DNA from: Desulfobacula sp.
GTDB lineage: Bacteria; Desulfobacterota; Desulfobacteria; Desulfobacterales; Desulfobacteraceae
Direction: 5' to 3'
Assembly: GCF_030145145.1 (NCBI RefSeq)
Contig: NZ_JAQYWD010000036.1
Span: 1 to 64,000 of the forward strand
Length of the DNA stretch: 64,000 bases
Made by a program: the position numbers and the translations under genes. This document shows, piece after piece, positions 1 through 64,000 of the stretch (its first letter is position 1; every line of letters starts with the position of its first letter). The notes beneath the pieces are model-generated. The model did no database searches. It had not been told where the DNA came from and saw nothing but the letters and a program-made list of their open reading frames with translations.

Positions 1-1246
1 GCTCCACTAAGCGGTGGTAAAGGCCGGATACTTCATAATTTTCCAGGGTCACGGCGTTTAGATTGTAGCGTTCATGGTCTTTCAGAATTTGTTTTACAAT
101 CAGTTTTTCCGTATTGACCTTAAAATTGACTTGATTCAAAGTTACAAACTGCGACTCTTTGCCTGGATTTTGAATTTTTAGAACAACCGTCCATATACTG
201 GCATCGGATTTTGAAGTCTGAATCAAATTCTTTGCCCTGTCCAAACCAGCACCCACAAAATATTCACGGCCCTGAGTCAATTCCTTAACCTGTTCGGGTG
301 TTACAGGTAACGGGTAATCCTTCTGAATGCCGGTGATAATGTTATGGGAAAACAGATTGTTAATACTTTGGGTTCTGATGCCCAAAATATCCCGCTTGAA
401 CTCGTCGGGCAGTAAGGTTTTTTCAAGGGCCTTTGCTTTTTTCCTATCAATCCATTTGGGTGCCCGTTTATTGTAATCGTCCCAATCTTTATAAAACAGG
501 TGATTGCAGACCATATCCGGGTCAATCTCACAGGCCTCTTGCAGGTTATGGACATGACCGCCGAAACCATCGGTGTTGGAATCCACCAAAATAAGTGTGT
601 CCTGGCTATCCAAAAGGCTGGCCTGCCATGCATTGAATACTGATGTATCAGGGCAGGCATGGAAATCGGATACCCATAACAGGTTGCACCTGTCGCCAAA
701 GCTGGCGGCCATATTTAAGCCCCGCATTGATTGGATAACGCTTGTAATTCTCTTTTTATGAATCCGGCGAATTTCAACTTTTGATATCTCAAGAGTCTTC
801 TTCTCGGCCACAAGCGCCCATAATTTAGGACTACGTTCAATCGTTTTCACAAGCCGGTTAAACTGGGTGCGGCGGCTGTGACTCTCTTCGTTTCCAAGTA
901 ACTGAATAGTGAAATTGTCTCTTGTGGTCAAAAGCCATAGAACAACCAGCATGAACAAGGTGCTTTTCCCATGACGGCGTGGTTCGATATTCAAAACCAA
1001 ATTGTAAATAAATCCACGGCCCTTTGCAGCAAGACATTTGTCTATTAAAAGTTGCTGGTGGGCTGTGGGCTTGAAGACTTCATATTTGTTTTTTAAATTT
1101 AAAACCCTGGGTTCAAAATATTTCAGCCATGCCATAAAACCTGCCGGGCTGTTTTCTTCGGCTTGCAAAAGCAATTTGGAGCGCAAAATACCGCTTTTAT
1201 CCCTGACTAAGCCAGGTGACACTTTTCCTTTTGTGGGAAGGGCCAT
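1..1246 (-). CDS. Terminase-large-subunit-like ATPase/nuclease (3' end beyond window)
   Basis: An open frame of 415 codons starts at ATG 1246 and is still open at the window edge, so the C-terminus is missing. Residues 90-96 read RRHGKST, a terminase-type Walker A. Residues 189-195 (LLWVSDF) fit a Walker B, and LILVDSNTD (218-226) fits the following beta-strand motif. Around residue 335, VGAGLDRA looks like the first acidic strand of an RNase H-like nuclease followed by a conserved WTVVLK strand. Known terminases use this ATPase plus nuclease to package phage DNA; here that role is inferred. It starts 1 nt after the stop of the zinc-ribbon gene, so it is probably translated with it. Alternative: another phage-type motor ATPase. 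The Walker B lacks the usual DE pair (it is DF), which lowers certainty. Confidence 0.62.
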   Translation of the reverse strand, partial: MALPTKGKVSPGLVRDKSGILRSKLLLQAEENSPAGFMAWLKYFEPRVLNLKNKYEVFKPTAHQQLLIDKCLAAKGRGFIYNLVLNIEPRRHGKSTLFMLVVLWLLTTRDNFTIQLLGNEESHSRRTQFNRLVKTIERSPKLWALVAEKKTLEISKVEIRRIHKKRITSVIQSMRGLNMAASFGDRCNLLWVSDFHACPDTSVFNAWQASLLDSQDTLILVDSNTDGFGGHVHNLQEACEIDPDMVCNHLFYKDWDDYNKRAPKWIDRKKAKALEKTLLPDEFKRDILGIRTQSINNLFSHNIITGIQKDYPLPVTPEQVKELTQGREYFVGAGLDRAKNLIQTSKSDASIWTVVLKIQNPGKESQFVTLNQVNFKVNTEKLIVKQILKDHERYNLNAVTLENYEVSGLYHRLVE

Positions 1247-1247
1247 T

Positions 1248-1478
1248 TTATTCGGTTGTTTCCTCTGATGGAATCACCTTTTCAATGTTCCGCAGGCAGG
1301 CAGGACAAAACCACTCTCCATCGGCTGCAAGCCTTTGACACCCAAAATCGGCCATTTTACATGGAGTTTCACCGGGGGAATGGTTTAGCTGTGTAATTAT
1401 AATCTGCTTTTTAATTTTATCGGATTTAAGTTTCTTCTCAGTGGTTTTAATAATTATTTCAATCGCTTGTTGTTTCAT
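1248..1478 (-). CDS. Small zinc-ribbon protein of the mobile element
   Basis: 76 residues with a basic, helical N-terminal half and a four-cysteine knuckle: C40, C47, C58, C61 (C-x6-C-x10-C-x2-C, ending CPACL). The same spacing and flanking residues (AADGEWFCPACL against AAEGQEFCPDCL) occur at the C-terminus of the neighbouring Rep protein, so the two share a metal-binding module. An AAGGA ribosome site lies just ahead of ATG 1478. It sits 9 nt after rep and 1 nt before the terminase-like gene, a tight operon. Function is unknown; a DNA- or protein-binding accessory factor for Rep or packaging is an inference. Confidence 0.6.
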   Translation of the reverse strand: MKQQAIEIIIKTTEKKLKSDKIKKQIIITQLNHSPGETPCKMADFGCQRLAADGEWFCPACLRNIEKVIPSEETTE

Positions 1479-1487
1479 ATTTTTTCC

Positions 1488-2582
1488 TTATGCTGCCTTT
1501 TTTCTGTCTTCATAAAATTTCAACCAAATGGCGGCCATGTAAGTGCCCAATTTACGCAAACAGTCGGGGCAGAACTCTTGCCCTTCTGCTGCAAACCCAT
1601 GGCATTTATGGTGGGTATGCAATGCACACCGTTTAGGGGCTGCTTTTGTCCTTGCAAGCTCCCTGGCCAAATCAAGCAGCCGGTAGGCATCGACTTTACC
1701 GATAAACGCATTTACTCCGTTTCCCTGATTCATAATGCTTAGTTTTCGACCGGTGGAAATGGTGCGCTTCCCGTTGCTGTGATTTTTGACCTGGGCTGCT
1801 ATATAATTTTTTAATAGCCGTCTAAATATTTTGCCTTCGGTTGGGTTCAATTCTTGTTTGGGCACTACTTCTACGGGCGGGATACCGATTTTAAACCATG
1901 CTCTACCAATTGAGAAACCGGCGTGGTATTCTTTTCTACGGCCCTTTTCTATGTAATAGCCGTCCAGGGCCAAAAGTGCCCGGTTATCGTGGGGTTTACA
2001 AAAGTAGGGTATCCATGCCTTTGTATTGGTCTGAATAGGCCGGGAATCATAGCTTTTGGCGGCTGCTTTATCCAAATAACTATAATATCCCGGCTTTTCC
2101 AGTTCTTGGTTCCCCAACCAGAAATCTTTAAACTCTTTATCGTATTTTTCAAATTCTTTGGTGGCTACAATGTGCATATGCGGCAAGGTCTGGCCTATGA
2201 AATATCCTGATTTTCGACATTCATACTCGACCTTGACAAATCCTGAAATATTTCTTTCCTCAAGCCATGCCATTACCTTCTTTCTAATGGTATCAAAACG
2301 CTTAATCCTGGCCTTAGCCCCTTTATGACCGAAAAAGAATGCGTCATGTGGATTCAGGCTTATAAAATGCGCCATAAACGGTGCTGATTTTGTCAGAACC
2401 ACTTTGAAATTACATTGTGACGATTTTGAAAAGCAATCAACGATCCCTCTTTTGTGTTCAGATTGTATTTTCATTTTACCATCCATCTGTTTTTTTGATG
2501 CGGTAAGTTCATCCGGCGGGCTAATGGAAGTCATACCCGCTGTGAAGATTTGCACCGTCTCATTATTCTGTTCTGGTTTCAT
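1488..2582 (-). CDS. HUH-endonuclease replication initiator (Rep-like)
   Basis: 364 residues. The three rolling-circle Rep motifs can be seen in order: a hydrophobic VVLTK strand (61-65), the HUH metal motif HMH at 135-137 (context LPHMHIVA), and a YxxK nucleophile motif at 193-196 (YFCK). A GRAWFKIG block follows, as in phage and plasmid Reps. HUH enzymes nick one strand through the tyrosine and start rolling-circle replication or transfer. The C-terminus carries a zinc knuckle (C319, C327, C338, C341) matching the small downstream protein. A GAGG ribosome site precedes ATG 2582. It heads a leftward operon rep, zinc-ribbon, terminase-like. A relaxase or P2 gpA-like role is the main alternative. 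Confidence 0.68.
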   Translation of the reverse strand: MKPEQNNETVQIFTAGMTSISPPDELTASKKQMDGKMKIQSEHKRGIVDCFSKSSQCNFKVVLTKSAPFMAHFISLNPHDAFFFGHKGAKARIKRFDTIRKKVMAWLEERNISGFVKVEYECRKSGYFIGQTLPHMHIVATKEFEKYDKEFKDFWLGNQELEKPGYYSYLDKAAAKSYDSRPIQTNTKAWIPYFCKPHDNRALLALDGYYIEKGRRKEYHAGFSIGRAWFKIGIPPVEVVPKQELNPTEGKIFRRLLKNYIAAQVKNHSNGKRTISTGRKLSIMNQGNGVNAFIGKVDAYRLLDLARELARTKAAPKRCALHTHHKCHGFAAEGQEFCPDCLRKLGTYMAAIWLKFYEDRKKAA

Positions 2583-2801
2583 TTTGGGGAACCTCTTTCA
2601 TGTGTTAAATTTCTTTTATTTTTTCAACATCCCTATATAAACGGGGTTATTAGGCAATTTTTCCAGGTGGTCAAATCTCAAGCCCTTTAATGACGGGCTT
2701 CTATGGAAATGGTTTTTTTTAAAGTGCCTAATAAAAATTTTAGATTCCCTCCAAAATATCTTTGTATAAAAAAACAACTAATTAACTTTTACTTAAAAAC
2801 A

Positions 2802-2837
2802 TCAATGGCCCTGGATTTTACTTTCCAGGGCCATTGA
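2802..2837 (-). terminator. Rho-independent terminator after the 56-aa gene
   Basis: Perfect 14-bp inverted repeat (arms 2802-2815 and 2824-2837) with an 8-nt loop. Read leftward, the stem is followed by TGTTTTTAAG. It lies 24 nt past the stop of the 56-residue gene and separates it from rep. The rest of 2583-2861 is AT-rich with no gene I can support and presumably holds the rep promoter. Confidence 0.75.
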
Positions 2838-2861
2838 TAAATTAAAATATGGTGCTTTGTG

Positions 2862-3032
2862 TTACATGACTGTCACCGGGTTGTCATCATTTCTAATAAG
2901 AAGGCAATGCCCGTCGCCCATAAGCACCGCTGTATCACCGTTTGGGCGGACATAGGTGTCAGGGTTTGAGGTTGATTCAAAGTCTTCTTTTAAGGACACA
3001 ATTTCATCTGATACGATCTGAATACGTTTCAT
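2862..3032 (-). CDS. Small hypothetical protein (56 aa) of the mobile element
   Basis: The chosen start is ATG 3032, because AAGGAGA lies directly upstream at normal spacing; a longer reading frame to 3113 has no ribosome site. The protein begins MKRIQIVSDEIV and ends with a compact, acidic, soluble stretch rich in D and N. No family is recognised. It is divergent from rha and shares the palindrome-rich spacer, and it has its own strong terminator. That arrangement is typical of a small phage-type control or accessory protein, but nothing in the sequence proves a function. Confidence 0.55.
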   Translation of the reverse strand: MKRIQIVSDEIVSLKEDFESTSNPDTYVRPNGDTAVLMGDGHCLLIRNDDNPVTVM

Positions 3033-3159
3033 ACTTTTCTCCTTTTTGGATAAATAAAATTTGATCTTAACCATGTTAGAAAAGTAATCTATTCGAAATA
3101 CTATGTAAAGCACTATTTTTTATAAGCTACTGAAATAAATAATAAAAAGTTTAAAAAAA

Positions 3160-3243
3160 TGTTGACACATTCTAAAATTATACGTAAACTTTTACTATAT
3201 TTTGTCAAAGTGTCAACACTTTATTCGACTTTTTAGTAAAAGT
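3160..3243. promoter_or_regulatory. Nested inverted repeats in the divergent control region
   Basis: Between the 56-aa gene and rha lie several dyads: TGTTGACAC at 3160-3168 pairs with GTGTCAACA at 3210-3218; AAAGTGT-CA-ACACTTT at 3207-3222 is itself a palindrome; ACTTTTACTA at 3188-3197 pairs with TAGTAAAAGT at 3234-3243. The stretch is very AT-rich and contains TTGACA hexamers on both strands, though none has an ideally spaced -10. The likely role is overlapping operators and promoters for the two divergent genes. Confidence 0.5.
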
Positions 3244-3244
3244 G

Positions 3245-3274
3245 GTTAGACACCTTAAAATTAAGGTGTCTAAC
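3245..3274. promoter_or_regulatory. 30-nt palindrome upstream of rha (operator or hairpin)
   Basis: Perfect 14-bp arms (3245-3258 and 3261-3274, GTTAGACACCTTAA and its complement) around AA. No T-tract follows on either side, so an operator is more likely than a terminator. It lies 29 nt before the rha start. The sequence after it (TAAACAGGG near 3283) recurs just after the rha stop near 3693. Confidence 0.5.
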
Positions 3275-3303
3275 TATCTGGATAAACAGGGAAAAATAAA
3301 TCC

Positions 3304-3693
3304 ATGCCGATACCGTCCATTGAATTGCCGGAAGGCCTTGTTACCTTGGACGAAGACGGCAGGCTCACTACCACCAGTTTGAAGGTTGCCGAGGTGTATG
3401 GGAAACGGCATGATGATGTATTAAAAAAGATTAAAAACCTTAATTGCAATGCTAAATTTCACCTCCCTAATTTTAGGGGCGTTGAATATATTGATAAAAA
3501 ATGGGAACTTAGGCCAAGTTATGAAATCACAAAAGACGGCTTCACCTTTCTGGTTTCAAGGTTCTCCGGAAAGAAGGCCGGTTTATTTATGGAACAATTC
3601 ATTGCAGTTTTTAACGCCATGGAAAAAGCCCTGATGCAGGCCCCGGCAGTGAGGAATTTAGAGCCGTTAATTTTAACTGCTCTAACCACTTGA
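3304..3693 (+). CDS. Rha-family phage regulatory protein
   Basis: 129 residues. The Rha signature is clear: TTSLKVAEVYGKRHDDVLK near residues 34-52, then SYEITKDGFTFLVSRF and GKKAGLFMEQFIAVFNAME. Rha proteins occur in temperate phages and related elements; the founding phage P22-like member interferes with infection in cells lacking IHF, and the domain is thought to bind DNA. This copy has only the N-terminal Rha domain and a short tail, with no second (KilA- or Ant-like) domain. It is the only rightward gene of the element in view and sits behind a 30-nt palindrome that could serve for autoregulation. An ACAGGGA ribosome site is present. Confidence 0.8.
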   Translation: MPIPSIELPEGLVTLDEDGRLTTTSLKVAEVYGKRHDDVLKKIKNLNCNAKFHLPNFRGVEYIDKKWELRPSYEITKDGFTFLVSRFSGKKAGLFMEQFIAVFNAMEKALMQAPAVRNLEPLILTALTT

Positions 3694-4091
3694 ATAAACA
3701 GGGGAAATAAAAACAGGGAATATCAGGTTATGAAAAATGGATAGCGTCTTTGATCTCCAAAGGGAAAAAGAAAGCCAGCACATGGGGAATCACAGTAAAG
3801 TGTGCCCCTGGTCGCTCCGCTCCCAGGTTGATATAGAAAAGGGGCTTATTAGGGAGTAGGCGTTCTTTGATCTCCAAGGGAACATGTGTCTATAGAAGGG
3901 GCTTATATCCTGCTGTAAATAATAGAGGGGTTCGCCTGCGCTCACCTTTCAGTATAAGGGGGGGTATAATGGGCTGAAAGGCTTTGTTGATAGGGTTCTG
4001 CTTGTTTTTAGTTCGGGGTGGATTGTGTATGAATAGGTCATTACCAAGGTCATTCCCGGCCCTGAATGGATGTATCAGGGCCGGGAATGGT
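3694..4091. repeat. Non-coding stretch with interleaved direct repeats
   Basis: About 400 nt without a supportable gene between rha and int. Two motifs alternate: TCTTTGATCTCCAA at 3747-3760 and 3864-3877, and TATAGAA(AA)GGGGCTTAT at 3832-3849 and 3891-3907. Each copy differs only by small indels. A TAAACAGGG(G)AAATAAA string at its left end repeats the rha leader. Candidate uses are a replication origin for the HUH Rep, protein-binding sites, or a regulatory RNA. The sequence does not decide between them. Confidence 0.45.
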
Positions 4092-5780
4092 CTATAACGA
4101 AAAAACAACCTGATCAATAATCTCTTTGAGTCTGGCCACATCATAACCTTTCCCATAACGGCCAAAGGTTATTGATGTGGTAGCATGACCCACAAGCTGA
4201 CTCACATGGCTTTCCTCAAGCCCTATGTGTTTAGCCCCGGTAATAAAGGTATGTCGAAAAGAATGATACGAAACATTATGGGCTGCTGTCTTTATCCCCA
4301 ACTTTTCAAGATATGGGCTGAACCATCGGCTGATGTAATGCCCGCATTTACCCTTCATTGGTTTTAAATGCGGGAACAAGCGTTTGTGGCCCTCAACCTT
4401 TATCTTATCATGATATTCAAGGAAACCGGATTTCATTATAGAATTATGTATGGGAATAAGCCGCCTTGAAGATTTGTTCTTGAGTTCTTTATTATCCAAA
4501 TCATTAACGTCAAAAACCCACACACCGCGTTCCTGCCTGATATCGCTGACATGAAGTTGTGATATTTCCTCAAGCCTGGCCCCCGTATAAAGCCCTATCA
4601 TGGGTATCCACCATCTGTGGATCTGGCCGGGATTGTCATTGTAAGGGCTTAAATTAGCAAAAAGCTGTTTTAAATCCGATTCGGTAAAGGAGTCTTTCAG
4701 TTCGTCTGCTCTTTTTTCAATTTTTATCCGCATTTTCCGGGTGTAATCCTGGGGCATGTATTCCCGGACAACACACCAATTATAAAAAGCTGAAAGGCTT
4801 GTCATAATATTATTGATCGTCTTTCCAGAAATTAACTTTTCCTTGGGAATTTCCATTTCCAATAATTCCATAATGGATTTATCACGATAAGCTATTGCTT
4901 TTTTCCGGTTGGTAGGAATTTTCTTTAAATCATCAAAAAAGGCCCTGGTGGTTTCATGGGTCATGTCAACCAAAGGGCAATCCCCCACCATTTCTGTAAA
5001 TTGGATCAAATGGGCTTTATATTCCTTTAGGGTTGAAGCCTTCCAATTGCCATCTGAAACATTTTCAGAAATATATTGTTCAACCACTTCCGAAATAAGC
5101 CGTGTTTCTTTTTTTTCTTCAATAACCGGGCCTTGTGGCTGTTCAGGATATGCTGAAAGAATAGAAAGCTCTGTGGGGCTGTTATAAAGGCCTTGTGAAC
5201 GTTCCTGCTCGATTCTATTCATGGCCTGCTTTACCTTTATAAGTTCACGGCCTGCAAACTGATATATCGGATCATCTTTTTTTATATCAGGCATACCTGA
5301 TGCCTTCAAAAAAGACTGTATCGCCTCATCCTGGGGGATGGTTTCAGCTCCCGTTAAATGATCCTGATAGGTCAGGGCTGTAATTTCTAAGCCTTCTTTT
5401 TCAGGGATTACAGCACCAGGGGGATATATGTGTAATATTTGTCCATCCGGGCTTTGCAGTTTCTCTGGTCTTCCGGGCACCACATAATCACGGGTACTGC
5501 GGTCGTCTTCATTCAAGTCAAGCTTTGCCCTTAGATATGCACCCAAAGCCGCTTTGATCTCTTTTTTTGTGGCTGCCATGTGTGCGGCCTCCTTTTTAAT
5601 AAAATATTGCGTTTCATTGGCAAGCATGGATGCCAAGGCTCTGGCCCTGAATAAGTTCCCTGTCCGTAAACCTAAAATAAGTTCACCGGATAGATAATTA
5701 CAGTATTTTTTTGGGAAACGAAACCTGAAATGGTATTTTGTGCCTACACGCTTGAGATAGGATGGTGACTTTGGAATCAT
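4092..5780 (-). CDS. int: Tyrosine site-specific integrase
   Basis: 562 residues. An N-terminal DUF6538-like segment (residues 5-55, YHFRFRFPKKY then RTGNLFRARALA) comes first, then a long linker, a SAM-like core-binding domain (about 230-345), and the catalytic domain. Catalytic residues visible: R402 (TGARLEE), H506 and R509 (HSFRHTF), H532 (GHATT) and nucleophile Y542 (GRYGKG). The enzyme inserts and excises the element by strand exchange. Its start lies about 120 nt from the 3' end of tRNA-fMet, the classic position of an integrase beside its tRNA target, and inverted repeats sit in the gap. The gene appears complete. Confidence 0.92.
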   Translation of the reverse strand: MIPKSPSYLKRVGTKYHFRFRFPKKYCNYLSGELILGLRTGNLFRARALASMLANETQYFIKKEAAHMAATKKEIKAALGAYLRAKLDLNEDDRSTRDYVVPGRPEKLQSPDGQILHIYPPGAVIPEKEGLEITALTYQDHLTGAETIPQDEAIQSFLKASGMPDIKKDDPIYQFAGRELIKVKQAMNRIEQERSQGLYNSPTELSILSAYPEQPQGPVIEEKKETRLISEVVEQYISENVSDGNWKASTLKEYKAHLIQFTEMVGDCPLVDMTHETTRAFFDDLKKIPTNRKKAIAYRDKSIMELLEMEIPKEKLISGKTINNIMTSLSAFYNWCVVREYMPQDYTRKMRIKIEKRADELKDSFTESDLKQLFANLSPYNDNPGQIHRWWIPMIGLYTGARLEEISQLHVSDIRQERGVWVFDVNDLDNKELKNKSSRRLIPIHNSIMKSGFLEYHDKIKVEGHKRLFPHLKPMKGKCGHYISRWFSPYLEKLGIKTAAHNVSYHSFRHTFITGAKHIGLEESHVSQLVGHATTSITFGRYGKGYDVARLKEIIDQVVFSL

Positions 5781-5784
5781 AAAA

Positions 5785-5851
5785 CCCCCATTTTCTGATT
5801 TTTGTGGACAAGCGTTGTGGACAAGTTGTCCACAAAATCAAAAAACGGGGG
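5785..5851. promoter_or_regulatory. Inverted and direct repeats upstream of int
   Basis: TTGTGGACAA occurs at 5802-5811 and 5815-5824 and inverted at 5826-5835; the last two form a perfect 21-nt palindrome. The outer copies are part of a longer imperfect inverted repeat of about 26 bp (5785-5811 against 5826-5851) that begins and ends in five C/G bases. Such sites next to int are candidates for integrase arm-type or excisionase binding sites, or an int operator. Confidence 0.5.
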
Positions 5852-5864
5852 TCTAAAAATACAA

Positions 5865-5887
5865 AAAGCCTTGCGTGGCAAGGCTTT
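5865..5887 (-). terminator. Terminator downstream of tRNA-fMet
   Basis: 10-bp perfect stem (AAAGCCTTGC, 5865-5874 with 5878-5887) and a 3-nt loop; read leftward it is followed by TTGTATTTTT. It ends the tRNA transcript 9 nt after the CCA. If integration occurred in the tRNA 3' half, this terminator came in with the element. Confidence 0.75.
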
Positions 5888-5896
5888 GAATATTTT

Positions 5897-5973
<77 letters not shown>

Positions 5974-5985
5974 TCAACAAAAGGC

Positions 5986-6014
5986 AATATATAGAATAGT
6001 TTTATTGCTGTCAA
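5986..6014 (-). promoter_or_regulatory. Sigma-70 promoter of tRNA-fMet
   Basis: Perfect -35 TTGACA (6009-6014, leftward) and -10 TATATT (5986-5991) with a 17-nt spacer; the tRNA 5' end follows 12 nt after the -10. Confidence 0.75.
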
Positions 6015-6042
6015 GTTTTTAATTTTTTAATGGGGATATTTT

Positions 6043-7005
6043 TTAATTTGCCAGGGCTTGTTTTAATTCATCAACGGATGCCGTTGCCGTTCCGACCTTT
6101 CCGACAACGATTCCGGCTGCGGAATTGGCAACCCGTGCACTGGTTTTAAAGGTGGCACCGATGGCAAGCCCCAGTCCCAGAAGCGAGATGACGGTATCCC
6201 CGGCACCGGAAACATCAAATACCTGTCGGGCTTTGGACTCAATGGTATAGGGGACCTTTCCTTTCTCAAACAGGACCATACCGTCTTTGCCGCAGGTGAT
6301 GAGCAGTCTTTCCAACCGAACCTGATCCATGATTTTCCAACCGGCAGCAACAAGATCCCGGTCCGATTGAATATCCATATGTGCGGCAAGACCGGCCTCT
6401 TTTTTATTGGGGGTAAGGATGGAGACCTGCTCATATTTGGAAAAATCAAGCGATTTGGGGTCGGCCAGGGTCATGACCTTATATGGCTTTGCCAGCTGAA
6501 CCGTCTGTTGGACCAGTTCTCTGGTGACCAACCCTTTATTATAATCTGAAATAATAATCAGGTTCACCCCTGAAATTTTGCTCTCAATAATGTTTAAAAG
6601 CTTTTTAAGGGTGGTACCATTGATATCCCTCTTTATTTCCTTGTCAATTCGCAGGACCTGCTGATTGGATGCAATTATCCGTGTTTTCCGGGTGGTGGGC
6701 CGTTCCGGCTCGCTGATGATGCCATCGGTTTCAATCCCCAGTTCTTCCAGCTTCTCAAATATCATCTGGCCGGCCCTGCCCGTTCCCGCCGTGCCAATGG
6801 CCTGAACCTCTGCTCCCATGGAGACAAGATTATTGATAACATTTCCCGCCCCCCCTAACGCATGGGTTTCTCTTTGTACGCACACCACCGGGACCGGTGC
6901 TTCCGGAGAAATCCGGTCCACACTGCCCCACAGGTACTCATCAATCATCAGGTCACCGATGACAAGGACTTTTACCGTTTTAAAATCGTCAATATTGATG
7001 ATCAT
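6043..7005 (-). CDS. hldA: D-glycero-beta-D-manno-heptose-7-phosphate kinase
   Basis: 320 residues, PfkB/ribokinase fold. The N-terminal GDLMIDEYLWGSVDRISPEA block and GGAGNV (about residue 51) are typical of the kinase half of RfaE/HldE. The C-terminal DVSGAGDTV is the PfkB ATP and anion-hole motif with its catalytic Asp. It phosphorylates heptose-7-phosphate at C1 for ADP-heptose, used in LPS inner core. Bifunctional HldE is near 475 residues; this protein has only the kinase, so the adenylyltransferase must be elsewhere. Its ATG overlaps the thrH stop (ATGA), so the two are translationally coupled and form an operon with hom. Confidence 0.88.
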   Translation of the reverse strand: MIINIDDFKTVKVLVIGDLMIDEYLWGSVDRISPEAPVPVVCVQRETHALGGAGNVINNLVSMGAEVQAIGTAGTGRAGQMIFEKLEELGIETDGIISEPERPTTRKTRIIASNQQVLRIDKEIKRDINGTTLKKLLNIIESKISGVNLIIISDYNKGLVTRELVQQTVQLAKPYKVMTLADPKSLDFSKYEQVSILTPNKKEAGLAAHMDIQSDRDLVAAGWKIMDQVRLERLLITCGKDGMVLFEKGKVPYTIESKARQVFDVSGAGDTVISLLGLGLAIGATFKTSARVANSAAGIVVGKVGTATASVDELKQALAN

Positions 7006-7607
7006 GAAGTTAACAATGTGCCGATCATGGTTTTAAGTTCCGAATAGGTTCTTGTCACCGGAATTTCAGGAAAATCTGTGATCACCGAATCCGGCGGGCG
7101 AAAAAAGAATCCCTGGTCTGCTTCGGTGATCATCCCGATATCATTATAGGAATCTCCAAAAGCAATCACATGATAATTCAATCCTTTTAAGGCCTTTACC
7201 GCCTCTTTTTTCTGGTGGTCGATGCGGATATTGTAATCCGTGATATTGCCTTGTTTATCAATGGTCAGGTTGTGGCACAAGAGCGTGGGAAAATTCAACT
7301 TTGCCATTAACGGCTTGGCAAACTCTTCAAAGGTGTCCGATAAAATGATAATCTGGGACTGCTCCCTGATCCAGTTTAACGTTTCCAGTGCACCGTCCAG
7401 GGGGTCCAGGGTGGCAATGACGTCCCTGATATCCTGGATTTTTAAGTTGTTTTCTTTTAATAAGGATAGCCGTTTGGTCATCAGCACATCATAATCACTG
7501 ATATCCCGGGTGGTCAGTTTAAGCTCCTCTATCCCGGTTTTTTTTGCAACATTAATCCATATTTCCGGTAAAAACACCCCTTCCAAATCTGCCACTAAAA
7601 TTTTCAT
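7002..7607 (-). CDS. thrH: ThrH: phosphoserine phosphatase/homoserine phosphotransferase
   Basis: 201 residues, HAD superfamily. Motif I is DLEGVFLPEIW (D7), the form typical of ThrH rather than the DxD of SerB. ILSDTFEEFA is motif II, and AFGDSYNDIGM (about residue 150) is motif IV. Characterised ThrH dephosphorylates phosphoserine and can move the phosphate to homoserine, bypassing homoserine kinase. It lies 8 nt after hom (homoserine dehydrogenase) and overlaps hldA by 4 nt. The adjacency to hom supports a threonine-pathway role. Which activity dominates cannot be told from sequence. Confidence 0.85.
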   Translation of the reverse strand: MKILVADLEGVFLPEIWINVAKKTGIEELKLTTRDISDYDVLMTKRLSLLKENNLKIQDIRDVIATLDPLDGALETLNWIREQSQIIILSDTFEEFAKPLMAKLNFPTLLCHNLTIDKQGNITDYNIRIDHQKKEAVKALKGLNYHVIAFGDSYNDIGMITEADQGFFFRPPDSVITDFPEIPVTRTYSELKTMIGTLLTS

Positions 7608-7615
7608 ACGCTATG

Positions 7616-8929
7616 CTACTCCTGGTCCGTTTCTTCGATTCTAATCACAACAGGATCCCCCACAACTGAATCGGCTGTTGAGATTTCTTTCAGCGCCGCC
7701 TGCACTAATGCTTCCTTTGCAATATGGGTGATCATGACAATCGGCACTTTACCATTGGTGTTTCGGCCTTTTTGGTGGACCGATTTAATACTGATATTGT
7801 TTTTTCCCAGGATGCCGGATATTTTAGACAGCACCCCCGGATGATCCTGGGCTTCAAACCGAAGATAATATCGGGTATGGAGCTCTTCCATGGGAAGAAT
7901 GGGTATCGATTTGATGTTATCTTCAGGATATCCCAGAATCGGGACCCGCCTTTTGATGCCTGAAATAATGTTGCGTGCAATATCTGCGATATCACTTAAA
8001 ACCGCACTGGCCGTGGGCATCATGCCGGCACCATGACCGTACAACATGGTTTGTCCCGTGGCATCAGCCTCAATGGCTATGGCATTCATGGATTGATCAA
8101 CGTGGGACAGGGGATTTGAATCAGATATCATGGTGGGGTGCACCCTTGCTTCCACATGGTTTCCATGAATTTTTCCAATGGCCAGAAGTTTGATGGTGTA
8201 CCCGAATTCCTTTGCAAATGCAATATCCATTGGTGTGATATTGCGGATGCCTTCCACATGAATGTCATTTAAATTAATTTCCATGCCGTGGGCAAGAGAA
8301 TTTAAAATGGCAAGTTTATGGGCGGTATCAAATCCATCAATGTCCAATGACGGTTCAGCCTCGGCAAACCCCAGGTCCTGGGCATCCTTTAACGCGTCTT
8401 CAAAAGAAGAACCATCCTTGGAAATTTTCGTCAGGATATAATTGCAGGTCCCGTTTAAAATGGCGGACATGACATTGATATCATTGGCCACGAGGGATTC
8501 CCGCAACGATTTGATAATGGGCATACACCCGCCGCAACTGGCCTCAAAGGCCAGGTCAACCTGATTCTCCCTGGCGGTCTTGACAAGATCATTTCCAAAC
8601 CTGGCTAAAAGGGCTTTGTTGGCGGTGATCACGTGCTTTTTATTTTCCAGGGCGTTTAAAATAAAGGTTTTGGCAATGGTGTCGCCCCCAATGGTTTCCA
8701 CAATAATATCAATGGCAGGGTCATGGATAATCTCATTTGCATCGGAAACCAGGGCTGTTGTGCCAAGGTCAACCCCTCGGTCGGTGGTGATATCAATATC
8801 AGCAATGGTCTTAAGGTTTAAAACAGCTCCGGTTCGTGATTCCAGCAATTGTTTTTTCTGTTTTAAAAGCTTTGCCACACCAGCGCCAACAACACCATAT
8901 CCTAAAATTCCAATATTGATTGTTTTCAT
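7616..8929 (-). CDS. hom: Homoserine dehydrogenase with ACT domain
   Basis: 437 residues. N-terminal Rossmann motif GILGYGVVGAGVA (7-19), a central catalytic and dimer domain (ANKALLA near 103; GTCNYILTKI near 159; FAEAEPSLDIDGFDTAHK near 188) and a C-terminal ACT domain (about 352-425) that in this family usually senses threonine. It reduces aspartate semialdehyde to homoserine for Thr and Met. It is the first gene of hom-thrH-hldA and faces away from purM across a 159-nt gap that must hold both promoters. Full length, no oddities. Confidence 0.95.
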   Translation of the reverse strand: MKTINIGILGYGVVGAGVAKLLKQKKQLLESRTGAVLNLKTIADIDITTDRGVDLGTTALVSDANEIIHDPAIDIIVETIGGDTIAKTFILNALENKKHVITANKALLARFGNDLVKTARENQVDLAFEASCGGCMPIIKSLRESLVANDINVMSAILNGTCNYILTKISKDGSSFEDALKDAQDLGFAEAEPSLDIDGFDTAHKLAILNSLAHGMEINLNDIHVEGIRNITPMDIAFAKEFGYTIKLLAIGKIHGNHVEARVHPTMISDSNPLSHVDQSMNAIAIEADATGQTMLYGHGAGMMPTASAVLSDIADIARNIISGIKRRVPILGYPEDNIKSIPILPMEELHTRYYLRFEAQDHPGVLSKISGILGKNNISIKSVHQKGRNTNGKVPIVMITHIAKEALVQAALKEISTADSVVGDPVVIRIEETDQE

Positions 8930-9088
8930 TCGCTTTAGATTCTCCGATATTCACTTAAAGTTTAAAATGAGTGTAAATACAATATTCGATAGACGATGTC
9001 AAAAAGCTTTTGACTTTTCAGGCGATTCTGGTTATTATTGCAGGGTTTTAGAAGGCTTAATCAATGAAATTGAGGAAGGTGACCATAA

Positions 9089-10132
9089 ATGAGCAACCCC
9101 TTGACGTATGCAGATTCAGGTGTTGATATAGACAAAGCAAACAAGCTGGTTGATCGGATTAAAGACATTGCAAAATCCACTCCCCGAACCGGTGTGATGG
9201 GTGAGATAGGGGGATTTGGAGGCCTTTACTCCTTGAATCTTTCCAATGTTGCCAATCCGGTTCTGGTCAGTTCAACCGACGGGGTTGGCACCAAGCTTAA
9301 AATCGCTTTCATGATGGACAAACATGACACCATTGGGATTGATCTTGTGGCCATGTGTGTTAACGATATCATTGTTCAAGGTGCCAAGCCATTGTTTTTC
9401 CTTGATTACCTGGCCATGGGGACATTAAACAATGAGGTGGCGGAAAAAATTCTATTGGGCATTGCACAAGGATGCAATCAAGCCGGATGCGCCCTCATCG
9501 GCGGTGAAACCGCTGAAATGCCGGGACTGTATCAGAATGGGGAATATGATCTGTCCGGATTTGCCGTGGGGCTTGTGGACAATGATAAAATCATAGATGG
9601 ATCCTACATCAGGAACAATCATAAACTCATTGGGCTTGCATCAAACGGTGTTCACTCCAATGGATTTTCCCTTGTCAGAAAGATATTTTTTGACAAATGC
9701 AAGTATGATATTCACACGAGGCTTGATGACCTTGGCACGACCCTTGGCGAAGAACTCTTAAAGCCAACCATCATTTATGTTCCCACCATTATCAGCCTGT
9801 TAAGAGACCTGCCCGTTCATGGCCTGGTCCATATCACCGGTGGCGGCATTGATGAAAATATCACCCGGGTGATCCCTGAAACCTGTAAAGCCATTATCCA
9901 TAAAGATGCTTGGGATGTCCCGCCGGTTTTCAAAATCCTTCAACGAGAGGGGTCTGTATCGGATAAAGAGATGCAACGGACATTTAACAATGGCATCGGC
10001 ATGGTGATTGCCGTACCTGAGACATCTGCCCAGGATGTCATGGACAGACTCGTGGTAATGAACGAAAACGCATATGTTATCGGTGAAATAGAAACCCGGG
10101 AAAACGATGAACCCCAGGTCCAATGGGTCTGA
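9089..10132 (+). CDS. purM: Phosphoribosylformylglycinamidine cyclo-ligase (AIR synthetase)
   Basis: 347 residues, typical length. Signature blocks: GVDIDKANKLVDRIK, TPRTGVMGEIGGFGG, SSTDGVGTKLK (nucleotide and metal site), GGETAEMPGLY, GVHSNGFSLVR, HITGGGIDENI and FNNGIGM. It makes aminoimidazole ribotide from FGAM with ATP in purine synthesis, in the cytoplasm. A GGAAGG-like ribosome site precedes ATG 9089. tsaD follows after 14 nt, so they probably form one operon. Confidence 0.96.
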   Translation: MSNPLTYADSGVDIDKANKLVDRIKDIAKSTPRTGVMGEIGGFGGLYSLNLSNVANPVLVSSTDGVGTKLKIAFMMDKHDTIGIDLVAMCVNDIIVQGAKPLFFLDYLAMGTLNNEVAEKILLGIAQGCNQAGCALIGGETAEMPGLYQNGEYDLSGFAVGLVDNDKIIDGSYIRNNHKLIGLASNGVHSNGFSLVRKIFFDKCKYDIHTRLDDLGTTLGEELLKPTIIYVPTIISLLRDLPVHGLVHITGGGIDENITRVIPETCKAIIHKDAWDVPPVFKILQREGSVSDKEMQRTFNNGIGMVIAVPETSAQDVMDRLVVMNENAYVIGEIETRENDEPQVQWV

Positions 10133-10146
10133 TCCTTTAAGGTGTC

Positions 10147-11148
10147 ATGATAGTCCTCGGGATTGAATCCTCCTGTGATGAAACGGCTGCTTCAATTGTT
10201 CAGGACGGCACCATTATTTTATCTTCAGTTGTCGCCTCCCAGATCGAGGTGCACCACAAATATGGTGGGGTTGTACCGGAACTTGCATCCCGCATGCACA
10301 TTGAAGCCATTACACCGGTGGTGGATGAGGCCATACATAAGGCCGGCATCACCCTTGAGGATATAGACGGCGTAGCTGCAACACGGGGACCCGGACTCAT
10401 CGGCGCACTTCTGGTGGGATTTTGTTTTGCCAAATCCTTTGCCTGGGCAAGAAAACTTCCGTTTGCCGGCGTCAATCACCTGGAAGCCCATATCTATTCT
10501 TTATTTCTCATGGACAAAAAACCGGATTTCCCGTTTATCGCCCTGGTGGTCTCCGGCGGACACACCAATATTTACCATGTCACCTCCCATGATAACTTTG
10601 AACTATTGGGACAAACAAGGGATGATGCGGCCGGAGAAGCCTTTGACAAAGTATCGAAAATGCTGGGGTTGGGCTATCCCGGCGGTCCGATCATTGAAGC
10701 CCTTGCCAAAACCAAATCCCCGGAAGCCATTTCCTTTCCCCGGACAATGCTGGACAAAGGCAGCTTTGACTTCAGTTTCAGCGGTCTTAAATCCTCCGTG
10801 GCACGGTATATACACGATCATTCCATCACCACGGACGATGAAAAGGCACAGGTCGCCGCCTCATTTCAACAAGCGGTCATTGATGTGCTGTCACAAAAAC
10901 TCATCAATGCTGCCCTGCATAAAAAATGTCGGCGCATTGGGGTTACCGGGGGGGTCTCTGCCAACCAGACCTTTGTGAATAAATTGTCCGGTAAAGCAAA
11001 AGACAACCGCATCAGCATCTTTGCCCCGCCTGTGGCGCTGTGCGGAGACAATGCCGCCATGATCGCAGCAAGGGGCTATACCATGATTCAGCAAGGGGCA
11101 TTGTGTGCCCTTGACCATGATGTATTTTCAAGAACACGAATAGATTAA
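10147..11148 (+). CDS. tsaD: tRNA N6-threonylcarbamoyladenosine transferase TsaD
   Basis: 333 residues, ASKHA fold. GIESSCDETAAS at the N-terminus, HKYGGVVPELASRMH, GPGLIGALLVG, the metal-binding HLEAH (HxxxH) near residue 111, VSGGHTN, GEAFDKVSKMLGLGYPGG, TGGVSANQTF and CGDNAAMIAARG are all present. With TsaB, TsaC and TsaE it adds threonylcarbamoyl to A37 of ANN-decoding tRNAs. It is co-transcribed with purM. Its last 4 nt overlap the stop of the convergent nagZ. Confidence 0.96.
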   Translation: MIVLGIESSCDETAASIVQDGTIILSSVVASQIEVHHKYGGVVPELASRMHIEAITPVVDEAIHKAGITLEDIDGVAATRGPGLIGALLVGFCFAKSFAWARKLPFAGVNHLEAHIYSLFLMDKKPDFPFIALVVSGGHTNIYHVTSHDNFELLGQTRDDAAGEAFDKVSKMLGLGYPGGPIIEALAKTKSPEAISFPRTMLDKGSFDFSFSGLKSSVARYIHDHSITTDDEKAQVAASFQQAVIDVLSQKLINAALHKKCRRIGVTGGVSANQTFVNKLSGKAKDNRISIFAPPVALCGDNAAMIAARGYTMIQQGALCALDHDVFSRTRID

Positions 11149-12149
11149 GCCCATTTTCCCAGAAATTTTTTCTTGTATCGCAATATTCTCTCCACAGATA
11201 TTTTGCCCATCAAAAAAAGGGATTCATCTTCAGTGAGCAGCCGTATGATTTCATGATACGCCACATCAATATCAGGGCCCTTGTGGCAGATCAGGGCCAT
11301 ATCAATCCCTGAGGTCAAAATCTGTCGGATGCAGGTGGTCATATCATGGACAATGGCTTTCATGTCCAGGTCGTCGGTCATCACCAGCCCGTCGTATCCC
11401 ATCTGGTTGCGCAGCAAATCACGGGCAATCAACGGAGACAGGCTTGCCGGCCACTGATGGTCAAGCAAGGGGTATAGGATATGCGACATCATAATCCCTG
11501 AAACCCCTTCATTTATGGCATCCCTGAAAGGGACCAGGTCAGACCGTTTCAGGGTCTCAAGATCAATGTCCAGCACCGGCAGGTGATAATGGGAATCCTT
11601 TACCGTCCTGCCGATACCCGGGAAATGCTTGGCCACTGCCATAATATTCTTGCCCTGCAGGGTATGGATCACTTGCCTGCCCAGCAGGGACACGCGGTTG
11701 GCAGTCCCCTTGAAAGCCCGGTCGGTCATGATGCTGCTCCCCCCTTCCGGCGCAACATCCAGAACCGGGGCAAAATTCATATTGATCCCGACCTGGTTCA
11801 GTTCCTGTGCTGTGATGGCGGCAAAATTTTCAGCATCCCGGACAGATTCGATAAACGGATTGCCCTTGAAAACCGTGAACGGTTCTGTCAGTCTTGCCAC
11901 TGTCCCGCCTTCCTGGTCTGTGGCGATAAACAGCGGCGGCAAGCCGCAGGACCCGGCATAATCCTGGCAGTCGTTACAAAGGGACGTCACCTGTTGCGGA
12001 GACACAATATTTCGTTTAAACAAAATGATCCCGCCGGCTTTGATATCCCCGATCACATGTTTTAACTCCTGATTCAATTCAATCCCATTAAATCCCAGCA
12101 TCAATCTCTGTCCGGCCATTTCTTTTTGATCTGTCCCGTCGGTATTCAT
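11145..12149 (-). CDS. nagZ: Beta-N-acetylhexosaminidase NagZ
   Basis: GH3 family, 334 residues from ATG 12149; the frame extends upstream to 12224 but that start would run into the divergent gene. The catalytic loop AVAKHFPGIGRTVKDSHYHL carries the conserved KH and DSH (general acid-base His-Asp dyad), and VMTDDLDMKAI holds the nucleophile Asp. ATDQEGG is the substrate Asp. It cleaves GlcNAc from muropeptides in peptidoglycan recycling in the cytosol. It is a single gene, convergent with tsaD (4-nt overlap) and divergent from the DMT exporter across 93 nt. Confidence 0.92.
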   Translation of the reverse strand: MNTDGTDQKEMAGQRLMLGFNGIELNQELKHVIGDIKAGGIILFKRNIVSPQQVTSLCNDCQDYAGSCGLPPLFIATDQEGGTVARLTEPFTVFKGNPFIESVRDAENFAAITAQELNQVGINMNFAPVLDVAPEGGSSIMTDRAFKGTANRVSLLGRQVIHTLQGKNIMAVAKHFPGIGRTVKDSHYHLPVLDIDLETLKRSDLVPFRDAINEGVSGIMMSHILYPLLDHQWPASLSPLIARDLLRNQMGYDGLVMTDDLDMKAIVHDMTTCIRQILTSGIDMALICHKGPDIDVAYHEIIRLLTEDESLFLMGKISVERILRYKKKFLGKWA

Positions 12150-12242
12150 TTTATTTTCTTGACGAACCCTTGTTTTTAATATTAGAACATGCTTTTTTTT
12201 AATACCGCAACCACTGCGGAACAACCTAGTTTTTTGGATACC

Positions 12243-13118
12243 ATGAAATCAGACACGTTTAAATCAGATTTTATTTTATTGTTTGTGGCAACCATTTGGG
12301 GACTGGCCTTTGTGGCCCAAAGAATCGGGATGGCGCATATCGGTCCGTTTACCTTTAATGGTATCCGGTTTGTTTTAGGATGCCTCTCTTTACTGCCCAT
12401 TGTTTTTTTACCCCGCAACAGGGTATCCGGCAAAAACACTGACGGCCTGATCAAGTCAGGGATCATTTCAGGACTTTTTCTATTTGGCGGTATCTCCTTC
12501 CAGCAGGTGGGCCTGGTGTATACAACCGCCGGCAAAGCAGGATTTATCACCGGGCTTTACGTGGTCTTTGTCCCCTTTTTAAGCCTGTTTATCAAAAACG
12601 AAAAAACCACTGCGGCCAGCTGGATCGGAGCCGTTCTGGCCAGTATCGGCATGTATCTTTTAAGTGTCACCCAAAATATGACCATGGGTCTTGGAGATCT
12701 TTTGGTCCTGTTTTCAGCTGTTTGCTTCGCCTTTCACCTGATCATTATCGGCAGGCTGTCCAATCGGTTTAACGTGGCACACCTCTCACTGGTTCAATGC
12801 ATGGTGTGTGCTTTTTTAAGCCTTTTGACAGCCGGTATTTTTGAAACGTTTGTGATCTCAGATATTTTACGGGTGTCCATCCCGCTCCTGTATGGCGGTG
12901 TTTTGTCTGTGGGCGTGGCATATTCCCTCCAGATTTACGGACAAAAAAACAGCCCGGCATCCCATGCAGCCATTATCTTAAGTCTTGAATCGGTTGTGGC
13001 TGCCATTGGCGGCTGGTTCATTTTAAATGAAATCCTGTCCGGGCGTGCCATTATGGGATGCGCACTGATGATGGCGGGTATGCTGATATCACAATTGTAT
13101 TCAAAAAGAATCACCTAA
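12243..13118 (+). CDS. EamA/DMT-family transporter
   Basis: About 291 residues from ATG 12243; an in-frame ATG at 12189 would add 18 residues without a better ribosome site. There are ten hydrophobic segments in two EamA repeats: the first begins with FILLFVATIWGLAFVAQR, and each ends in an Ala/Gly-rich helix. A characteristic GGISFQQVGLVYTTAGKAG block is present. This is an inner-membrane permease of the drug/metabolite superfamily; the substrate cannot be told. It overlaps the stop of the convergent His-rich gene by 4 nt. Confidence 0.88.
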   Translation: MKSDTFKSDFILLFVATIWGLAFVAQRIGMAHIGPFTFNGIRFVLGCLSLLPIVFLPRNRVSGKNTDGLIKSGIISGLFLFGGISFQQVGLVYTTAGKAGFITGLYVVFVPFLSLFIKNEKTTAASWIGAVLASIGMYLLSVTQNMTMGLGDLLVLFSAVCFAFHLIIIGRLSNRFNVAHLSLVQCMVCAFLSLLTAGIFETFVISDILRVSIPLLYGGVLSVGVAYSLQIYGQKNSPASHAAIILSLESVVAAIGGWFILNEILSGRAIMGCALMMAGMLISQLYSKRIT

Positions 13119-13486
13119 ACGATCTTTTTAACCTTTTCCAATGCATCCCGGAGCAGAAGGGTCACTTTTTCAGACAATTGTCCTGCCTGTTCAATATCTG
13201 CGGCAACCGCTTCCAATCCCGCTTCTTTTGCCCGCCCGGCCCAGGTAAAAAACGTATCCTTATGGCTTTCATTGTGATCAATCCAATGCGCAAACAAGGT
13301 CTCCAGTTTTTGCTCAAAGGTCAATTCATGGACGGGACCATGGTCATGGCTGTGGGAATGACCCGGGCCGTGATCATGGGAATGCCCGTGGTCGTGACCG
13401 TGGTCGTGGTCGTGACCGTGACCGTGGTCTTTATCATGGTCGTGGGAATGCGTGTGGTCGTGGTTGTGATCGTGGTCATGTGTCAT
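13115..13486 (-). CDS. His/Asp-rich metal-binding protein
   Basis: 123 residues from ATG 13486. Roughly the first 55 residues are His-Asp/His-Gly repeats (about 23 His), a likely zinc, nickel or cobalt buffer. The remainder is a helical domain with the block HWIDHNESHKDTF followed by WAGRAKEAGLE, which I recognise as a recurrent tail in anaerobe His-rich proteins of unknown role. Its ATG overlaps the stop of the upstream DisA_N-like gene (ATGA), so the two are translationally coupled. There is no signal peptide, so it is cytoplasmic. The repeat region is GC-skewed and produces a long artefactual frame on the other strand. Confidence 0.8.
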   Translation of the reverse strand: MTHDHDHNHDHTHSHDHDKDHGHGHDHDHGHDHGHSHDHGPGHSHSHDHGPVHELTFEQKLETLFAHWIDHNESHKDTFFTWAGRAKEAGLEAVAADIEQAGQLSEKVTLLLRDALEKVKKIV

Positions 13487-14925
13487 AATATTACTCCATT
13501 CAAATATTTTTCCAGCCTCACCGGTTCCGGTGTAAATTGATACACCGGCCGCCAATGACTGAAAGCATTTATTTCAATTCCATTATAAATAATGGATACC
13601 GGCCTGTCTGCCGAAACAACCACAATAATGATATGGTTGTGCGCAGCAGAAAATCTTAACGCAGAATTATACCTTGCCCCTCTTGCCATGTTTTCCCAGC
13701 TGATGGTTTTTCCATCCAGCAAACATCCGAATCCATGAATACGCAGATTTGATGTAATATGAACAGCACCATCGATCTTTAAAAGAGACCTGGCAAGTTT
13801 AAAATTCTTGGGTTCCAGAAGGCTGAGGGAGGGCTCCAGTACATGACCGGATAACGGCACCGGTGTTTCATTAAGGTCGATCACCAGGGTGCATCCATAC
13901 CGCCCGCTCCCGGCACTGTGAACCAGTTGTGAAACAATTTGAAACAGGTGCATGGGACTTTCCATATCAATATTTGAATCCAGCAGAAGTTCCTCAAGTT
14001 CCACCATTTTTGCTTCCCGGGTGGTGGAATGAAAGCTGCCGTCAAAAAAAGACGCAATTTTTTCATTTCCCAGTTTCAAAAACCCATGATCCCCCCTGAA
14101 ATCAGCGGTTATGGCATAGGCAGGGATATCACTGTCTGCAATTCCGATAATGGTACACCCATCTGATACCAGTTTTCTGTCTGAATTTTCAACTGCCACC
14201 AGAAGTTTCCGGATATGCTTTACATTGCTGATAACAGGACGTTCGTGCTTTTGTATCCGGGTAATAAAAGAGACGTCATTAATTCTTTGCGGATCTGTAA
14301 AAAAAAGCGTCCCCCTGGCCCACGCGCCCTCTTCCCGGGTTTTGGAAATATTGAGAATATCGTTTAAAATGGGCGGAATCTGAATTTTACTGTCAAATTC
14401 AAGATGTTTATCTCTTTCATCCACAATATAATCGGCAATCGCCTGCAGGGAATAATTTTTCAGAACATAATCAGAGGAGTTCATGGCTGCTATTCCGGAC
14501 TTATAATCATTGGCCAGTAAGCATGCCGCCTGCTCCAGCCACCTTTCCGTGGGATGGATCGAACACATGTCCGGATGATGATCTGTCAACCACATCTGAT
14601 AAAAGAATTCATTGGCGCATCCACCATAAGAGATCAATCCCGACAATGCCAGATTCTCTTCGGGCAGTATATATCCCTGGGGCTGACCCGAAATTTTTTT
14701 TTTGATTGCCTGACGACACTCATCCCAGTTATCATAATAAATTTCTTTTAGTCTTGTTTCATGACCTCTCAAAATATTATGGGGATCCAGAACAGAGATT
14801 GGGTCCTCTTCTCGTGCAGCATAAATTAATGCCACCTTGCTGGGATTTGAAAACTTGGAAAGTCCCTCTTCAACTCCTTTGAGGATATTGGTGATACACA
14901 GTTTATAATAAAAGGCCTGATTCAT
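13483..14925 (-). CDS. DisA_N/DAC-domain-like protein (putative nucleotide sensor or cyclase)
   Basis: 480 residues. The C-terminal third resembles a diadenylate cyclase domain: DGAVHI (385-390), a GARYNSALRFS block (416-426) where cyclases have (T)RHRAA, and VVVSADRPVSII (435-446) where cyclases have VSEExGxIS. The N-terminal about 330 residues match nothing I know. Canonical cyclases need DGA plus RHR; here the arginine is kept but the His is Tyr. It may thus be a catalytically altered or ligand-binding relative. No membrane segments. It is the first gene of a two-gene unit with the His-rich protein. A second, canonical DAC protein lies at 36603-38033. Confidence 0.65.
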   Translation of the reverse strand: MNQAFYYKLCITNILKGVEEGLSKFSNPSKVALIYAAREEDPISVLDPHNILRGHETRLKEIYYDNWDECRQAIKKKISGQPQGYILPEENLALSGLISYGGCANEFFYQMWLTDHHPDMCSIHPTERWLEQAACLLANDYKSGIAAMNSSDYVLKNYSLQAIADYIVDERDKHLEFDSKIQIPPILNDILNISKTREEGAWARGTLFFTDPQRINDVSFITRIQKHERPVISNVKHIRKLLVAVENSDRKLVSDGCTIIGIADSDIPAYAITADFRGDHGFLKLGNEKIASFFDGSFHSTTREAKMVELEELLLDSNIDMESPMHLFQIVSQLVHSAGSGRYGCTLVIDLNETPVPLSGHVLEPSLSLLEPKNFKLARSLLKIDGAVHITSNLRIHGFGCLLDGKTISWENMARGARYNSALRFSAAHNHIIIVVVSADRPVSIIYNGIEINAFSHWRPVYQFTPEPVRLEKYLNGVIL

Positions 14926-15069
14926 TTATTTTTGGCTCTGTTTTTCAATTTTTTATACCATAGGGTTGATTGATACTCCGGTTATGCCACTCTTTGCAAG
15001 AGTTTTTTATTGTAAAATGGGGCAGGGATTGCTATTGAAACAAGAAAAACCAATGGAGGCACAAAAAAT

Positions 15070-15729
15070 ATGAAAAAATTACTTTTTCATTTGATGATAG
15101 GGGCCATGATCCTTTGTTTGTTTCCCCCCCCCTCTCCTGCTGAAACCGGATATGTTTCGGATATGCTGCTGTTAAGTTTCCGACAGGGCCCCGGCAACAC
15201 CCAGGCGGTGATAAAAACATTAAAAAGCAATACCCCGGTGACGATTCTGGAGGAAAAAAACGGATTTTACAAGGTAGAACTTCAATCCGGGGAAATCGGC
15301 TGGATCGATAAAAAGTTTGTTGTTTTTGAACCGCCAAAGACCCTTATTATAGATCAATTACAGCAAAAAAACAAAGCACTTGAAAATAAAATTTCACAAT
15401 TGGAATCCACCCATCAGACGTTGAAAGAGACCATCAAATCCCTTGAAGCTGATTTAAAAAAAAGCGCTGACAAACCGGGAAGCCCTCCCCTCCGGATGGA
15501 CCCACCCAAAAATGTTCAGGAATTGATGAAAAAAAACACCCACCTTCAGAAGGAAAACAGCCGACTGTCTGCCCACCTTGCGCAACTGGAGGAAAGCCAT
15601 AAAGATCAGTTTAAAAGAGACATGATCAAATGGTTCCTTGCCGGAGTGGGTGTGCTGCTCCTGGGATGGATTATCGGGCAGAATATCTCGTCAAAAAAAC
15701 GTCAATCCGGATCTTCGCTGCTGGATTAA
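15070..15729 (+). CDS. SH3-domain protein with coiled coil and C-terminal anchor (YgiM/TIGR04211-like)
   Basis: 219 residues: signal peptide (1-24), a bacterial SH3 domain (about 28-88; YVSDMLLLSFRQGPG, TPVTILEE, GWIDKKFV), a coiled coil (about 95-190), and a single C-terminal transmembrane helix (WFLAGVGVLLLGWIIG) followed by a basic tail. This is the architecture of the SH3-and-anchor family, which sits in the inner membrane with its SH3 domain in the periplasm, probably touching peptidoglycan. The ribosome site is GGAGG. It stands alone, 49 nt before fadD; joint transcription is possible. Confidence 0.82.
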   Translation: MKKLLFHLMIGAMILCLFPPPSPAETGYVSDMLLLSFRQGPGNTQAVIKTLKSNTPVTILEEKNGFYKVELQSGEIGWIDKKFVVFEPPKTLIIDQLQQKNKALENKISQLESTHQTLKETIKSLEADLKKSADKPGSPPLRMDPPKNVQELMKKNTHLQKENSRLSAHLAQLEESHKDQFKRDMIKWFLAGVGVLLLGWIIGQNISSKKRQSGSSLLD

Positions 15730-15778
15730 TCCCCCCGCAAAATGAAAGATCGCTTTTAAACCATAGAATAGAGAGGAA

Positions 15779-17470
15779 ATGAAAGTGTCCGACCGAAATG
15801 ACTACGCACAGAAGATATGGCTCAACGCATATGAACAAGGGGTAACCCATTCCGTGGACTTCCAGGAGGTGCTGATGCCTCAATATCTGGAAGAATCCAC
15901 CCAGACCTTCCCGGATCACCCGGCCTTGATTTTCCAGGGGTTTACCCTTTCATTCAAAGAACTCAATGAGATGGTGGCAAAATTTGCTGCTGCTTTAAAG
16001 GGATTCGGGGTGGAAAAAGGCGATAGTGTGGCCATACTGCTGCCCAATGTTATTCCCTGTGTTGTGGCCTATTATGCCACCCTTAAAATCGGTGGTATTG
16101 TGGTGTTGAATAATCCCTTATATTCTGACAGGGAGTTGGAACACCAGTTTACTGATTCCAATGCCACGTTTTTGATTACACTGGATCTTCTGGCCAACCG
16201 GATGGTTAAACTTCGGGGAAAAACAGCGATTAAAACCATTGTTTATACCTCAATCGGCGATTATCTGCCCTTTGCCAAACGGCTTTTGTTCCCGTTGGTG
16301 GCCAAAAGGAAAGGCCTGGCAGCAGAGGTATCACCGGCACCGGATCTATATAAATTCAAAGAACTCATCGCCAAAACCCCGCCGGATTATACCCAGGCAG
16401 ACGTGGACATGGATGATGTGGCCATGTACCAGTATACCGGCGGTACAACAGGGGTGTCAAAGGGGGTCATACTGACCCATAGAAACATCAGCTACCAGAT
16501 CCAGCAGTGTGAAGTCTGGTTTACAACCTTTAAAAGAGGTGCTGAAGTCATGCTGGGAGCCTTGCCGATCTTTCATGTGTTCGGCATGTCAATTTCAATG
16601 AACCTGGCCATTAAAATGGGATGGGCCAACGTCCTGGTCCCCAAACCCCAGCCGGAGCCATTGCTGGAAGCCATCAGTAAATTCAAGGTGACCTTCGCCC
16701 CAATGGTTCCCACCATGTATATCGGTATCCTGGACCACCCTGATCTGGACCATACAGACCTGACCAGTATCAAAGGCTGTTTTTCCGGCAGTGCCCCCCT
16801 GCCCCTGGATGTGATCAACAATTTCCAGGAAAAAACCGGTTCAATCATCGTTGAAGGATTTGGTCTGACAGAATCCACACCGGTCACCCATGTCAATCCC
16901 TTTAACGGGGTGAGGAAACCCGGCAGTATTGGTGTTCCAATTCCGAATACCGACTGTAAAATTGTGGACCTGGAAGATAACACCCGGGAAATGCCCATTG
17001 GCGAATCCGGTGAACTTCTCATCCGGGGTCCCCAAGTCATGAAAGGATATCTCAAAAACCCCGGGGAAACGAAAAAAACCCTGACCCCGGATGGATTTCT
17101 CTGCACCGGGGATGTGGCCAAAATGGATGAGGACGGGTATTTTTATATTGTGGACCGCATTAAAGATATGATTATCTCCGGGGGGTATAATGTTTATCCA
17201 AGGGATATCGAAGAAGTGTTGTTTGAACACCCCAAAATCCTTGAGGCCTGTTGTGTGGGTATCCCCCATAAAAAACGCGGAGAAGCGGCAAAAGCCTTTA
17301 TTGTGCTCAAAGAAGATCAGGAAATGACAGCGCATGAGGTCATTGAATACTGCAATACAAAACTGGCCAAATACAAATTACCGGTTGAGGTTGAGTTCCG
17401 CCATGAGCTGCCCAAATCCAATGTGGGTAAAATTTTAAAAAAAGACTTAAGAACACAAGAAAAAAATTAA
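15779..17470 (+). CDS. fadD: Long-chain fatty-acid-CoA ligase
   Basis: 563 residues, ANL superfamily. The AMP-binding loop YTGGTTGVSKGVILTHRN lies near 220, FGLTESTPV near 360 (adenine and Mg site), CTGDVAKMDEDGYFYIVDR near 445, the hinge, and the catalytic K of NVGKILKKDLR near the C-terminus. It activates fatty acids to acyl-CoA with ATP via acyl-AMP, feeding beta-oxidation; an acyl-CoA dehydrogenase lies at 29123-30475. A GAGAGGAA ribosome site precedes ATG 15779. acnA starts 19 nt after its stop, so the two look co-transcribed. Confidence 0.9.
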   Translation: MKVSDRNDYAQKIWLNAYEQGVTHSVDFQEVLMPQYLEESTQTFPDHPALIFQGFTLSFKELNEMVAKFAAALKGFGVEKGDSVAILLPNVIPCVVAYYATLKIGGIVVLNNPLYSDRELEHQFTDSNATFLITLDLLANRMVKLRGKTAIKTIVYTSIGDYLPFAKRLLFPLVAKRKGLAAEVSPAPDLYKFKELIAKTPPDYTQADVDMDDVAMYQYTGGTTGVSKGVILTHRNISYQIQQCEVWFTTFKRGAEVMLGALPIFHVFGMSISMNLAIKMGWANVLVPKPQPEPLLEAISKFKVTFAPMVPTMYIGILDHPDLDHTDLTSIKGCFSGSAPLPLDVINNFQEKTGSIIVEGFGLTESTPVTHVNPFNGVRKPGSIGVPIPNTDCKIVDLEDNTREMPIGESGELLIRGPQVMKGYLKNPGETKKTLTPDGFLCTGDVAKMDEDGYFYIVDRIKDMIISGGYNVYPRDIEEVLFEHPKILEACCVGIPHKKRGEAAKAFIVLKEDQEMTAHEVIEYCNTKLAKYKLPVEVEFRHELPKSNVGKILKKDLRTQEKN

Positions 17471-17489
17471 ACCACCAAGGAGCAGACAA

Positions 17490-20141
17490 ATGACCGATCC
17501 CAGTTTAAAGCAAACCCTTATGATGAACCAACAGGCGTTTATCGTTTACAATATCAATGTACTCGAAGAAATGGGCCTGGCAAAAATCAACACCCTTCCG
17601 TTTGCAGCCAGGGTCTTGATTGAAAACCTGGCTCGAAATATGGATGCAAACATTATTCAATGGTCAGACATTGTCGCGGCGGCAAACTTTTATGGCACCT
17701 GTGCGCAAACCTCTGAACTGATACCCTTTTATCCGGCAAGAGTCCTGATGCAGGATTTCACAGGGGTTCCGGCTGTGGTTGATTTTGCCGCCATGCGGAA
17801 TGCGGTCCATGAAGCCGGCGATGATCCCAGGAAAATAAATCCCCTGGTCCCTGTTGATCTGGTCATTGACCACTCCATCCAGGTGGATCATTTTAAAGAA
17901 AAAAATGCGTTCTTCCTAAATGCCCAGAAAGAATATGAACGGAATAAAGAACGATATCAGCTGCTAAAATGGGCCCAGAAAAGCTTTGACAATTTCAGGG
18001 TTGTCCCGCCGGAGTCCGGAATTTGTCACCAGATCAACCTTGAATACCTGGCCACGGTTGTTTCAACCAAACAGACCCCGGAGGGTCTCCAGGCCTTTCC
18101 GGACACCCTTGTGGGCACCGATTCCCACACCACCATGATCAATGCATTGGGCGTGCTGGGGTGGGGCGTCGGTGGGATTGAGGCGGAAGCCGTCATGCTG
18201 GGCCAACCCTATTATATGAACCTTCCCCAAATTATCGGGGTCAATTTCATTGGTAAACCCAAACAACAAATCACTTCAACTGATATTGCCCTGTATGTGA
18301 CCCATATCCTTCGTGAAGAAAATGTGGTGGAAAAAATTGTTGAATATACCGGCCCAGGGTTAAGGTATCTGACACTGACGGACCGGGCCACCATTTCCAA
18401 CATGTCACCGGAATATGGGGCCACCGCCGGTTTCTTTCCGGTTGATGAGCATACCTTAAATTACCTGAGAAAAACAAACCGGTCGGACACAGCCGCCCGG
18501 GTTGAAACCTATTGCAAGGCCTGCGGATTATTTAACACCCACGACCATGAGATTCAATTTTCCAAACGAATCGACGTGGATCTTTCTTTGATTGAAACCT
18601 CAGTTGCAGGCCCCTCAAGACCCCAGGACAGGATCTCCCTTTCCGGGGTAAAAGAAAGGGCCACAAAGATATTTGACCTTGGGAATCGAAAAGCCCTTCA
18701 AATCAATCCTGAAAATAAGCCCCAGGCCCTCACCAACGGCAGTGTCGTCATCGCGGCCATTACCTCCTGCACCAACACTTCCAATCCCTATACCATGATC
18801 GGTGCCGGCCTTGCTGCTAAAAAAGCCGTTGAAAAAGGCCTGTCCATACCCTGGTATGTAAAACCGTCTCTGTCCCCGGGTTCCAGGGTGGTCCTGGATT
18901 ACCTGAAAGGCTCCGGGTTAATGGACTATTTCCAGGCGCTTGGGTTTAACAATACCGGTTTTGGGTGTATGACCTGTATCGGGAACAGCGGCCCCCTTGA
19001 TCCGTTTATTGAAGAATCCATTAAAACCAATGAGATGGATGTCATGTCGGTTCTTTCGGGGAATCGGAATTTTGAGGCAAGAATACACCAGGATGTCACG
19101 GGCAATTTTTTAATGTCACCTATCCTTGTTGTCATCTATGCCATAGCCGGAAGAATTGATATCGATTTTAAAACAGAGCCCCTGGGGATTTCAAAAGAGG
19201 GAACGCCGGTTTTTATGGCGGATATCTGGCCGGAAGCCGATGAAATCAATCATTTTGTCGAAACCTATGTCCACGAAAAGTTCTTCAAAGACCAGTATGC
19301 CCATATTTTTAAAGGGGACAAACTCTGGCAGGAACTTGAAGTTGAGGAAAGCACCACGTTCAAGTTTGATGAAGCGTCCCGTTACATTCGCAATCCCCCC
19401 TTTTTCCAGGACTTTTCCCTGGATCTGACGGATCTTGAGGATATCAAAGACGCCAGAGCCCTGCTTGTTTTAGGCGATTCCGTGACCACGGATCATATCT
19501 CTCCGGCCGGTGCCATTCCTGTGGATTACCCGGCAGGAAAGTATCTGATTGAAAACGGGGTAAAACCCTGGGACTTCAACTCCTACGGATCTCGCCGGGG
19601 AAACCATGACGTCATGATGAGAGGGACCTTTGCCAATATCCGGATAAAAAACCGATTGGTCTCTGATACGGGTGGGCTCACGGTTAAATTTCCGGAAAAT
19701 GAGCAGTGTTACGTGTTTGATGCCTCCCAAAAATACCGGGATGAACACACCGATCTGGTGGTTTTCAGCGGCGCAGAATACGGCACCGGATCTTCAAGGG
19801 ACTGGGCCGCTAAAGGGACCCGCCTTTTAGGGATAAAAGCAGTCATTGCCACCTCCTTTGAGCGAATCCACCGATCCAACCTTGTGGGCATGGGGGTTCT
19901 GCCACTGATCTTCAAAGAAGGGGAATCCTTTGAATCATTGGGGCTTAAAGGGGATGAAATCTTTGACATCAGACAGGTAAATCAAATTAAACCCAATGGT
20001 CTTTTAACGGTTAGCGCGCTAAAAGATGGCAAACAGATAAGGTTTGACGTCATTGCTAAACTCAACACAGATATCGAGATCGACTATATTAAAAATGGCG
20101 GGATCCTTCACTATGTTTTGCGGCAAATGATTAAAAACTAA
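17490..20141 (+). CDS. acnA: Aconitate hydratase A
   Basis: 883 residues, close to the AcnA/IRP1 length. Iron-sulfur ligands are seen in SCTNTSNP and GFGCMTCIGNSG; SRDWAAKG near 770 is the substrate-binding arginine loop of the swivel domain, and VGTDSHTTM and HSIQVD are conserved catalytic blocks. It interconverts citrate and isocitrate through cis-aconitate with a [4Fe-4S] cluster in the cytosol. In complete-oxidising sulfate reducers it would serve the TCA cycle. An AAGGAG ribosome site is present. A hairpin terminator follows the stop. Confidence 0.96.
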   Translation: MTDPSLKQTLMMNQQAFIVYNINVLEEMGLAKINTLPFAARVLIENLARNMDANIIQWSDIVAAANFYGTCAQTSELIPFYPARVLMQDFTGVPAVVDFAAMRNAVHEAGDDPRKINPLVPVDLVIDHSIQVDHFKEKNAFFLNAQKEYERNKERYQLLKWAQKSFDNFRVVPPESGICHQINLEYLATVVSTKQTPEGLQAFPDTLVGTDSHTTMINALGVLGWGVGGIEAEAVMLGQPYYMNLPQIIGVNFIGKPKQQITSTDIALYVTHILREENVVEKIVEYTGPGLRYLTLTDRATISNMSPEYGATAGFFPVDEHTLNYLRKTNRSDTAARVETYCKACGLFNTHDHEIQFSKRIDVDLSLIETSVAGPSRPQDRISLSGVKERATKIFDLGNRKALQINPENKPQALTNGSVVIAAITSCTNTSNPYTMIGAGLAAKKAVEKGLSIPWYVKPSLSPGSRVVLDYLKGSGLMDYFQALGFNNTGFGCMTCIGNSGPLDPFIEESIKTNEMDVMSVLSGNRNFEARIHQDVTGNFLMSPILVVIYAIAGRIDIDFKTEPLGISKEGTPVFMADIWPEADEINHFVETYVHEKFFKDQYAHIFKGDKLWQELEVEESTTFKFDEASRYIRNPPFFQDFSLDLTDLEDIKDARALLVLGDSVTTDHISPAGAIPVDYPAGKYLIENGVKPWDFNSYGSRRGNHDVMMRGTFANIRIKNRLVSDTGGLTVKFPENEQCYVFDASQKYRDEHTDLVVFSGAEYGTGSSRDWAAKGTRLLGIKAVIATSFERIHRSNLVGMGVLPLIFKEGESFESLGLKGDEIFDIRQVNQIKPNGLLTVSALKDGKQIRFDVIAKLNTDIEIDYIKNGGILHYVLRQMIKN

Positions 20142-20151
20142 CACTTCAATG

Positions 20152-20187
20152 TTCTTTTGCATGGCAGGAAACCGTCATGCAAAAGAA
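20152..20187 (+). terminator. Terminator after acnA
   Basis: 12-bp stem (TTCTTTTGCATG, 20152-20163, with 20176-20187), then TGAATATTTTT. It separates fadD-acnA from the malic enzyme promoter. Confidence 0.6.
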
Positions 20188-20225
20188 TGAATATTTTTCA
20201 ATTGATGAAACGCCTTCAGTTTTAT

Positions 20226-20256
20226 TTTACCTTTCTGCCTTTATTTATGATATAAT
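20226..20256 (+). promoter_or_regulatory. Probable promoter of the malic enzyme gene
   Basis: A perfect -10 TATAAT at 20251-20256 with a weak -35 (TTTACC or TTACCT around 20226-20232) at 18-19 nt. The gene starts 62 nt downstream. Confidence 0.45.
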
Positions 20257-20317
20257 TTACACTGCTGTTTTTTCACAGCTTTTTTATTAAATTGTAATTA
20301 AGGAATTTTTTTTAGTC

Positions 20318-22051
20318 ATGGAAATCAATCATTACGAGTTTAGTTATGGCGAATTTGGAGAAACAACCGGGGCACGCATTAACCTGAGGGGGTTTGATGT
20401 CCTTCGCTACAATTATATCTGCAAAGGTACGGCTTTTACCATTGATGAAAGACGTAAACTTAAACTCAGCGGTTTTCTGCCCCCAAGGATAAAAACCCTT
20501 GAAGATCAAGTCAAATCAAGCCTGGATATCGTTGAAAAAAAACCCAGTGATATCGAAAAATTTATTTATATCCGAAGCCTGTATGACAGGAATGTCGTCC
20601 TTGCCCATGCCGTCATTGCAAGTGATGTTACAAAATTTTTGCCCATTATTTATACCCCGACAGTGGGCCTTGCCTGTCAACAGTATTCTTCAATGTTCCG
20701 GAGGGCGAATGGTATCCACTTTTATCCGGGGAATATTGATTATGCAGAACATATTTTGCGGAACTATACGGACCAGGAAATCGGAATCGCAGTTGTCACA
20801 GACAACCAGGGAATTCTCGGTATTGGCGACCAGGGAGCCGGCGGTATCCCCATCTGTCTTGGAAAATTGATGCTCTACACCCAGGGTGCCGGCATCGCCC
20901 CCTGGCATTGTCTTCCCATCTCCCTTGATGTGGGAACAGATAATGAAGGATTGTTAAACGATCCGAACTATCTGGGATGGCAGCACAAACGTCTCAGCGG
21001 GGAAGCATATGACACGTTTATTGAAAAATTTGTAAAGGCGTTTAAAAAGGTTTTTCCCCGGGCGTTATGTCAATGGGAGGATTTTTCAAAACAAAAGGCC
21101 TTTACGGTCCGGGACACCTATCTTAAAGAACTGATTTCCTTTAATGATGACATCCAGGGAACCGGTTCAGTGGCCCTGGCCGGAATCCTTGCCGCCATGC
21201 GAGTAAAAAAAGAAAAAATGACGGATCAGGTGTACCTGGTCAATGGTGCCGGGGCCGGGGGTGTCGGTATTGCTGAACAGATCCAGACGGAACTCATGGA
21301 ACAGGGCATGGATAAAAACGATGCCATCGCCAGAATTTTCACCATGGACTCAAAAGGCGTTGTCACCTCTGACAGAACGCTTGAGCCCTATAAAATGAAA
21401 TTTGCAAAGGATCCGGCAACCCTTGCCTGGCTAACATCACCAGCGGACAATACCATTCTGAACACGGTTAAAAATGAACGAATAACCGTCTTGATCGGCA
21501 CCTCAGGGCAGGCCGGGCTGTTTACACGAGACATCGTTGACGCCGTCGGTAATAATACGGAAAGACCGGTTATTCTGCCATTGAGCAATCCGACAACTAA
21601 AGCAGAAGCCCTGCCAAAAGACGTCTATGAATGGACGGATGGTAAAGCCCTTGTGGCAACAGGATCTCCTTTTGATCCGGTCCATCACAACGGCCAGGCA
21701 TATCGAATCGGACAGATGAACAATGCATTTATTTTCCCGGGCGTCGGACTGGGTATTGTGGCCTCGGGTGCCACAGAAGTCCTTCCGGTATTCTTTTCTG
21801 CCGCCGCCCATGCGCTTGCCGAATTTATCAGCGAAGAAGATTTTAAAAACGGTATCCTGTTTCCCCCCCTGGATCAATTAAGAGAGGTCTCCCTGGAAGT
21901 TGCAAAAAGAGTCGGTGCAGAAGCCATTAAGGCAAATGTTGCTCAAAAAGATTGTGCTTTCTCAAAATTCAAGCACCAGAATGATCCGGAACGATTGAAC
22001 ACGATTGTAGATAAGATACGCTGGAGTCCCAAATATTTTGACCAGGTTTAA
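20318..22051 (+). CDS. NAD-type malic enzyme (oxaloacetate-decarboxylating)
   Basis: 577 residues, the long bacterial/eukaryotic malic enzyme form. FIYTPTVGLACQ-like block (here PIIYTPTVGLACQQYSSMFRR), DNQGILGIGDQGAGG with metal-binding acids, FNDDIQGTGSVALAG, NAD(P) motif VNGAGAGGVGIAEQI, PLSNPTTKAEA and ATGSPF are present. It converts malate to pyruvate and CO2, linking the TCA cycle to pyruvate. NAD or NADP preference is not certain from motifs alone. It has its own promoter and converges with the Omp85 gene (10-nt gap). Confidence 0.93.
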   Translation: MEINHYEFSYGEFGETTGARINLRGFDVLRYNYICKGTAFTIDERRKLKLSGFLPPRIKTLEDQVKSSLDIVEKKPSDIEKFIYIRSLYDRNVVLAHAVIASDVTKFLPIIYTPTVGLACQQYSSMFRRANGIHFYPGNIDYAEHILRNYTDQEIGIAVVTDNQGILGIGDQGAGGIPICLGKLMLYTQGAGIAPWHCLPISLDVGTDNEGLLNDPNYLGWQHKRLSGEAYDTFIEKFVKAFKKVFPRALCQWEDFSKQKAFTVRDTYLKELISFNDDIQGTGSVALAGILAAMRVKKEKMTDQVYLVNGAGAGGVGIAEQIQTELMEQGMDKNDAIARIFTMDSKGVVTSDRTLEPYKMKFAKDPATLAWLTSPADNTILNTVKNERITVLIGTSGQAGLFTRDIVDAVGNNTERPVILPLSNPTTKAEALPKDVYEWTDGKALVATGSPFDPVHHNGQAYRIGQMNNAFIFPGVGLGIVASGATEVLPVFFSAAAHALAEFISEEDFKNGILFPPLDQLREVSLEVAKRVGAEAIKANVAQKDCAFSKFKHQNDPERLNTIVDKIRWSPKYFDQV

Positions 22052-22061
22052 TGTATCGCTT

Positions 22062-24938
22062 TTAAAATGTATACCCCATGGAAAAATGTAAACTGCCGCT
22101 GCTCTCACCGGGCAGCGGATCCAGTTTCCAGCCGTAAAGAAGACCAATGGGACCGATGGGGGTCATATATCGAAGTCCCACCCCCACGGATGAGCGGAAA
22201 TCCTGTGAACTGATGCTTTCACTTGTTTTCCGCAACCGGCCCATATCATAAAACAGGGCTCCCTCAACGTTCAATCCCAGATCGTATCGCGCCTCAAGAC
22301 TGCCAAGGATGGCTTCCCGCCCCCCCACTGCATTACCGGAATCATCAAAAGCCAGCATATTTTCGTCGAACCCCCGAACCGTGGACGTACCACCAAGGAA
22401 AAAAAGCTGATCCTCGGGAATGGTTTCATTGCCCCCATAGGGTTGAATAACCCCGTATCTCCCCCTGATGGCAACGGTTAACGGTTCAAACAGGGTATAG
22501 TAATAACGAGTATCAAAACGATACTTCACATAATCATCCAGGGTATTGTCAACCCCCTTTGAAATATCGGTATACACGGCTGAAAAGACCCCTTTCGTAG
22601 GACGGACAAAGGAATCCGTGGTCCTGTAGATAAGGGAAGGGCTTGTCACAAAGATGGTCCGGGGATCATACACCTGTGATACTTCTGTCGTCGAACCGGT
22701 AGTATCGGTTAAATATTGCTCCCGGTACTCATACCTGAATCCAAGATTGGCTGTCAATTTTTTTTCCAGGAACTGCTGGTAAAAACTCTGGGAAAGGCTA
22801 TAGGTCTGGATACCAAAATCCGTATTAAACGCTTCCTGCTTCTCGGCAGCCAGTTTTGTGGTGGAAGATATCCGGGTGCTGAAAAATCGCGGTTCCATCA
22901 ATGAAATGATGCCCTTATAACCGATCTGGCTGACTTCAGCACTTGTTTCAAGATTAAGATTTCTTCCCAGAAAATTATGATCCCCCACTGTACTGTTGAT
23001 ATAAAAATGCCGTTCCGTGTCATATCCGGCGCCAACTTCAAAAAAATAGGGCTTTTTCTCTTCCACTTCCAGGACAAGATCCACTTCCTCAAACTTTTCC
23101 TTAAGACCCAGTGTCCTGAAGCGAACAGAATCAAGGGCATTCATATTCATCATGTTCTGCCGACTCTCCAGCAGCTTTGTCAGGGAAAGCGGTTCTCCGG
23201 GGGATAATGCCATCTCATTGTTGAGAATTTTTTCCTTTGTCCTGAAATTACCGGTATAATAAATCTGACCAACGGTGACAAAAGTCCCTTCATCCACACC
23301 ATAGGCAATATCAGCCAGTGATCTGTCTTCATTAAAAGACACGGTTCCTTTCACCTGGATATTGGGATATCCCATCTCGGAGATGTATTTTTTTAACGCG
23401 TTCTCATCGCTTTCAATCATATAGTCACGAAACACCTGGCCCGGTTGAAGAGCGATCACTTTCATTGCCGATTCAGGATTCATCACCGAAAGTCCCTGAA
23501 ATTTAACCGTTCCCACGCGCGTTCGGGGGCCTTCATCCACTGTCAGCTCTATTTCCAGAAATTTTAGATTTTCTCCATTTTTAGACGGCGGATCACTGAT
23601 GGTTATCTTCTTTTGAATCCGGGCATTGGCATACCCTTCCTTTAAATACAGCGCCCGGATGGCAGTGATATCCTCATCAAGGGTTTTCGGGTAATATCCG
23701 CCGTCCACCCAAAAACCAGGCGGCTGGGTCAGCATCTGTTCCCTTATCCTCTTTTCATCTAACCCATGGTTTCCTTTTATGATAATTTTTGAAACAAGGG
23801 TGGGGCTTCCCTCATTGATCTCCAGGGTCACATCCCGGACTGATTTTTTTTCTGCCTTGGTTTCATTGATGCGCGTCTGTATTTTAGCATCCAGATATCC
23901 GATTCGGTTATATTTTTTCTGAATATTGCGAGCCCCTTTTCTCACTGCAAAATCATTCTTGTTCCCGTCTTTGGAAAGGGTCATTTCTCGTTTAAGGGTA
24001 CGATCCCAGAACCGGTTATTGCCTTCAAACCCGATGGTATAAAAAGGGCCTTCCATTATATGAAATAGCACATCCACGGTTTTTGTCCGGTCATTTTTTG
24101 GGGCCTTTGCAGAAACCGTAACCTCTGCAAATCCCTTGCTTCTGTAGAACCGGACGAGATTCTTCACATCCGCATCAAGGTCTTTTTTAACAAATCGGGT
24201 GGCACTGCCGAACAATAGAGAGGATTTCCATGTTTTTGTTCTCAGTTTCAATCGCGTGTCGGAAAACCGGTTGTTTCCTTCCACAGACACGGTCCTGATC
24301 CGGTAAAACTCTCCTTTTTCAATCCGAACCTGAACAATGGTATGGCCGTCTCCAGGGTCTCGTTGGGCGGACACCATCACGTTTGGATCAATATACCCGC
24401 GTTTTTTAAATAATGCTTCAACCCTGGATTTTTGTTCATCAAGCCGGTCTTCTGAAAATCCATCCCCCGTATAAAGGGTCATCACCCGCAACACTTCTTT
24501 TTTAAAAACCGGAAACGCACCTTCCACCAGAATGTCCTTGACCCGTCCAAAAGGGGTCAGCAAAAAGACAAGTGTCCTGCCGTCCGCCGTCTTTTGGGGA
24601 TCCGGAACCTCAATATGGCTAAACAGCCGGGATTCAGAAAGGAGACCAATGGTTTCCAATACCTTTTGGGGAGAATACACATCCCCTTTTCCAAGGGGAA
24701 TCAGATCCCTGGCAGTGGTTTCCCACATGCCGGTATCCCCTTTGACACCGTCAATGCGGATATCAATCCCTGAAATGATCTCTTCTGAAAGAAAGGGTTG
24801 TTCTGCTTGCGACAACCCGTTTTCCCAAAAACACCCCAGCAGTATTAATATTACCGCTATTTTCAACCCTGTGTTACCGAAATTCCAGGCGGTATTTAAT
24901 TTCTCCACCAAACGCACCTCCGGTATCTTGAAACCCAC
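22062..24938 (-). CDS. Omp85-family outer-membrane protein (BamA/TamA type)
   Basis: Up to 958 residues. A hydrophobic signal (IAVILILLGCFW) is followed by several POTRA domains (about residues 50-590; repeated GN-R-F and G-V patterns). A 16-strand barrel follows, with VRGFDENML (the VRGF/Y lid-lock motif) near 860 and a final aromatic F (GSLHFSMGYTF), the outer-membrane targeting signature. It inserts or exports proteins or lipids at the outer membrane. The ATG at 24938 overlaps the tamB stop by 65 nt and gives a long n-region; TTG 24866 would give a neat signal peptide, so the start is uncertain. Pairing with TamB suggests a TAM-like role rather than BamA itself. Confidence 0.87.
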   Translation of the reverse strand: MGFKIPEVRLVEKLNTAWNFGNTGLKIAVILILLGCFWENGLSQAEQPFLSEEIISGIDIRIDGVKGDTGMWETTARDLIPLGKGDVYSPQKVLETIGLLSESRLFSHIEVPDPQKTADGRTLVFLLTPFGRVKDILVEGAFPVFKKEVLRVMTLYTGDGFSEDRLDEQKSRVEALFKKRGYIDPNVMVSAQRDPGDGHTIVQVRIEKGEFYRIRTVSVEGNNRFSDTRLKLRTKTWKSSLLFGSATRFVKKDLDADVKNLVRFYRSKGFAEVTVSAKAPKNDRTKTVDVLFHIMEGPFYTIGFEGNNRFWDRTLKREMTLSKDGNKNDFAVRKGARNIQKKYNRIGYLDAKIQTRINETKAEKKSVRDVTLEINEGSPTLVSKIIIKGNHGLDEKRIREQMLTQPPGFWVDGGYYPKTLDEDITAIRALYLKEGYANARIQKKITISDPPSKNGENLKFLEIELTVDEGPRTRVGTVKFQGLSVMNPESAMKVIALQPGQVFRDYMIESDENALKKYISEMGYPNIQVKGTVSFNEDRSLADIAYGVDEGTFVTVGQIYYTGNFRTKEKILNNEMALSPGEPLSLTKLLESRQNMMNMNALDSVRFRTLGLKEKFEEVDLVLEVEEKKPYFFEVGAGYDTERHFYINSTVGDHNFLGRNLNLETSAEVSQIGYKGIISLMEPRFFSTRISSTTKLAAEKQEAFNTDFGIQTYSLSQSFYQQFLEKKLTANLGFRYEYREQYLTDTTGSTTEVSQVYDPRTIFVTSPSLIYRTTDSFVRPTKGVFSAVYTDISKGVDNTLDDYVKYRFDTRYYYTLFEPLTVAIRGRYGVIQPYGGNETIPEDQLFFLGGTSTVRGFDENMLAFDDSGNAVGGREAILGSLEARYDLGLNVEGALFYDMGRLRKTSESISSQDFRSSVGVGLRYMTPIGPIGLLYGWKLDPLPGESSGSLHFSMGYTF

Positions 24939-27900
24939 TCATCAAAAAGTTCTCCAATATTTTATAATCCGTGGTGACCCGCTGTACCGTCTCACCGTCC
25001 CTCACATCCACCCCGTATTTAACCATCATCTGCCGGGACAGTTCCTTTCCCACAACGACATTAACCCCAGGGTTTCCTTTATTATCAGTGCTATTGGGTT
25101 TGATTTCCAGATAATCCATTCCAGTGGCATCCTTCATATTTTTCTGAAGCGTTTCTGCTACAAATCCTGCCAGGATGTCACCGGCTGAAAACCCAGTGCC
25201 CCCGTCTGACTGTCGAAGTTCCCGGGTGGGTTTCCCGAATGCCATCAGGGAAAGGATGTCGGCATGCTGTTCCGCCGGGATTGATGTCAACTTGAAATCC
25301 AGGTTGTCCGGGGTGCCTGAAACGCTCAAAGAAACGGTCCAGGAACTGACCTCCATGTCGCCTTGTATATCAATGAACGGCTCTATTTTATAAGGATTGA
25401 CAAAATCAATGATGCCCTTTCTGACTTCAAACTCTTTTTTCTGGAACGAGAGGGTTCCTGAATCGACCTGGGCGCGACCGCTGATCAAGGGTTTTGCGGC
25501 TGTTCCAAAAACATTCAGGTCAGAGCCGATGCTTAAGAGTGCCAGGTTATTGTCCACCCAGAAGGGATCTCGATGACGGATATCAATGTCCAGATGGATG
25601 GTTTCCAGTAAACCGGCCGGTTGTTTTTCCTGAATCGGCTGAGTCTGTCTTTTTTTGGGGGAAGAACTGAACAGATCCAGTTGGATATCCTTGTAATATC
25701 GTCCGTCAAGCAAGACGATTTCCCCTTTCAGATCTGACCTGGCGGCATTTCCAATAAGGGAAAGGCTGCTGTTCAGGCTGAGGGTCATCATCTCCGGGAA
25801 ATCCAGGGCAAGCTGTTGTCCCCTGAAACGCACGTCATACGTGTCCGGTGTAAACCCTTTCAGCCCGACCTGTCCGGCAAGATCGAAGGTTCCGTCATCC
25901 AGGCTGCCCTTGACGTCAATGATTTCAATACGTTCAGGGGTTATTCGAATAATACCGTCAATGCCCTTTAGGTTTTGTTCCAGGACGGATAAAGACATCC
26001 CCAGTTTGTCCAGTTTCACATCGGCGGTAAATTGGGGCTCGGCAACAGACCCCTTTAATGCAGCCGATAGTAGTATCTTTCCCGAGGCTTGATGTATCTC
26101 TTCCACAAACGGCCGGATCATTTGAAAGGGCAGCATCCCTTTGAGTTGAAGGTCCATATCCGAGTCCAGGGACCCCTCTCCTTTCAGGGTAATTTCTCCT
26201 TGATCCAAAAGGGTGATGCGTGTTTCAGGCAGGCGTATTTTACCCTTTTCCAGGGACAGGTTCAAACCGGGTATGCGGACCATCTCATCGTTCCGAAACC
26301 GCAGGGACAGCGTTTCAAAATTCGCTATTCCCTGAATTCCGGGAAGATCATCAAGGCTCCCGGATGACCGTATGGACCCCTTTACCATGCCTGAAAAATC
26401 CGGTTGTCCGGCAACAATGAAATAAGGGGACAGGTCAACGGAATTCATGTCAACGGATGCCAGGAATGTTTTATCGTCAAAATGATACTCACCGTCAATC
26501 ACCGGCCCCAGGTTGCCTTTCATCCTGGCAATCCTGTTTTTTATATCAACAAAGAGATCTATATCAGGAACGGACTTGTTTTTTATTTCCAGGCCTTTAA
26601 TATTCACCTGACTTTTGACAACAGGCGTTTCAATGGTACCGGTACACGTCAGGTCCAGGGACAGCTGTCCGCCTGTCAGCGCCTTATCTTTGAGCAGGTC
26701 AATGGCCATCAACGGAAACGTTTGGGTGGACAGACCAAGATCAAGCTGCTTGTCTGCTAAAGAGGCCCAGCCTCGTCCCTTGAAAACCGCCTGGGGAGAT
26801 ACCCGGATATCCATATCGTTGATAGTGATGGTCTGTCCGTCCAGCACTGTTTCCAGGGAAAATCCGTCAACTTTCTGGACACCCAGGTCAAGCCGGCTGC
26901 CCGTCAGGTTCACCGTTCCCGACAGCGCTTCCGGTGTGCCCTGGACATTTGCGTTCACAGACACTTGTCCCGCCATCCCCTCCAGGAAGTCATCCAGGAA
27001 CAGGGAATCGCCTGTGAGGGAAACCGTAAATTCAGGCATCTCCATAAGGGAGAAATCCTCTTTGAGCACCGTTGCACTGCCCCTGGCTTTCAGTAATGAC
27101 CGGTTATGGGTTAATCCAAGCGACTCGATAAACACTGTCCGGTTGGAAAACCGCAACTTCACATCAGCATCTCCCACCGGGGATGATGCCAGCACAAGTC
27201 CTTTTCCAGATACCTGGGCGGCTGCTTCCGGGTCGGTCATGGTGCCGGTCAGGTGAGTACTGCCGTTGAACACGCCTTTCAAACCGGCCCTGGCTGAAAA
27301 ATCAGACACCTCAACATCGGTAAACGACAGACGGATATCCCTGGGCAACGCTTTGTTGATTTTAAACTTCTCCACGAACAGGTCTATCCAGCCGGTAACC
27401 GATATTTTGGAACCCTGGTTTTCCAGCGCCAGCCGATCAATCAATACCCGGCCCTGGCGATCCATGGAAGCCGTCATATCCAGGTTCCCGATGAAAATAT
27501 CCTGCATCCCCAGGTGGTCGGACCTGAGATCCAGTTTGATCCCAGGGGAGAGATACGGCCCGGCCAGTTTAGCCGAAAGGGTGACCTGCCCTGTCCCTTT
27601 TAAGGGGGATAATCCGGGTGTGGTAGAGAGATCCGCCACCACAAGATCAATGTTCCCGGCAAAATTTCCCGATCCGGGCTCAAATTTACCGTCCCCGGAC
27701 AGGTGAATCCCTGGTGTAACGACGGAAACGGATCTCAGGATCGCCGTTTGATTCCCAAACCCGGCGTCAGCGGTCATGTCAATGTCCACAGGTGTATCAA
27801 GCCCCTTTATATTGAAACCGTTGGCCGTCACATCAAGTGCCAGGTCTGCTGTTAATGTTTCAAGATCAATTCCCTTGCCTTTCAAGCGGACCCGGGACGA

Positions 27901-29100
27901 TACACTGCCCCCCATCTGGTTTTCCCCGGATAAAAATTTTGACAGATCCGTTCCTTTTTGTTCCATAAAAAGGCTGTATGACAGGGCATTTAAATTTTTT
28001 TGCGCATGGAAAAACCCGTTTGGAAACGCCTGGGCAAGATCCATCTCCCCGTTAAGGACAACCTGCCCCAGCGGTGTTTCCACCCGGGACGGAAAGAGCT
28101 TGAAAAGCCGGTCTTCAAGGGCCAGTCCAAGGTCTATCCGGTCAATGACCTGACCCTGGATCACACCGTTGCCGAACCCGGCCTTGAGTTCTATTTTTGG
28201 GTGGTCAAGACTGCCGTTGGCCTTAAGATGTACCTGGGCGATGCCGGACCATTTTGGGTCATGCGTCAGCATGCCGGATATTTCCTTCAGTGTGGCTTGC
28301 GCGTCGACAGTCATGCCAAACACAGGGGTTCCCAGCAGGTCTGTTATGGATCCGGTAACTGCCATCTTAAGCCCCTTCCCGGACAGGTCCAGGGATAAAG
28401 CGCTCAAAGATCCATCATTAAAAACCGCATGGGTCTTAAATTGATCCAGACCGGTAGATACGTCAGGTGTAACAAATGATCCACCCGATAGACCGACTTG
28501 CACCACGGCTTTTTTGGCCTGTAAATCCACATCCCTTATCCCGATATCCAACCCCGAAAATGAGACAACCATTCTTTCCATGGGATTGCTGTACTGCCCC
28601 TGGCCATCCTTTATCACCAGGCTGTCAACCGTGACATTGAAAGGAAACGGACCAGATGGTGCCTCGGGTTTTTCAGACGGTTCACCCGGTGTCTGCACGG
28701 CAGCCACAAGGTCGATGGAACCGTCTTTGCCGGACTGGACAGTCACCCGGGGGGATTCAAGCACAAGGGACGATACGGATATCTCGCCTTTAAGCAGCTT
28801 GACCCAGGCAATATCCAAGGCCAGTCGTTCAAACCGGGCCACCTCTCGTTTATCCGGTCCGTTCAGCCGGAACGACTCCAGGGCAATACGCCCGGAAAAA
28901 GGGGATACGCGTAACCGTTTCCAGGACATTTCACCGGGAATCCTTGAATTGATCTGTGTTTGCAGCTGCATCTGTGCAGCGTCTGTTTCCAGGTACAAGA
29001 TACTGAAAAAGACCAAAAGACAACCCAGTCCAACCATAGTGCCGACCAGGACAGCCATTGTTTTTTTTAGCCGTAACAAATGATGACCCCCGTTGTCCAT
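24874..29100 (-). CDS. tamB: TamB-like translocation/assembly module protein
   Basis: About 1408 residues from ATG 29100 (the frame extends to 29223 but that would overlap the acyl-CoA dehydrogenase). One N-terminal transmembrane anchor (TMAVLVGTMVGLGCLLVFF) is followed by a very long AsmA/DUF490 beta-taco made of repeated G-x-hydrophobic strands, and a conserved C-terminal DUF490 block (DILSLMAFGKP, then VVVGKELS and a terminal YRLEF). TamB bridges the inner and outer membranes and, with an Omp85 partner, handles outer-membrane proteins or moves phospholipid. The Omp85 gene directly downstream is that partner. Confidence 0.88.
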   Translation of the reverse strand: MDNGGHHLLRLKKTMAVLVGTMVGLGCLLVFFSILYLETDAAQMQLQTQINSRIPGEMSWKRLRVSPFSGRIALESFRLNGPDKREVARFERLALDIAWVKLLKGEISVSSLVLESPRVTVQSGKDGSIDLVAAVQTPGEPSEKPEAPSGPFPFNVTVDSLVIKDGQGQYSNPMERMVVSFSGLDIGIRDVDLQAKKAVVQVGLSGGSFVTPDVSTGLDQFKTHAVFNDGSLSALSLDLSGKGLKMAVTGSITDLLGTPVFGMTVDAQATLKEISGMLTHDPKWSGIAQVHLKANGSLDHPKIELKAGFGNGVIQGQVIDRIDLGLALEDRLFKLFPSRVETPLGQVVLNGEMDLAQAFPNGFFHAQKNLNALSYSLFMEQKGTDLSKFLSGENQMGGSVSSRVRLKGKGIDLETLTADLALDVTANGFNIKGLDTPVDIDMTADAGFGNQTAILRSVSVVTPGIHLSGDGKFEPGSGNFAGNIDLVVADLSTTPGLSPLKGTGQVTLSAKLAGPYLSPGIKLDLRSDHLGMQDIFIGNLDMTASMDRQGRVLIDRLALENQGSKISVTGWIDLFVEKFKINKALPRDIRLSFTDVEVSDFSARAGLKGVFNGSTHLTGTMTDPEAAAQVSGKGLVLASSPVGDADVKLRFSNRTVFIESLGLTHNRSLLKARGSATVLKEDFSLMEMPEFTVSLTGDSLFLDDFLEGMAGQVSVNANVQGTPEALSGTVNLTGSRLDLGVQKVDGFSLETVLDGQTITINDMDIRVSPQAVFKGRGWASLADKQLDLGLSTQTFPLMAIDLLKDKALTGGQLSLDLTCTGTIETPVVKSQVNIKGLEIKNKSVPDIDLFVDIKNRIARMKGNLGPVIDGEYHFDDKTFLASVDMNSVDLSPYFIVAGQPDFSGMVKGSIRSSGSLDDLPGIQGIANFETLSLRFRNDEMVRIPGLNLSLEKGKIRLPETRITLLDQGEITLKGEGSLDSDMDLQLKGMLPFQMIRPFVEEIHQASGKILLSAALKGSVAEPQFTADVKLDKLGMSLSVLEQNLKGIDGIIRITPERIEIIDVKGSLDDGTFDLAGQVGLKGFTPDTYDVRFRGQQLALDFPEMMTLSLNSSLSLIGNAARSDLKGEIVLLDGRYYKDIQLDLFSSSPKKRQTQPIQEKQPAGLLETIHLDIDIRHRDPFWVDNNLALLSIGSDLNVFGTAAKPLISGRAQVDSGTLSFQKKEFEVRKGIIDFVNPYKIEPFIDIQGDMEVSSWTVSLSVSGTPDNLDFKLTSIPAEQHADILSLMAFGKPTRELRQSDGGTGFSAGDILAGFVAETLQKNMKDATGMDYLEIKPNSTDNKGNPGVNVVVGKELSRQMMVKYGVDVRDGETVQRVTTDYKILENFLMSGFQDTGGAFGGEIKYRLEFR

Positions 29101-29122
29101 AATATATATAAAAAAGACAGGT

Positions 29123-30475
29123 TCATTTTTGCTTGTCAGCCCCTGCCGGTTTAAAAGCGCTGCCCGGAAAAAAACAATAGGGACATTCTTCCGGTGGCTG
29201 CTTCCCATAGTGGACATGTCCACAAATACGACAGCGCCAGGCGCTTCGGTTTCCTGCTTTTTCAGACCGCTTTTCTAACGGGGTACTGCCCCGATGCAGG
29301 GGCAGGTCTTCCATCGGCGGCATAACGGGTTTATATCCGCCCATCACATAGCCGGCAACGATCATTCTCTGAACTTCGCTGGTTCCCTCATAAATTCTAA
29401 GCAGCCGGATATCCCGATAGAGCTTTTCCAGAGGAAACATGTTTGTATATCCGTACCCTCCCAATACCTGCATGGCCTCGTTGACCACGGCCATGCACTC
29501 TTCCGTGGCATAAAATTTGGCAATGGAGGCATTCAAGGTCGGGTCAATCCCGTTATCCGCCTCCCAGGCCGCCTTCCATACCAGGAGTCTTGACGTTTCA
29601 ATCTTCTGGTACATTTCAGCTATTTTAAACTGGATGGCCTGGAAATCGCCTATTTTCTGGCCAAACGCCTGTCGTTTTCCTGCATAATCCAAGGCATATT
29701 CCATGGCAGACCGCGCCGCCCCAATGGCAAATGCGCCAATGACCGGACGGGTCCGGCTGAAGGTTTTCATGGACAGAAGAAATCCTTCCCCGGGTCCTGC
29801 CAGGACATTTTCTTTGGGCACCCTGACATTGTCAAAATGGACACCCACTGTATTTGAGCTTCGCTGACCCATCTTGGGAATGGGTTGCCCCACCCTTATC
29901 CCGGGCCATTTCCTGTCAATGAAAAAACCGCAGATCCCCTGATGTTTCTGCTCGGGGTCCACCGTTGCAAAAACACTGAAGTAATCGGCAATCCCACCGT
30001 TTGTAACCCAGTATTTGGTGCCGTTCAGGATATAATCGTCCCCATCCGGCTGAGCCAGGCATCGGATACCGGAAACATCGGACCCCATGGTGGGTTCAGA
30101 CGTGGCAAAACTGATCAGCTTGAAGTCTTTTGCAAACTGAGTGAGGTATTTCTCTTTCAACGCTTCGTTGGACGACAGGATAAGGGGCTCCATCCCTAAA
30201 GAATTATCAAAAATAGAGGTTGCCATGCCTGGACAGGCAGCGGAAATTTCTTCTGTAATAACGGCGCCGTCCACAATGCCAAACCCTTTCCCGCCGTATT
30301 GAACCGGTATATCTCCATGGGACAGTCCTTCGGTAAACGCTTTTTTTAATATATGGACCGGGGTCTCATCCCTGGCATCATAATCCCATGCTTCCGGCAA
30401 CACCGTTTCAAGGGCAAATTTTCTGGCTTTTTTCTGAAGGGTTAACTGCGATTTGCTGAGATTGAAGTTTAACAT
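29123..30475 (-). CDS. Acyl-CoA dehydrogenase with C-terminal rubredoxin-like domain
   Basis: 450 residues from ATG 30475, preferred because GGAGG lies 8 nt upstream; a TTG start 15 nt earlier overlaps that ribosome site. Residues about 1-380 are a normal FAD acyl-CoA dehydrogenase (FATSEPTMGSDVSGI, SFSRTRPVIGA-like block here TFSRTRPVIGAFAIG, and the catalytic Glu in YEGTSEVQR). A linker and a rubredoxin/rubrerythrin-type knuckle follow: CRICGHVHYG then CPYCFFPGSAF. The knuckle could pass electrons from FAD directly to a membrane or soluble acceptor, replacing ETF; this is inference. tamB follows after 22 nt. Confidence 0.9.
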   Translation of the reverse strand: MLNFNLSKSQLTLQKKARKFALETVLPEAWDYDARDETPVHILKKAFTEGLSHGDIPVQYGGKGFGIVDGAVITEEISAACPGMATSIFDNSLGMEPLILSSNEALKEKYLTQFAKDFKLISFATSEPTMGSDVSGIRCLAQPDGDDYILNGTKYWVTNGGIADYFSVFATVDPEQKHQGICGFFIDRKWPGIRVGQPIPKMGQRSSNTVGVHFDNVRVPKENVLAGPGEGFLLSMKTFSRTRPVIGAFAIGAARSAMEYALDYAGKRQAFGQKIGDFQAIQFKIAEMYQKIETSRLLVWKAAWEADNGIDPTLNASIAKFYATEECMAVVNEAMQVLGGYGYTNMFPLEKLYRDIRLLRIYEGTSEVQRMIVAGYVMGGYKPVMPPMEDLPLHRGSTPLEKRSEKAGNRSAWRCRICGHVHYGKQPPEECPYCFFPGSAFKPAGADKQK

Positions 30476-30508
30476 AATTGTGGCCTCCAAGGATAAAGGG
30501 GTTTCAGG

Positions 30509-31345
30509 TTATCTCTCACCCGTTTTTTTGATTACAGCGAACTGGGTTTTATTCCGGTAAGCGGACATCACCGTGTTATCTTGTGTAGAAAGTGATGACC
30601 ATTCAATCTGGTATGGATTAAATCCCTTTGACAGGGTTGGTTTTATGATTTCAAAATACGGTGATGCATCAAAATCCCTTGGTGTAAAAAGGCTGTGATG
30701 TTTTATCAAAAGGATTTCCCTGTAACACCTTTTGCAGGACCGGTCCGGGGAATCCTTTAACAGCATTTCCGGCAGAATCGGATAGTGAACCGACTGAAAC
30801 GCCTGGGCAATCATCGAGGAACAGATGGCCTTGGTGGGATCACCACTCCCCAGTGCCAGAAGTTTTCGTTTCCACCCTCTTGGAACCGGAGGAGAGTGAA
30901 CAAGGTACCTGACCAGGTCCAGAACATTTTTAAGATCGTACGTGTGTCCAATACGGCTGACCACATAGTCAATCACGGCATCAATGTCCTTTTCAAATAA
31001 TCCCACGGGTCTGCAGATACGGGTATGAAATCGTGAATACATCGACAGGGGAACTGTCCTGACGCCTTCATTGACATCGGCCTCCACCAGAAGCGGCTCG
31101 TTCTTATTTTTCCCCCCCCGGGTAACCCCATGACCCATATAAAGGGCCGCATGTGACCAGGTGGATTGTGTCAGAAATTTTATGGCCGTACTGATACGAC
31201 TATTGCCATCAACCAATAAAACATCCCCTTTTTTAAGCGTTGCGGCAAGGTCATCCGGTTTGCTTGTTGCCACCTGAATATCCCGTTCAACTTCCTGGGA
31301 CAGATATGATGCAAGGCGTTTTCCCACCCAATCAAAAATAGTCAT
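30509..31345 (-). CDS. Permuted papain-like enzyme (YiiX/YaeF, NlpC/P60 superfamily)
   Basis: 278 residues. GDVLLVDGN (40-48) and STWSHAALYMG with H65 match the histidine segment of circularly permuted NlpC/P60 enzymes; the nucleophile Cys is C175 in AICSSMIAQAF. Family members act as amidases, peptidases or acyltransferases on peptidoglycan or lipid substrates. No signal peptide is seen. It starts 2 nt after the CNNM-type gene, so they are translationally linked; acd follows. The substrate is unknown. Confidence 0.8.
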   Translation of the reverse strand: MTIFDWVGKRLASYLSQEVERDIQVATSKPDDLAATLKKGDVLLVDGNSRISTAIKFLTQSTWSHAALYMGHGVTRGGKNKNEPLLVEADVNEGVRTVPLSMYSRFHTRICRPVGLFEKDIDAVIDYVVSRIGHTYDLKNVLDLVRYLVHSPPVPRGWKRKLLALGSGDPTKAICSSMIAQAFQSVHYPILPEMLLKDSPDRSCKRCYREILLIKHHSLFTPRDFDASPYFEIIKPTLSKGFNPYQIEWSSLSTQDNTVMSAYRNKTQFAVIKKTGER

Positions 31346-31347
31346 TT

Positions 31348-32385
31348 TTAACTCTCAAGCATCTCTTTTCTGGAAATTCCCCGCATCAGTCTGCCAAAGA
31401 TATCTGCCCCGGTGATAATGCGTTTTGATGTCCCCCAGAGCAGGACGATATCCTGGGCAATCACATCGTCCTGGTGTCGGTTGCCTTGAACCTTGAAACG
31501 AGGGAAGACCTTCCCCAGCTTAGTGGCAGCGTCTTGAACCAGTATGGGTCGGTGACAATACCAGAAGGGGTTTGGCACAGGGGATTTAAAGAGTGTATGC
31601 CTGAGGAAACCGTCCGCATCCAGGACAAGCTGAGGCGTATTGTCTTCATTTGTTAACACCACCCATTTTTTGCCGGATCGCTCAATCTGCTGAAGAAATG
31701 GATCGGATGCCTCTGGCTTGAATTCTGGAAAAATCAACTGGCCGTTTTTTGAAGGCAGCGAAAGAATACTCATCAAATCCAGGGATTCGCCCTCCTGTGT
31801 GATCAAAAGATCGTCTATGGCCAAAAAATTCAAGGCACCCAACCCCTCAATCCTGTCTATATCTGCCTCATCTGCTTCAATGTGTTTTTTGATCATCTCC
31901 CGCATGTTATGCTCACGAAAATATTCAATACTCTCTTTCCCAAGCCACCAGTCCAGAAGTTTTGCAGAGGGTTTTGTGACCGGATATAATAGATACTGAT
32001 AAAATCTGAGGACAGGGGCAAGTATGGCAGTCATTTTAAGTGCATTTCTTGAGAAATATGCCTGGGGAATAATCTCTCCCACAAAAGTGATCAACACCGT
32101 TGAAAAAAGGAAGGCACTGACACCTGCCAGAACGGAACTGGACAGAAGGGTGAGCAGGACATTGATCCCCACATTCCCCCATAAAACCGTTGTTAAAATA
32201 AAATTGGAATCTTGCCTCATTCGAAGAAGTTTCTGTGCCTGTTTGTTCCCGGAAGATGCTTCAACTTCAAGCCGCAGCCGGCTGATACTGAAAAGAGCCA
32301 GGTTCATTCCTGAAAACATGGCAGACTGGCTGATACAAAAAGCAATCCCCATCCAGGTCATCGGTATTAAAAAAGCGTCTGACAT
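31348..32385 (-). CDS. CNNM/DUF21-domain membrane protein (Mg2+/Co2+ efflux-type)
   Basis: 345 residues. The DUF21 (CNNM) transmembrane region spans about 10-190, with FSGMNLALFSISRLRLEVEA (the diagnostic conserved helix), WGNVGINVLLTLL and FVGEIIPQAYFSR. The cytoplasmic part after 190 should hold a CBS pair but is weakly conserved (LDLMSILSLPSK, LVLDADGFLRHTLF). CorC/CNNM proteins export Mg2+ or Co2+. It is the first gene of the leftward group ending at the Omp85 gene and lies beside corA, though a MITE-like repeat separates them. Confidence 0.82.
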   Translation of the reverse strand: MSDAFLIPMTWMGIAFCISQSAMFSGMNLALFSISRLRLEVEASSGNKQAQKLLRMRQDSNFILTTVLWGNVGINVLLTLLSSSVLAGVSAFLFSTVLITFVGEIIPQAYFSRNALKMTAILAPVLRFYQYLLYPVTKPSAKLLDWWLGKESIEYFREHNMREMIKKHIEADEADIDRIEGLGALNFLAIDDLLITQEGESLDLMSILSLPSKNGQLIFPEFKPEASDPFLQQIERSGKKWVVLTNEDNTPQLVLDADGFLRHTLFKSPVPNPFWYCHRPILVQDAATKLGKVFPRFKVQGNRHQDDVIAQDIVLLWGTSKRIITGADIFGRLMRGISRKEMLES

Positions 32386-32416
32386 GAATCCTTTCCCCTT
32401 TATGTGTTTTTATTTT

Positions 32417-32561
32417 ACTCAACTTTCGGACTTTAGCTTTAATCGACGGGGTCAGGCTTTTTTTATTGTGCTTTTTATCACTATTTCATAACCAGATGGG
32501 TAAAAAGTGCCATAAAGAAAGCCTGACCCCATGTAAAAATGGTCAACCCCGAAAGTTGAGT
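32417..32561. repeat. MITE/REP-like inverted-repeat element
   Basis: 145 nt bounded by 13-bp inverted repeats (ACTCAACTTTCGG at 32417-32429, complement at 32549-32561), with a second perfect pair inside (GGGGTCAGGCTTT at 32448-32460, complement at 32518-32530). There is no coding capacity. The GGGGTCAGGC motif is, as I recall, common around REP-associated Y1 transposases in related genomes, suggesting a non-autonomous element moved in trans. It fills the gap between corA and the CNNM-type gene. Confidence 0.6.
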
Positions 32562-32591
32562 TAGTTAATAACAATTCCAGCCGTCGATGGT

Positions 32592-33656
32592 CTATATCCA
32601 GCGCTTTCGTTTGAAAAAAACGAGCAACGCCCCGGCCAGAAAAATCATAACCCCCCAGAATATAAAATAACTGTATTTATAGTGCAGCTCCGGCAGATAC
32701 TCAAAGTTTGTGCCATAGATACCGGCGATGAACGTGAGGGGAATAAAAATGGCCGCAAAAATGGTCAAGGTTTTCATGATGTCGTTCATCTTGTTTCCCA
32801 TCACAGAGTTGTAGATATTCAACTGGTCGGTCAAAAGATCCCGATAGGTATCAATGGCTTCTGTTGACTGGTTGATAAGATCCTGAAGATCCTTCAAAAA
32901 AGGGATGGTGTTTTCGTGAAACAACTCGCTGTCCAGCCGGGTTATTTTGAGAATCGCCTCCCGTGCCGGCCGGATTGATTTTCTCAAATAATTTATTTCC
33001 CGCTTAAATGCACTGATGCGTTCCATGACAGACGTATCATGACCAAAGAGGATCTCGTCTTCAAGGTCTTCGATTTTTTCGCCCATCACCTCAATGGTGA
33101 ACATGTAATTGTCCACCACTGTATCTAAGAGTGCATAGGCAAGGTAATCTGACCCAGACCCTCGAATGCGGTATCTCTGCCTTCTGATTCTCTCCCGGAC
33201 AGGTTCAAAAACATCCCGGGATTGTTCCTGGAATGTCAGCAGATATTTATCACCCAGAACCATACTCAATTGCTCGTTGACAATGGTCTGTGTTTCCATG
33301 TCAAATCGGATCATTTTCAAAACAATGAAGACATAGGTATCAAATTCTTCAATTTTGGGTCTCTGACCCGTGTTTAAAATATCTTCCAGCACAAGTGGGT
33401 GTAATTTAAACACCTGACCGACATCATTCATGATGTCAGTGTCATGCAGGCCATGTATATTGACCCAGGTCACAGTATCCGTTTCTTTGAAGTGGGAAAC
33501 CTCTTTGATATCCAATAATGTCTGCTCCGTCAGGGCCACTGCGTCGTAATCGATAACCTGTATCTCTATCGACTCCACTTTCTGATCTCCGATGAAGATT
33601 AACGCACCAGGGCTTTGCCCCTTGCTTTCTTCCCGGTTTTTTAAAAATCGTGCCAA
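32592..33656 (-). CDS. corA: CorA-family Mg2+/Co2+ transporter
   Basis: 354 residues: a large cytoplasmic alpha/beta domain, a long helix, and two C-terminal transmembrane helices (MKTLTIFAAIFIPLTFIAGI and FIFWGVMIFLAGALLVFF), ending in the basic KRKRW tail. It forms a pentameric cation channel in the inner membrane. Odd: the almost invariant GMN selectivity motif between the helices is GTN here (315-317; YGTNFEYLPEL), although the rest of the YGxNFExxPEL loop is intact. Ion preference may therefore differ. A single gene, leftward, 110 nt after the MscS-type gene stop. Confidence 0.9.
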   Translation of the reverse strand: MARFLKNREESKGQSPGALIFIGDQKVESIEIQVIDYDAVALTEQTLLDIKEVSHFKETDTVTWVNIHGLHDTDIMNDVGQVFKLHPLVLEDILNTGQRPKIEEFDTYVFIVLKMIRFDMETQTIVNEQLSMVLGDKYLLTFQEQSRDVFEPVRERIRRQRYRIRGSGSDYLAYALLDTVVDNYMFTIEVMGEKIEDLEDEILFGHDTSVMERISAFKREINYLRKSIRPAREAILKITRLDSELFHENTIPFLKDLQDLINQSTEAIDTYRDLLTDQLNIYNSVMGNKMNDIMKTLTIFAAIFIPLTFIAGIYGTNFEYLPELHYKYSYFIFWGVMIFLAGALLVFFKRKRWI

Positions 33657-33766
33657 CAGGCACCTCCTTTATGTATCAACGGTCGGGTCCTTCTGCATGT
33701 TGCAGGCTCAATGCGGACAAGTCCCTTAAATTTAATAAAATTCCCCAAGACATCCATTGAAAATGG

Positions 33767-36283
33767 TCACTCGTTGTTTGGGGCAGCGTCAAGGCCATCT
33801 TTATCGCTATCCGGCTGTCGGCCCGGAAGATGAACATCTCTCTGGGGAAACGGGATCACCACATGATGGACCCTGAAAAGCCGGTCAATTTCAAATCTTA
33901 ACTGGCTTTCAGCTTCCACAAAATCATCAATAACAGACCAGAACCTCAATCGGAAATCAAGTGAACTGTCACCGAAATTAATGAATTGAACCCTGGGGAT
34001 CTGGGGATATTGGCGTACCCCTGCCACGGAATTTCCTGCCTCCAACAGCAGCTTCCTGACAAGTTGCGTATCAGACCCGTAGGCCACACCCACCATCAAA
34101 TCCCTTCTGACATAAGGATCCTTATGGCTCCAATTGGTAACCAGGGCACTGATAAACTCGGAATTCGGAATAATGAGCGACGAATTGGTATAGGTCTGCA
34201 CCAGTGTCGATCTGACATTGATTTTTTTTACTTCCCCCCATATGCCCCCCACTTCGACAACGTCCCCCACCTGTATGGGGCGTTCAAACAAGAGAATCAG
34301 GCCGCTGATAAAATTATTGAAAATATTTTGCAGGCCAAATCCAAGCCCGATACTCATGGCACCAAATACAACCGCCAGGGAGGTGGTGTTCAGTCCAAAA
34401 ACGCTCAAACTGATCAGGATGCCGATGGCCCAGATGGCATATTTTGAAATGGTAATGACAGACTCCCGTGCCCCGGTGGACAATCCACTGTCTTTCAGCA
34501 CATGATCGGTCATGATTTTTTCCCACAACCGGATGAAAAAATAGGTCGAAAAGATCACGACAAATGAAAAGGTAAACCCGACCATACTCAGTTCAATTTT
34601 GCCGATGGCATATTTTTTGTGAAACACCGTCCAAAGCCATACAAAAAACGCATCACTTGTACTCCATGAAACCGCGAGCCCTGCCAGGGCCAACGCAACA
34701 ATAAAAAAGTAGAGCCCATTGGACAAAATCCAGTAAAATGGGTAGGATACACCATAGGAACTTCGTGATTCCGGTTCAAATTTTTCTTTGAACTTACGGT
34801 CAATGTCTTTCATTGAGTACACCAGCAGCAAGCAGATACAGATAATCACGATGGAAATCCCCCAGGACAAGTACCACCAGGAGGCAAAATGTCCATATCC
34901 TGAGATATCGGCAAAAAGACCCAGCCCCACCACTGCCTTAGACCATCCACTCAACAGTTTAACCCCGATGCCTCTGTTTTGACTGTCCTTTTTTTCATAT
35001 GCCCTCCAGAACAAAAAGATGCCGGTCACCAGCACGGCTTCTGAGAAAATCCGAATGGATGATAAAAATATGGGCTCCAGCGAAAAAAATCTATAGATCA
35101 AAAGATAAACAAACGCATACAGCCGGATTCCCCAGACAAAGGCATTGCGCCACCCGTACAAGGCGTTAAAAAGTAACGGTCCCTTTTCAGTGACAATCAG
35201 ACGGATGGAATAAGATGCAATCTTCGTCATCAGGATGACGGTTAAAAATGTTTTCATGAATTTGATAAAATCGGGGAAGACCAGGTATGCCTGGGTTTTT
35301 GAAAGTGTCGTCGCCAGCAGTATCCAGAAGATGAGGTACAGGCAGTCCTCAAGGACAATGAGGGGATACCCCGTCCGCTTGCTGATGATGCGCTTGTAGG
35401 TGTCTTTCTTTTTTAACAGGAATAGTCCCTTGAGCAGGAAAAGGCTGAACAGCACAAACCCAAAAATGGCCATCCCCCCGCTGAGATTAAAGTGTTCTTT
35501 TAGCGAGGACCATTTCAACATTACCCATTCACGGGTGAATAAGTGTCTGACGATCCCGATGGAACGGGTCATTTCAACGAGAAGATCTTTCGATAAAAAG
35601 GCTTTAAATTCAATTTCATTCCGTTGAAACAGCAACGTCCCTTTTTTATCTTTGATCTCCTTTTTCAAGGTCATCTGGATATCTTCAAACGATTGAAGCA
35701 AGTCTTTACTGGTTTTTATGTCTGCAGACAACAGGTCCAAAATACCCAGGATAATCCCTTTTTGTTTTTCCAAAATTGCCCGGTAGGATTTGAATTCTTC
35801 TATGCCGGGTTCCCTGATGACGGTCTTGTCTTTATAAGAATTAAATTCCTCAATTCTTTGGTCAATTAAAACAATTTTATCTTTTAGCACGGAAATCGTC
35901 TGCCTGGTTTTAACCTCTTTTTCAACTACTCTTTGAATTTTTGCCTTGATGGTGGAGATTGAAAGCTCAACTTCTTCAACCCCTTTTTCAACTATGGAAA
36001 TACTGATATCCGGAACCAGCAGAAAGTTTCCCAGGGAATTGATCTGGGTCCGGTATATCTGATGCTGATTTGATTCTTCCTTAAGCCGTTGCCGTTCTTC
36101 AGCAAGTTCCTTTTCCAGGGAAGCCAGATTTTTTGTTGCCGCATCAACGGCTTGCACAAACTGAACCAGCGCCGTTTTATCTTCCAGGGGGGCTGGTGTC
36201 TGGGGTTCCGCCCATACCAATGATGGCAGGTATATCATAAGGAGCATCAACAAAAACAGGTAGTTCAATCTCCAGGCTGGCAT
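33767..36283 (-). CDS. Large MscS-family mechanosensitive channel (MscK-like)
   Basis: 838 residues. A signal peptide (1-25) is followed by a periplasmic coiled-coil segment (about 35-235), a run of about ten transmembrane helices, and the MscS pore and beta domain near 610-720: GAMSIGLGFGLQNIFNNFIS (pore helix TM3) then ERPIQVGDVVEV and VRSTLVQTYTNSSLIIPNS. The size and extra helices fit MscK or YbiO types rather than small MscS. It releases solutes on hypo-osmotic shock. AAGGAG precedes ATG 36283. It sits next to the c-di-AMP synthase, a second messenger known in other bacteria to govern osmolyte and K+ balance. Confidence 0.88.
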   Translation of the reverse strand: MPAWRLNYLFLLMLLMIYLPSLVWAEPQTPAPLEDKTALVQFVQAVDAATKNLASLEKELAEERQRLKEESNQHQIYRTQINSLGNFLLVPDISISIVEKGVEEVELSISTIKAKIQRVVEKEVKTRQTISVLKDKIVLIDQRIEEFNSYKDKTVIREPGIEEFKSYRAILEKQKGIILGILDLLSADIKTSKDLLQSFEDIQMTLKKEIKDKKGTLLFQRNEIEFKAFLSKDLLVEMTRSIGIVRHLFTREWVMLKWSSLKEHFNLSGGMAIFGFVLFSLFLLKGLFLLKKKDTYKRIISKRTGYPLIVLEDCLYLIFWILLATTLSKTQAYLVFPDFIKFMKTFLTVILMTKIASYSIRLIVTEKGPLLFNALYGWRNAFVWGIRLYAFVYLLIYRFFSLEPIFLSSIRIFSEAVLVTGIFLFWRAYEKKDSQNRGIGVKLLSGWSKAVVGLGLFADISGYGHFASWWYLSWGISIVIICICLLLVYSMKDIDRKFKEKFEPESRSSYGVSYPFYWILSNGLYFFIVALALAGLAVSWSTSDAFFVWLWTVFHKKYAIGKIELSMVGFTFSFVVIFSTYFFIRLWEKIMTDHVLKDSGLSTGARESVITISKYAIWAIGILISLSVFGLNTTSLAVVFGAMSIGLGFGLQNIFNNFISGLILLFERPIQVGDVVEVGGIWGEVKKINVRSTLVQTYTNSSLIIPNSEFISALVTNWSHKDPYVRRDLMVGVAYGSDTQLVRKLLLEAGNSVAGVRQYPQIPRVQFINFGDSSLDFRLRFWSVIDDFVEAESQLRFEIDRLFRVHHVVIPFPQRDVHLPGRQPDSDKDGLDAAPNNE

Positions 36284-36602
36284 TAATCTTTAGTCTCCTT
36301 GTGAAATCCATTTAGGGTCGGCAATTTAAATCGACCTCAGGTGATGTCTTTATTTATAAATAGATTGTTGAACTTAGTCAAGGGAGGGTCTGGATAGTCT
36401 GTGAGGAAACAGTCTCTCGAATTCCGGTTTTCGATGGTGGGCCATATTTCAGGGTTCTAAGAATTTTTTTTACTTTTCTTAACAACAAGTATCTCTTATC
36501 CTAATTTAAAATTGGGAAAATAAAAGCACAAATTATGCCAAAAAATGCCTAAGTTAGAGTACTATATATAAAATTTACGATTCAAGGAGAACCCGGTATT
36601 TT
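36284..36602. other. Intergenic region, mscS-type to cdaA
   Basis: About 320 nt, AT-rich, with no gene. It should hold the promoter of the MscS-type gene (leftward). I see no convincing terminator after cdaA. Confidence 0.4.
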
Positions 36603-38033
36603 CTATTTTGAATCCGGTTGAATCGTTAAAAACACCTCAATGTCAGGCCAGCGCTTGTCGACCGGCTGGATTGAAGGTGGAGAAATGATCTTGCAGAACA
36701 AAGTTGTGTTTTCCCGTATACCATCCAGATAGATAGGTGTGGTTGTCAAGCTTTTAACGGCTGCATTGTCTGTTCCTGACGGTATAAAAACGGATATTTT
36801 TTCCGGTTTTGTACTGACTGAAACCAATTTGAAACCCGCAGGAGGAGCACTTATCAGTTGCGGTTTTAACGTGAGTTCTACTTCGGTAAGTTTCGAGATC
36901 CTGATTTCCACACTTGACGGATCTACGTCTACGAGTTTGACACCTCTGGGAAGCCGGATATTTTCTTCACTAATGAGAAACGTCTGTTTTCCAATGACAG
37001 CTTTGGCAAGATTGATCTTGACACTCATTGCTGACGCGGAGATGGCGTCAAGATCAGATTTTGTGCCAGCAAGGTGGAGCCTTGCCTCTTTTGCCTTTTC
37101 GCCAGTCATCACTACATCCTCAGACGTCGCTGTATATTCAACAGGAACTGTAATCACTTTTTCAAGCCGTTCCCCCTGCCCCGCGATGATGGTTATCCAG
37201 AGAGAAACAGCTACGGCCAGGCTTCCTAACAGTTCTAAACCAAACGTCTTTCGTATCTGCTTTTTTGGCGTACTCTGTTGGAAAAAACCTGGAATCCGGC
37301 AGTAGGAAAGAACCCTTTCAAATATCTGATTCTCCTCTTGCATTGGAAACATTGATCCTTTATGAAAAATTGACACCTGCCTACGTTCTTCAGATACGAC
37401 CAAAATCAGCGCATCCGTTTTTTCACTGAGCCCCATGCCCGCCTGATGACGTGTCCCATAATCGTCTGAAAGTTTTCCGCTCTGGGAGATAGGTAACCGA
37501 ACACCAAAAGATTCAAAAGTACCTTTTTGTACGATTAATGCCCCGTCATGACCCGGTGAATTGGGATCAAAAATACTCAAGATAAGCGGCATACTAGGGT
37601 GCGCATTTAAAGGGAATCCCCCCTTGATCCATTCCTCTAACCTTTCCCGACCCGGGATGACCACAATTGCACCGATACCGTTCCGGGAAAGCCGCCATGC
37701 ACTTTCAGCCATCAATCTGGCAAATTGTTCATCGTACCGTCCACCATTTGCCCGCCTGATTGAGGCAGCTCTTTCAAAAAATTTTCTCAGCTCCGGATGG
37801 AACAATACAACAAGACTGAGAACAGCGACTTGGCTGACATTCTTGTAAATCCACTCAACGCCTTTTAAATCCAACAAACTGGCAACAATAAAGAAGAAAG
37901 CGGCAACCAATATACCGGAAACGATTTTCCATGTCCCCAATCGGATAAGGGTGCGATACAAAAAAAACATGCCGGCTGCTATGACCAGTATGTCCAGTAT
38001 GGTTCGCCATGTCAGCAATTCTGAAATCACCAT
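36603..38033 (-). CDS. Diadenylate cyclase fused to YbbR domains (CdaA-CdaR fusion)
   Basis: 476 residues. The N-terminus is CdaA-like: three transmembrane helices (10-80) ending FHPELRKFFERA, then the DAC domain with DGA at 163-165, GTRHQAGMG at 193-201 and VSEE at 213-216, all canonical, so cyclase activity (2 ATP to c-di-AMP) is expected. A further transmembrane helix (265-285) leads into two YbbR-type beta domains (about 290-476), which would lie outside the inner membrane. In Firmicutes CdaA and its YbbR regulator CdaR are separate adjacent genes; here they are one chain. AAGGA precedes ATG 38033. Neighbours are all ion or osmotic proteins. Confidence 0.88.
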   Translation of the reverse strand: MVISELLTWRTILDILVIAAGMFFLYRTLIRLGTWKIVSGILVAAFFFIVASLLDLKGVEWIYKNVSQVAVLSLVVLFHPELRKFFERAASIRRANGGRYDEQFARLMAESAWRLSRNGIGAIVVIPGRERLEEWIKGGFPLNAHPSMPLILSIFDPNSPGHDGALIVQKGTFESFGVRLPISQSGKLSDDYGTRHQAGMGLSEKTDALILVVSEERRQVSIFHKGSMFPMQEENQIFERVLSYCRIPGFFQQSTPKKQIRKTFGLELLGSLAVAVSLWITIIAGQGERLEKVITVPVEYTATSEDVVMTGEKAKEARLHLAGTKSDLDAISASAMSVKINLAKAVIGKQTFLISEENIRLPRGVKLVDVDPSSVEIRISKLTEVELTLKPQLISAPPAGFKLVSVSTKPEKISVFIPSGTDNAAVKSLTTTPIYLDGIRENTTLFCKIISPPSIQPVDKRWPDIEVFLTIQPDSK

Positions 38034-38127
38034 GCTTTTTATTCCTTCTTATGGATTAACTTTATCTAAAATATTAAGGTCAATACTCTATATAAATAAA
38101 ACAATATAAAATTAGCGACTATCAATA

Positions 38128-39804
38128 TCAGGGTTCGATGGCTTTATCAAAATTACGGGATTGTTCCTCTGACAGTTTCAGATCCTTCACACTGAAAAGC
38201 AGCATCCGGCAGGCCTGAGTAAAAAGACGGTTCACCAGAAAAAGCGTAGACAGGTCCAGTTGTTCACGGGTGCCGCTCGAGGACTCCTGCACTGTGCTTT
38301 TTATGAAATCATTATCCGATCGTTCCACCTGATGAAAGGCTTTTAAAAGGCCCTCTTTCTGTAGCTCCATGTCCGGTAGCAGCAGAATATTGTTAATCTC
38401 ATGGTACAGAGTGATCAACCGTTTTCTGAATCGAGCGTACTGGCGGTTAAGAAAGATTGAATCCGAAGAATCAAATTCATCCAAGTCCGACCGGATTCCC
38501 TTAAAATTTTTTGCGGCATTCATGACGTTCCTGGAGGCCATAATGGCACTTTCCAGATCCTGGGCCATGGCAGGGTCCAGAATATGTGACTGTATCCTTG
38601 AATAATATGCGATGATAGCCGTGTGGAGGCTCTTGATGAATCCATAAAGGTCGTCAACTGACAATCGTTTTTTTTTGAGTCTCTTTTCGAATGGCAGGAG
38701 ATCTTCAAAGACAAGCCGTTTATCGATCTGCAGTGATTTCATCGTGTAAAGCTGGACCTCCTGCAGCAAATGGATGATCTCGTTTTTAAGTGCAACCACA
38801 GCAGTCTCTACCTCTTCTACAGGTGTGTTGACAATATGGACAGTTAAATCCGTCTTCTGCTCCGGGAAAAGCCGGACAAGATACTGTGTCAAGTAATGAA
38901 CAAGCGGCAGAAAAAGCAGCACACCCGTGATATTGAAAATCGTGTGGAACAATGCCAGGCCGACAGGACCGTTAGTTGTAACATCAATGAAAATTTTCAC
39001 GATCATTACCATAACCGGCAGTCCCACAAACGCTACAAGTCCGGTCACGAGGTTAAAGAGCAGATGGCTTGCTGCGACCCTTTTTTTGGCAGGTGCTCCA
39101 CCAATGGCCCCTAAAAGTACCGTAACTGTTGTACCTATATTGGCACCGATAACCATGGCAGCGGCCATTTCAAAAGACATCAACTGGCTGTTCAAGGCCG
39201 CTAGCGTTATGGCTATTGTTGCTGCACTGGCCTGCATAAGTGCCGTTATTATCGTTCCTATAATCAAATACATCCAGAGAGCGAGATTTTGAAATTGATC
39301 AGGATTTATATGTTCAGAAAAACTTTCCACACTTGTTTTCATATAGTCAAGTCCGAGAAATAGAAACCCGAAACCGATCACTAAACGGGTGATATGATAA
39401 AGTCGAGTCCCGGGTTTGAACAATATGATGCCGATGGCAGCAACGCCTATAAATGGAAGAGCAAAGGTTTCAATTTTAATTTTGAAACCCAGAGTGGCAA
39501 CAATCCAGGCTGTCAGAGTGGTGCCGATATTGGATCCCAAAATAACACCGATGGCATTTTCCATATTCATGATGCCGGCACCGACAAAAGCCAGTACCAT
39601 TAAAGATACAGCCGAGCTGCTCTGTAGCAATGCAGTGACAAAGGTCCCGTTTGCAATCGCCTTCAGCCTTGTATTCGTATAATCGCGTATAATTCTTCTG
39701 AATGCTTTTCCACTGAGGTCTTTGACAGAGGCCTCCAGGAGATGCATTCCAAAAAGAAAAATCCCTAATCCTGCCAGAAGTTTCCAGTAATCAAATTCAA
39801 ACAT
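38128..39804 (-). CDS. Na+/phosphate cotransporter family protein with PhoU-like domain
   Basis: 558 residues. There are two inverted Na_Pi_cotrans repeats: GNIGTTLTAW preceded by QSSSAVSLMVLAFV, and GANIGTTVTVLLG preceded by QASAATIAITLAAL. The paired QSSS/QASA motifs are the family's substrate and Na+ site. The C-terminal about 220 residues are helical and PhoU-like (SLQIDKRLVFEDLLPFEKRL onward). It is an inner-membrane symporter for phosphate or a related anion. It is leftward, 94 nt before cdaA, and follows the broken mgtE. Confidence 0.9.
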   Translation of the reverse strand: MFEFDYWKLLAGLGIFLFGMHLLEASVKDLSGKAFRRIIRDYTNTRLKAIANGTFVTALLQSSSAVSLMVLAFVGAGIMNMENAIGVILGSNIGTTLTAWIVATLGFKIKIETFALPFIGVAAIGIILFKPGTRLYHITRLVIGFGFLFLGLDYMKTSVESFSEHINPDQFQNLALWMYLIIGTIITALMQASAATIAITLAALNSQLMSFEMAAAMVIGANIGTTVTVLLGAIGGAPAKKRVAASHLLFNLVTGLVAFVGLPVMVMIVKIFIDVTTNGPVGLALFHTIFNITGVLLFLPLVHYLTQYLVRLFPEQKTDLTVHIVNTPVEEVETAVVALKNEIIHLLQEVQLYTMKSLQIDKRLVFEDLLPFEKRLKKKRLSVDDLYGFIKSLHTAIIAYYSRIQSHILDPAMAQDLESAIMASRNVMNAAKNFKGIRSDLDEFDSSDSIFLNRQYARFRKRLITLYHEINNILLLPDMELQKEGLLKAFHQVERSDNDFIKSTVQESSSGTREQLDLSTLFLVNRLFTQACRMLLFSVKDLKLSEEQSRNFDKAIEP

Positions 39805-39841
39805 CTTTTTTCATATCCTTAAAAAATATATTTTTTTCATA

Positions 39842-40857
39842 TTAAATCAAACGCGCCTGGAACAGAACTGCAAATCCAAGAAAGGCAAAAAACCCCAGGA
39901 TATCGGTGACTGTTGTCAGTATAATGCTTGAACTCTGAGCCGGATCTATTCCTATTTTTTTCATGACAAGCGGGATTGCCGCTCCAGACAATCCTGCAAA
40001 AATCAAGTTAAAAAACATACCCAGCCCGATGACAACGCCAAGGTAAGGGTTCCCATGCCAGATCCAAACATTTTCTGGATGTCCCGTGACGACCCTTCCT
40101 GAACACCTTTCAACAAACTTTCCGCTTTAATAATCCCAATCATACAATTTTCAGAATCGACGACCGGTGCGGCAAAGTATTTCCTTTTTGCCAATTCGTT
40201 CGCAGCATCTTTGATATCAGTAAAACAGTGAAGGGAGAACACGTCCTTGCGCATGATGGATTCCAGAGTGTCTTTAGCGTCTGCCAGCATTAAGTCCCGC
40301 ATGTTCAATACCCCGATAAGACTCTTTTGGTCATCGACGACATAGCCATAGGAGACTGGCAGGCGTTTTTTGGACAGGGATCGGATTTTGCTGATGGTTT
40401 CTTTTGCTGTCAAGGATTTATCAAAGGATAAAAAATCTGTTGATACAACTCTTCCAACACTCCCCTCCGGGTATTCCAAAAGGTCCCTTATTTGTGTTTC
40501 GATAGCGGCATTAATATGCTGTTTAAACCGAGTACGGGATTCAGCCGACACATTCATGAATATCGCTGTCAGCAATTGGGGAGCTATTTTGGGGATAACC
40601 TTCTGCAAAAAATCATCAGAGACATTTTCCAGTAAAGTGGCCAAAAAATTTATCTGTAAATTCCGGATTACACGGATTGCAAGATCAGAAGACAATCCTT
40701 CAAGGACCTTTGCAGCCTCTTTGTTTTCAAGGCTTTCGATAATACCGGATGCAGCAACTGCATTATATTCAACAAATTTTCGAATCAGCTGTTTATACGT
40801 TGTTGTCTCGGGTATCAACACTTTTTCTCCTCTTAAGTTACACTCGCATGTATTCAT
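39842..40857 (-). pseudogene. mgtE: mgtE Mg2+ transporter, internal deletion and frameshift
   Basis: From ATG 40857 (ATGA overlap with the UPF0316 stop) the frame encodes the MgtE N-domain and two CBS domains (SIMRKDVF..., APVVDSENCMIG) up to DIQKMFG near 40070. It then shifts. In another frame the last MgtE helices continue (WHGNPYLGVVIGLGMFF; LSGAAIPLVMKKIGIDPA; TTVTDILGFFAFLG) to a TAA at 39842. The stretch encoding roughly the first three of the five transmembrane helices is missing at the junction. The remaining open frame (stop near 40003) cannot form a channel. Confidence 0.85.
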
Positions 40858-41414
40858 TTTCTTTTGAACACGCTTCTCCATCCCCCCAAGGGTGTAGATA
40901 CAGGTTTTAAAATCCTGCTGATATCACGCGCCTGTTCAAGAATATAAAAAACCTGTTCATCCAGTTTTTTAACCTCTGGCAGAATCCATTTCAAATCACG
41001 TCTTCGGCAAGCGATATACAGCTCGCTGACCGGACCTCTCATTCCTTTTCCGGTGAAAACCGTTACGGCTTGCCCTTTTTTCCTCAAAATATCGGCCATT
41101 TCCTGACCTGCAGTTCTTGTCAAGAGCTTTAAAATTATGATACCGAAGGCCATTTTTCTCTCAACAAGAATACCGACGACATTTCCGGTTGCATATCCAA
41201 ATGCATAAAACACGACAAGAATCGGTTTTTCCTTGACCTGATTGAGGACAGTACTTGCCACCAATACCCATATGGTTATCTCAAAAAGCGCAAGAACAAA
41301 TGAAATAACCGTTCTCCCCTGTACTGTCATTATGGTACGAATAGTTCCAATAGAAACATCACAGATCCTGGCAAAAAATACGAACAGTCCTGTCAAAAGG
41401 ATATGATTTTCCAT
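40854..41414 (-). CDS. UPF0316 (DUF5698/DUF2179) membrane protein
   Basis: 186 residues: three transmembrane helices with FARICDVSIGTIRTIMTVQG, a block conserved in the UPF0316/YebE family, then a cytoplasmic DUF2179 domain (GQAVTVFTGKGMRG, LYIACRRRDL). DUF2179 is a small ferredoxin-like domain thought to bind a ligand; the protein's function is unknown. It is coupled by ATGA to the broken mgtE downstream, so it was probably part of a magnesium or ion operon. A basic tail (GGWRSVFKRK) ends it. Confidence 0.85.
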   Translation of the reverse strand: MENHILLTGLFVFFARICDVSIGTIRTIMTVQGRTVISFVLALFEITIWVLVASTVLNQVKEKPILVVFYAFGYATGNVVGILVERKMAFGIIILKLLTRTAGQEMADILRKKGQAVTVFTGKGMRGPVSELYIACRRRDLKWILPEVKKLDEQVFYILEQARDISRILKPVSTPLGGWRSVFKRK

Positions 41415-41626
41415 AAAATAACCTCATTGATCTGAGTTATATTGCAGACAATTCCACACAGTTTGCTTTGTTTCTTTAAAAAAAAATAATTTGTAATAAT
41501 AAAACTTATGATTCTTTTATCCAAGTGTTATTTCATCTGCGGTCCTAAGTCCCCAATATTGGTTTATCAGAGCCGTTTATTATTGGTTCCTCTTTTAGCG
41601 TATGAGTTGCCCTGAATCATAGAAGG

Positions 41627-41779
41627 GGAAAACAATACAACCCGGCAGAGGTATCCTCTCATATCCTGGCGGAAATTCGCAAATCCGTAGAGGAATCCCT
41701 TGGTGAAACCATAACCGATGCCGTCATTACCGTGCCGGCATATTTTGATGACAGTCAGCGCCAGGCTACCAAGGATGCC
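41627..41779 (+). pseudogene. dnaK (Hsp70) fragment
   Basis: About 50 codons in one frame match an internal DnaK segment: a [16 protein letters not shown]-like stretch, then [21 protein letters not shown]. The last part is the Hsp70 signature in the ATPase domain. There is no start, no upstream DnaK lead and no downstream continuation. At about 41780 the sequence passes into the 3' end of the opposite-strand hydrolase. It is a scrap from duplication or rearrangement. The rest of 41415-41626 shows nothing I can name. Confidence 0.8.
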
Positions 41780-41797
41780 GGGAAAAGTGCCGACGGT

Positions 41798-42631
41798 TCA
41801 GAGGTGTGCTGCAAGCCAGGTTTCCACATCCTTGAACATTGTGGCGCGCTCGGGCTCGTTGTGGACTTCGTGATACCATCCCCTGTAGCGTTTAAGGGTC
41901 TTGTCTTTGGAACCGGCATTGTCATAAAGCATCTGCGCGCCCCCCGGGTCGACGAGTTTGTCTTCATCCCCCTGCACGACAATAAACGGCAGCATGAGTT
42001 TATGGGTCTCTGTTGTGACGCGGCCCATGGCCTTCAGCAATTCCACTGCCAGCCTTGCCGGGGTTTTACCATGGAAGACCAGGTCGTCGTTGACATAGGC
42101 CTCGACCACTTTCGGGTCGCGGGAAACACCGGATGCATCCATCCCCATCACGCCGGTCCTGGGCGCGATCCAGGAGAGGATTCTGCCCATGAGGATGGTC
42201 ACAGATGAAATCTTGTCACTGGCTTTGATGGCCGGCGCCGATAAAATGGCACCCTTGAAATCCCCAGGATGGTCCAAAAGGTAATAACAGGATATCAACC
42301 CGCCCATGCTGTGGCCGTATATGAAAACAGGTGTGTCCGGCTGCCAGCCCTTGACCATATCGTAATACAGGGCCAGGGTGTCCGTGTAATCCCTGAAACG
42401 CTCAATGACTTCCGGCTCCCCGTCCGACCGGCCGTGGCCAATGTGGTCCAGACCGTATACGGCATATCCCAGCGGTAAAAAGTAGTTGACCACGTTTGTG
42501 TAACGCCCGCAGTACTCGCCCAGACCGTGAATAAGAAACAATACGGCCTTTATCTTCCCCTCGGGGAGCCAGGCCTGGTAATAAATGTTGCTGTCCCGTA
42601 CGCTTTTGAAAGTGCCGTTAATATGATTCAC
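41798..42631 (-). CDS. Alpha/beta hydrolase, monoacylglycerol lipase/lysophospholipase type
   Basis: 277 residues. [13 protein letters not shown] holds the oxyanion [12 protein letters not shown] follows, GHSMGG (about 106-111) holds the nucleophile Ser, GDEDKLVDP the Asp and WYHEVHNE the His. These match the Hydrolase_4/PldB-YtpA group acting on monoacylglycerols or lysophospholipids. No signal peptide, so cytosolic or membrane-associated. It ends next to the dnaK scrap, but the reading frame is full length for the family, so it looks functional. GGAGC precedes the ATG. Confidence 0.88.
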
Positions 42632-42939
42632 AAAAGCTCCTTTTAAAAAAAATATCCGATTCTATGTTTTTCCGGCCGGACGGCTGAAACTGCCCGCGAA
42701 ACAAACCGGCCTGTTGTGCTGATATCCATACGGGTATATTCACCCCCATTAAGAATTAAATAATATAAAAGTAAAAAAAGTAAAAGGACGAATATCTCAC
42801 AGATGGCAATCCGGTTCCGATTAATTTTTACGGCCAAATAAAGTTTATCTTGACAATTTATGTGAACACGTTAATTTTGATCGGATCAAGTTAAATATTG
42901 TTGAATATGTAAAAGTTTATTTGCCCATCAAGGACGGTT
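42632..42939. promoter_or_regulatory. Divergent intergenic region with candidate promoter
   Basis: About 308 nt between the hydrolase and the 189-aa gene. TTGACA at 42850-42855 and TAATTT at 42872-42877 (16-nt spacer) form a plausible rightward promoter for the latter. A small leftward frame here lacks a good start and was not accepted. Confidence 0.4.
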
Positions 42940-43509
42940 ATGCACAAGAAAATCAAAAACATCATCCACTCAATGGATGTAAAAAAAGACCCGGAAACCG
43001 CTCATTCAGGCGCCCGGGAGATTTATCAACTGGGGCCGGAGGCAATGGACGTGCTTGTCGATATCGGCACTGCTGTAAACGTTAACGAAGAAGAGGTTGC
43101 CACCCGGCACAAATTGATTCGTGCGATCATTTTTTCCCTGTCAAAATTCACAAAAAAAAATTTCCTGTTAAAGCCCATGCTTCTCGACAATGAAGATGCC
43201 ATTCAGTTGCTCTGTAATTTTTCTGAGCAGGGATTTAATTCTGCCCGGACCGTCCTCTTTGGCCTTGGTTTTTCCACGGAAGATATTTTAAAGAAAAGAC
43301 TGATGTCACTTCCCGTGGTTGACAGCAATGAACGGGATCGTGAAATAACCCTGAACGAAGCGGTTCAGGAAATTAAAGCGGCAGATCTGACGTTGATGAT
43401 AAAAAAGATCAAAAACCAGGGGTATACCATAGGTACCACACCCAAGCATTCCCATGAAATCTTCAAAACCGGTAAACATAAATTTGCTTACAGGATACGC
43501 CGGTTATAA
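42940..43509 (+). CDS. Hypothetical helical protein (189 aa)
   Basis: It begins MHKKIKNIIHSMDVKKDPE and is preceded by AAGGA at good spacing and a candidate promoter. It is all-helical in appearance, with a GAREIYQLGPEAMDVLVDIG stretch resembling a HEAT-like repeat; no signal peptide, no membrane segment and no enzyme motif. I do not recognise a family. Its last 47 nt overlap the 3' end of the convergent truncated phosphoesterase, which suggests a rearrangement joined the two here and may have altered its C-terminus. Confidence 0.6.
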   Translation: MHKKIKNIIHSMDVKKDPETAHSGAREIYQLGPEAMDVLVDIGTAVNVNEEEVATRHKLIRAIIFSLSKFTKKNFLLKPMLLDNEDAIQLLCNFSEQGFNSARTVLFGLGFSTEDILKKRLMSLPVVDSNERDREITLNEAVQEIKAADLTLMIKKIKNQGYTIGTTPKHSHEIFKTGKHKFAYRIRRL

Positions 43510-43825
43510 TCCCGGATCCCATCCAGTGCTGCTTCAGATTGGTCATAGTGAAATGGACATAGGTTTTCTCCGGTTCCCGGCTTTCTCCGATGTCGCCGAA
43601 ATGCAGTGCCATCTCAATATGTTGTTTTGATAAGATATCAACGCCTTTTTCAAGGGCAGAATAGGCGGCTTCAATATTATCGGTACCGGTCTGGTCGCCA
43701 ATAATTCCAATGCGCAGTGGATCGTTTGATGGGGTGTCTGGAAAACAAACAGTGCTGGATAAGGAAAAAAGCAAAAACAGGATACCCTGTACGATTATTT
43801 TTTGAGTGATGCTATTTTTCTTCAT
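43463..43825 (-). pseudogene. Truncated calcineurin-like metallophosphoesterase
   Basis: A 120-residue frame with a good ribosome site (AAGGA), a signal peptide (about 1-30) and the start of a metallophosphoesterase: IGIIGDQTG (normally GDxH-type first metal motif) and ALHFGDIGES (second, GDxxE). Intact relatives continue for some 200 residues with the GNHD and His motifs, which are absent. The frame instead ends in an unrelated tail that overlaps the convergent 189-aa gene. It is the remnant of an exported phosphoesterase. Confidence 0.6.
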
Positions 43826-44040
43826 TTTAACGTTTCCTTATCTGTGTTCCCCTGAGTTCCGGCAGCCTGAACCGGATCATGGGTGTGAAGGATTCATAAT
43901 CTTTTTTTAAGCAAGTGTCCATATCCTCTGTGCCGGATGTAAACAAAGGGTGTAAAACCATATTGACATTCAAGCCGTATCCTAGTAAATTTTGTGCCTG
44001 GAAATATACAATTTTGTATAAAAATGTTTGACTGCATGCG

Positions 44041-44189
44041 ATACAGGTGCCCGGAATAACGGGGAAAAGGAAATCAGGTTAAAATCCCGAACGGTCCCGC
44101 CACTGTAAGCTGAGAACGGTACATTATGCCACTGGTTAACGGGAAGGCGTACGCGTTTGTTGAAGCTAAGTCAGGAAGCCTGCCTGTAT
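44041..44189 (+). promoter_or_regulatory. Cobalamin (B12) riboswitch aptamer
   Basis: A closing stem P1 (ATACAGG 44041-44047 with CCTGTAT 44183-44189) encloses the conserved string of the class: GGTGCC-like start, GGGAAAAGGAA, ATCCCGAAC, then CCCGCCACTGTAA (B12 box core) and AAGTCAGGAAGCCTGCC. The core is well conserved despite decay of the operon behind it. When B12 binds, such aptamers favour a terminator or block translation. A strong terminator starts 30 nt downstream. Confidence 0.93.
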
Positions 44190-44218
44190 GATATCGCAAT
44201 GGCATCATGAACGATGGT

Positions 44219-44270
44219 AAAGCTCATGGTTATTTTTCTGCTGAGGAAAATAGCTGTGAGCTTTTTTTTT
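44219..44270 (+). terminator. Riboswitch terminator (expression platform)
   Basis: Long interrupted hairpin (AAAGCTCA at 44219-44226 pairs with TGAGCTTT at 44257-44264; inner TATTTTTC/GGAAAATA also pairs) followed by nine Ts. Its position after the aptamer marks a transcription-terminating platform: high B12, no operon transcript. Confidence 0.78.
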
Positions 44271-44284
44271 AATGTTAAACCGTA

Positions 44285-44757
44285 ATGGACAAGGGCATGG
44301 GATATAAGGGTCGAGATGTTGAAGTCTGCTTGCTGGAGAATGATCTTTGCCTGATTGTGGCCTGTGATTCGTGTGGCGCAGTCGGGGAGAAAGACCTTGA
44401 TCAGGTATTGCCTTATCACAGCCAGGGGATCGCGTTTATTGTCTGGGCCTGCCAAAAGTCGGACAGGAAGTTCTGGATGCAGGTGCATTGGAAGTTGTAA
44501 CTGCCGGCCATATCAATTTACTTTTAAACCGGACAGATATCCATGACATTTTGCCGGTGGGATCAAAAGGCATACAAGTTGAAGCCAATCAACTGGCGCA
44601 AAGTGTACACTGTATATTTAAAGCCACGAGCACTCCCCTGGTCGATTTGAACAAATCAGGGGGGCCATCAACCTGCATTATTTTTACCTGTCGTATAGCG
44701 CAGGACATCACCTGCTTTGAAAATCTGCCTTTATCTGAGGTGGGTATTTTCATTTAA
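44285..44757 (+). pseudogene. cblS alpha-ribazole kinase, deletion-frameshift remnant
   Basis: The first part encodes a PurM-like N-terminal strand (YKGRDVEVCLLE, then LIVACDSCGAVGEKDLD), the pattern of alpha-ribazole kinase CblS. After about 50 codons it loses frame. Starting near 44450 another frame gives the C-terminus (GLPKVGQEVLDAG, DIHDILPVGSKGI, KSGGPSTCIIF) to a stop at 44757. The middle of a protein normally near 300 residues is missing. Assignment to CblS rests on these motifs, the B12 riboswitch and the adjoining ECF genes. Confidence 0.7.
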
Positions 44758-44800
44758 CATCAATGAATGTATCAATGGAAAATTCTTGGAGGAAACGATA

Positions 44801-45310
44801 ATGGAACAGGAACACGCAGGAGATTTAAAACCCAACATACTCTCGGTTAAAAGAGTTGCTTATATTGCCATCTTTATTGCACTCAGTGCAGTTGGCGCCA
44901 TGATAAAAATCCCCAGTCCAGCGGGAACCATTGGCCTGGATGCTGCGCCGGGATACTTTTGTGCCCTGGCCTTCGGATATGTTGAAGGGGTCAGTGTAAT
45001 CTTTATCGGGCACCTTTTAACGTCGGGTATCGTGGGCTTCCCATTGGGTCTTCCCCTGCATATTTTTATTGCGGTACAAATGGGTCTGTGGGCAGTGGCG
45101 TTTCGCTGGGTGACCCATAAATTCGGCATGATACCGGGCACTGTGATTGCGGTCTTGCTGAATGGCGTTGTTTCGGCATTCACACTGGTCTTTGTGGGCG
45201 GAATGGGAGCTGCTCTGGGCGTTATGCCGTTTTTGGTTGCAGGATCACTCATCAACGTTGTGGTGGCGGTTGTAGCCTATAAAGGGGTCCATGCCGGAAG
45301 GCTCATCTAA
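44801..45310 (+). CDS. ECF transporter S component, CblT-like (alpha-ribazole uptake)
   Basis: 169 residues from ATG 44801, which has GGAGG 8 nt upstream; an earlier in-frame ATG lacks one. There are about five or six membrane helices; the family block PSPAGTIGLDAAPGYFCALA precedes FGYVEGVSVIFIGHLLTSG. S components bind the vitamin and work with EcfT and two ATPases. Under a B12 riboswitch and next to cblS, the substrate is most likely alpha-ribazole, a lower-ligand precursor of cobalamin. The frame is intact although the ATPase gene behind it is broken. Confidence 0.8.
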   Translation: MEQEHAGDLKPNILSVKRVAYIAIFIALSAVGAMIKIPSPAGTIGLDAAPGYFCALAFGYVEGVSVIFIGHLLTSGIVGFPLGLPLHIFIAVQMGLWAVAFRWVTHKFGMIPGTVIAVLLNGVVSAFTLVFVGGMGAALGVMPFLVAGSLINVVVAVVAYKGVHAGRLI

Positions 45311-45326
45311 CCGAAAAGGCCGTCAA

Positions 45327-46411
45327 ATGGTTCAGGCCATTGAACTAAGTCATGTTTCATTTCGATATAAAACCGCAGACACTTTTGCGCTCAAGGATAT
45401 CGAATTTTCATTGGCGCAACCGGACAAACAAATCCCTTTCCCTGGTCGGTCTGAATGGGTATGAAAACAGGTTTGAGCATGGTGATTGTTGAACAAAAAA
45501 TCGACGATATCATTCACATGATTGATACCGTCATTCTTCTCAATGACGGGTGCATGAAATGGCAAGGCAAACCAGAAGAGATGTCCTCCCAAAACTCTTT
45601 TTTCAGCCGTCCTGTTTTTCCCATGTATCCGAAACAGCCGGGATTTGATGAAAATTCACACCAAGACAATGACATGAGACAGCCCATCCTGCAGGTAAGG
45701 GACCTTAATTTTTCCTATACCCCGTCTGAACCGGTTTTAACGGATATCCATCTGAGCATTTATCCCAATGATTTTCTGGCACTGGTGGGTCACAATGGTG
45801 CGGGAAAAACCAGTCTGGTATAACATCTGAACGGCCTGATTGACTGCACATCCGGTTCAATTCTGCTTGATGGAAAACAGGTAAAAACACTGACGTCGAA
45901 AGAATTGTCACACTCAGTCGGGTTTGTTTTCCAGAACCCGGATCATCAAATTTTTGAACCCTCTGTTGAAAAAGAGATCGCGTTTGGATTGTCAAACAGA
46001 GGGTTTTCCAGGTACCAGATAAAAACAAGGGTGGATGAAACCATTGAATATATTGGGTTAAGCGCGGTGCGAAAACATCACCTATTTACTTTGGGTAAGG
46101 GGCTCAGGCAAATGATAGCAGTTGCTTCAATCGTTGCACTGAAGCCGAAAATACTCGTGGTTGATGAACCCACCACAGGACTTGATTCAAGCGGCAGGCA
46201 GAAAATCATGAATATTATTGAGAAACTGCATTCCCATGGAACGGCAATTGTTCTCATCAGTCATGACATGGAACTGGTTAAAACCTATGCCCGCCGCCTG
46301 GTTGTGCTCACCCATGGAAAAATCATTCTGGATGAAAACACAGAACAGGCTTTTCTGGAAAAACAACCGCTGAAAAATGCAGGACTGCTCATCAATGAAT
46401 CCTCCTTTTGA
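45327..46411 (+). pseudogene. ECF transporter ATPase (tandem EcfA), deletion plus nonsense
   Basis: ATG 45327 opens an ABC ATPase (IELSHVSFRYKTADTFALKDI), but the first Walker A is deleted and the frame stops near 45460. A later frame holds the end of this half (VEQKIDDIIHMIDTVILL) and a second ATPase: Walker A GHNGAGKTSL, then an in-frame TAA at 45821-45823 where Lys (AAA) is expected. The frame then continues unbroken (NPDHQIFEPSVEKEIAFG, Walker B ILVVDEPTTGLD, H-loop LISHDME) to 46411. The signature motif is also altered (LGKGLRQ instead of LSGGQ). It is a fused double ATPase, inactivated at least twice. Confidence 0.85.
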
Positions 46412-47198
46412 CACGCAACCGAATCTTGTTTCATCGTTGGATATCAGAACCAAGCTTGCTGTATTCATTCAATTTACACTCTGGTCTTTTTTATTCAACC
46501 ACCCGGTTTGCCATTTAACCATGGGACTGGTTGTCATATCCACAAGCCTCATGATGGGCATGTCCTTGTCGCGCTTATTTTCAAAACGCTTACCCCTGCT
46601 CCCGATATTTATCCTGATCATCATCTTTACAGGATTTACAGGCAGTGACGGAATGGTACACGAAGAAAACAGGACCATCCTGTTCACCGCCTGGACAAAA
46701 TTGAACCTGACCAGGGGCGGATTGATGCTGGGGGTGACCTTTTTATTTCGATTGGTGACTATGGTAGTCCTGACAGTTATTGTTCTTGACTCCACGGCCC
46801 TGGATGATTTTATCAATCTCTTTATCAAGCTGAAGCTGCCGCATTCCCTGTCTTTTATCATCACAACAGCCATTCGCTTTGTTCCGGAACTGGACAAAAA
46901 AAGAGACCTTATCATCATGGCACAACGCGCCCGGGGAATCGATATGAACAGCGGCGGGTGGCTCAGGCATTTTAAAGTCCGCATCTCAATTATGATTCCT
47001 TTGATCATCAATTCAATTGTTATGGCGGATCAATTAACAATGGGGCTGTTAAACAGGGGGTTTGGATATAAAAATGAGTGGACGGTTTTGTCTGAATTAA
47101 CATTAAAGCCAAAAGATTACGTCGTGCTTGTCATCTGTCTGATCAGCCTGATATCAGGGATAGCCATAAAAACTCAGGGGGATTGGGGATTGATATAG
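46395..47198 (+). CDS. ecfT: ECF transporter transmembrane component EcfT
   Basis: 267 residues from ATG 46395 (an alternative ATG lies at 46377); it overlaps the ecfA stop. There are five to six helices with a long cytoplasmic coupling segment carrying the Ala-Arg-Gly motifs (AQRARGID and LLNRGFG) that dock on the ATPases. It is full length and open. With the ATPase gene broken it could work only if a shared ATPase pair exists elsewhere in the genome, as in group II ECF systems; otherwise it is a relic awaiting decay. Confidence 0.85.
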   Translation: MNPPFDTQPNLVSSLDIRTKLAVFIQFTLWSFLFNHPVCHLTMGLVVISTSLMMGMSLSRLFSKRLPLLPIFILIIIFTGFTGSDGMVHEENRTILFTAWTKLNLTRGGLMLGVTFLFRLVTMVVLTVIVLDSTALDDFINLFIKLKLPHSLSFIITTAIRFVPELDKKRDLIIMAQRARGIDMNSGGWLRHFKVRISIMIPLIINSIVMADQLTMGLLNRGFGYKNEWTVLSELTLKPKDYVVLVICLISLISGIAIKTQGDWGLI

Positions 47199-47231
47199 CG
47201 CCGGTCTTGATTAAACAACAGGTTCCATCGA

Positions 47232-47444
47232 TTAAACAGCTGGAATCTTCCTGATCAATTGCTTGTCAACACAAGTGACCCCCTGACATAATCGAGCCCA
47301 TTCGTACATTTTATTTTCGTGTATTTCATTGAGAACAAACCCTTTGATTTTTACCGCACCCAGTTTTTCACATTCAACCGTCAATTGATCATGCTCGAAC
47401 ACTCGTTTTCTTATGGTCGCTTCGACTCTCTTTTCAAGGGACAA
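47232..47444 (-). CDS. Possible BON-like domain fragment (70 aa)
   Basis: A 70-codon frame with only a TTG start right after a stop and no ribosome site. The pattern KRVEATIRKRVFEHDQ, GAVKIKGFV, WARLCQGVTCVDKQL resembles one BON domain (helix, strand, G-V-x-L turn, strand). Intact BON proteins are exported or carry further domains; neither is seen. It is probably the tail of a larger lost gene. Low certainty. 47445-47674 shows nothing further. Confidence 0.35.
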   Translation of the reverse strand: MSLEKRVEATIRKRVFEHDQLTVECEKLGAVKIKGFVLNEIHENKMYEWARLCQGVTCVDKQLIRKIPAV

Positions 47445-47674
47445 CTACAGATTCGGATATAGACACTTAAATTCAGTTCAATTTGCTCAATCATCGCATA
47501 CCGGAGTATTTGTATGATAGGGTTCAGCAAGAAAACATATCACTTCAAAATAATCTTTGTCGATTTTCTACCCTCAATCTTCCATATTTTCAAAATCAAT
47601 GTAACGGTTCAGACATATAAAATATCCCCTATTTCATTAAGTTAGTCAGAACACACAATGATCCTGTCGGTATC

Positions 47675-49064
47675 TTGATGTCATGGGCGGGTATCGTCGA
47701 TGCCATAGAGGGCCAGGCAGAAGATCTCCGTCACCTTGATAACCTGATCTTAAATTTTGATGCATTGATTGATATTTACCAAACGCTTCCCAATCAGGAG
47801 ATTCAGGCACAAGTGGCCAGCCGGATGCTGAAGGCTATCATTTACCGGCAGCCTCAACATCCTGATCTGGAAAAATGGTCTGAACGGGCGCTCCTTCCCC
47901 CCAGTGACTCTCTGACAATCAATATTACAGCCCATATATTACTTTTACAGATGATTCATTATCTGCTGCACACTTCAGATATTAAAAAAGCGGAAAAGAC
48001 ATTGATAGAAGCAAGGCAACTGCTTGACTTTCCTTTTGAAACACCTTTTTTGCGCCTGGTGGCTAAAGTGATGGCAGCTTATTTTTATATGATAACAGGA
48101 AAGCATATCAGGTGCCGCCAAGCCGTAACAGAAGGACTTGAACTGGCACGGGAAAGCGGCATTAAACTATATAATGGCGCTTTATCAATGTATTTCATCT
48201 CTGATCTGCTGAACGTCAATAAGATTAAAACAGCTCAAAAATATATCCAAGAGATGAATTCGTCTGTTGGTTTTTTCAATTCCTTCGATAAAATCTGTTA
48301 CTATTTCCAGAAAGCGAGAATGGCACTGATAACCGGAGAACTCAGAAAAGCTGCCATAAATGTAGAAACAACTCTCGATCTGACAAAAAAATTGGGTATG
48401 CCGGTTAGCACATCTGACTGCTACATTTTACATGCCCTGGTATTATACGCGTCCAAACGGCATGTCGAGGCGGAATCCCAGTTGGTAAAAGCCCGCCGGA
48501 TGATTCGTCATTATCATCTAACTTTTTCCAAGCTGCATTTACTTCTCACACAGGTCCATTTTGCTGGTGGAGCACCGGGTCACGCTTGCCCCGCACTATT
48601 GCTGGATAGATACCTGGGCCTTTGAACAGGTTTATCATCAAGTGGACAGGCTTTTAAAAATCAAATCGGACGATGCCAGGTCTAACGAGACAATTCGCCT
48701 TGCCCAACGGGCTCTGGATCTATATCAGGGCCATTTTTTACACGATGAGTCCTGGGCAGGTTGTTTTATTTCCCAAAGGGAGAAGTTTAAACGCCGATTT
48801 TTAGATTTGGTATGGAGATTGGGGCAGCACTGGGAGGCCAGGGGCCAATGGAACAAGGCTATTGCGTGTTATCAGGGGGGTCTCGATAAAGACGAATTGG
48901 CAGAAACGCTCTATTGCCGCCTGATGGTGTGCCATGGCAAACTCGGTCAACACACTGAAGCCGCAAGAGCATATCATCGCTGTAAAAAAATGATGGCCTT
49001 ATACCTGGACAGGGCGCCTTCCCAACAGGTCAAAACCGTTTATGGGACCATCTGCAGCAAATAG
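47675..49064 (+). pseudogene. TPR/BTAD transcriptional regulator, truncated and frameshifted
   Basis: The first frame (47675-48625) is a helical TPR-like array (repeats of A-x-x-L-x-x-A, for example DIKKAEKTLIEARQLL). Near 48560 it shifts to another frame ending at 49064 that encodes a bacterial transcriptional activator domain (YCWIDTWAFEQVYHQV, ALDLYQGHFL, TLYCRLMVCHGKLGQHTEA). In intact SARP/MalT-like regulators an N-terminal ATPase precedes the TPRs and a winged helix lies before the BTAD; both are missing. The start at 47675 has no clear ribosome site. It is a decayed regulator. Confidence 0.72.
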
Positions 49065-49164
49065 GTCATATTCCATTGTGGAAGGGCATGAACAAACATA
49101 CGACAACAACCAAGGGCACCAGGGCCCTAAAAACATCAGACGAGGTATTTTCCGGAGATTTGAT

Positions 49165-49317
49165 ATGAGCAAACCGCAGCCTATCGGCTTTGTGTTTATC
49201 CTTCTGTCCATTGCCGGATTGTCCCTGTTTCTGGCCTATCCGGGCATGTGTATGGCGGGCATCCGAGGATACCCGGCATCAGATGTTTTACCCACCTCAT
49301 TTGTTTATGACCTCTGA
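49165..49317 (+). CDS. Short ORF with a hydrophobic N-terminus (50 aa), uncertain
   Basis: ATG 49165 with a modest CGGAG ahead; one hydrophobic helix (GFVFILLSIAGLSLFLAYPG) resembling a signal peptide, then only about 20 residues. It may be the 5' scrap of an exported protein lost in the same decay, or nothing. The remaining 49318-49439 shows no feature. Confidence 0.25.
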   Translation: MSKPQPIGFVFILLSIAGLSLFLAYPGMCMAGIRGYPASDVLPTSFVYDL

Positions 49318-49439
49318 CCTGAAACAAGATAACATCGTTCCCCGACGGGCGATCGGATCGGCCCCGGACCGCCGGGGGATCTGATGTCGCATTTTCATAT
49401 AAAACACAATATGGATGGATTTACGCTGTTTTTCCGGAT

Positions 49440-50945
49440 TCAAATCTTATAGGCGGATCTGGGAAAATAAACAGAAAAGCAAGTGCCTTGATCGACTTCA
49501 CTTTCCACCTCAATACTACCATGATGCGCTTCGACAATGCTTTTTACAATGGCCAGTCCCAAACCTGTCCCGTTGATATACCGTGTTTTTTCGTTCTTCA
49601 CCCGGAAAAACCGATCAAAAATATGGTCCACATCCTTTGCCGGAATTCCAAGACCGGTATCTAACACGTTAATGACGGCACAATCGGTCTTTTCACATGC
49701 CCAGACCGTAATTTGGCCATCTTCCGGGGTATACCGGATGGCATTGGATATCAAATTGGACACCACTTCTTCTATGTTTGTCCGGTTTCCCATCATCCGA
49801 ATTTCCGTAAGGGTTTCTTTCATGATCAAATCAATGGATTTTGACCCGGCTTTTTCCTGGTAGCCGGCCACCTGATCGGCTATCAATTTAACCAGGTCCA
49901 GGTCTTCTCTATCCTGGTTGATCAATCCGGATTCGATCTTGGACAGATCCAGAAGTTCGGTTGAAAGCGTGGTTAAGGATTTGATTCGATCCGAACTGCG
50001 TTGCAGCAACTCTTTTTGTTTTTCCGTCAGGTCCCCGGCCAGGCCGTCTAAAATGACATTTAACTGCATTAACACCGAATTCAATGGACTCTTGATTTCA
50101 TGGGCCACCATGGAAACAAAATCCGATTTGAGTTGATCCACTTTTTTTAATGCCGTGATATCGTGGAGAAGCGTAATGGATCCCAGGTTCCGGTTAAGGC
50201 GATCCCGAAACGGAAGACATCTGACACCAATGATGACATCCCCTTCCGATTCTTTTGAAAACGGCATGGTGATCTCATCGGTAATTTCTGCAAAGGTGGA
50301 TTCGGGCTGGTTAATGGCCTGGTCTATCATGTCCAGCAAACGGGGATCCGTTATAAATTCCGATACATGGTGCCCGAGAACCGACGTGTTTCTGCAACCA
50401 ATGGCTTTTAAGAATGCGGGATTTGCCAGCGCAATCCGTTTCTGGTTGTCGGTGGTTAAAACGCCATCGCTCAAAGTGTTGATCATCACCCGCATTCGGG
50501 ATTTTTCCGTTGCAATATCCTGAAGTGTCCGTAAAAATTCAATGGCTTTGCCGATAACCAGGCGTAACTCTTCCGGAGAAAACGGTTTTGATAAAAAATC
50601 AAACGCCCCTTTTTTCATGGTTTCGATGGAGTGTTCAAGGGTGGCATACCCGGTCACGACAATCACCACGGTGTCGGGATGATGGGCTTTAACATCTGTC
50701 AGGACATCCAGGCCGGACATTCCGGGCATCATTAAATCCAGCAAAATAATATCAAAATGTTTCTCTTCAAGCATTTTCAACCCGTTGATACCGTTTTCAG
50801 CCACTTCAACATCACAGCCTTCTTCTGTCAGTAATCGTTTACAGGCCTTTTGAATACGCACTTCATCATCCACGACAAGAACCCGTGGTTGAAAAAATAT
50901 ATCTTTCACACTATTTTTAATTGACTCTAAGGATGGATTCGTCAT
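49440..50945 (-). CDS. Hybrid receiver-PAS-histidine kinase
   Basis: 501 residues: receiver domain (17-130; VLVVDDEVRIQKACKR, phospho-acceptor Asp in IILLDLMMPGMSGLDV, KPFSPEEL), PAS domain (about 150-265; LSDGVLTTDNQKRI), HisKA with VAHEIKSPLNSVLMQ (phospho-His near 284), and HATPase_c with RYTPEDGQI, VLDTGLGIPAKDVDHIFDRF and NGTGLGLAIVK. No transmembrane segment, so cytosolic. A receiver at the N-terminus suggests it is itself phosphorylated by the kinase 43 nt upstream. It is the last gene of the C1/electron-transfer cluster. Confidence 0.93.
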   Translation of the reverse strand: MTNPSLESIKNSVKDIFFQPRVLVVDDEVRIQKACKRLLTEEGCDVEVAENGINGLKMLEEKHFDIILLDLMMPGMSGLDVLTDVKAHHPDTVVIVVTGYATLEHSIETMKKGAFDFLSKPFSPEELRLVIGKAIEFLRTLQDIATEKSRMRVMINTLSDGVLTTDNQKRIALANPAFLKAIGCRNTSVLGHHVSEFITDPRLLDMIDQAINQPESTFAEITDEITMPFSKESEGDVIIGVRCLPFRDRLNRNLGSITLLHDITALKKVDQLKSDFVSMVAHEIKSPLNSVLMQLNVILDGLAGDLTEKQKELLQRSSDRIKSLTTLSTELLDLSKIESGLINQDREDLDLVKLIADQVAGYQEKAGSKSIDLIMKETLTEIRMMGNRTNIEEVVSNLISNAIRYTPEDGQITVWACEKTDCAVINVLDTGLGIPAKDVDHIFDRFFRVKNEKTRYINGTGLGLAIVKSIVEAHHGSIEVESEVDQGTCFSVYFPRSAYKI

Positions 50946-50988
50946 TGTTCCTATACTTCATTTTTTGTTTATATCATTGTTCATCGGT

Positions 50989-52503
50989 TCAGGGTTGACA
51001 CAGAGACGGATTGATTTGAGATGCCACATACATGGGAAACTCAACAACAAATGTTGTCCCTTTGGAACCGGTTTTTTTCACAGATATTTTTGCCCCGTGC
51101 TCCTCAACAATGCCGTAAACGATGCTCAGTCCCAGTCCGGTACTTTTTCCCACTTCTTTTGTTGTAAAAAAAGGATCAAAAATTTTAGATAAATTTCCAG
51201 GGGGGATACCGGTTCCCGTATCTTTAATTTCCAGATAAATCTGTTTGAGCATCTTCTCTTTATAGGTGGTCAATGTAATGGTCCCGACGCCGTCCATGGC
51301 ATCTGCGGCATTGATCACCAGATTAATCACCATCTGGTTGAGCTTACTGGTATCGGCCTGAATGAGCATCATTTCATCGGAAAGTTCTTTTTTAATGATA
51401 ATATTCCTGAACTTTTTTTGATCCCGGATCAAGGTCAGGCTCTGTTCAACGATATCGTTGAGTTGAACAAGATTTTTCTGGGTACCGGCACTGCGGCTGT
51501 ATACCAGGAGACTTTTAACAATTGACTTGCACCGGTTGGCATCTTCAAGGATATACCCCAGATCCTCCCGCATGTCCTCATCAATATCCTTTCGCTCCAA
51601 CAGAAGACTGGCATAAAACAACACCCCCGTCAACGGATTATTAATTTCATGGGCTACACCCGCCGCCAGCTGACCCAGGGATGCCATTTTTTCAGACTGG
51701 GCAAGCTGTTTCTGGGCCATTTCCAGTTCTTTTTCCACCTTGATTTTATCTTTCAAATCATTATAGATGGCCATTGTAGCCGATTCATTGCCTTTTTCAT
51801 CATAGATAATGGCAGCGGACATCTCGACTTCAATTTCCTTTCCATGGGAATTAACGATGGTGGTCCTGGGAATCAGGAGTTTTCCCTTGCCCCCGACTTT
51901 TTCATCCCGAAGCATTCTCATGACTTCCTGGGCTTTGCCCGGTGGATACAATTGGGCGGTATGCCTGATTTTACCTTCCCCGCCGTTATAATCCCCAAAC
52001 AACTCTTTGGCCACCGAATTCATTAAATTGATATTGCCCTGACGGTCTGCAGCAACAATAGCACTGGCCGACGAATGGATCACCTGACTGATAAATTCCT
52101 GTACGCCGTGCAATTGATTTTCAAGGGATTTGGTCTGGGTGATATCCAGCATGCTCCCCATCACATGGGCCACGTCCCCGTTTTCATCCAAAATGGGCGA
52201 AAACACCCGCTTCTCCCATCGATAATGGTGTCTTAAGGTAAAGCTGTGGCTTTTTTTATCTCTGATGACTTTTGAAATGGTGCACTGGTCTGAGTCACAC
52301 GGTGTATTTTTATACAGGAACGTATGATAACATTTTTTCCCGAAAATCTCTTTAAAGGAAAGGTTAAACGCTTCATAAAAAGTTTTATTGGCCCCCATCA
52401 GGGTTTTATCCGGGGAAATGATAACGCTGGGATATGGCAGGGAATCAAAAACCCTCATACGCCAGTATTTTTCTTCTGCAGACATGTTCTCTTCTTTTTT
52501 CAT
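50989..52503 (-). CDS. PAS-PAS sensor histidine kinase
   Basis: 504 residues (a start at 52485 with AGAAGAG ahead is also possible). PAS 1 (about 10-125) includes CYHTFLYKNTPCDSDQCT, a two-cysteine variant common in anaerobe PAS domains; PAS 2 spans about 135-255 (SSASAIVAADRQGNIN). The HisKA motif is AAGVAHEINNPLTGVLFYA (phospho-His near 285), and the HATPase has IKDTGTGIPPGNLSKIFDPF and KSTGLGLSIVYG. No membrane helix is seen, so it probably reads a cytosolic redox or metabolite cue. It is transcribed with the ACT-like protein upstream and the hybrid kinase downstream. Confidence 0.93.
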   Translation of the reverse strand: MKKEENMSAEEKYWRMRVFDSLPYPSVIISPDKTLMGANKTFYEAFNLSFKEIFGKKCYHTFLYKNTPCDSDQCTISKVIRDKKSHSFTLRHHYRWEKRVFSPILDENGDVAHVMGSMLDITQTKSLENQLHGVQEFISQVIHSSASAIVAADRQGNINLMNSVAKELFGDYNGGEGKIRHTAQLYPPGKAQEVMRMLRDEKVGGKGKLLIPRTTIVNSHGKEIEVEMSAAIIYDEKGNESATMAIYNDLKDKIKVEKELEMAQKQLAQSEKMASLGQLAAGVAHEINNPLTGVLFYASLLLERKDIDEDMREDLGYILEDANRCKSIVKSLLVYSRSAGTQKNLVQLNDIVEQSLTLIRDQKKFRNIIIKKELSDEMMLIQADTSKLNQMVINLVINAADAMDGVGTITLTTYKEKMLKQIYLEIKDTGTGIPPGNLSKIFDPFFTTKEVGKSTGLGLSIVYGIVEEHGAKISVKKTGSKGTTFVVEFPMYVASQINPSLCQP

Positions 52504-52572
52504 CGTCTCACACCATTCACGCTTTCAGCCATTCATTATCCTGCTGTTGCCACACCCGCTATGTTTACAGCA

Positions 52573-53526
52573 TCATGGGCCTTCAAACACATCCATTAAT
52601 GCCTGTTTCGCTGCAGCCCCCTTCCCCCGGGGCAGCACCATACTGATACTGGCACCGGTGCACCCTGTCTGTAAAACAGGAATGGATTTCTGGACAAGAC
52701 AATTCAATGCCCGGCTGATAATACTGTGCCGGTCCCCAAAATGAGGGCCGTGGAAACTGAGCAGTTCAACAGGGCAGGCCTGCCGGGCAGGCATACCCGG
52801 TGATTTTGCCGTCACCAGAAACAGGTGGATCTGCTCTGGATACATCATATGGGCGGATACATGGGAAAATGTATCTGCTTTGTCTTCCAGGGATTGAAGG
52901 TGCTTACCAAACGCCACCGCCTGATCAAATGATAACGGATACATTTCCAGCGTCAAATCCGACACCAAGGTCACCCCATAGGTCTTTATTTTCTCTTCAA
53001 CATAGGTTGCCCGGGTTTCCGGATACTTTTTCTTCAAAAACTGTGTCAGCTCATCATTTTCTTCCTGTTCAAACGGGACGTGGGATTCCGGCAGATCAAA
53101 ATTGGATGAGATCATCTCTACAAACCCATCACAATGGTGTTGATCCACCACAAATGTGATCATTGCGTTGGATGACACCATGTGCTGAAATGACATTTTC
53201 TGCCCGCCCAGAAATGACAGGAGCCCCCCCAGTAATTGCAACCGGTAATGGTGGGGATAGATCGACACGGTGCAGACATTCGGGTGACTTGTCCAGTCCC
53301 CCGCCTGACGGGGCATCTTTTTGAAATGTTTAGACGGAATAGACCCTGAAACAAACGGCAGGCTGCCCACGGTGTTCAAAACCATAAACACCATGTTCAG
53401 ACGATGGGTTTCCATGGTCTGATACAGAGGGTAGCCGGTTTGATCCCGGACATCAAATTCCCCCTGGGTGATCTGAATAAAATTTTTATTCAGGCGAATC
53501 CCATTTATTTTAATCTGGTCCATCAT
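52573..53526 (-). CDS. ACT-domain-like protein, aspartokinase-regulatory type
   Basis: 317 residues. The centre (about 118-150, NAMITFVVDQHHCDGFVEMI) and the C-terminus (FHGPHFGDRHSIISRALNCL, then TGCTGASISMVLP) resemble the ACT modules of aspartokinase regulatory regions. No kinase catalytic motif is present. It probably binds a small ligand, but no ligand can be named. It lies between a lone receiver and two histidine kinases in the MetF/HdrA cluster, so a sensor or adapter role is plausible (inference). Full-length by context; the start may be Met1 or Met2. Confidence 0.6.
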   Translation of the reverse strand: MMDQIKINGIRLNKNFIQITQGEFDVRDQTGYPLYQTMETHRLNMVFMVLNTVGSLPFVSGSIPSKHFKKMPRQAGDWTSHPNVCTVSIYPHHYRLQLLGGLLSFLGGQKMSFQHMVSSNAMITFVVDQHHCDGFVEMISSNFDLPESHVPFEQEENDELTQFLKKKYPETRATYVEEKIKTYGVTLVSDLTLEMYPLSFDQAVAFGKHLQSLEDKADTFSHVSAHMMYPEQIHLFLVTAKSPGMPARQACPVELLSFHGPHFGDRHSIISRALNCLVQKSIPVLQTGCTGASISMVLPRGKGAAAKQALMDVFEGP

Positions 53527-53631
53527 CCGAAAACCTTACCATAAAAGAATCAAAATGGCGGGAAAGATTAAGGAAACCTCTCCCGCCAAAATAGTGTCTC
53601 AATTCAACGAAAATATTACAGCTTCAAACGA

Positions 53632-54018
53632 TTACTCGCAATGATCCCCAACAATTTCCATCAACTTATCCAGATCAATGGGTTTGGGAATATAATCATC
53701 TGCCAGGGTTGTTTTGCCATCATGATGGGTATAACTGGTTGTTTTCACGGAATCAGCTACCGCAGTCAAGAGAACAACAGAAATATCTTTCAATGCCTCG
53801 CTTTTTTTAATCTCCTCACAGACTTCCCATCCGTTTTTCCGGGGCATCATGACATCAAGAATAACCAGATCAGGTTTCTCTTCTGCTATTTTTTCCATGG
53901 CTTCTTCACCATCATACGCTTTGGCAACTCTGTACTCAGAGGCTTCTAATTTCATGGAAACCGCTTCCACCAAATCAGGATCATCATCTACGACTAAAAT
54001 AAGTTTTTTTTCACTCAT
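53632..54018 (-). CDS. Single-domain response regulator (CheY-like)
   Basis: 128 residues, receiver only: LVVDDDPDLVEAV (acid pocket), DLVILDVMMPRKNGWEV (phospho-Asp), VVLLTAV (Thr switch) and DDYIPKPID (Lys). There is no output domain, so it acts by protein contact or in a phosphorelay with the kinases downstream. An inserted loop SYTHHDGKTTL before the KP motif is longer than in CheY. AAGGAG precedes ATG 54018. It sits 40 nt after metF in the same direction. Confidence 0.92.
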   Translation of the reverse strand: MSEKKLILVVDDDPDLVEAVSMKLEASEYRVAKAYDGEEAMEKIAEEKPDLVILDVMMPRKNGWEVCEEIKKSEALKDISVVLLTAVADSVKTTSYTHHDGKTTLADDYIPKPIDLDKLMEIVGDHCE

Positions 54019-54058
54019 TGGTTAACTCCTTTTTATTGTCTTAAGGATTTTTATATTC

Positions 54059-54982
54059 CTATAGCACAGGTCGCGGGAATAATCCTGCTTTTTCTACAAT
54101 CTGGGGGACCTTTTCTTCCCATTCAATGGCCATAATATGAAATCCGTGTACCCCTTTGACTTCTTTTAATCTTTGAATGGATTCAATGGCGATTCTGATG
54201 CCTTCCTCGGGCTGTTCTTCTTTAGAGACCCCAGCCATCCGTTTGATTACATCATCCGGCACATCCATGCCCGGCACCTTGTTTTTCATGTATCTGGCCA
54301 TACCGACGGATTTCATGGGGGTGATCCCGGCCAGGAGATGCACCTGCTGATCAAGACCTCTGTCACACATCATTTCCATATATTTTTCAAACTTATCCAG
54401 ATTGAAAATGCACTGGGTCTGGATAAAATCCGCACCCGCCTTGATCTTTTTGGCCAGCCGCATGACCCTGAGTTCAAACGGATCGGCAAACGGATTGGCG
54501 GCAGCCCCGATAAACATTTTCGGCGGGGTATCAATGTCTGCACCCCCCTGGAATTTGCCTTCATCCCGCATTCTTCGAACCGTCTGGACCAATTGAACGG
54601 AATCTATATCAAACACCCCATTGGCATTGGCATGATCACCGAATTTTACATGATCGCCCGACAGGCACATCATGGTATTGATTCCCATGGAATAAGCCCC
54701 GATAATATCGCTTTGCATGGCCAGGCGATTTCTATCCCGTGTGACCATCTGCAAAATAGGATCCAGTCCCATCTGTTTGATAATCACACCCGCTGCCCAG
54801 CTGGACATTCTTACCATGGCGGTCTGGTTGTCGGTTACATTGATACCATCCACATGATCTTTTATCAGTGTGGCCTTTTGCCGTACTTTTTCAGGAAGTG
54901 CACCGCGGGGAGGACCAACCTCAGAGGTCACCGCAAGGGCGCCTGATGCCAATACTTTTTCCAGTCTGCTTTCAGTTTTCAT
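54059..54982 (-). CDS. metF: Methylenetetrahydrofolate reductase (MetF-type)
   Basis: 307 residues, TIM barrel with FAD. The N-terminal SEVGPPRG carries the catalytic Glu; DGINVTDNQTAMVRMSS, TRDRNRLAMQSDI (FAD), GADFIQTQCIFNLDKF and LLAGITPMKSVGMARYM are family blocks. It reduces methylene-THF to methyl-THF, or the reverse, in the methyl branch of the acetyl-CoA pathway. It overlaps metV by 4 nt (ATGA). Bacterial MetV partners supply a zinc/FeS module, so MetFV with MvhD and HdrA probably forms a larger complex. Confidence 0.92.
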   Translation of the reverse strand: MKTESRLEKVLASGALAVTSEVGPPRGALPEKVRQKATLIKDHVDGINVTDNQTAMVRMSSWAAGVIIKQMGLDPILQMVTRDRNRLAMQSDIIGAYSMGINTMMCLSGDHVKFGDHANANGVFDIDSVQLVQTVRRMRDEGKFQGGADIDTPPKMFIGAAANPFADPFELRVMRLAKKIKAGADFIQTQCIFNLDKFEKYMEMMCDRGLDQQVHLLAGITPMKSVGMARYMKNKVPGMDVPDDVIKRMAGVSKEEQPEEGIRIAIESIQRLKEVKGVHGFHIMAIEWEEKVPQIVEKAGLFPRPVL

Positions 54983-55647
54983 AATGACAAATCCTCTCTG
55001 ATTATTTTTCTGGGTCCGCCGCCACCTGCCGGTCTCCAGTCTTTTGCTTCCATAATTTCTTCATACCGTTTTTCCATTCCCAGGGCCTTTAATCTTTCCC
55101 AGATCAAACACCAGGCACACTCAACATCCGGGGAAATCTCACACATACCATAGGACGTTCCGCCGCAAGGCCCGTTAAGCAGATGCTTGGAACATCTTGC
55201 CACAGGACAGATACCGCCGGTGATTCCCAGCATGCAGTCGCCGCATCCCTTGCATCTCTCTTCCCAGATTCCCTGGGCCACCGATGCCCCCATGAATTTT
55301 GTATTGACGGCAGGGAACACAGGGGTTTCCTTGTACCGGGCCGCAACGCTCTGGACACCGCATCCGCAGGCCATGGAAACAATGGCATCCACCCGGCCGA
55401 TTTCAGACACGAGTTCTTCTACATATTCAGGATCGCATTGTCTTTCAAGGGTAAGTTCCTTGATCTCAATGGTCTTGCCCTGCTTTAAACAATTAAGGTG
55501 CAGGGCTGATGCCAGAAGTCCAACCTCTTTTCTACCACCGGCTGCACATACGGTCACACATTCATTGCAACCCACCAGAAGAATCCGGTTATAGGGTGAA
55601 ATATATTCTATGATTTCTTTTAATGGTTTTTGTTCTGCTGTTATCAT
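54979..55647 (-). CDS. metV: MetV-type methylene-THF reductase C-terminal/Fe-S partner
   Basis: 222 residues. The N-terminal half binds the partner (NRILLVGCNECVTVCAAGG; ACGCGVQSVA). The C-terminal half is cysteine-rich: CKGCGDCMLGITGGICPVARC then LLNGPCGG, the MetV (PF12225-like) pattern of FeS and zinc ligands. MetV forms a heterodimer with MetF in acetogens and passes electrons to its flavin. It is placed between mvhD and metF with a 4-nt overlap to metF. Confidence 0.92.
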   Translation of the reverse strand: MITAEQKPLKEIIEYISPYNRILLVGCNECVTVCAAGGRKEVGLLASALHLNCLKQGKTIEIKELTLERQCDPEYVEELVSEIGRVDAIVSMACGCGVQSVAARYKETPVFPAVNTKFMGASVAQGIWEERCKGCGDCMLGITGGICPVARCSKHLLNGPCGGTSYGMCEISPDVECAWCLIWERLKALGMEKRYEEIMEAKDWRPAGGGGPRKIIREDLSL

Positions 55648-55672
55648 ATTCTTATCTCCGAAGATTTAATCA

Positions 55673-56116
55673 TCAGCCGGCTGCCTGCTGATGGGTGTCT
55701 GTATTGAACTGTTTAATGGGACTGGGTCCCAGTTCCTTGATCTTTTCCGTAAATTCACGCGCAGTGCGGGCAAAGCGTTCCCCCATTCCCGCAGACATGG
55801 TGATCATTGCCAGGCGATCTTTTTCCCAGCCAAGTTCTTCCAGGATCTTTTGTACATACGCAACCCTGTAGCCAGCCCGGGTATTTCCATTTTTAAAATG
55901 GCAGTCCCCTTCAAGGCATCCGGCCACATACACACCGTCCGCGCCTTTTTCAAAGGCTTTCATCATATGGATGGCATCCACTTTTCCGGTGCAGGGCACA
56001 CGGATAATTTTTACATTTGGCGGATAGGATATTCGTTTGCTGCCCGCCATATCAGCAGCCGTATACGCGCAATAATGACAGCAAAATGCGACGATTTCCG
56101 GTTCAAAATTTTCCAT
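55673..56116 (-). CDS. mvhD: MvhD-type hydrogenase/heterodisulfide reductase delta subunit
   Basis: 147 residues with one [2Fe-2S] domain: CCHYCAYTAADMAG at the N-terminus, RVPCTGKVDAIHM, GVYVAGCLEGDCHFKNGN, all conserved in MvhD/FlpD. It relays electrons from a hydrogenase or NADH/formate module to HdrA. The ATG shares its A with the HdrA stop (TAATG), so subunits are made in step. No hydrogenase or FlxABC gene lies in the window; the electron donor is unknown. Confidence 0.93.
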   Translation of the reverse strand: MENFEPEIVAFCCHYCAYTAADMAGSKRISYPPNVKIIRVPCTGKVDAIHMMKAFEKGADGVYVAGCLEGDCHFKNGNTRAGYRVAYVQKILEELGWEKDRLAMITMSAGMGERFARTAREFTEKIKELGPSPIKQFNTDTHQQAAG

Positions 56117-59100
56117 TAGTTCAACCCTCCAAACAAGCCGTCTAATTTGGCCAAAATCTGATCATCTTCAAAGGCAAGCAACTGGATTGCCTTTGCCGGA
56201 CAGTCTGCAGCACAAATGCCGCAGCCCTGACATTGGGCCGGATCAATCTGTGAATAGCCGTCCTCGTTAATAAAGGGAATACCGAATGGGCAGGCACGAA
56301 CACAGACCAGACAGGCGGCACATTTAGTACCATCTACCTTGGCAATGGCTGCCCCCAGATTGATTTCCTTTTTGGCCAGCAGTGTTTGTGCCCGTCCTGC
56401 AGCAGCATAGGCCTGGGTGATACTCTCCCGGATGGTTTTGGGCGAATGCGTTGTCCCTGCGATGAAAATCCCCCGGACAGACATGTCAACGGGTCGAAGT
56501 TTCACATGGTCCTCAAGAAAATAATTGTCAGTGGTCCGGGGCAGGTGAAACATCATGGCCAGATCTTCCGTGGTTTCATCATCCGCAACCATTCCCGTAC
56601 TCAAGGCAACATAATCTGTTTCAATCTGAATCTTTCTGCCAAGGATCACATCATCCACAAACACGGACACCTGATCATTTTCAATCCAGACCTCGGGTTT
56701 ATTGTCCACGGAAAACCGGACGAATTTCACATCCAGGTCTCTGGCTTGTTTGTAATAATCTTCATAAAATCCATAGGTGCGAATATCCCTGTAGAGGATA
56801 AAAATCTGGGTATCCGGGCTGATGGCCTTAATGCGCAACGCATTTTTCATGGCTGCCTGGCAGCAGACCCGTGAACAATTGGGATTATCTGCTTCCCTTG
56901 AGCCGGCACACTGGATCATCACCACCTGGTTCATGGCTTTGATCTTTTCCGGATCATCTTCAATCAAGGCGTCCAGTTCAAGCTGGGTGGTAATATTATC
57001 ATGGGTTCCCAGACCATATACATCCGGTCGGTTGGCCACTGCCCCGGTGGCAAAGATGGTCACCCCGTGGGCCAGCTGCATGTAGTTCATTCTCAGGCCT
57101 GTCTGGATACCGGTTTTAAACAGTCCCGGCACGCCGGAATGATCCACAATGATGGACCGGGTCAGCACCTGGATATTTTTATGCTTCGTCACATCTTTTA
57201 CCAGTTGAGTGATAAACGACCTCACATCATCGCCTTCAATGGTGCGTCTGATGGATGTTGCCATCCCTCCCAGTTCTGCATTGCGTTCCACAAGATACAC
57301 TTTAACGCCCTGGCCGGCCAGTTGAAGTGCTGCGGTCATGCCGGTGACACCCCCTCCGACAACCAGTGCATTCTGGTTCATGGGCAGGGTATGGTCCACC
57401 AGGGACCGATTTTTGCGAACCCCGCTGATGCCGATTTGAAGCAGTTTATAGGCCTTGTCCAATGCCGCCTCGGGCTGCCCTATATGGACCCATGTATTCT
57501 GATCCCTTAAGTTGACAATCTCCACCAGGTATTTATTCAATCCTGCCCGGCGCATCAGATCCTGAAACTTGGTTTCATGGGTTCTGGGAGAACAGCCGCC
57601 GATCACTACCCGGTTTAAATGATGGGTTTTAATTGCGGCTTCAATGACCCGCATGGAATCACTGCTGCAGCCGTATCCCACCGTCTGGGACACAACCACA
57701 TCGGCACAGGTGGCAACAGATGCAACAATTTTGTCCACATCAACCACCCCACCGATCTCCAGTCCGCAGTCACAGACAAACACACCGATACGAGCCGCTT
57801 CACCGGTAATATCCCGTTCCGGCGGGAAATCCTCTTCAGTATCCAGCACATCCATCACCGCCGGCAGATCAGCAGCAGCCATACTGGCGGCAGCGCTTGC
57901 CTGGACCATTGTTTCCGGAATATCTTTGGGACTTTCAGCCACACCGCAGACATACACACCGGGTCTGGACGTTTTCACTGAATTAAAATGATCTGTTTCA
58001 GCAAAGTTATGGGTATTTAATTCAATCCCCAGTCGCCCGGCAAGATCACGGGTGGATTCAGGGACCCTGAAACCGGTTGAAAGGACAACCATGTCAAATT
58101 CTTCTGTTTTGTGACGGGCCTCATCTTCCGTGGTATAGGTAATGGAAAGATCTCGGGTTTCGTCATCTTGAACAATAGAATGGGGTCGGCATCGGATCAT
58201 GCGAACGCCATAATCATCTTTTGCCCGGTTGAAATATTGTTCATAATCCTTGCCATAGGTCCGCATATCCATAAAAAAGATGGTGGTTTCAATGCTTTCA
58301 GCAAACCGTTCTTTTGTGACCATGGCTTCTTTCAATGCATACATGCAGCAGACACCGGAACAATACGGCACATCGGCTCGATTGATTCCCCTTGATCCCA
58401 CACACTGAATCCATGCCACTTTTTTCGGGCGTTTTTTATCGGACACCCTGACCAGATCCCCCTGGAAAGGACCGGAGGCTGACATGATCCGTTCATATTC
58501 CAACCCGGTGACCACATTATCAAACCGGCCGCCGCCATAATTATCCAGGGCAGCAGGATCAAACAACTCCGCCCCAATGCTTAACACAACAGCGCCTGCG
58601 TCAACCGTGGTTCGCTTCTGGGTATCCTCCGGGAGGATGGCATCGGCCTTGCAGACCTTTTGCAGGGCTGCTATATCCGATACTTTTTCCATGTCAATGG
58701 AAAATGCATAAGGGGTTGCATGGGGATACCGCATGCAGGTAGGGGCCCGGGGATCTAAACCCGGTGTAAATCGAACGGCCTCAGGAAATTGTTTGTAGCA
58801 TTCTCCGCAAGCCGTACATTTATCCATATCAATGTATCTTGGTTCAGTCACCAGTGTGGCCTTAAAATCACCTGCCTCACCGGTTAATGACTCAAGCTGG
58901 GTCATGGGACTTAATTCCAGATGGATCTGTCTTGTATTTTCGGACAAATGGGGAGATACCGTACACAAATCACAATTATTGGTTGGAAACGTTCGATCCA
59001 ACTGGGTCATCAACCCGCCAATGGCATATGATTTATCAATGAGTACGACATTTCGGCGGGATTCCGCTAAATCCAATGCCGCGCGTATACCTCCGACACC

Positions 59101-59154
59101 ACCACCGATAACAAGCACACTCTTGTCTTGTTGAATATCTTTAAGCTTTTGCAT
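56116..59154 (-). CDS. hdrA: HdrA-like flavin/Fe-S protein, double-length form
   Basis: 1012 residues with two flavoprotein halves: N-terminal VIGGGVGGIRAALDLAESRR (15-34), and VVGGGVTGMTAALQLAGQG near 598. IQCVGSRG and IQCAGSREA mark the two disulfide/FAD regions. A middle HdrA linker contains VIGGCSPRTHETKF. C945/C948/C951/C955 and C975/C978/C981/C985 form two [4Fe-4S] clusters. An N-terminal knuckle C113/C116/C119 has Phe123 where a fourth Cys would be. HdrA proteins bifurcate or confurcate electrons at FAD. No HdrB/HdrC genes follow. It is 81 nt after metF2 and coupled to mvhD. Confidence 0.93.
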   Translation of the reverse strand: MQKLKDIQQDKSVLVIGGGVGGIRAALDLAESRRNVVLIDKSYAIGGLMTQLDRTFPTNNCDLCTVSPHLSENTRQIHLELSPMTQLESLTGEAGDFKATLVTEPRYIDMDKCTACGECYKQFPEAVRFTPGLDPRAPTCMRYPHATPYAFSIDMEKVSDIAALQKVCKADAILPEDTQKRTTVDAGAVVLSIGAELFDPAALDNYGGGRFDNVVTGLEYERIMSASGPFQGDLVRVSDKKRPKKVAWIQCVGSRGINRADVPYCSGVCCMYALKEAMVTKERFAESIETTIFFMDMRTYGKDYEQYFNRAKDDYGVRMIRCRPHSIVQDDETRDLSITYTTEDEARHKTEEFDMVVLSTGFRVPESTRDLAGRLGIELNTHNFAETDHFNSVKTSRPGVYVCGVAESPKDIPETMVQASAAASMAAADLPAVMDVLDTEEDFPPERDITGEAARIGVFVCDCGLEIGGVVDVDKIVASVATCADVVVSQTVGYGCSSDSMRVIEAAIKTHHLNRVVIGGCSPRTHETKFQDLMRRAGLNKYLVEIVNLRDQNTWVHIGQPEAALDKAYKLLQIGISGVRKNRSLVDHTLPMNQNALVVGGGVTGMTAALQLAGQGVKVYLVERNAELGGMATSIRRTIEGDDVRSFITQLVKDVTKHKNIQVLTRSIIVDHSGVPGLFKTGIQTGLRMNYMQLAHGVTIFATGAVANRPDVYGLGTHDNITTQLELDALIEDDPEKIKAMNQVVMIQCAGSREADNPNCSRVCCQAAMKNALRIKAISPDTQIFILYRDIRTYGFYEDYYKQARDLDVKFVRFSVDNKPEVWIENDQVSVFVDDVILGRKIQIETDYVALSTGMVADDETTEDLAMMFHLPRTTDNYFLEDHVKLRPVDMSVRGIFIAGTTHSPKTIRESITQAYAAAGRAQTLLAKKEINLGAAIAKVDGTKCAACLVCVRACPFGIPFINEDGYSQIDPAQCQGCGICAADCPAKAIQLLAFEDDQILAKLDGLFGGLN

Positions 59155-59235
59155 GGTTAACCTGTATTAAATTATGGGGTATCCATTACCTGTAATGGGT
59201 ATTATTTACAAATAACAAGAATGGATGCGTTTATG

Positions 59236-60108
59236 TTAAAGCCCTGCACAGTCCATGATCGCGGGTAAACGGTCTTCCCAGCCCGAGGCGGAAATCTTAA
59301 TCCCCTGGACCTGTGTTTTGAGTTCCTTGATCATTTCTCCAGCAATAGTGACACATTCCATTTCCCGGTCTTTTGATTTCCGGATCCGGGTGATCAATGA
59401 CTCGGGCAGTTTTGAGCTGGGGTCATTAATGGAAATGTAGCGGGCCATACCCACATTTTTCAACATGAAAACCGTTGCAATCACCGGTACATTCAATGAT
59501 TTGAATCTAGTTAAAACTTGTGTATAGTAGTCCAGATCAAACGCAGGGGGAACCATGATATATTGTGCCCCTGCCGCCACCTTTGCTTTGGCGGCTTTGA
59601 CCTCTTGTTCAAGGTGGTCATCATCCTGGATGGGTTGTACCTGGCACCCGGTAAAAAATTCTGGTTTCCCGGATAATTCAAAACCGGCAAGATCCCGTCC
59701 TTTCAGGAGCGAATGAACCATTACCAGCAAATCCAGCTCATTGAGATCATCAACGGGTTTGGCATTTTGATGGTCCCCATGGGTCATTGCTTCACCCTGA
59801 ACCACGACAAGATTATTAATTCCAAGAACATGGGCTGCCAGCATGTCTCCCTGAAGGGCCATCCGGTTTCGATCACGACCATAAACATGAATCATCGGCT
59901 CCAGACCCTGCTGCCGGATAATGGCACCACCGGCAAGGGCGCTCATGTGCATGACGCCATTATCCATGTCAGGAATGACCACGGCATCAATTCTGGATTT
60001 AAGATGTCTCACGTTAGTCACGAGATCGGATATATCAACTCCCTTGGGGGTGTTCATTTCGGCAAGTACAACAAAGTCCCCTTTGGAAAGTTTATTTTGA
60101 AGAGTCAT
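59236..60108 (-). CDS. Second MetF-like methylenetetrahydrofolate reductase
   Basis: 290 residues from ATG 60108, chosen because AAGGA lies 8 nt ahead; the frame extends upstream to 60192. MetF fold blocks: VLAEMNTPKGVDI (catalytic acid), DAVVIPDMDNGVMHMS, GRDRNRMALQGDML (FAD), AGAQYIMVPPAFDLDYYT and a C-terminal SGWEDRLPAI tail. It differs from metF at many family positions (the TQC strand is MVPP here), so it may have another partner or role, for example the HdrA-linked subunit. It is the first gene of the leftward cluster. Confidence 0.85.
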   Translation of the reverse strand: MTLQNKLSKGDFVVLAEMNTPKGVDISDLVTNVRHLKSRIDAVVIPDMDNGVMHMSALAGGAIIRQQGLEPMIHVYGRDRNRMALQGDMLAAHVLGINNLVVVQGEAMTHGDHQNAKPVDDLNELDLLVMVHSLLKGRDLAGFELSGKPEFFTGCQVQPIQDDDHLEQEVKAAKAKVAAGAQYIMVPPAFDLDYYTQVLTRFKSLNVPVIATVFMLKNVGMARYISINDPSSKLPESLITRIRKSKDREMECVTIAGEMIKELKTQVQGIKISASGWEDRLPAIMDCAGL

Positions 60109-60539
60109 TTGTTCATCCTTTTTATTTTCGAAAAGCCTTCGCTTTAAATTATTAGCACAAAACAGGTTGCTAATAAGCAGAAACCATGCCAAGACCGACG
60201 TTATTAAGATTACCCTTTAAAACCGACAGCTTGATTTGAATCATCATTTTTTAAACCTTTCATGACAAACAATTTCTTAGAATATTTTCAACAAAAGATT
60301 AGAAGATCTTCAAAATTTTGAAAATCTTCTAATTGTTCAATCCGGCAAAAATACGTCACCCGCATTTAGGGTGATGATGCTGATTCAGCAAAAAAACAAT
60401 CAAAAAAACTATTGATTTCCTCCTTGTCCATCATTGAAAAACAGTCTAAACTGCAATTTAATATGCGCCATATACTATCTGACGAACTAGTGCCTGACCG
60501 GAAACTCCGTGTTTGGACGAAAAGAAGGAACCAATACCG
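60109..60539. promoter_or_regulatory. Divergent metF2-yejA region with a 36-nt palindrome
   Basis: About 430 nt. At 60298-60333 lies a near-perfect palindrome with no loop (ATTAGAAGATCTTCAAAA and its complement, one mismatch). A run of AT precedes it. There is no T-tract after it, so an operator for one or both divergent operons is likelier than a terminator. No coding signal is seen. Confidence 0.5.
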
Positions 60540-62360
60540 ATGAAAACCCCCCTCTTAGTGATCATCCTTTTGAGCATGGCCTGCATCTGCCTGGCAGATG
60601 AAAGATCCATCATATCAACGCATTTTTCCTTGAGGGATACCCCAAAGTACGGCCCGGGCTTTACCCATTTTGACTATGTAAACCCGGATGCCCCCAGGGG
60701 CGGGTCAGTCACCCTTTCCGCCACCGGCACCTTTGACAGCTTCAACCGGTATGCCCAGAGGGGAGATGCAGCCCAGGGAAGCGACCAGCTCTATGACACG
60801 TTGATGACCCCTTCCGATGATGAAATTGATGTCCTCTACCCCTTGATTGCAGAAAAAATCGAGTATGCCCGGGACTTTACCTGGATCATTTTTACCCTCA
60901 ACCCAAATGCCGCCTTCCAGGACGGCAAACCCATTACCGCCCACGACGTGGTGTTTACCTTTAACACCTTCATGACCCAGGGGGTGCCCCAGTTTAAAAG
61001 CTATTATAAAAATGTGGACACAGTGACGGCCTTAGATGCCCACCGGGTAAAGTTCACCCTTAAACAAGGCCGGATGGATCTGCTGCACTCCCTTGCCGGG
61101 CTTGCTGTCCTGCCCGAGCATTACTGGGCGACCCGAAATTTTTCCGAACCCACCACCGAGGTCCCCCTGGGCAGTTCCGGCTTTACCATTGACAGCTTTA
61201 AAATGGGACAGTATGTGGTAATCAAACGATTAAACAACTACTGGGCAAAGGATCTGCCCGTCAATAAAGGCCGGCATAATTTCGATTTTATCCGGTATGA
61301 CTATTACAAGGACGAGGTGGTCACCCTGGAAGCCTTTAAAGCCGGGGAGTTTGATTTCAGGTCCGAAAATGTGGCCACCCAGTGGGCCACCCAGTACAAA
61401 GGGGATAATTTTGATAACCAGTATATTATAAAGGAAGAGATCCCCCATGAAATCCCCCAGGCCATGCAGGCCCTGATCTTTAACACCCGGAAAGCGGTGT
61501 TCAAGGATGTCCGGGTCCGGGAAGCATTGGCCTATGCCATGGATTTTGAATGGATGAACCAGCACCTTTTTTACAACCAGTATACCCGGACCCGCAGCTT
61601 TTTCCAGAATACCGAATATGAAGCAAAGGGACTGCCGTCCCAGGAGGAGATCACCTGTCTGGCCCCGGTGAAGGACAGCATCCCGCCCCGGGTGTATACC
61701 CGGGAATATCAACCGCCCGTCACCGACGGCAGCGGCAATATCCGGCCCCAGATGCGAACGGCCCTGGCCATCCTGAAAACAGCCGGATGGGACATCGTCA
61801 ACCGGAAAATGACCCACCTGGAAACCGGTACCCCCATGGTATTTGAACTGCTCCTGTACAGTCCCACCATGGAACGGATCGCCATTCCCTTCCAGGACAA
61901 CCTGAAAAAACTGGGCATTATCCTCAATATCCGGCGGGTGGACACCACCCAGTTTGTCAACCGGATGCGGGAACGGGACTTTGATATGATCACCGGCGGG
62001 TATGCAGCCAACCCGTTTCCATCCACCAACCTGAAAATCGTATGGCACTCCGGATACCTGGACTCCACCTACAATACCGCAGGGGTATCTGACCCGGCCA
62101 TTGACTTTCTCGTTGAAAAAATCGACCAGAACCAGACGAATAAGACAGCATTGCTGTATTATGGAAGAGCCCTTGACCGGGTCCTCCAGTACAATTTCTT
62201 TGTGATCCCCCAGTGGCACTTGAGCAAATTCAGGGTGGCCTATTGGAATCGATTTTCAAGACCTGCCATCCGGCCCAAATATGCCATCGGCTTTCTGGAC
62301 ACCTGGTGGATTGACACGAAAAAGCAAGGGGCGTTGCCCCACGGAAATATTACCCGATAA
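60540..62360 (+). CDS. yejA: Peptide ABC transporter solute-binding protein, YejA-like
   Basis: 606 residues from ATG 60540 (AAGGA ahead; an upstream ATG lacks one). A signal peptide (TPLLVIILLSMACICLA) comes first, then SBP_bac_5 (DppA/OppA type): FTHFDYVNPDAPRGGSVTL near the start is the YejA hallmark, GSDQLYDTLM, FQDGKPITAHDVVFTF, and VRVREALAYAMDFEWMN. It binds peptides (microcin-like or murein-derived in relatives) in the periplasm. yejB follows after 24 nt. The GC-rich wobble of this operon gives a long false frame on the other strand. Confidence 0.9.
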   Translation: MKTPLLVIILLSMACICLADERSIISTHFSLRDTPKYGPGFTHFDYVNPDAPRGGSVTLSATGTFDSFNRYAQRGDAAQGSDQLYDTLMTPSDDEIDVLYPLIAEKIEYARDFTWIIFTLNPNAAFQDGKPITAHDVVFTFNTFMTQGVPQFKSYYKNVDTVTALDAHRVKFTLKQGRMDLLHSLAGLAVLPEHYWATRNFSEPTTEVPLGSSGFTIDSFKMGQYVVIKRLNNYWAKDLPVNKGRHNFDFIRYDYYKDEVVTLEAFKAGEFDFRSENVATQWATQYKGDNFDNQYIIKEEIPHEIPQAMQALIFNTRKAVFKDVRVREALAYAMDFEWMNQHLFYNQYTRTRSFFQNTEYEAKGLPSQEEITCLAPVKDSIPPRVYTREYQPPVTDGSGNIRPQMRTALAILKTAGWDIVNRKMTHLETGTPMVFELLLYSPTMERIAIPFQDNLKKLGIILNIRRVDTTQFVNRMRERDFDMITGGYAANPFPSTNLKIVWHSGYLDSTYNTAGVSDPAIDFLVEKIDQNQTNKTALLYYGRALDRVLQYNFFVIPQWHLSKFRVAYWNRFSRPAIRPKYAIGFLDTWWIDTKKQGALPHGNITR

Positions 62361-62384
62361 AGGACCCACAACGATAAGGATATC

Positions 62385-63473
62385 ATGGTTTCCTACATCA
62401 TTCGCAGACTGCTCCTGGTGATTCCCACCCTGCTGGCCATTGTCACCATCAATTTCTTTATCATCCAGATTGCGCCCGGGGGGCCGGTGGATCAATTCAT
62501 TGCCAAACTCCAGGGCCTGGATTCCGGTGTCATGGAGCAGGTGTCCGGCGCGGGCAAATCTGAACTCAAACCCACCAACATGCAGGAAAAAAGCACCTAT
62601 CGGGGTGCCCAGGGCCTGGACCCGGAAGTGATCGCCGAAATTGAGCGTCGATTCGGGTTTGATAAACCCATCCATGTCCGATACTTTAAAATGCTCAAGG
62701 ATTTTTGCCTGTTTGATTTCGGGGACAGCCTTTTCCGGGGCAGATCCGTGGTGGAACTGATTGCGGAAAGGATCCCCGTATCCTTGTCCCTAGGACTCTG
62801 GAGCACCCTGATCATCCACCTGGTCTGTATCCCCCTGGGCATTAAAAAAGCCTTGAAACATTCTTCCCGCTTTGACATCTGGACCAGCACGGTGATCATC
62901 ATCGGCAATGCCATCCCGGTATTCTTGTTTGCCATTTTGTTGATCATCCTGTTTGCCGGGGGCACCTATTTTAACTGGTTCCCCTTGCGGGGCCTTGTCT
63001 CGGTGAACTTTGACCAGCTGTCCCTGGCGGGAAAAATCCTGGACTATTTCTGGCACATGGCCCTGCCCACCCTTGCCCTGGTCATCGGCGGGTTTGCCAC
63101 CCTTACCTTCCTGACCAAAAATTCATTCCTGGATGAAATCAGCAAGCAGTACGTGGTCACAGCAAGGGCCAAGGGTCTCACTGAAAACCGGATTCTGTAC
63201 GGCCATGTGTTCCGGAACGCCATGATCCTTGTCATCGCCAGTTTCCCGTCCGCCTTTATCGGCCTGTTTTTCACCGGCTCCATGCTCATCGAGGTCATTT
63301 TTTCCCTGGACGGCATGGGCCTGCTGGGATTCCAGGCCACGTTGCAACGGGATTTTCCCCTCATGTTTTCAACCCTGTACATTTTTACCCTCATGGGCCT
63401 GATCCTGTCCATCATCTCGGATATCACCTATACCATTGTCGACCCCCGAATTGATTTTGAAAAAAGGGGATGA
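62385..63473 (+). CDS. yejB: Peptide ABC transporter permease, YejB-like
   Basis: 362 residues. First helix [20 protein letters not shown], a long periplasmic loop (about 35-125) diagnostic of the OppB/YejB group, then five more helices. The EAA coupling loop is [20 protein letters not shown] (about 260). It ends [12 protein letters not shown]. It is an inner-membrane half-channel of the importer. yejE starts 2 nt after the stop. Confidence 0.92.
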
Positions 63474-63475
63474 CC

Positions 63476-64000
63476 ATGACACGCATCCCCATATCAAAAA
63501 TAAACCGGGAAAGATGGCGCCGGTTCCGGGCCAACCGTCGCGGGTATATCTCCTTGTACCTTTTCTTAATATTGTTTATGGTGACCCTTTTTTCAGAACT
63601 CATTGCCAATGACAAACCCCTTTTGATCTATTATGATGCCGGGTTTTACTGCCCCCTGGTAAAAGAGTATGCCGAAACCCGTTTCGGCGGAGAATTTGAA
63701 GCCCCGGCCGATTACAAGGACCCCTATGTCAGAGACCTCATTAAACAAAAGGGCTGGATGATCAATCCCCTCATCCCGTTTTCCTATAACACCATCAACT
63801 ATGACCTTAAAGGCCCTGCCCCGGCACCGCCGTCCACCACCAACTGGCTGGGAACGGATGACCGGGGACGGGATGTTACGGCACGGCTGCTGTACGGGTT
63901 CAGGATTTCCGTATTGTTCGGCCTGACCCTGACCCTGTGTTCGTCGGCCATCGGGATTATGGCCGGGGCCATGCAGGGCTACTACGGGGGATCCATTGAT
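63476..64000 (+). CDS. yejE: Peptide ABC transporter permease, YejE-like (3' end cut)
   Basis: 175 codons are visible from ATG 63476 to the window edge. It has an N-terminal OppC_N helix (RWRRFRANRRGYISLYLFL), a family periplasmic loop (FGGEFEAPADYKDPYV), NWLGTDDRGRDVTARLLYGF (OppC signature) and the start of the second helix bundle. It is partner to yejB; an ATPase gene (yejF) is expected to follow outside the window. Confidence 0.92.
   Translation, partial: MTRIPISKINRERWRRFRANRRGYISLYLFLILFMVTLFSELIANDKPLLIYYDAGFYCPLVKEYAETRFGGEFEAPADYKDPYVRDLIKQKGWMINPLIPFSYNTINYDLKGPAPAPPSTTNWLGTDDRGRDVTARLLYGFRISVLFGLTLTLCSSAIGIMAGAMQGYYGGSID

Follow-up and report, generated by a model that had tools for sequence, protein, structure and literature searches.

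The CblT/CblS route for the salvage of alpha-ribazole was reportedly described by Gray and Escalante-Semerena in 2010 in Firmicutes (Listeria, Lactobacillaceae and Geobacillus). The relevant excerpt of PMC6461909 reports CblS-type salvage mostly from Firmicutes, and an excerpt of PMC9600662 treats a cblS-linked cobalamin riboswitch as known in Symbiobacterium thermophilum. In an extract of PMC6722938, the operon genes of the L. plantarum plasmid pMF1298-5 are named CblT, CblS, CobS and CobC, and CbrU is the name given to a protein of the same plasmid. A literature search returned no paper that pairs an energy-coupling factor (ECF) with CblT.

Here we analyzed a stretch of 64,000 nucleotides from a sulfate-reducing Desulfobacula sp. 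(NZ_JAQYWD010000036.1), referred to below as the window, which lies on contig C24 of a draft genome (G000) of 5.66 Mb in 89 contigs. Behind a cobalamin riboswitch and a hairpin, the window carries genes in the order cblS-cblT-ecfA(tandem)-ecfT, with a G+C content of 45.4% that is in line with the 46.1% of the window (Table 1). Five relatives (G050, G056, G058, G059 and G060) carry the operon without the lesions of the window, and in all of them, as here, the tandem ecfA and ecfT follow cblS and cblT. We conclude, with a probability of about 0.87, that the locus represents a recently pseudogenised operon for the salvage of the alpha-ribosides of lower ligands of cobamides.

Table 1. Positions of the operon features in the window.
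Feature	Position	Strand	Evidence
Promoter-like site TTGACA-17-TAAATT	43963..43991	+	1 site vs shuffle mean 1.1, no better than chance; upstream of aptamer, position fits
Cobalamin riboswitch aptamer RF00174	44028..44201	+	94.6 bits, full length
Terminator-like hairpin and T run	44219..44272	+	Site search; folded as 21-bp stem
cblS (putative alpha-riboside kinase) pseudogene	44285..44757	+	Two pieces, 44297-44401 and 44407-44757, out of frame with each other; about 274 nt missing between them
cblT, ECF S component, open, 169 aa	44801..45310	+	PF07155 39.3 bits, PF12822 36.9 bits
Tandem ecfA pseudogene	45327..46411	+	Relatives: two ATPase domains, 507-518 aa
First ecfA deletion junction	45414..45420	+	About 275 nt; removes Walker A and Q-loop of the first domain
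Second ecfA deletion junction	45470..45471	+	About 164 nt; removes LSGGE signature and Walker B of the first domain
In-frame TAA	45821..45823	+	Shortly after second-domain Walker A
ecfT, ECF T component (CbiQ family), open	46395..47198	+	PF02361 81.3 bits

Identity of the operon genes

The intact CblS of G060 is 35% identical over residues 1-220 to a protein of L. plantarum pMF1298-5, whose gene is located between an ECF S component and cobS with a histidine phosphatase gene, and both the homology to CblS and the linkage to cblT and cob genes are therefore found for an intact relative. Searches of Pfam and NCBIfam gave CblS nothing over cut-off, the AIRS family (PF00586) reaching 21.3 bits against a cut-off of 24, and a sequence search up to E 0.1 found no solved relative. 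Because of this, the assignment of CblS rests on the L. plantarum homology, by which the window gene probably derives from an alpha-riboside kinase gene.

CblT scored over cut-off with two families of the ECF S-component fold, and the G060 protein matches the S component of the same L. plantarum plasmid operon (32% over 62% of the query). In Listeria records, a cblT-like match was encountered about 39 kb from a cblS-like match. Judged by the gene neighbourhood and the S-component match, the substrate of CblT would be an alpha-riboside. EcfT is a complete T component over the PF02361 domain, and the frames of cblT and ecfT are both open, as had been read from the sequence.

A substrate other than an alpha-riboside is unlikely. 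The top Pfam match of CblT is a riboflavin-type S-component family (PF07155) and CblS matches AIRS below cut-off only, which would allow another substrate; against this, CblT co-occurs with a CblS relative, the two match a cblT-cblS-cobS-cobC plasmid operon, and a cobalamin riboswitch heads the operon of the window.

Two further observations were made in the flanks. A short open reading frame on the reverse strand (43463-43825), which has no Pfam match, resembles residues 47-110 of the 516-aa phosphoesterase encoded after ecfT in G050 (36% identity, E 3e-5 against the window) and is perhaps a remnant. At 47675-49064, a TPR-type frame is followed by an overlapping BTAD-domain frame in another register, and the two may be a single broken regulator gene.

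Lesions in cblS and the tandem ecfA

Comparison with carriers of the intact operon, which the sequence-only reading had suggested, allowed the breaks to be placed. When the CblS protein of G060 was aligned to the window, residues 1-35 fell at 44297-44401 and residues 129-241 at 44407-44745 in another frame. About 93 codons and the frame itself are lost, so that no complete reading frame is left; the sizes of this and the other deletions are estimates from protein alignment. The large cblS deletion claimed from the sequence is thus borne out relative to the other carriers, four of which possess a whole gene. The fifth copy, that of G050, is cut by contig ends: it was noted to be split between contigs C384 and C263 near residue 131, and the deletion edge in the window falls at about residue 128, a closeness that may be coincidence.

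The ecfA frames are whole in all five relatives, and the G060 protein scored 408 bits with TIGR04521 and 405 bits with TIGR04520. Its residues 1-29, 124-140 and 195-500 were found at 45327-45413, 45421-45471 and 45470-46405 of the window, in three frames. Two complete ATPase domains are absent from the window: the first domain is without Walker A, signature and Walker B, and the second contains a stop codon where all five relatives have lysine. The frame that restarts after this TAA (45905-46411) is without a Walker A. The Lys-to-stop change at 45821 accordingly held, and the deletion that the sequence-only reading had assigned to the ATPase gene exists as two deletions, both in the first domain.

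The same reading had also taken the signature motif to be degraded, which was rejected. The second-domain signature of the window is TLGKGLRQMIA, and TLGKG-RQ-IA is invariant in the five relatives, which makes LGKGxRQ a trait of the family. An LSKG signature was also found in an unrelated ABC ATPase of the same genome, and the LGKG-type variant is therefore not unheard of. It was observed that the tandem EcfA of every relative is asymmetric, with LSGGEKQ in the first domain and LGKGxRQ in the second.

It is quite improbable that these lesions are assembly or sequencing errors. The genome is a draft in many contigs, and the interrupted G050 cblS indicates that assemblies do not always recover the region in one piece; however, errors are unlikely to produce three deletions and a separate in-frame stop across 1.5 kb of two genes while leaving the intervening sequence clean, and the completeness and contamination of the genome are rated at 100% and 2.47%.

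Riboswitch and leader

The Rfam covariance model RF00174 covers the aptamer over positions 1-189 of 189, at a score far over its gathering score of 31.5 bits, and the claim of a well-kept aptamer is confirmed by this full-length match. The B12 box, AGTCAGGAAGCCTGCC, appears by eye to be of the same kind as those in the four other cobalamin riboswitches of the genome (five in total). Among the genes near these four are those for a TonB receptor and for a CbiZ fusion with a FecCD permease, genes of the BtuR-CobQ type, and a TrpD-like gene that accompanies a dehydrogenase-CobT fusion.

The terminator was likewise recovered as a terminator-like hairpin (44219-44264) followed by a T run, which ends about 12 nt 5' of the first cblS ATG. 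Within a stretch of 601 bases, three terminator sites were listed compared to a shuffle mean of 0.5, two of them being one hairpin in two registers and the third lying on the opposite strand. The fold of the whole leader was only modestly better than that of its shuffles (z -1.88), of which 5 of 200 did equally well.

In the five relatives, searches around the operon gave no cobalamin riboswitch at the gathering score, none at E 10 in four of them, and none at E 1 when the loci centred on cblS were scanned in all five; for G058, the search covered 443 nt upstream only.

Distribution and history of the operon

CblS was found in 6 of 86 genomes of the family and in 6 of 389 evenly drawn genomes of the class, with the broken copy of the window counted in both; a cblS-like match in G078 (24 positions, E 0.0084) was not counted among the carriers. 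CblS-type salvage is therefore also present in a small and patchy set of Desulfobacteraceae, and within the literature searched, the finding that a few members of the family have a CblT/CblS importer operon that is self-contained is mildly new.

In the operon tree, a placement of the window with G050, of the same genus, was rejected (AU p 0.0014). The grouping of the window with G059 had an unrooted support of 100, with values of 63-95 for single genes. This discordance, together with the patchy spread, suggests transfer or uneven loss of the operon.

Age of the decay

The codon model was run on a fixed tree with a topology obtained by FastTree from cblT and ecfT. The ecfT test kept 259 of 267 codons; in ecfA, the piece 45421-45469, the stop codon and eight misaligned codons (320 reduced to 312) were left out. 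On the window branch, omega was 0.03 for cblT (95% upper bound near 0.09), 0.11 for ecfT (0.21), 0.12 for the ecfA pieces (0.21) and 0.15 for the cblS pieces (0.44), with the bounds taken from a grid; an omega of 1 was rejected for each (2dlnL of 32.5, 25.8, 29.4 and 8.2, respectively). These omega values are rough because synonymous sites are near saturation, with 0.5 to several changes per codon on the branches and 1.4-3.4 on that of the window.

Since the broken and open genes have equally low omega, the breaks are recent relative to the window branch, and the decay looks recent on the scale of divergence from the relatives. For the same reason, the open frames prove nothing about use. The reading that open cblT and ecfT frames mean present use was considered and rejected as unproven. 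Private changes at otherwise invariant columns did not separate broken from open genes: the window has 11/90 in cblT, 10/84 in ecfT, 8/111 in the ecfA pieces and 8/64 in the cblS pieces, and G059, the most divergent relative, has 10/89, 23/97, 15/118 and 10/66.

The sequence-only reading had further proposed that the surviving components might use a shared ATPase. Apart from EcfT, T components of the CbiQ type were found in the genome only on C8, with CbiM, and on C86, beside a biotin protein ligase gene. A search for other ecfA genes gave two EcfA-like single-domain ATPases on these contigs (C86, 213 bits; C8, 194 bits to TIGR04521) and none over the 330-bit cut-off among 131 matches, with 150 of 166 candidates scored. 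That CblT and EcfT work with such an ATPase made elsewhere, and that the imported molecule is used without CblS, is unsupported and very improbable: both genes are open with low omega and two candidate ATPases exist, but each of these sits in its own module and under the cut-off, the broken genes have equally low omega so that it is no marker of current use, and the kinase is lost.

Cobamide genes of the host

We found no second cblT in the genome, where the single match is that of the window, and no second cblS, where both matching pieces lie in the window; no intact copy that would mark this region as a recent duplicate was thus found for either gene. The sequence-only reading had also called for a search for genes of de novo ligand synthesis, of which the outcome was mixed. 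BluB gave matches below cut-off only, with none over it in the host genome or in any of the six operon carriers, and PF01964 (ThiC/Bza) had no match in the host, compared to 59 of 86 family genomes that have one. CobT was recognized once, in a 705-aa protein that joins it to a zinc dehydrogenase; CobS is also present once, and CbiZ was found as well.

As CobT and CobS are present, free bases could still be attached. With no benzimidazole synthesis gene recognized and CobT, CobS and CbiZ in place, the host is predicted either to use purines or free bases as the ligands that it attaches, or to take up cobamides and remodel them by means of CbiZ. In the absence of a PF01964 match, the synthesis of the thiamine pyrimidine by ThiC also seems to be missing.

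Several features of these genes were recorded separately. The CobT domain of the fusion (L022:9362-11479, contig C76) stands behind a zinc-dehydrogenase-like domain, with a cobalamin riboswitch and a TrpD-like gene upstream; such a fusion is possible in 29 of 86 family genomes, counted as open frames of at least 600 aa at CobT matches, with domains assigned in the host genome only. At L020:6454-8505, a periplasmic binding protein is fused to a CbiZ cobinamide amidohydrolase; genes for a FecCD permease and an ATPase adjoin it, and a cobalamin riboswitch is close by. In four of the five relatives (not G058), a ThiC-like gene lies beside a separate cobT. This is possibly a Bza gene; two of these genes compared with NCBIfam scored over the ThiC cut-offs and under the BzaB cut-off.

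Discussion

In the intact relatives, CblT, EcfT and the fused two-domain ATPase would import an alpha-riboside and CblS would phosphorylate it to an activated lower ligand, to be joined to a corrinoid by CobS; we infer both steps from homology to the Firmicutes pathway. In the lineage of the window, the corrinoid-bound riboswitch would presumably fold the terminator and turn the operon off. At low corrinoid, transcription would continue into the operon, and its message would yield CblT and EcfT alone, with neither a functional ATPase nor a functional kinase. Because the kinase gene and the gene of the transporter motor are both broken, this salvage route has very probably ceased to work. The earlier claim that the host has lost or is losing lower-ligand salvage stands in as much as kinase and ATPase are lost and no intact second copy of cblS or cblT was found, and falls in the part that relied on a degraded signature. 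The case is one of clear but ordinary recent gene decay.

A wider scenario is doubtful and is offered tentatively. Some Desulfobacteraceae might possess a self-contained alpha-riboside importer, with its own T component and an asymmetric LSGGE/LGKG ATPase, that was passed between lineages; the lineage of the window might have added a B12 riboswitch, then lost the importer along with benzimidazole synthesis, and could now depend on purine or free-base ligands through the dehydrogenase-CobT fusion, as a part-way switch in cobamide economy.

If the reading of recent pseudogenisation is correct, the locus offers a dated example of the loss of lower-ligand salvage in which the regulator persists longer than the enzymes and decay is uneven among the four genes of a single operon. 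A riboswitch and open transporter genes can, in such a case, mislead automated predictions of cobamide salvage.

Compared with known systems, the locus resembles the CblT/CblS salvage of Firmicutes in that relatives of CblS and CblT adjoin and that import and phosphorylation of a lower-ligand riboside are presumed, and differs from it in that two of the four genes are broken. On the L. plantarum plasmid, the genes that come after cblT-cblS are cobS and one for a phosphatase, with no T or A gene directly attached. Among RF00174 riboswitches, the likeness lies in the full-length match with a terminator-like hairpin ahead of a cobamide gene set; the one described here differs from known cases in heading a broken operon, and none was found ahead of cblS in any of the five relatives. 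Tandem ECF ATPases such as the CbrU-type protein of L. plantarum pMF1298-5 likewise have two ATPase domains per chain, whereas the second-domain signature is ISGGQ in that protein and LGKGxRQ in all five relatives.
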